Assembly (NCBI GenBank): GCA_002399225.1
Contig: DHDF01000072.1
Span: 6,948 to 13,263, forward strand
Reading direction: 5' to 3'
Length of the DNA: 6,316 nt
Source of the DNA: a bacterium UBA4883
GTDB lineage: Bacteria; Bacillota; Clostridia; Oscillospirales; Acutalibacteraceae
Positions 1-6,316 of the stretch are shown piece by piece. Every line of letters begins with the position of its first letter. Position 1 is the first letter of the stretch. The notes under the pieces are model-generated. The model saw nothing but the letters and a program-made list of their open reading frames with translations. It made no database searches and was not told the origin of the DNA. A program made the position numbers and the translations under genes.

Positions 1-1
1 G

Positions 2-448
2 ACGGTGGCCGGGGACGGCGCCCGGCAGTGGAAAAACTGCCGGGCGCGCCTCGGTACGCCGATAGGAGAAGTCCTTTCCGCCGGGGAACCGCTTCCGGAA
101 ACGGCGCTGGCCGTCGTCGGCGCTTCAGTTAACGGTAGAAGCGTCACCGATCTTTCCGGACCCGTAACGGCGACAACCCGTTGCGTTCTTGCAATGAAGC
201 GGCCGCCCCGGCGCACCGTTTTGCCCTGCATTGGATGCGGGCGGTGTCAACGGGCCTGTCCGCGCGGGATCTTGCCGTGGATGATCCTGCAGCAGATGGA
301 GTCCGGTTCCCCGGACCCGTTCCGGCTGTTCAACGTTGAACGCTGCGTCCGGTGCGAGGCGTGCAGCGTTGTTTGCCCATCTCAGATCAATTTGGCTGCC
401 GCAGTGGCGCGTGCGGAAAAATTCAAAGAAGGCAAGTGCAATCCATGA
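2..448 (+). CDS. rnfC: RnfC-like subunit, C-terminal part (5' end outside the window)
   Basis: The reading frame is open from base 2, so the N-terminal NADH/FMN-binding part lies upstream of the window. The visible part begins in the SLBB-like region (TVAGDG, then RLGTPIGEVL, as in RnfC proteins). It continues into two ferredoxin motifs of the form CxxCxxCxxxCP: CIGCGRCQRACP (cysteine codons 227-259) and CVRCEACSVVCP (344-376). These eight cysteines would carry two 4Fe-4S clusters. In the Rnf complex, RnfC is the peripheral cytoplasmic subunit that exchanges electrons with NADH. The usual GGPMMG motif between the SLBB region and the clusters reads GASVNG here, so the protein is diverged even though its cluster ligands are intact. 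Its stop overlaps the start of the rnfD-like gene by 4 bases (ATGA), which suggests translational coupling. Assignment to the RnfC family is secure; canonical activity is not, given the changes in its partners. Confidence 0.9.
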   Translation, partial: TVAGDGARQWKNCRARLGTPIGEVLSAGEPLPETALAVVGASVNGRSVTDLSGPVTATTRCVLAMKRPPRRTVLPCIGCGRCQRACPRGILPWMILQQMESGSPDPFRLFNVERCVRCEACSVVCPSQINLAAAVARAEKFKEGKCNP

Positions 449-1416
449 CCCTGACGAATGCCGCTCCCCCTTATGTGAAAAGCGAGTTTACCGTTTCTTC
501 CATGATGCACAGCATGCTGGCGGCTCTGCTGGCCCTGCTGGTCATCCCTGTCGCCCATTATGGGCTTCGTCCGCTGGTAGCCGCAGGGGCTTCCGTGCTG
601 ACCGCGCTTCTGTGCCGGATTTTATTCCGTCTGTTCCGCGGGAAGGGCGGTTCCGTCTCAGAGGCTTCGGTGCTGGTGACAGGCCTAATGGTGCCGATGC
701 TCCTGCCGCTGAATACGCCGCTCTGGCTTCCCTGCACCGCCTCCGCATTTGCCGTCCTGGTGGCCCTGGAACCGTTCGGCGGATTTGGGCGCAATCCGTT
801 TAATCCCGCCGCGGCCGGCGTGGCGTTTGTCTCTCTCTGCTGGCCGAAACGGGTGTTTTCCTATTTCGACCCGTCGCAGCCCGCATCGTTTCCGGCTTTC
901 GGCGCCGGGGTGTTCCACGTTGCCCAGTCCCCGGCAGAAATTTTGAAACAGGGTTTTAAACCGGAGATCCTCCCGCTCGACATGCTGTGGGGGAATTTCC
1001 CGGGACCGCTCGGCTCCACTTTAATCCTGGTCATTGGGGCTTGCGGCCTTCTGCTGTTTCTGACCGGGGCGGGGAAAGCGGAGACGACTCTTTGCTTTCT
1101 CGGTGCGGCTGCTCTGATTGCGGCGGCGTTCCCCCGTATCCTTTGCAGCCCGCTGACTTCCGTCAAATATGAGATTATGTCGGGCTCGCTGCTTTTCTGC
1201 TCCGTGTTTATGGTCACTGACCCGGTCACTTCGCCGCGCACGTTCCCGGGGCGGTGCCTGTACGGCGCTTTCGCCGGGGCGATGACCATGGCGTTCCGCT
1301 GGTTCGGCGCCTATGAGCAGGGCGCCTGCTTTGCGCTGCTGGTGGCAAATGCCGCGGCTCCGGTGATCGATTCCGCGGTGTTCCGGCTCCGCGGCTGGGA
1401 GGGGGCGGCTGCATGA
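445..1416 (+). CDS. rnfD: RnfD-like membrane subunit lacking the FMN-attachment threonine
   Basis: This 323-residue polytopic membrane protein belongs to the RnfD/NqrB family. The start is the ATG at 445, inside the rnfC stop overlap; the in-frame upstream codons lie within rnfC and were excluded. Family motifs are clear: FGGFGRNPFNPAAAGVAF near residues 110-128, and a C-terminal block with FMVTDPVTSP and FGAYEQGACFALLVANAAAP, matching the usual MATDPVTSP and GGYPEGV...LLMN blocks. In canonical RnfD an SGAT motif before the middle membrane segments carries covalent FMN on its threonine. The aligned stretch here is AQSPAEILKQG, so the threonine position is Glu165. No other S-G/S-A-T motif is present in the protein. 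Length is normal for the family and there is no frameshift. The fold is probably retained but flavinylation at the known site is not possible. It overlaps the rnfE-like gene by 4 bases. Confidence 0.9.
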   Translation: MTLTNAAPPYVKSEFTVSSMMHSMLAALLALLVIPVAHYGLRPLVAAGASVLTALLCRILFRLFRGKGGSVSEASVLVTGLMVPMLLPLNTPLWLPCTASAFAVLVALEPFGGFGRNPFNPAAAGVAFVSLCWPKRVFSYFDPSQPASFPAFGAGVFHVAQSPAEILKQGFKPEILPLDMLWGNFPGPLGSTLILVIGACGLLLFLTGAGKAETTLCFLGAAALIAAAFPRILCSPLTSVKYEIMSGSLLFCSVFMVTDPVTSPRTFPGRCLYGAFAGAMTMAFRWFGAYEQGACFALLVANAAAPVIDSAVFRLRGWEGAAA

Positions 1417-2057
1417 AAAAGAATCGACTGCTTCTGCGCGGGGCGGTTCAGATTTTTCTGAACGGGATGCTGTTCCGGAACCCCGTGCTGGTTGGGGCGC
1501 TTGGCATGTACCCGATTGCGGCGGCTGCGTGGAATCTGAAAAACGCCGCGGCGCTTTCCGTTCTGTTTTTGGCCCTGTCGCTTCCGTCATCGCTGGTGCT
1601 CTGCCTTTTGGGCATGTTGGTTCCGCGCTGGTTTCGCCCGGCCCTAGTCCTTTTGGTTTCCGCCGCGTTTTATGTGCCGGCGGGGCGCCTTGCGGACTTG
1701 CTGATTCCGGGTTCCGTTTCGGCCCTCGGCATGGTTGCCGGACTGATGATCTGCAATTCAATCCTCTTTTCCCGCGCGGAGGAATATGCGCCGGAGCATG
1801 TGGCGGTCGCGGTCGCGGCGGATTCCCTGGGCTGCTCCGCCGGTTTTGCACTGGTGGCGTTTCTGGCCGCGCTGGTGCGCTCGGTCTGGCTCGGGAAAAT
1901 TTCCCTTCCGTTCGCGGCCGGTTTTCCCGCGGGCCGCGCGGCCGATCTTCCGTTTGCCGGGTTTTTGCTGCTCGGCTTTCTGGCGGCTTTCCTGCAATGG
2001 GGAAACCGGCTGCGGGCGCGGCACCATGCGGAGAGAATAAGAAGGAGGATGCCGTGA
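1413..2057 (+). CDS. rnfE: RnfE-like membrane subunit with altered cluster cysteines
   Basis: This 214-residue hydrophobic protein of the RnfE/NqrD family has about six predicted membrane segments. It follows the rnfD-like gene by an ATGA overlap and has a purine-rich ribosome binding site (GGGAGGGGG, 1397-1405) 7 bases upstream. Recognisable motifs are NPVLVGALGMYP (residues 23-34), corresponding to NPxLVQLLGLCP in RnfE, and GLMICNSILFSRAEEYA (110-126), corresponding to PLIVTNCxxxGRAEAFA. In the family, the cysteine of GLCP and that of TNC help ligate an intramembrane [2Fe-2S] cluster shared with RnfA. Here the first is Tyr33. The second is Ser116, with a cysteine (Cys114) two residues earlier. 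An arginine in the later LVRSVW segment matches the conserved LRE region. A charged tail (RLRARHHAERIRRRMP) ends the protein. No rnfG lies between this gene and the rnfD-like gene, unlike the usual C-D-G-E-A-B order. Confidence 0.87.
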   Translation: MKKNRLLLRGAVQIFLNGMLFRNPVLVGALGMYPIAAAAWNLKNAAALSVLFLALSLPSSLVLCLLGMLVPRWFRPALVLLVSAAFYVPAGRLADLLIPGSVSALGMVAGLMICNSILFSRAEEYAPEHVAVAVAADSLGCSAGFALVAFLAALVRSVWLGKISLPFAAGFPAGRAADLPFAGFLLLGFLAAFLQWGNRLRARHHAERIRRRMP

Positions 2058-2644
2058 TGTTTATCAGACTGCTGTTGACCGCTTTTGCGGCGGTCGGCGC
2101 GGAAAACCTTCTGTTCACCGGCGGCGCCGGGTTCAGCCGGGCGTTGCGTTGTGCACAGCGCCCGGATACGGTCGGCATTTACGCCCTGCTGGTGACCTGG
2201 TTTACACTGCTTTCCATGTTTGCCGGCGTCTGGCTTGACCCGCTTCTGCCCGTTTCCGGGAATGCGGGGCTGGTGCGCGCTTCCTGCTTTGCGGCGGTGG
2301 CGGCGGCCGCATATGCGGTCACTTTTGTTCTACTGCGGATTGTCCTTCCCGCCTGCGCGGAAGAAAAAATCGCGCCGCTTCTGGCTCCGGCCGCCGTCAA
2401 CACCGTAGTGCTGGCGATGCCGTACCTTCGGCGGAGCTTTTCACTCGATCCGGTCCAGGCGGCCGGGTATGCGCTTGGGACCGGCGCCGCGTTCTATCTC
2501 GCGTCCGTGGTTTTGAGCCATGCGCTGGCGGTTTGCCGCAATCCGGATATGCCGCAGGCGTTTCGCGGCCTTCCCGCTTCGATCCTGTATCTTGGCATTC
2601 TCTCCATGGCGTTTGCGGGATTTGCCGGGGGAAGGGTGTTTTAA
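2057..2644 (+). CDS. rnfA: RnfA-like membrane subunit lacking both cluster cysteines
   Basis: This is a 195-residue membrane protein, close to the usual 190-195 of RnfA/NqrE. The ATG at 2057 shares one base with the rnfE-like stop and sits 8 bases after a strong AAGGAGG (2042-2048), which decides the start over the long open frame upstream. The C-terminal block PQAFRGLPASILYLGILSMAFAGFAG closely follows the family's PxxFRGxxIALITAGLMSLAFMGFSG. The N-terminal ENLLFTGGAGFSR lines up with NNFVLxxFLGLCP, putting Ser27 at the first cluster cysteine. The segment APAAVNTVVLA lines up with LITxNCAVLG, putting Thr116 at the second. Cysteines elsewhere (32, 77, 100) do not occupy these positions. In canonical complexes RnfA and RnfE are inverted-topology homologues that hold one [2Fe-2S] cluster between them. 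No rnfB follows; the next gene is a Nudix hydrolase. Family membership is sure from the C-terminus; redox function is doubtful. Confidence 0.87.
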   Translation: MFIRLLLTAFAAVGAENLLFTGGAGFSRALRCAQRPDTVGIYALLVTWFTLLSMFAGVWLDPLLPVSGNAGLVRASCFAAVAAAAYAVTFVLLRIVLPACAEEKIAPLLAPAAVNTVVLAMPYLRRSFSLDPVQAAGYALGTGAAFYLASVVLSHALAVCRNPDMPQAFRGLPASILYLGILSMAFAGFAGGRVF

Positions 2645-2646
2645 CA

Positions 2647-3117
2647 ATGGGAAACCATGCAAGCGATACGGCGGTCCGCTTTTACGCGGATGCCGATCCC
2701 TCCCTGCTGAAATACGCGGTGATCGCCGCCCGCTGCCGCGGAAAATGGGTGCTTTGCCGGCACCGGGAACGGCGGACCTGGGAAATGCCAGGCGGGCACC
2801 GCGAGCCGGAAGAAAAAATCGAACACGCCGCCCGGCGGGAACTTTTCGAAGAAACCGGCGCCCTGCGGTATGCGCTCACGCGGATCGGCGTATACTCCGT
2901 GACGGGAGAGATCAACGGCGGCAGGGAATTTTTCGGGATGCTTTACTTTGCGGAAATCGAAACGCTCGGCCCGCTTCCGCCGTATGAGATGGCTGAAATT
3001 ACTTTTCTGGACGGTCTGCCCGGGAACCTGACCTACCCGGAGATTCACCCGGCGCTGTTTCTGCGGGCGCTGCGGTTTCTCGGTGAAAAAGGGAACAACC
3101 TAAAAGGGGAGTCTTAA
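2647..3117 (+). CDS. Nudix hydrolase, YtkD-like
   Basis: This is a 156-residue cytoplasmic hydrolase with a complete Nudix box at residues 50-72: G50, five residues, E56, seven residues, then REL-F-EE-T-GA (R64, E65, E68, E69, G71). These residues bind the catalytic divalent metal that drives cleavage of nucleoside diphosphate-X substrates. The layout around the box (GKWVLCRHRERRTWEMPGG before it; a GxYxV...FFGMLYFAEIE stretch after it) resembles the YtkD group of Bacillus, which acts on oxidised nucleoside triphosphates and RNA 5' ends. Substrate cannot be read from sequence alone, so no symbol is given. The start is the ATG at 2647, 2 bases after the rnfA-like stop, with GGGGAAGGG about 10 bases upstream; the in-frame codons before it lie within the rnfA-like gene. 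The very short spacing on both sides places it in the same operon as the Rnf-like genes, though a functional link is not shown. Confidence 0.9.
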   Translation: MGNHASDTAVRFYADADPSLLKYAVIAARCRGKWVLCRHRERRTWEMPGGHREPEEKIEHAARRELFEETGALRYALTRIGVYSVTGEINGGREFFGMLYFAEIETLGPLPPYEMAEITFLDGLPGNLTYPEIHPALFLRALRFLGEKGNNLKGES

Positions 3118-3120
3118 TCA

Positions 3121-3810
3121 ATGAGTCTTAGAAATTTATTCTTTTCGGGGGCAATGGCAGGTCTTTTGATCCTGGCCGGGTGCAAGGCGAAAACGTCTCC
3201 GCCTGTGAGCAGCCGCTCCGGTCAAAGCTCAAGCCAAAGTATCAGCTCACAGGCGGAAGAGTCTTCTGTAACCCGGCCGCAAAGTGCTGCTTCCGAAACG
3301 GCTTCGGCGGTTTCCGTTGCAGCAAAGAGCGCCGCTTCCCGGAACCGTTCTGCCCGCGGCACGGTTCCGGCTTCTTCCGGCGCGGCGCCGAGCGTGGAGT
3401 CGAAAGATAACAAAGGATACGAGATCAGCACGGACGGGACCTGGGAAGCCTACGACAGCAATCGGGACAACTGCAAGCTTCATGTCAGGAAAAAAGACGG
3501 CAGCGGGGAGAAAGTGATTGTGAACGACATCGTTTTGTGCCCGTGCCTCGCGGGGAACTGGGTCTACTATTTCAATACGCTGGATGAAATTGATAAGATC
3601 AGGCTGGACGGCTCCGGAAAAACGAAAGTCTGTTCAACAGACGGTTTTGGGGGGTTGTGCGGCAGTACCGCGATTACCGCGTCCTACAAAAACGGAGCAA
3701 TTGTGTACCGGACGCAGCAGATGCCCAGTGGGGGGGACAACAGCTCCTATCCGGCCTATTTCTACAGCTTGGATACCAAAACCGGAAAAGTGACGAAAGT
3801 TAAAAGTTGA
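3121..3810 (+). CDS. Serine-rich lipoprotein with propeller-like C-terminal domain
   Basis: This 229-residue exported lipoprotein starts 3 bases after the Nudix stop, with AAAGGGGAG (3102-3110) as ribosome binding site. The signal peptide ends in a lipobox, LILAGC, so Cys21 would be lipidated and anchored to the outer face of the membrane. Residues about 25-95 are a low-complexity Ser/Ala-rich linker. The C-terminal part (about 100-229) shows repeated strands of the kind seen in beta-propeller or DUF5050-like proteins: DGTWEAYD...KLHVRKKDGSGEKVIV, then GNWVYYFNTLDEIDKIRLDGSGKTKV, then GAIVYRTQ...YFYSLDTKTGKVTKV. With only about three blade-like units it is shorter than a full propeller and might assemble with a partner. 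The linker suits a domain held away from the membrane. Function is unknown. It is the last gene before the operon terminator. Confidence 0.85.
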   Translation: MSLRNLFFSGAMAGLLILAGCKAKTSPPVSSRSGQSSSQSISSQAEESSVTRPQSAASETASAVSVAAKSAASRNRSARGTVPASSGAAPSVESKDNKGYEISTDGTWEAYDSNRDNCKLHVRKKDGSGEKVIVNDIVLCPCLAGNWVYYFNTLDEIDKIRLDGSGKTKVCSTDGFGGLCGSTAITASYKNGAIVYRTQQMPSGGDNSSYPAYFYSLDTKTGKVTKVKS

Positions 3811-3847
3811 GCTTTTTTGAGGCACGGAATGCCTTTTCAAAAGGAAA

Positions 3848-3889
3848 GGGGCTGTTGCAAAACTTCCATTTTGCAGCAGCCCCTTTTTT
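3848..3889 (+). terminator. Intrinsic terminator, probably bidirectional
   Basis: A 15-base stem (3848-3862 with 3869-3883, one G-T wobble) encloses a 6-base loop and is followed on the plus strand by six T (3884-3889). It ends the Rnf-like/Nudix/lipoprotein operon 37 bases after its last stop. On the minus strand the same stem is followed by TTTCCTTTT (complement of 3839-3847), a weaker but usable T-rich tail, so it can also stop the convergent lipoprotein gene that ends at 3902. Confidence 0.92.
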
Positions 3890-3901
3890 CCGGTCTTTCC
3901 G

Positions 3902-4354
3902 CTAATCGTATTTGATCGCTTTGATAAAATCCTCAATTTCTCCCTTTTTAGCGACCGTCCCCTTGCAGCTGAGCATCGTGTTGTCGATGCGCACCAGGGT
4001 GTAATAAAGCTCGCCATTCTGCGCAGTGTATTTATTATAAGCATCTGCATCAACCGCGCTTTTCCCACCGGTCGCCGTCAGATCCTGCTTCAGGGAAGAA
4101 AACTGATCCTCCGCCGTGGAAGCATCCGCGAAAACGGTGAAAGCGATCTGTGTATCAGACCCGCTTTTTGCGGCAATCAGCGATTTTGTGTCGGATCCAT
4201 AAGAGGTGTCGGCCGCCTGTGTCACCTTGTATCCGAGGGATGCGGCTGTTTTCTGAAAAGAAGCGGCGGAAGCCGGGTTGCGCGCGGAACAGGCGGAAAG
4301 AAACAGAATGCCCGTAGCGAACACGGCGGCGAGAAACACGGCAGTTTTTTTCAC
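3902..4354 (-). CDS. Small unrecognised lipoprotein
   Basis: This is a 150-residue predicted exported lipoprotein. The GTG at 4354 is chosen as start because a GGAGGG ribosome binding site lies just upstream, the product then begins with a compact signal peptide (Met-Lys-Lys-Thr, then a hydrophobic run), and the promoter at 4416-4444 leaves no room for the longer open frame. The lipobox is FLSAC, giving lipidated Cys22. The mature part has about 128 residues of mixed alpha/beta character. It has segments such as FQKTAASLGYKVTQAAD, IAFTVFADASTAEDQFSSLK and NGELYYTLVRIDNTML, and an aspartate at the C-terminus. One further cysteine follows (in LSCKG). The pattern of an early FxxxAxxxGYxV helix-strand followed by an FxxFxDxxxAxxxF segment suggests a small globular extracytoplasmic domain. 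I do not recognise the family. It is a single-gene unit convergent with the Rnf-like operon. Confidence 0.82.
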   Translation of the reverse strand: MKKTAVFLAAVFATGILFLSACSARNPASAASFQKTAASLGYKVTQAADTSYGSDTKSLIAAKSGSDTQIAFTVFADASTAEDQFSSLKQDLTATGGKSAVDADAYNKYTAQNGELYYTLVRIDNTMLSCKGTVAKKGEIEDFIKAIKYD

Positions 4355-4415
4355 GGTAAACCCTCCATCGGTCCTTTTTTCTAAGACAACGATACGCATT
4401 CGAAAAGATAAAATC

Positions 4416-4444
4416 ATTATAGCCCGCTTTTCTCCTGTTGACAA
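4416..4444 (-). promoter_or_regulatory. Sigma-A promoter of the minus-strand lipoprotein gene
   Basis: Read on the minus strand, TTGTCA (4444-4439) is followed by 17 bases and a perfect TATAAT (4421-4416). Transcription would start near 4409, giving a leader of about 55 bases before the GTG at 4354. The -10 box and spacing match the housekeeping consensus, and the -35 box differs at one base. Confidence 0.85.
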
Positions 4445-4513
4445 GTCCCGCGCCGCCGGGCCGCTCACGCTGTTTTACTGCTATCAATTTCCAAAAACAA
4501 CCTTGTTAAATCT

Positions 4514-4543
4514 TGTATAGTAAGGCTTTTCCTGCGGATAATA
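4514..4543 (+). promoter_or_regulatory. Candidate promoter of spoVT (forespore-type or sigma-A)
   Basis: TGTATA (4514-4519), 17 bases, then GATAATA (4537-4543) resembles the sigma-G pattern (GHATR, about 17-18 bases, CATNMTA) at most positions. The same bases also allow a weak sigma-A reading, TTGTAT (4513-4518), 18 bases, GATAAT (4537-4542). Bacillus spoVT is transcribed in the forespore by sigma-G, which favours the first reading, but the match is not exact. The leader would be about 25-30 bases. Confidence 0.5.
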
Positions 4544-4577
4544 GGATTGTAAATCACCACATAGGAGGGAAATTAAT

Positions 4578-5114
4578 TTGAAAGCCACAGGAATAGTCAG
4601 GAGAATCGACGACTTGGGCCGTGTCGTAATACCAAAGGAAATACGCAGAACCCTGCGCATCCGTGAGGGGGACGCCCTCGAGATTTACACGGATTCGCAG
4701 GGAGGGGTCATTTTTAAAAAATATTCCCCCGTCGGGGAGCTTTCCACTTTTGCCTTTCAATATGCGGAGGTTCTGAATCGAACGGCGGGCCTGCCTATGT
4801 TGATTTGCGACCGGGATCATATTGTTGCCGCCGCCGGAGTTTCCCGCAAAGAATACCTGGAGCGCCGGATCACGCCGGAACTGGAAGAATGTATGCAGTC
4901 GCGGCGGACTTTTGTCAATGCCAGCGGGGAAAAGCTTCAGCCGGTGGAAGGGATCGACCGGAAGGCGAGCGTCGTCTGCCCAATCCTGGCTTCAAGCGAT
5001 GTCATGGGTGCCGTCATTCTGCTGGAGGATGAGACGCAGGCTGCTCCGGATGAAACCCAAATGAAACTGGTGCAGGTTGCAGCGGCATTTCTTGGCAAGC
5101 AGATGGAAGAATAG
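4578..5114 (+). CDS. spoVT: Stage V sporulation protein T, AbrB-type regulator
   Basis: This 178-residue DNA-binding regulator has the same length as Bacillus subtilis SpoVT. It is made in the forespore, where it adjusts sigma-G-dependent genes. The N-terminus (residues 1-52) is a near-identical AbrB/MazE swapped-hairpin domain: MKATGIVRRIDDLGRVVIPK, then EIRRTLRIREGDALEIY. Residues about 55-178 form the GAF-like domain, with LICDRDHIVAAAGVSRKEYL and VVCPILASSDVMGAVILLED, ending AAAFLGKQMEE as in other SpoVT proteins. The start is the TTG at 4578: the protein begins exactly where its homologues do and a perfect AGGAGGGA (4563-4570) lies 7 bases upstream. It stands alone, facing away from the minus-strand lipoprotein gene. 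No clear terminator follows it before the rimP promoter, so some read-through is possible. Its presence shows the organism comes from an endospore-forming lineage. Confidence 0.97.
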   Translation: MKATGIVRRIDDLGRVVIPKEIRRTLRIREGDALEIYTDSQGGVIFKKYSPVGELSTFAFQYAEVLNRTAGLPMLICDRDHIVAAAGVSRKEYLERRITPELEECMQSRRTFVNASGEKLQPVEGIDRKASVVCPILASSDVMGAVILLEDETQAAPDETQMKLVQVAAAFLGKQMEE

Positions 5115-5135
5115 CGGAATCTTTCTTAAATTCTC

Positions 5136-5164
5136 TTGCAATTTTGTGTTTTCTATGCTAAAAT
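5136..5164 (+). promoter_or_regulatory. Extended -10 sigma-A promoter of the rimP-nusA operon
   Basis: TTGCAA (5136-5141), 17 bases, then TAAAAT (5159-5164) preceded by TGC, giving an extended -10 element. Transcription would begin near 5171, leaving a leader of about 68 bases that contains the hairpin at 5190-5213. The strength of the match fits a housekeeping translation/transcription operon. Confidence 0.82.
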
Positions 5165-5189
5165 GAAAAAGCATTTTACAGATGGGATG

Positions 5190-5220
5190 AAAGAGTGGGG
5201 TGACCCGCTCTTTTGTTTGT
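5190..5220 (+). terminator. Weak leader terminator (probable NusA-dependent attenuator)
   Basis: A 10-base-pair stem (5190-5199 with 5204-5213, one G-T wobble, three A-T pairs at its base) closes a GTGA loop and runs into an interrupted T tract, TTTTGTTTGT (5211-5220). It lies in the 5' leader, after the promoter and 19 bases before the rimP start, so it would act on the operon's own transcription rather than on spoVT alone. In Bacillus subtilis the rimP-nusA operon leader holds a NusA-dependent terminator used for autoregulation. The imperfect stem and broken T tract are what such a terminator looks like. The hairpin is seen; the NusA role is inferred. Confidence 0.72.
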
Positions 5221-5238
5221 ATAGCGGGGTGAAGCATT

Positions 5239-5742
5239 TTGGCCGGAAAAGGAAAAACGGGGGGCGTTTCGGGTACGGTATGGAAACTGGCCCTGCCTTA
5301 TGCGCAGCAGCTGGGGCTTTCCATTTGGGATGTCCGCTATGAAAAGGAAGGCGGAGCCTGGTACCTGAGAATTTTTATCGACAAGCCCGGCGGGGTAGGT
5401 ATCAACGACTGCGAAGCCATGAGCCGCGCGGTCAACGGGCCGCTGGATGAGCTGGACCCGATCAAGGAATCCTACTGCCTGGAGGTTTCTTCGCCCGGGG
5501 TCAACCGGGAACTGAGGCGTGAAGAGCATTTCAGGGCCTGCCTGGGGTCCCGCGTGACGGTCCGGCTGATCCGCCCGATGCCGGACGGCTCGAGGGATCT
5601 TCAAGGGGTCCTCAGCGGGTATGGGGACGGTCAGGTGCGCCTGAAAGCCGACTCCGGGGAAACGGCCGCAGTGCCTCTTCGGGACACCGCCTGGGTGCGT
5701 CTGCTGGAAGACGATGAATTGAAGGAGTATGAGTCAACATGA
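5239..5742 (+). CDS. rimP: Ribosome maturation factor RimP
   Basis: This 167-residue cytoplasmic protein is needed for maturation of the 30S ribosomal subunit. The N-terminal alpha/beta domain shows LSIWDVRYEKEGGAWYLRIF (residues 27-46), IDKPGGVGINDCEAMSRAV and the family signature YCLEVSSPGVNREL (about residues 77-90). The C-terminal SH3-like domain follows, with VTVRLIRPMPDGSRDLQGVL and the closing VPLRDTAWVRLL. The start is the TTG at 5239, preceded by GGGGTGA (5226-5232). The family's conserved N-terminal region begins soon after, and no better start lies downstream. It is slightly longer than the usual 150-155 residues. Its stop overlaps the nusA start by 4 bases (ATGA), matching the conserved rimP-nusA order in bacteria. 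Expression is probably set by the leader terminator upstream. Confidence 0.95.
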   Translation: MAGKGKTGGVSGTVWKLALPYAQQLGLSIWDVRYEKEGGAWYLRIFIDKPGGVGINDCEAMSRAVNGPLDELDPIKESYCLEVSSPGVNRELRREEHFRACLGSRVTVRLIRPMPDGSRDLQGVLSGYGDGQVRLKADSGETAAVPLRDTAWVRLLEDDELKEYEST

Positions 5743-6316
5743 ACAGCGAAATTTTTGACGCCCTTAATCTGCTGGAAAAGGAGCGCGGCGTTTCGGCCGA
5801 TTTTATGGTAGATCGGATCAAAAAAGCGATCGTCACCGCCTGCAAGAACAGCTATGGCAACGAGGACTGCGTGGTAAACATGGATCCGGCGAAAAAAAAC
5901 TTTGAAGTTTACCTGCGCAAGACCGTCGTTGAGGACATAACGGAAAAGGGAAAGGAAATCACGCTGGCAAAGGCGCGCGAAATCGATCCGGCCACGGGTC
6001 TGGGCGATATCGTCGCCGTTCCCCTCAACACCAAGGATTTTGGGCGCATCGCCGCGCAGACGGCGCGGAACATCATCCGGCAGGGTATCCGTGACGGCGA
6101 ACGCAGCCGGCTGCTTCAGGAATTTGAAAGCAAGCATCAGGAACTGGTCAGCGCCGTGGTCGAGCGGGTTGATCCGCGCTCCGGCGCCGCCACGCTGACC
6201 ATCGGCAGGGCGGAGGCCGTGCTGCCCAAATCGGAACAGGTGGCGGGGGAAAAGCTGCAGGAAGGTGACCACATTAAGGTGTATGTTGCGGATGTCAAGG
6301 ATACGGAGCGCGGCCC
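5739..6316 (+). CDS. nusA: Transcription termination/antitermination factor NusA (3' end outside the window)
   Basis: The first 192 codons of nusA are present; the frame is open to the last base. Residues 1 to about 130 are the RNA polymerase-binding N-terminal domain, beginning MNSEIFDALNLLEKERGVSA and containing KKAIVTACKNSYG, the VPLNTKDFGRIAAQTARNII block, and the QGIRDGERSRLLQEF helix. From about residue 135 the S1 RNA-binding domain starts (VSAVVERVDPRSGAATLTIG, then EAVLPKSEQVAGEKLQEGDH). The KH domains would lie beyond the window. NusA binds the polymerase flap and stimulates pausing and hairpin-dependent termination. The ATG at 5739 overlaps the rimP stop and has AAGGAG (5722-5727) upstream. 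The protein may control its own operon through the terminator-like hairpin in the leader. Confidence 0.96.
   Translation, partial: MNSEIFDALNLLEKERGVSADFMVDRIKKAIVTACKNSYGNEDCVVNMDPAKKNFEVYLRKTVVEDITEKGKEITLAKAREIDPATGLGDIVAVPLNTKDFGRIAAQTARNIIRQGIRDGERSRLLQEFESKHQELVSAVVERVDPRSGAATLTIGRAEAVLPKSEQVAGEKLQEGDHIKVYVADVKDTERG

Follow-up and report, generated by a model that had tools for sequence, protein, structure and literature searches.

Whether an Rnf-like complex can outlive the loss of its membrane iron-sulfur site, and what it would then do, is the question raised by a second set of rnf-like genes, here called C'D'E'A', in a relative of Caproicibacter whose genome also encodes a canonical Rnf. 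The set lies on the plus strand of the 6,316-nt stretch of DNA that was analysed (the window), and its genes are homologous to C, D, E and A of the Rnf complex (RnfCDGEAB, ferredoxin:NAD+ oxidoreductase; solved for A. woodii, 9eri, and C. tetanomorphum, 7zc6) and follow the same order. The 3' part of rnfC' (2..448, 148 aa, open at the window edge; NCBIfam rnfC, 1.4e-24, plus 4Fe-4S Pfam families) encodes the ferredoxin-type end of an RnfC relative, the upstream part lying beyond a run of N in locus L005. It is followed by rnfD' (445..1416, 323 aa; PF03116, 4.3e-68), encoding an RnfD/NqrB relative whose best solved relatives are the RnfD chains 7zc6_D and 9eri_D, and by rnfE' (1413..2057, 214 aa; PF02508, 4.1e-19) and rnfA' (2057..2644, 195 aa; PF02508, 7.3e-14), whose products are RnfE and RnfA relatives devoid of the [2Fe-2S] cysteines.

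In A. woodii Rnf the membrane cluster is held by Cys25 and Cys108 of RnfE together with Cys25 and Cys113 of RnfA, and removal of these ligands abolishes Fd:NAD+ activity and autotrophic growth, according to PMC11889175. Positions in E' and A' were assigned by alignment to the sequence of the A. woodii structure, and the window residues were verified codon by codon. Both checks agree with the first-pass annotation, which had read Tyr33 (1509..1511) and Ser116 (1758..1760) of E' and Ser27 (2135..2137) and Thr116 (2402..2404) of A' at the family cysteine positions; in the alignment they stand at Cys25 and Cys108 of RnfE and at Cys25 and Cys113 of RnfA, respectively. Among close homologues, 23 of 27 E' sequences had Tyr at residue 33 and the other 4 had Phe, all with Ser116 and Cys114, while Ser27 was found in all 21 A' sequences, with Thr (20) or Ser (1) at residue 116. 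The suggestion that Cys114 of E' (1752..1754) is a ligand shifted by two did not hold for the wider family: this position, aligned with Val106 of A. woodii, has Cys in only 20/67 family rows and is conserved only near the window. Among 64 complete primed E'/A' pairs, 29 retained none of the four cysteines, 34 retained one, a single pair two and none more than two, whereas all four were present in 29/30 pairs of the canonical bin used as a control; by ligand column, the primed family rows had Cys in 24/67 (E25), 0/67 (E108), 0/67 (A25) and 12/67 (A113). Judged from these alignments, the loss is beyond chance and runs through a paralogous family. Scores alone do not separate primed from canonical sequences outside the family: with the A' profile, verified canonical loci score as well as 1.1e-36. 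For genus g28 (L024, L178-L180), whose D grouped with canonical D in a first tree, an independent origin of the cysteine-less state was considered; it is not claimed, because the tree improved when these sequences were constrained with the primed rows (p-AU 0.717). The fold itself seems to have been kept: the E' model (pLDDT 80.6) has both discontinuous helices, matches 9eri_E best (TM 0.71/0.77), and its top 17 matches in the PDB are all A, D or E chains of Rnf/NQR; the A' model (pLDDT 68) is too weak to interpret.

The neighbourhood is altered as well. No RnfG or RnfB match was found at any of 79 primed loci (duplicates included) in the stretch fetched around each, while 26 of 30 canonical-bin loci had both genes and 20 carried the complete set of C, D, G, E, A and B. 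One locus with all four cysteines (L022) nevertheless also lacks G and B over the short stretch covered, so that the absence of a neighbouring G need not imply a changed function. Many primed genomes, that of the window included, also carry a canonical Rnf; the window genome is 56% complete, and absences there mean little. In three genomes that are 93-99% complete (G069, G121 and G095), nonetheless, the primed pair are the sole PF02508 proteins and no PF04060 RnfB was found. The dN/dS ratio was 0.15-0.22 between the window and its two nearest relatives and 0.06-0.33 across the nine primed genome pairs measured; by this measure the primed set is under purifying selection, and gene order and key residues are retained across an order. 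As relatives retain C'D'E'A', and three do so with no canonical Rnf in the genome, the set has likely been repurposed.

What remains of the electron path lies in C' and D'. Both [4Fe-4S] motifs of C' are present in the window (CIGCGRCQRAC, 227..259; CVRCEACSVVC, 344..376), and all eight of their cysteines were retained in 32/32 complete C' of relatives. The Gly-rich FMN/NADH loop (GxGGAGFPT), which falls outside the window, was replaced in every aligned primed C', mostly by a DExDGxPL-like motif, and was present with at most small changes in 20/20 canonical RnfC. In D', Asn120 (802..804) and Asp259 (1219..1221) correspond to the riboflavin-site residues Asn123 and Asp249 of A. woodii RnfD, and Ser162 (928..930) occupies the column of the FMN-bearing Thr156, where Ser was found in 61/66 D'. 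The earlier statement that none of the known membrane redox sites testable in this stretch is left was thus too strong: with both riboflavin residues, the acceptor Ser and the C' motifs retained, a redox stub may remain on the cytosolic side in sets of the window type. The Asn123 and Asp249 columns were conserved in 30/36 and 31/36 D' with a C' partner, and in 4/25 and 17/25 D' without one. A link between the losses of C' and of Asn123 was examined and not retained, as it is supported by 2-3 independent contrasts and loses significance after correction for kinship (the Fisher value of 2.6e-7 ignores kinship).

The ion path, which in Rnf is assigned to A/E (PMC11889175), appears to be partly retained. 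In the window, E' Arg75 (1635..1637) and Glu123 (1779..1781) correspond to Arg67 of A. woodii RnfE, which belongs to an ion pair at the Na+ site, and to its partner Glu115, while A' Asn115, encoded next to Thr116 (2399..2404), corresponds to Asn112 of the Na+ site. Across the primed family, Arg67(E) was kept in 62/67 and Asn112(A) in 65/67 rows; Glu115(E) was kept in 31/67, and in only 8/36 of those with C', and other residues of the path were kept rarely or never (Glu88(A) 0/67, Thr110(A) 1/67, Thr111(A) 0/67, Tyr105(A) 2/67), which weighs against the ion-gate reading given below.

With the membrane [2Fe-2S] cysteines and the neighbouring RnfB and RnfG genes missing, electron transfer across the membrane is likely absent. 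We tentatively favour, with a probability of about 40%, the reading that C'D'E'A' is a repurposed offshoot of Rnf that gates ions according to the redox state of the cell rather than working as a redox-driven pump. The four proteins would form one complex, in which C', its NADH/FMN loop being gone, would be reduced by a cytosolic electron carrier, for instance ferredoxin, and would pass the electrons to the riboflavin of D'. The redox state of this stub would then shift E'/A' between inward- and outward-facing states, opening or closing a path for Na+ or H+. In lineages without C' the D'E'A' trio would run free of redox control; their existence shows that the conserved function does not need such control, which weighs against the gate. 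The broader view that D'E'A' represents a novel transporter class for ions (or solutes), derived from a redox pump that gave up its electron path, has in our estimate slightly less than an even chance; the C' clusters would be a redox gate present in some lineages and dropped in others, and the complex a naturally uncoupled Rnf ion path.

The first alternative to be weighed is a transporter or channel with no redox role at all, possibly acting in the envelope alongside a DUF4015 protein and with C' clusters, where present, of structural or side use; we regard it as unlikely. It accounts for the 25 loci in which D' is not preceded by C' (L085-L104, L046, L048 and L051-L053). When 20 of these 25 genomes were searched with C' of the window type, the best match never lay beside D'E'A'; 17 genomes had it on the same contig as the canonical RnfA match, in the other 3 it was a frame of 447-522 aa elsewhere, and further matches were short, ferredoxin-like and below 33 bits. 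The retention of Asn112(A) and Arg67(E) also favours such a transporter, and a DUF4015-type gene follows A' in 24/43 loci (Pfam was run on three such proteins), although the window's locus lacks it. Eight invariant C' cysteines, together with riboflavin residues in most D' that have a C' partner, would on the other hand be needless in a non-redox protein. The first-pass annotation had proposed a non-redox use of the scaffold; the part that stands is the loss of the [2Fe-2S] site and the conservation of the scaffold for another use, as indicated by selection and by the Rnf-less genomes, while a wholly non-redox role fits best the lineages without C', and the window, which has C', is not from one of these.

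The redox gate must also be set against a shortened redox enzyme, in which electrons would move only among the [4Fe-4S] clusters of C', the riboflavin of D' (perhaps with FMN on its Ser) and a substrate or quinone, with E'/A' as scaffold. The retained clusters of C' and, in D', the riboflavin residues and the acceptor Ser are all in its favour, and ApbE is present in all three genomes without canonical Rnf, in two of which no FMN_bind protein was found (G069 has one match), so that D' might still carry FMN. ApbE accepts Ser, and single changes in its motif lower the reaction without abolishing it, except at the acceptor itself (PMC12052999). The motif D-x-x-[ST]-x-A-[ST] is missing around Ser162 and from 66/66 D', but also from 16/29 canonical D, and its absence is accordingly weak evidence against FMN attachment. 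The persistence of D'E'A' without C', and the place of two ion-path residues among the best conserved positions of E'/A', the supposed scaffold, make such an enzyme rather improbable.

Co-occurrence with a canonical Rnf, in the window genome and in many others, could point to a helper or decoy that enters mixed complexes or serves their assembly or control. We consider this very improbable, as the three genomes described above hold the primed pair with neither another PF02508 protein nor RnfB, and the RnfB-facing Arg154 of RnfA is kept in 2/67 primed rows. A metal site rebuilt at the E'/A' interface by new cysteines has even less to recommend it. Near the window, candidate ligands do occur in E' (Cys64 in 26/27, Cys114 in 27/27, Cys141 in 25/27) and A' (Cys160 in 18/21), but across the 67 family rows each of these columns has Cys in fewer than half, A' Cys160 falls at A. 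woodii position 157, flanked by the RnfB-facing residues 154 and 158, and A' of L102, L115 and L122 has no cysteine in its first 200 residues; alignment revealed no four-cysteine site reconstituted from elsewhere in the proteins. That the set is a decaying remnant, its parts lost stepwise, is scarcely credible given its low dN/dS and a gene order that, like the key residues, is conserved throughout an order.

Compared with Rnf, the primed set shares the E fold (in the model), the two [4Fe-4S] motifs of C, the riboflavin residues of D, Arg67(E) and Asn112(A), and differs by lacking RnfB and RnfG at the locus, the membrane [2Fe-2S] cysteines, the FMN/NADH loop of C and the ApbE motif of D. Na+-NQR (NqrABCDEF) is likewise an Rnf descendant without RnfB, with B, D and E homologous to the primed proteins. 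As described in PMC12174285, it retains the [2Fe-2S] cluster and NqrC, gained NqrF as input subunit, and has an NqrA without redox cofactor; C' differs from this NqrA in its two [4Fe-4S] motifs, and E'/A' lack the [2Fe-2S] cysteines of NqrD/E. Database entries from Caproicibacter and Oscillospiraceae ('Rnf-Nqr domain containing protein', RnfE/RnfA) are the same proteins, mostly 50-90% identical; they are named as electron transport subunits, domain names or hypothetical proteins and are silent on the missing sites, and no paper on this set was found in the literature searched. As annotation counts the primed genes as Rnf, the three primed-only genomes could be wrongly credited with Rnf energy conservation by automated reading. 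How electron flow is coupled to Na+ in Rnf/NQR is disputed, for example whether ions pass via A/E or via D (PMC11889175 presents both views). A natural family with A/E, D and a partly preserved A/E ion path, but without the [2Fe-2S] site or RnfB/RnfG at the locus, would allow the ion path to be studied apart from electron flow.

No RNA families were found in L005, L027 and L112, and Rex sites upstream of rpe showed no general excess over shuffled sequence. The common upstream motif AACCGCTTNATCATAGAT tracks rpe, even where rnf' is missing. Higher rpe expression of Caproicibacterium lactatifermentans on lactate (PMC9600882) was considered as an expression lead for rnf' and discarded: G493, the only one of 398 searched genomes with exactly that upstream site, carries no rnf' in its 8.5-kb stretch, where rpe is followed by a spoVT-type gene.

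Within the window, an rnfC relative (C'), present as its 3' end, is followed by D', E' and A', consecutive genes overlapping by a few bases, and then by a NUDIX hydrolase gene (2647-3117) belonging to a cluster found in three of the 29 loci compared, the window's among them. The nearest named relatives of these genes are in Caproicibacter. The ribulose-phosphate 3-epimerase gene rpe lies upstream on the same contig (its orthologue in L027, a related locus, is TIGR01163, 8.8e-74), and an rpe-type gene is present in 27/29 and 35/44 stretches from relatives, some of these stretches being too short to reach the gene. The window's genome, 56% complete, also carries on contig C109 a canonical apbE-rnfCDGEAB locus with all four membrane cysteines, and the window's genes are therefore a second, divergent (primed) set rather than the organism's only Rnf.

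The first-pass annotation had reported that the RnfE- and RnfA-like proteins lost their [2Fe-2S] cysteines, with Tyr33 and Ser116 in E' and Ser27 and Thr116 in A', and this was confirmed as stated: the four residues align with E Cys25, E Cys108, A Cys25 and A Cys113 of Acetobacterium woodii, which according to the accessible part of PMC11889175 bind the membrane [2Fe-2S] cluster. Relatives were drawn from whole genomes and named contigs, duplicate loci were dropped, and the remainder were binned by best-matching seed. Of 68 primed loci carrying E' or A', four incomplete ones (L028, L047, L049, L105) were left out, and the resulting 64 pairs retained none of the four cysteines in 29 cases, one in 34 and two in a single case. 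All four were found in 29/30 canonical-bin loci, the exception being L024 with none.

Other Rnf parts are missing as well. No RnfG or RnfB match was found in the fetched stretches of the 79 primed loci (duplicates included), while 26 of the 30 canonical-bin loci had both and 20 had all six genes. The four canonical-bin loci without one or both in their stretch are L024, L021, L140 and L022, the last a four-cysteine RnfD-E-A locus of genome G025 with no G or B match within its short stretch. The FMN/NADH loop GLGGAGFPT of RnfC is replaced in every C' aligned. In A', Glu88 is kept in 0/67, Arg154 in 2/67 and Lys32 in 4/67, with Arg at the latter position in 34/67. The D motif D-x-x-[ST]-x-A-[ST] is found in 0/66 primed versus 13/29 canonical proteins, and the Ala preceding the FMN acceptor in 5/66 versus 29/29. 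Ser occupies the acceptor column in 61/66 D' and in 8/28 canonical D; the canonical RnfD of the window's genome (L006:5322-6284) also has Ser there, not Thr (TTASPL).

Other features are kept. All eight ferredoxin-type cysteines are present in 32/32 complete C' proteins (in L044, outside these 32, C' is split across two frames of its contig). The riboflavin residues Asn123 and Asp249 are kept in 30/36 and 31/36 D' with a C' partner, versus 4/25 and 17/25 without one, a contrast that has two or three independent changes behind it and is suggestive only. Among the ion-path residues given in the accessible part of PMC11889175, Arg67(E) is kept in 62/67 primed loci, Asn112(A) in 65/67 and Glu115(E) in 31/67, the window among them, and Thr110(A) in 1/67, with both Thr111(A) and Glu88(A) at 0/67. 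The predicted E' model (pLDDT 80.6) shows both discontinuous helices, and its best structural match is RnfE 9eri_E (TM 0.71/0.77).

In a family sample of 150 genomes, 48, among the matches listed and with the window's included, passed an A'-profile cut-off better than 1e-34, and all 40 of those fetched were of the primed type. Outside the family this type was found in families f5, f26 and, as L024 and its relatives, f7. Canonical rows fall on one side of a branch in the tree of D (SH-aLRT 100). The L024 lineage (genus g28) has the order C-D-E-A-DUF4015 with no G or B adjoining; its membrane cysteines are absent, the C loop is lost, the FMN acceptor is Asn and the riboflavin residues are kept. 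An initial tree grouped it with canonical D, but the likelihood improved when it was constrained to the primed rows (p-AU 0.717); the lineage may represent an early offshoot within the primed family. In L178-L180, of the same genus, the E frame has 503-510 aa and carries a long, charged N-terminal extension ahead of the RnfE-like region.

Substitution patterns indicate that the primed set is under purifying selection. For C', D', E' and A', nine primed genome pairs gave dN/dS of 0.06-0.33, the window compared with L008 and with L027 gave 0.15-0.22, and a single canonical pair gave 0.085-0.091; with dS of 0.2-1.2 these figures are rough. In three genomes (G069, G121, G095; 93-99% complete) the A'/E' pair are the sole PF02508 proteins and no RnfB family match was found. 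ApbE is present in all three, FMN_bind proteins were not found in G121 and G095, with one in G069, and D' is one candidate for what ApbE serves there. In G121 (L145, 3906-6415) apbE sits next to TrmB-type methyltransferase and tRNA-editing domain genes. Both kinds of gene also neighbour canonical rnf in the window's genome, and the arrangement in G121 looks as though rnfCDGEAB had been deleted from it.

What remains is D' together with an E'/A' pair that retains some of the ion path and, in loci of the window's type, a cytosolic stub made up of riboflavin residues and two [4Fe-4S] motifs; from these sequence features we propose that the primed set is a putative redox-gated ion path. Almost as probable is a simple non-redox transporter, which fits better than a redox gate the lineages with D'E'A' only (L085-L104, L046, L048, L051-L053), where no C' precedes D' and no same-strand upstream frame has a ferredoxin-type motif. 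Where the stretch is long enough, these lineages usually have rpe first and D'E'A' last, in many cases with a MecA-like gene (labelled from a Pfam run on one protein) between them on the opposite strand. Twenty of the 25 genomes were searched with a window-type C' query. The top RnfC match never adjoined D'E'A', though a far diverged C' could escape such a search; in 17/20 this match shared a contig with the canonical RnfA match, and in G116, G120 and G145 it was a 447-522 aa frame elsewhere. In known Rnf, moving electrons from the cytosolic side to the outer face requires RnfB, the [2Fe-2S] cluster and RnfG, and with the cluster site gone and the RnfB and RnfG genes absent at the locus a transmembrane electron loop is very unlikely.

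A DUF4015-type gene (labelled from a Pfam run on three proteins) lies 3' of A' in 24/43 loci (e.g., L091, L098, L101), at the position of the window's NUDIX gene. Its products, inspected by eye, have an N-terminal charged stretch and one hydrophobic stretch; DUF4015 is a putative glycosyl hydrolase, and our guess is that the product could stand in for RnfG as outer partner.

NQR is described, in the accessible part of PMC4014512, as a duplicated rnf operon after loss of rnfB. A copy without the [2Fe-2S] cysteines is not described in the accessible parts of PMC11889175, PMC12174285, PMC4014512, PMC12052999 and PMC9600882, nor did a cysteine-less Rnf family appear in the titles and abstract beginnings of the open-access literature among the matches listed. 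Upstream of rpe, the conserved motif AACCGCTTNATCATAGAT (L005:4960-4977) also occurs in several genera of relatives, with a hairpin next in some, and likewise where the primed rnf genes are absent; a site listed as Rex-binding upstream of C. lactatifermentans rpe in the accessible part of PMC9600882 is a form of this motif.
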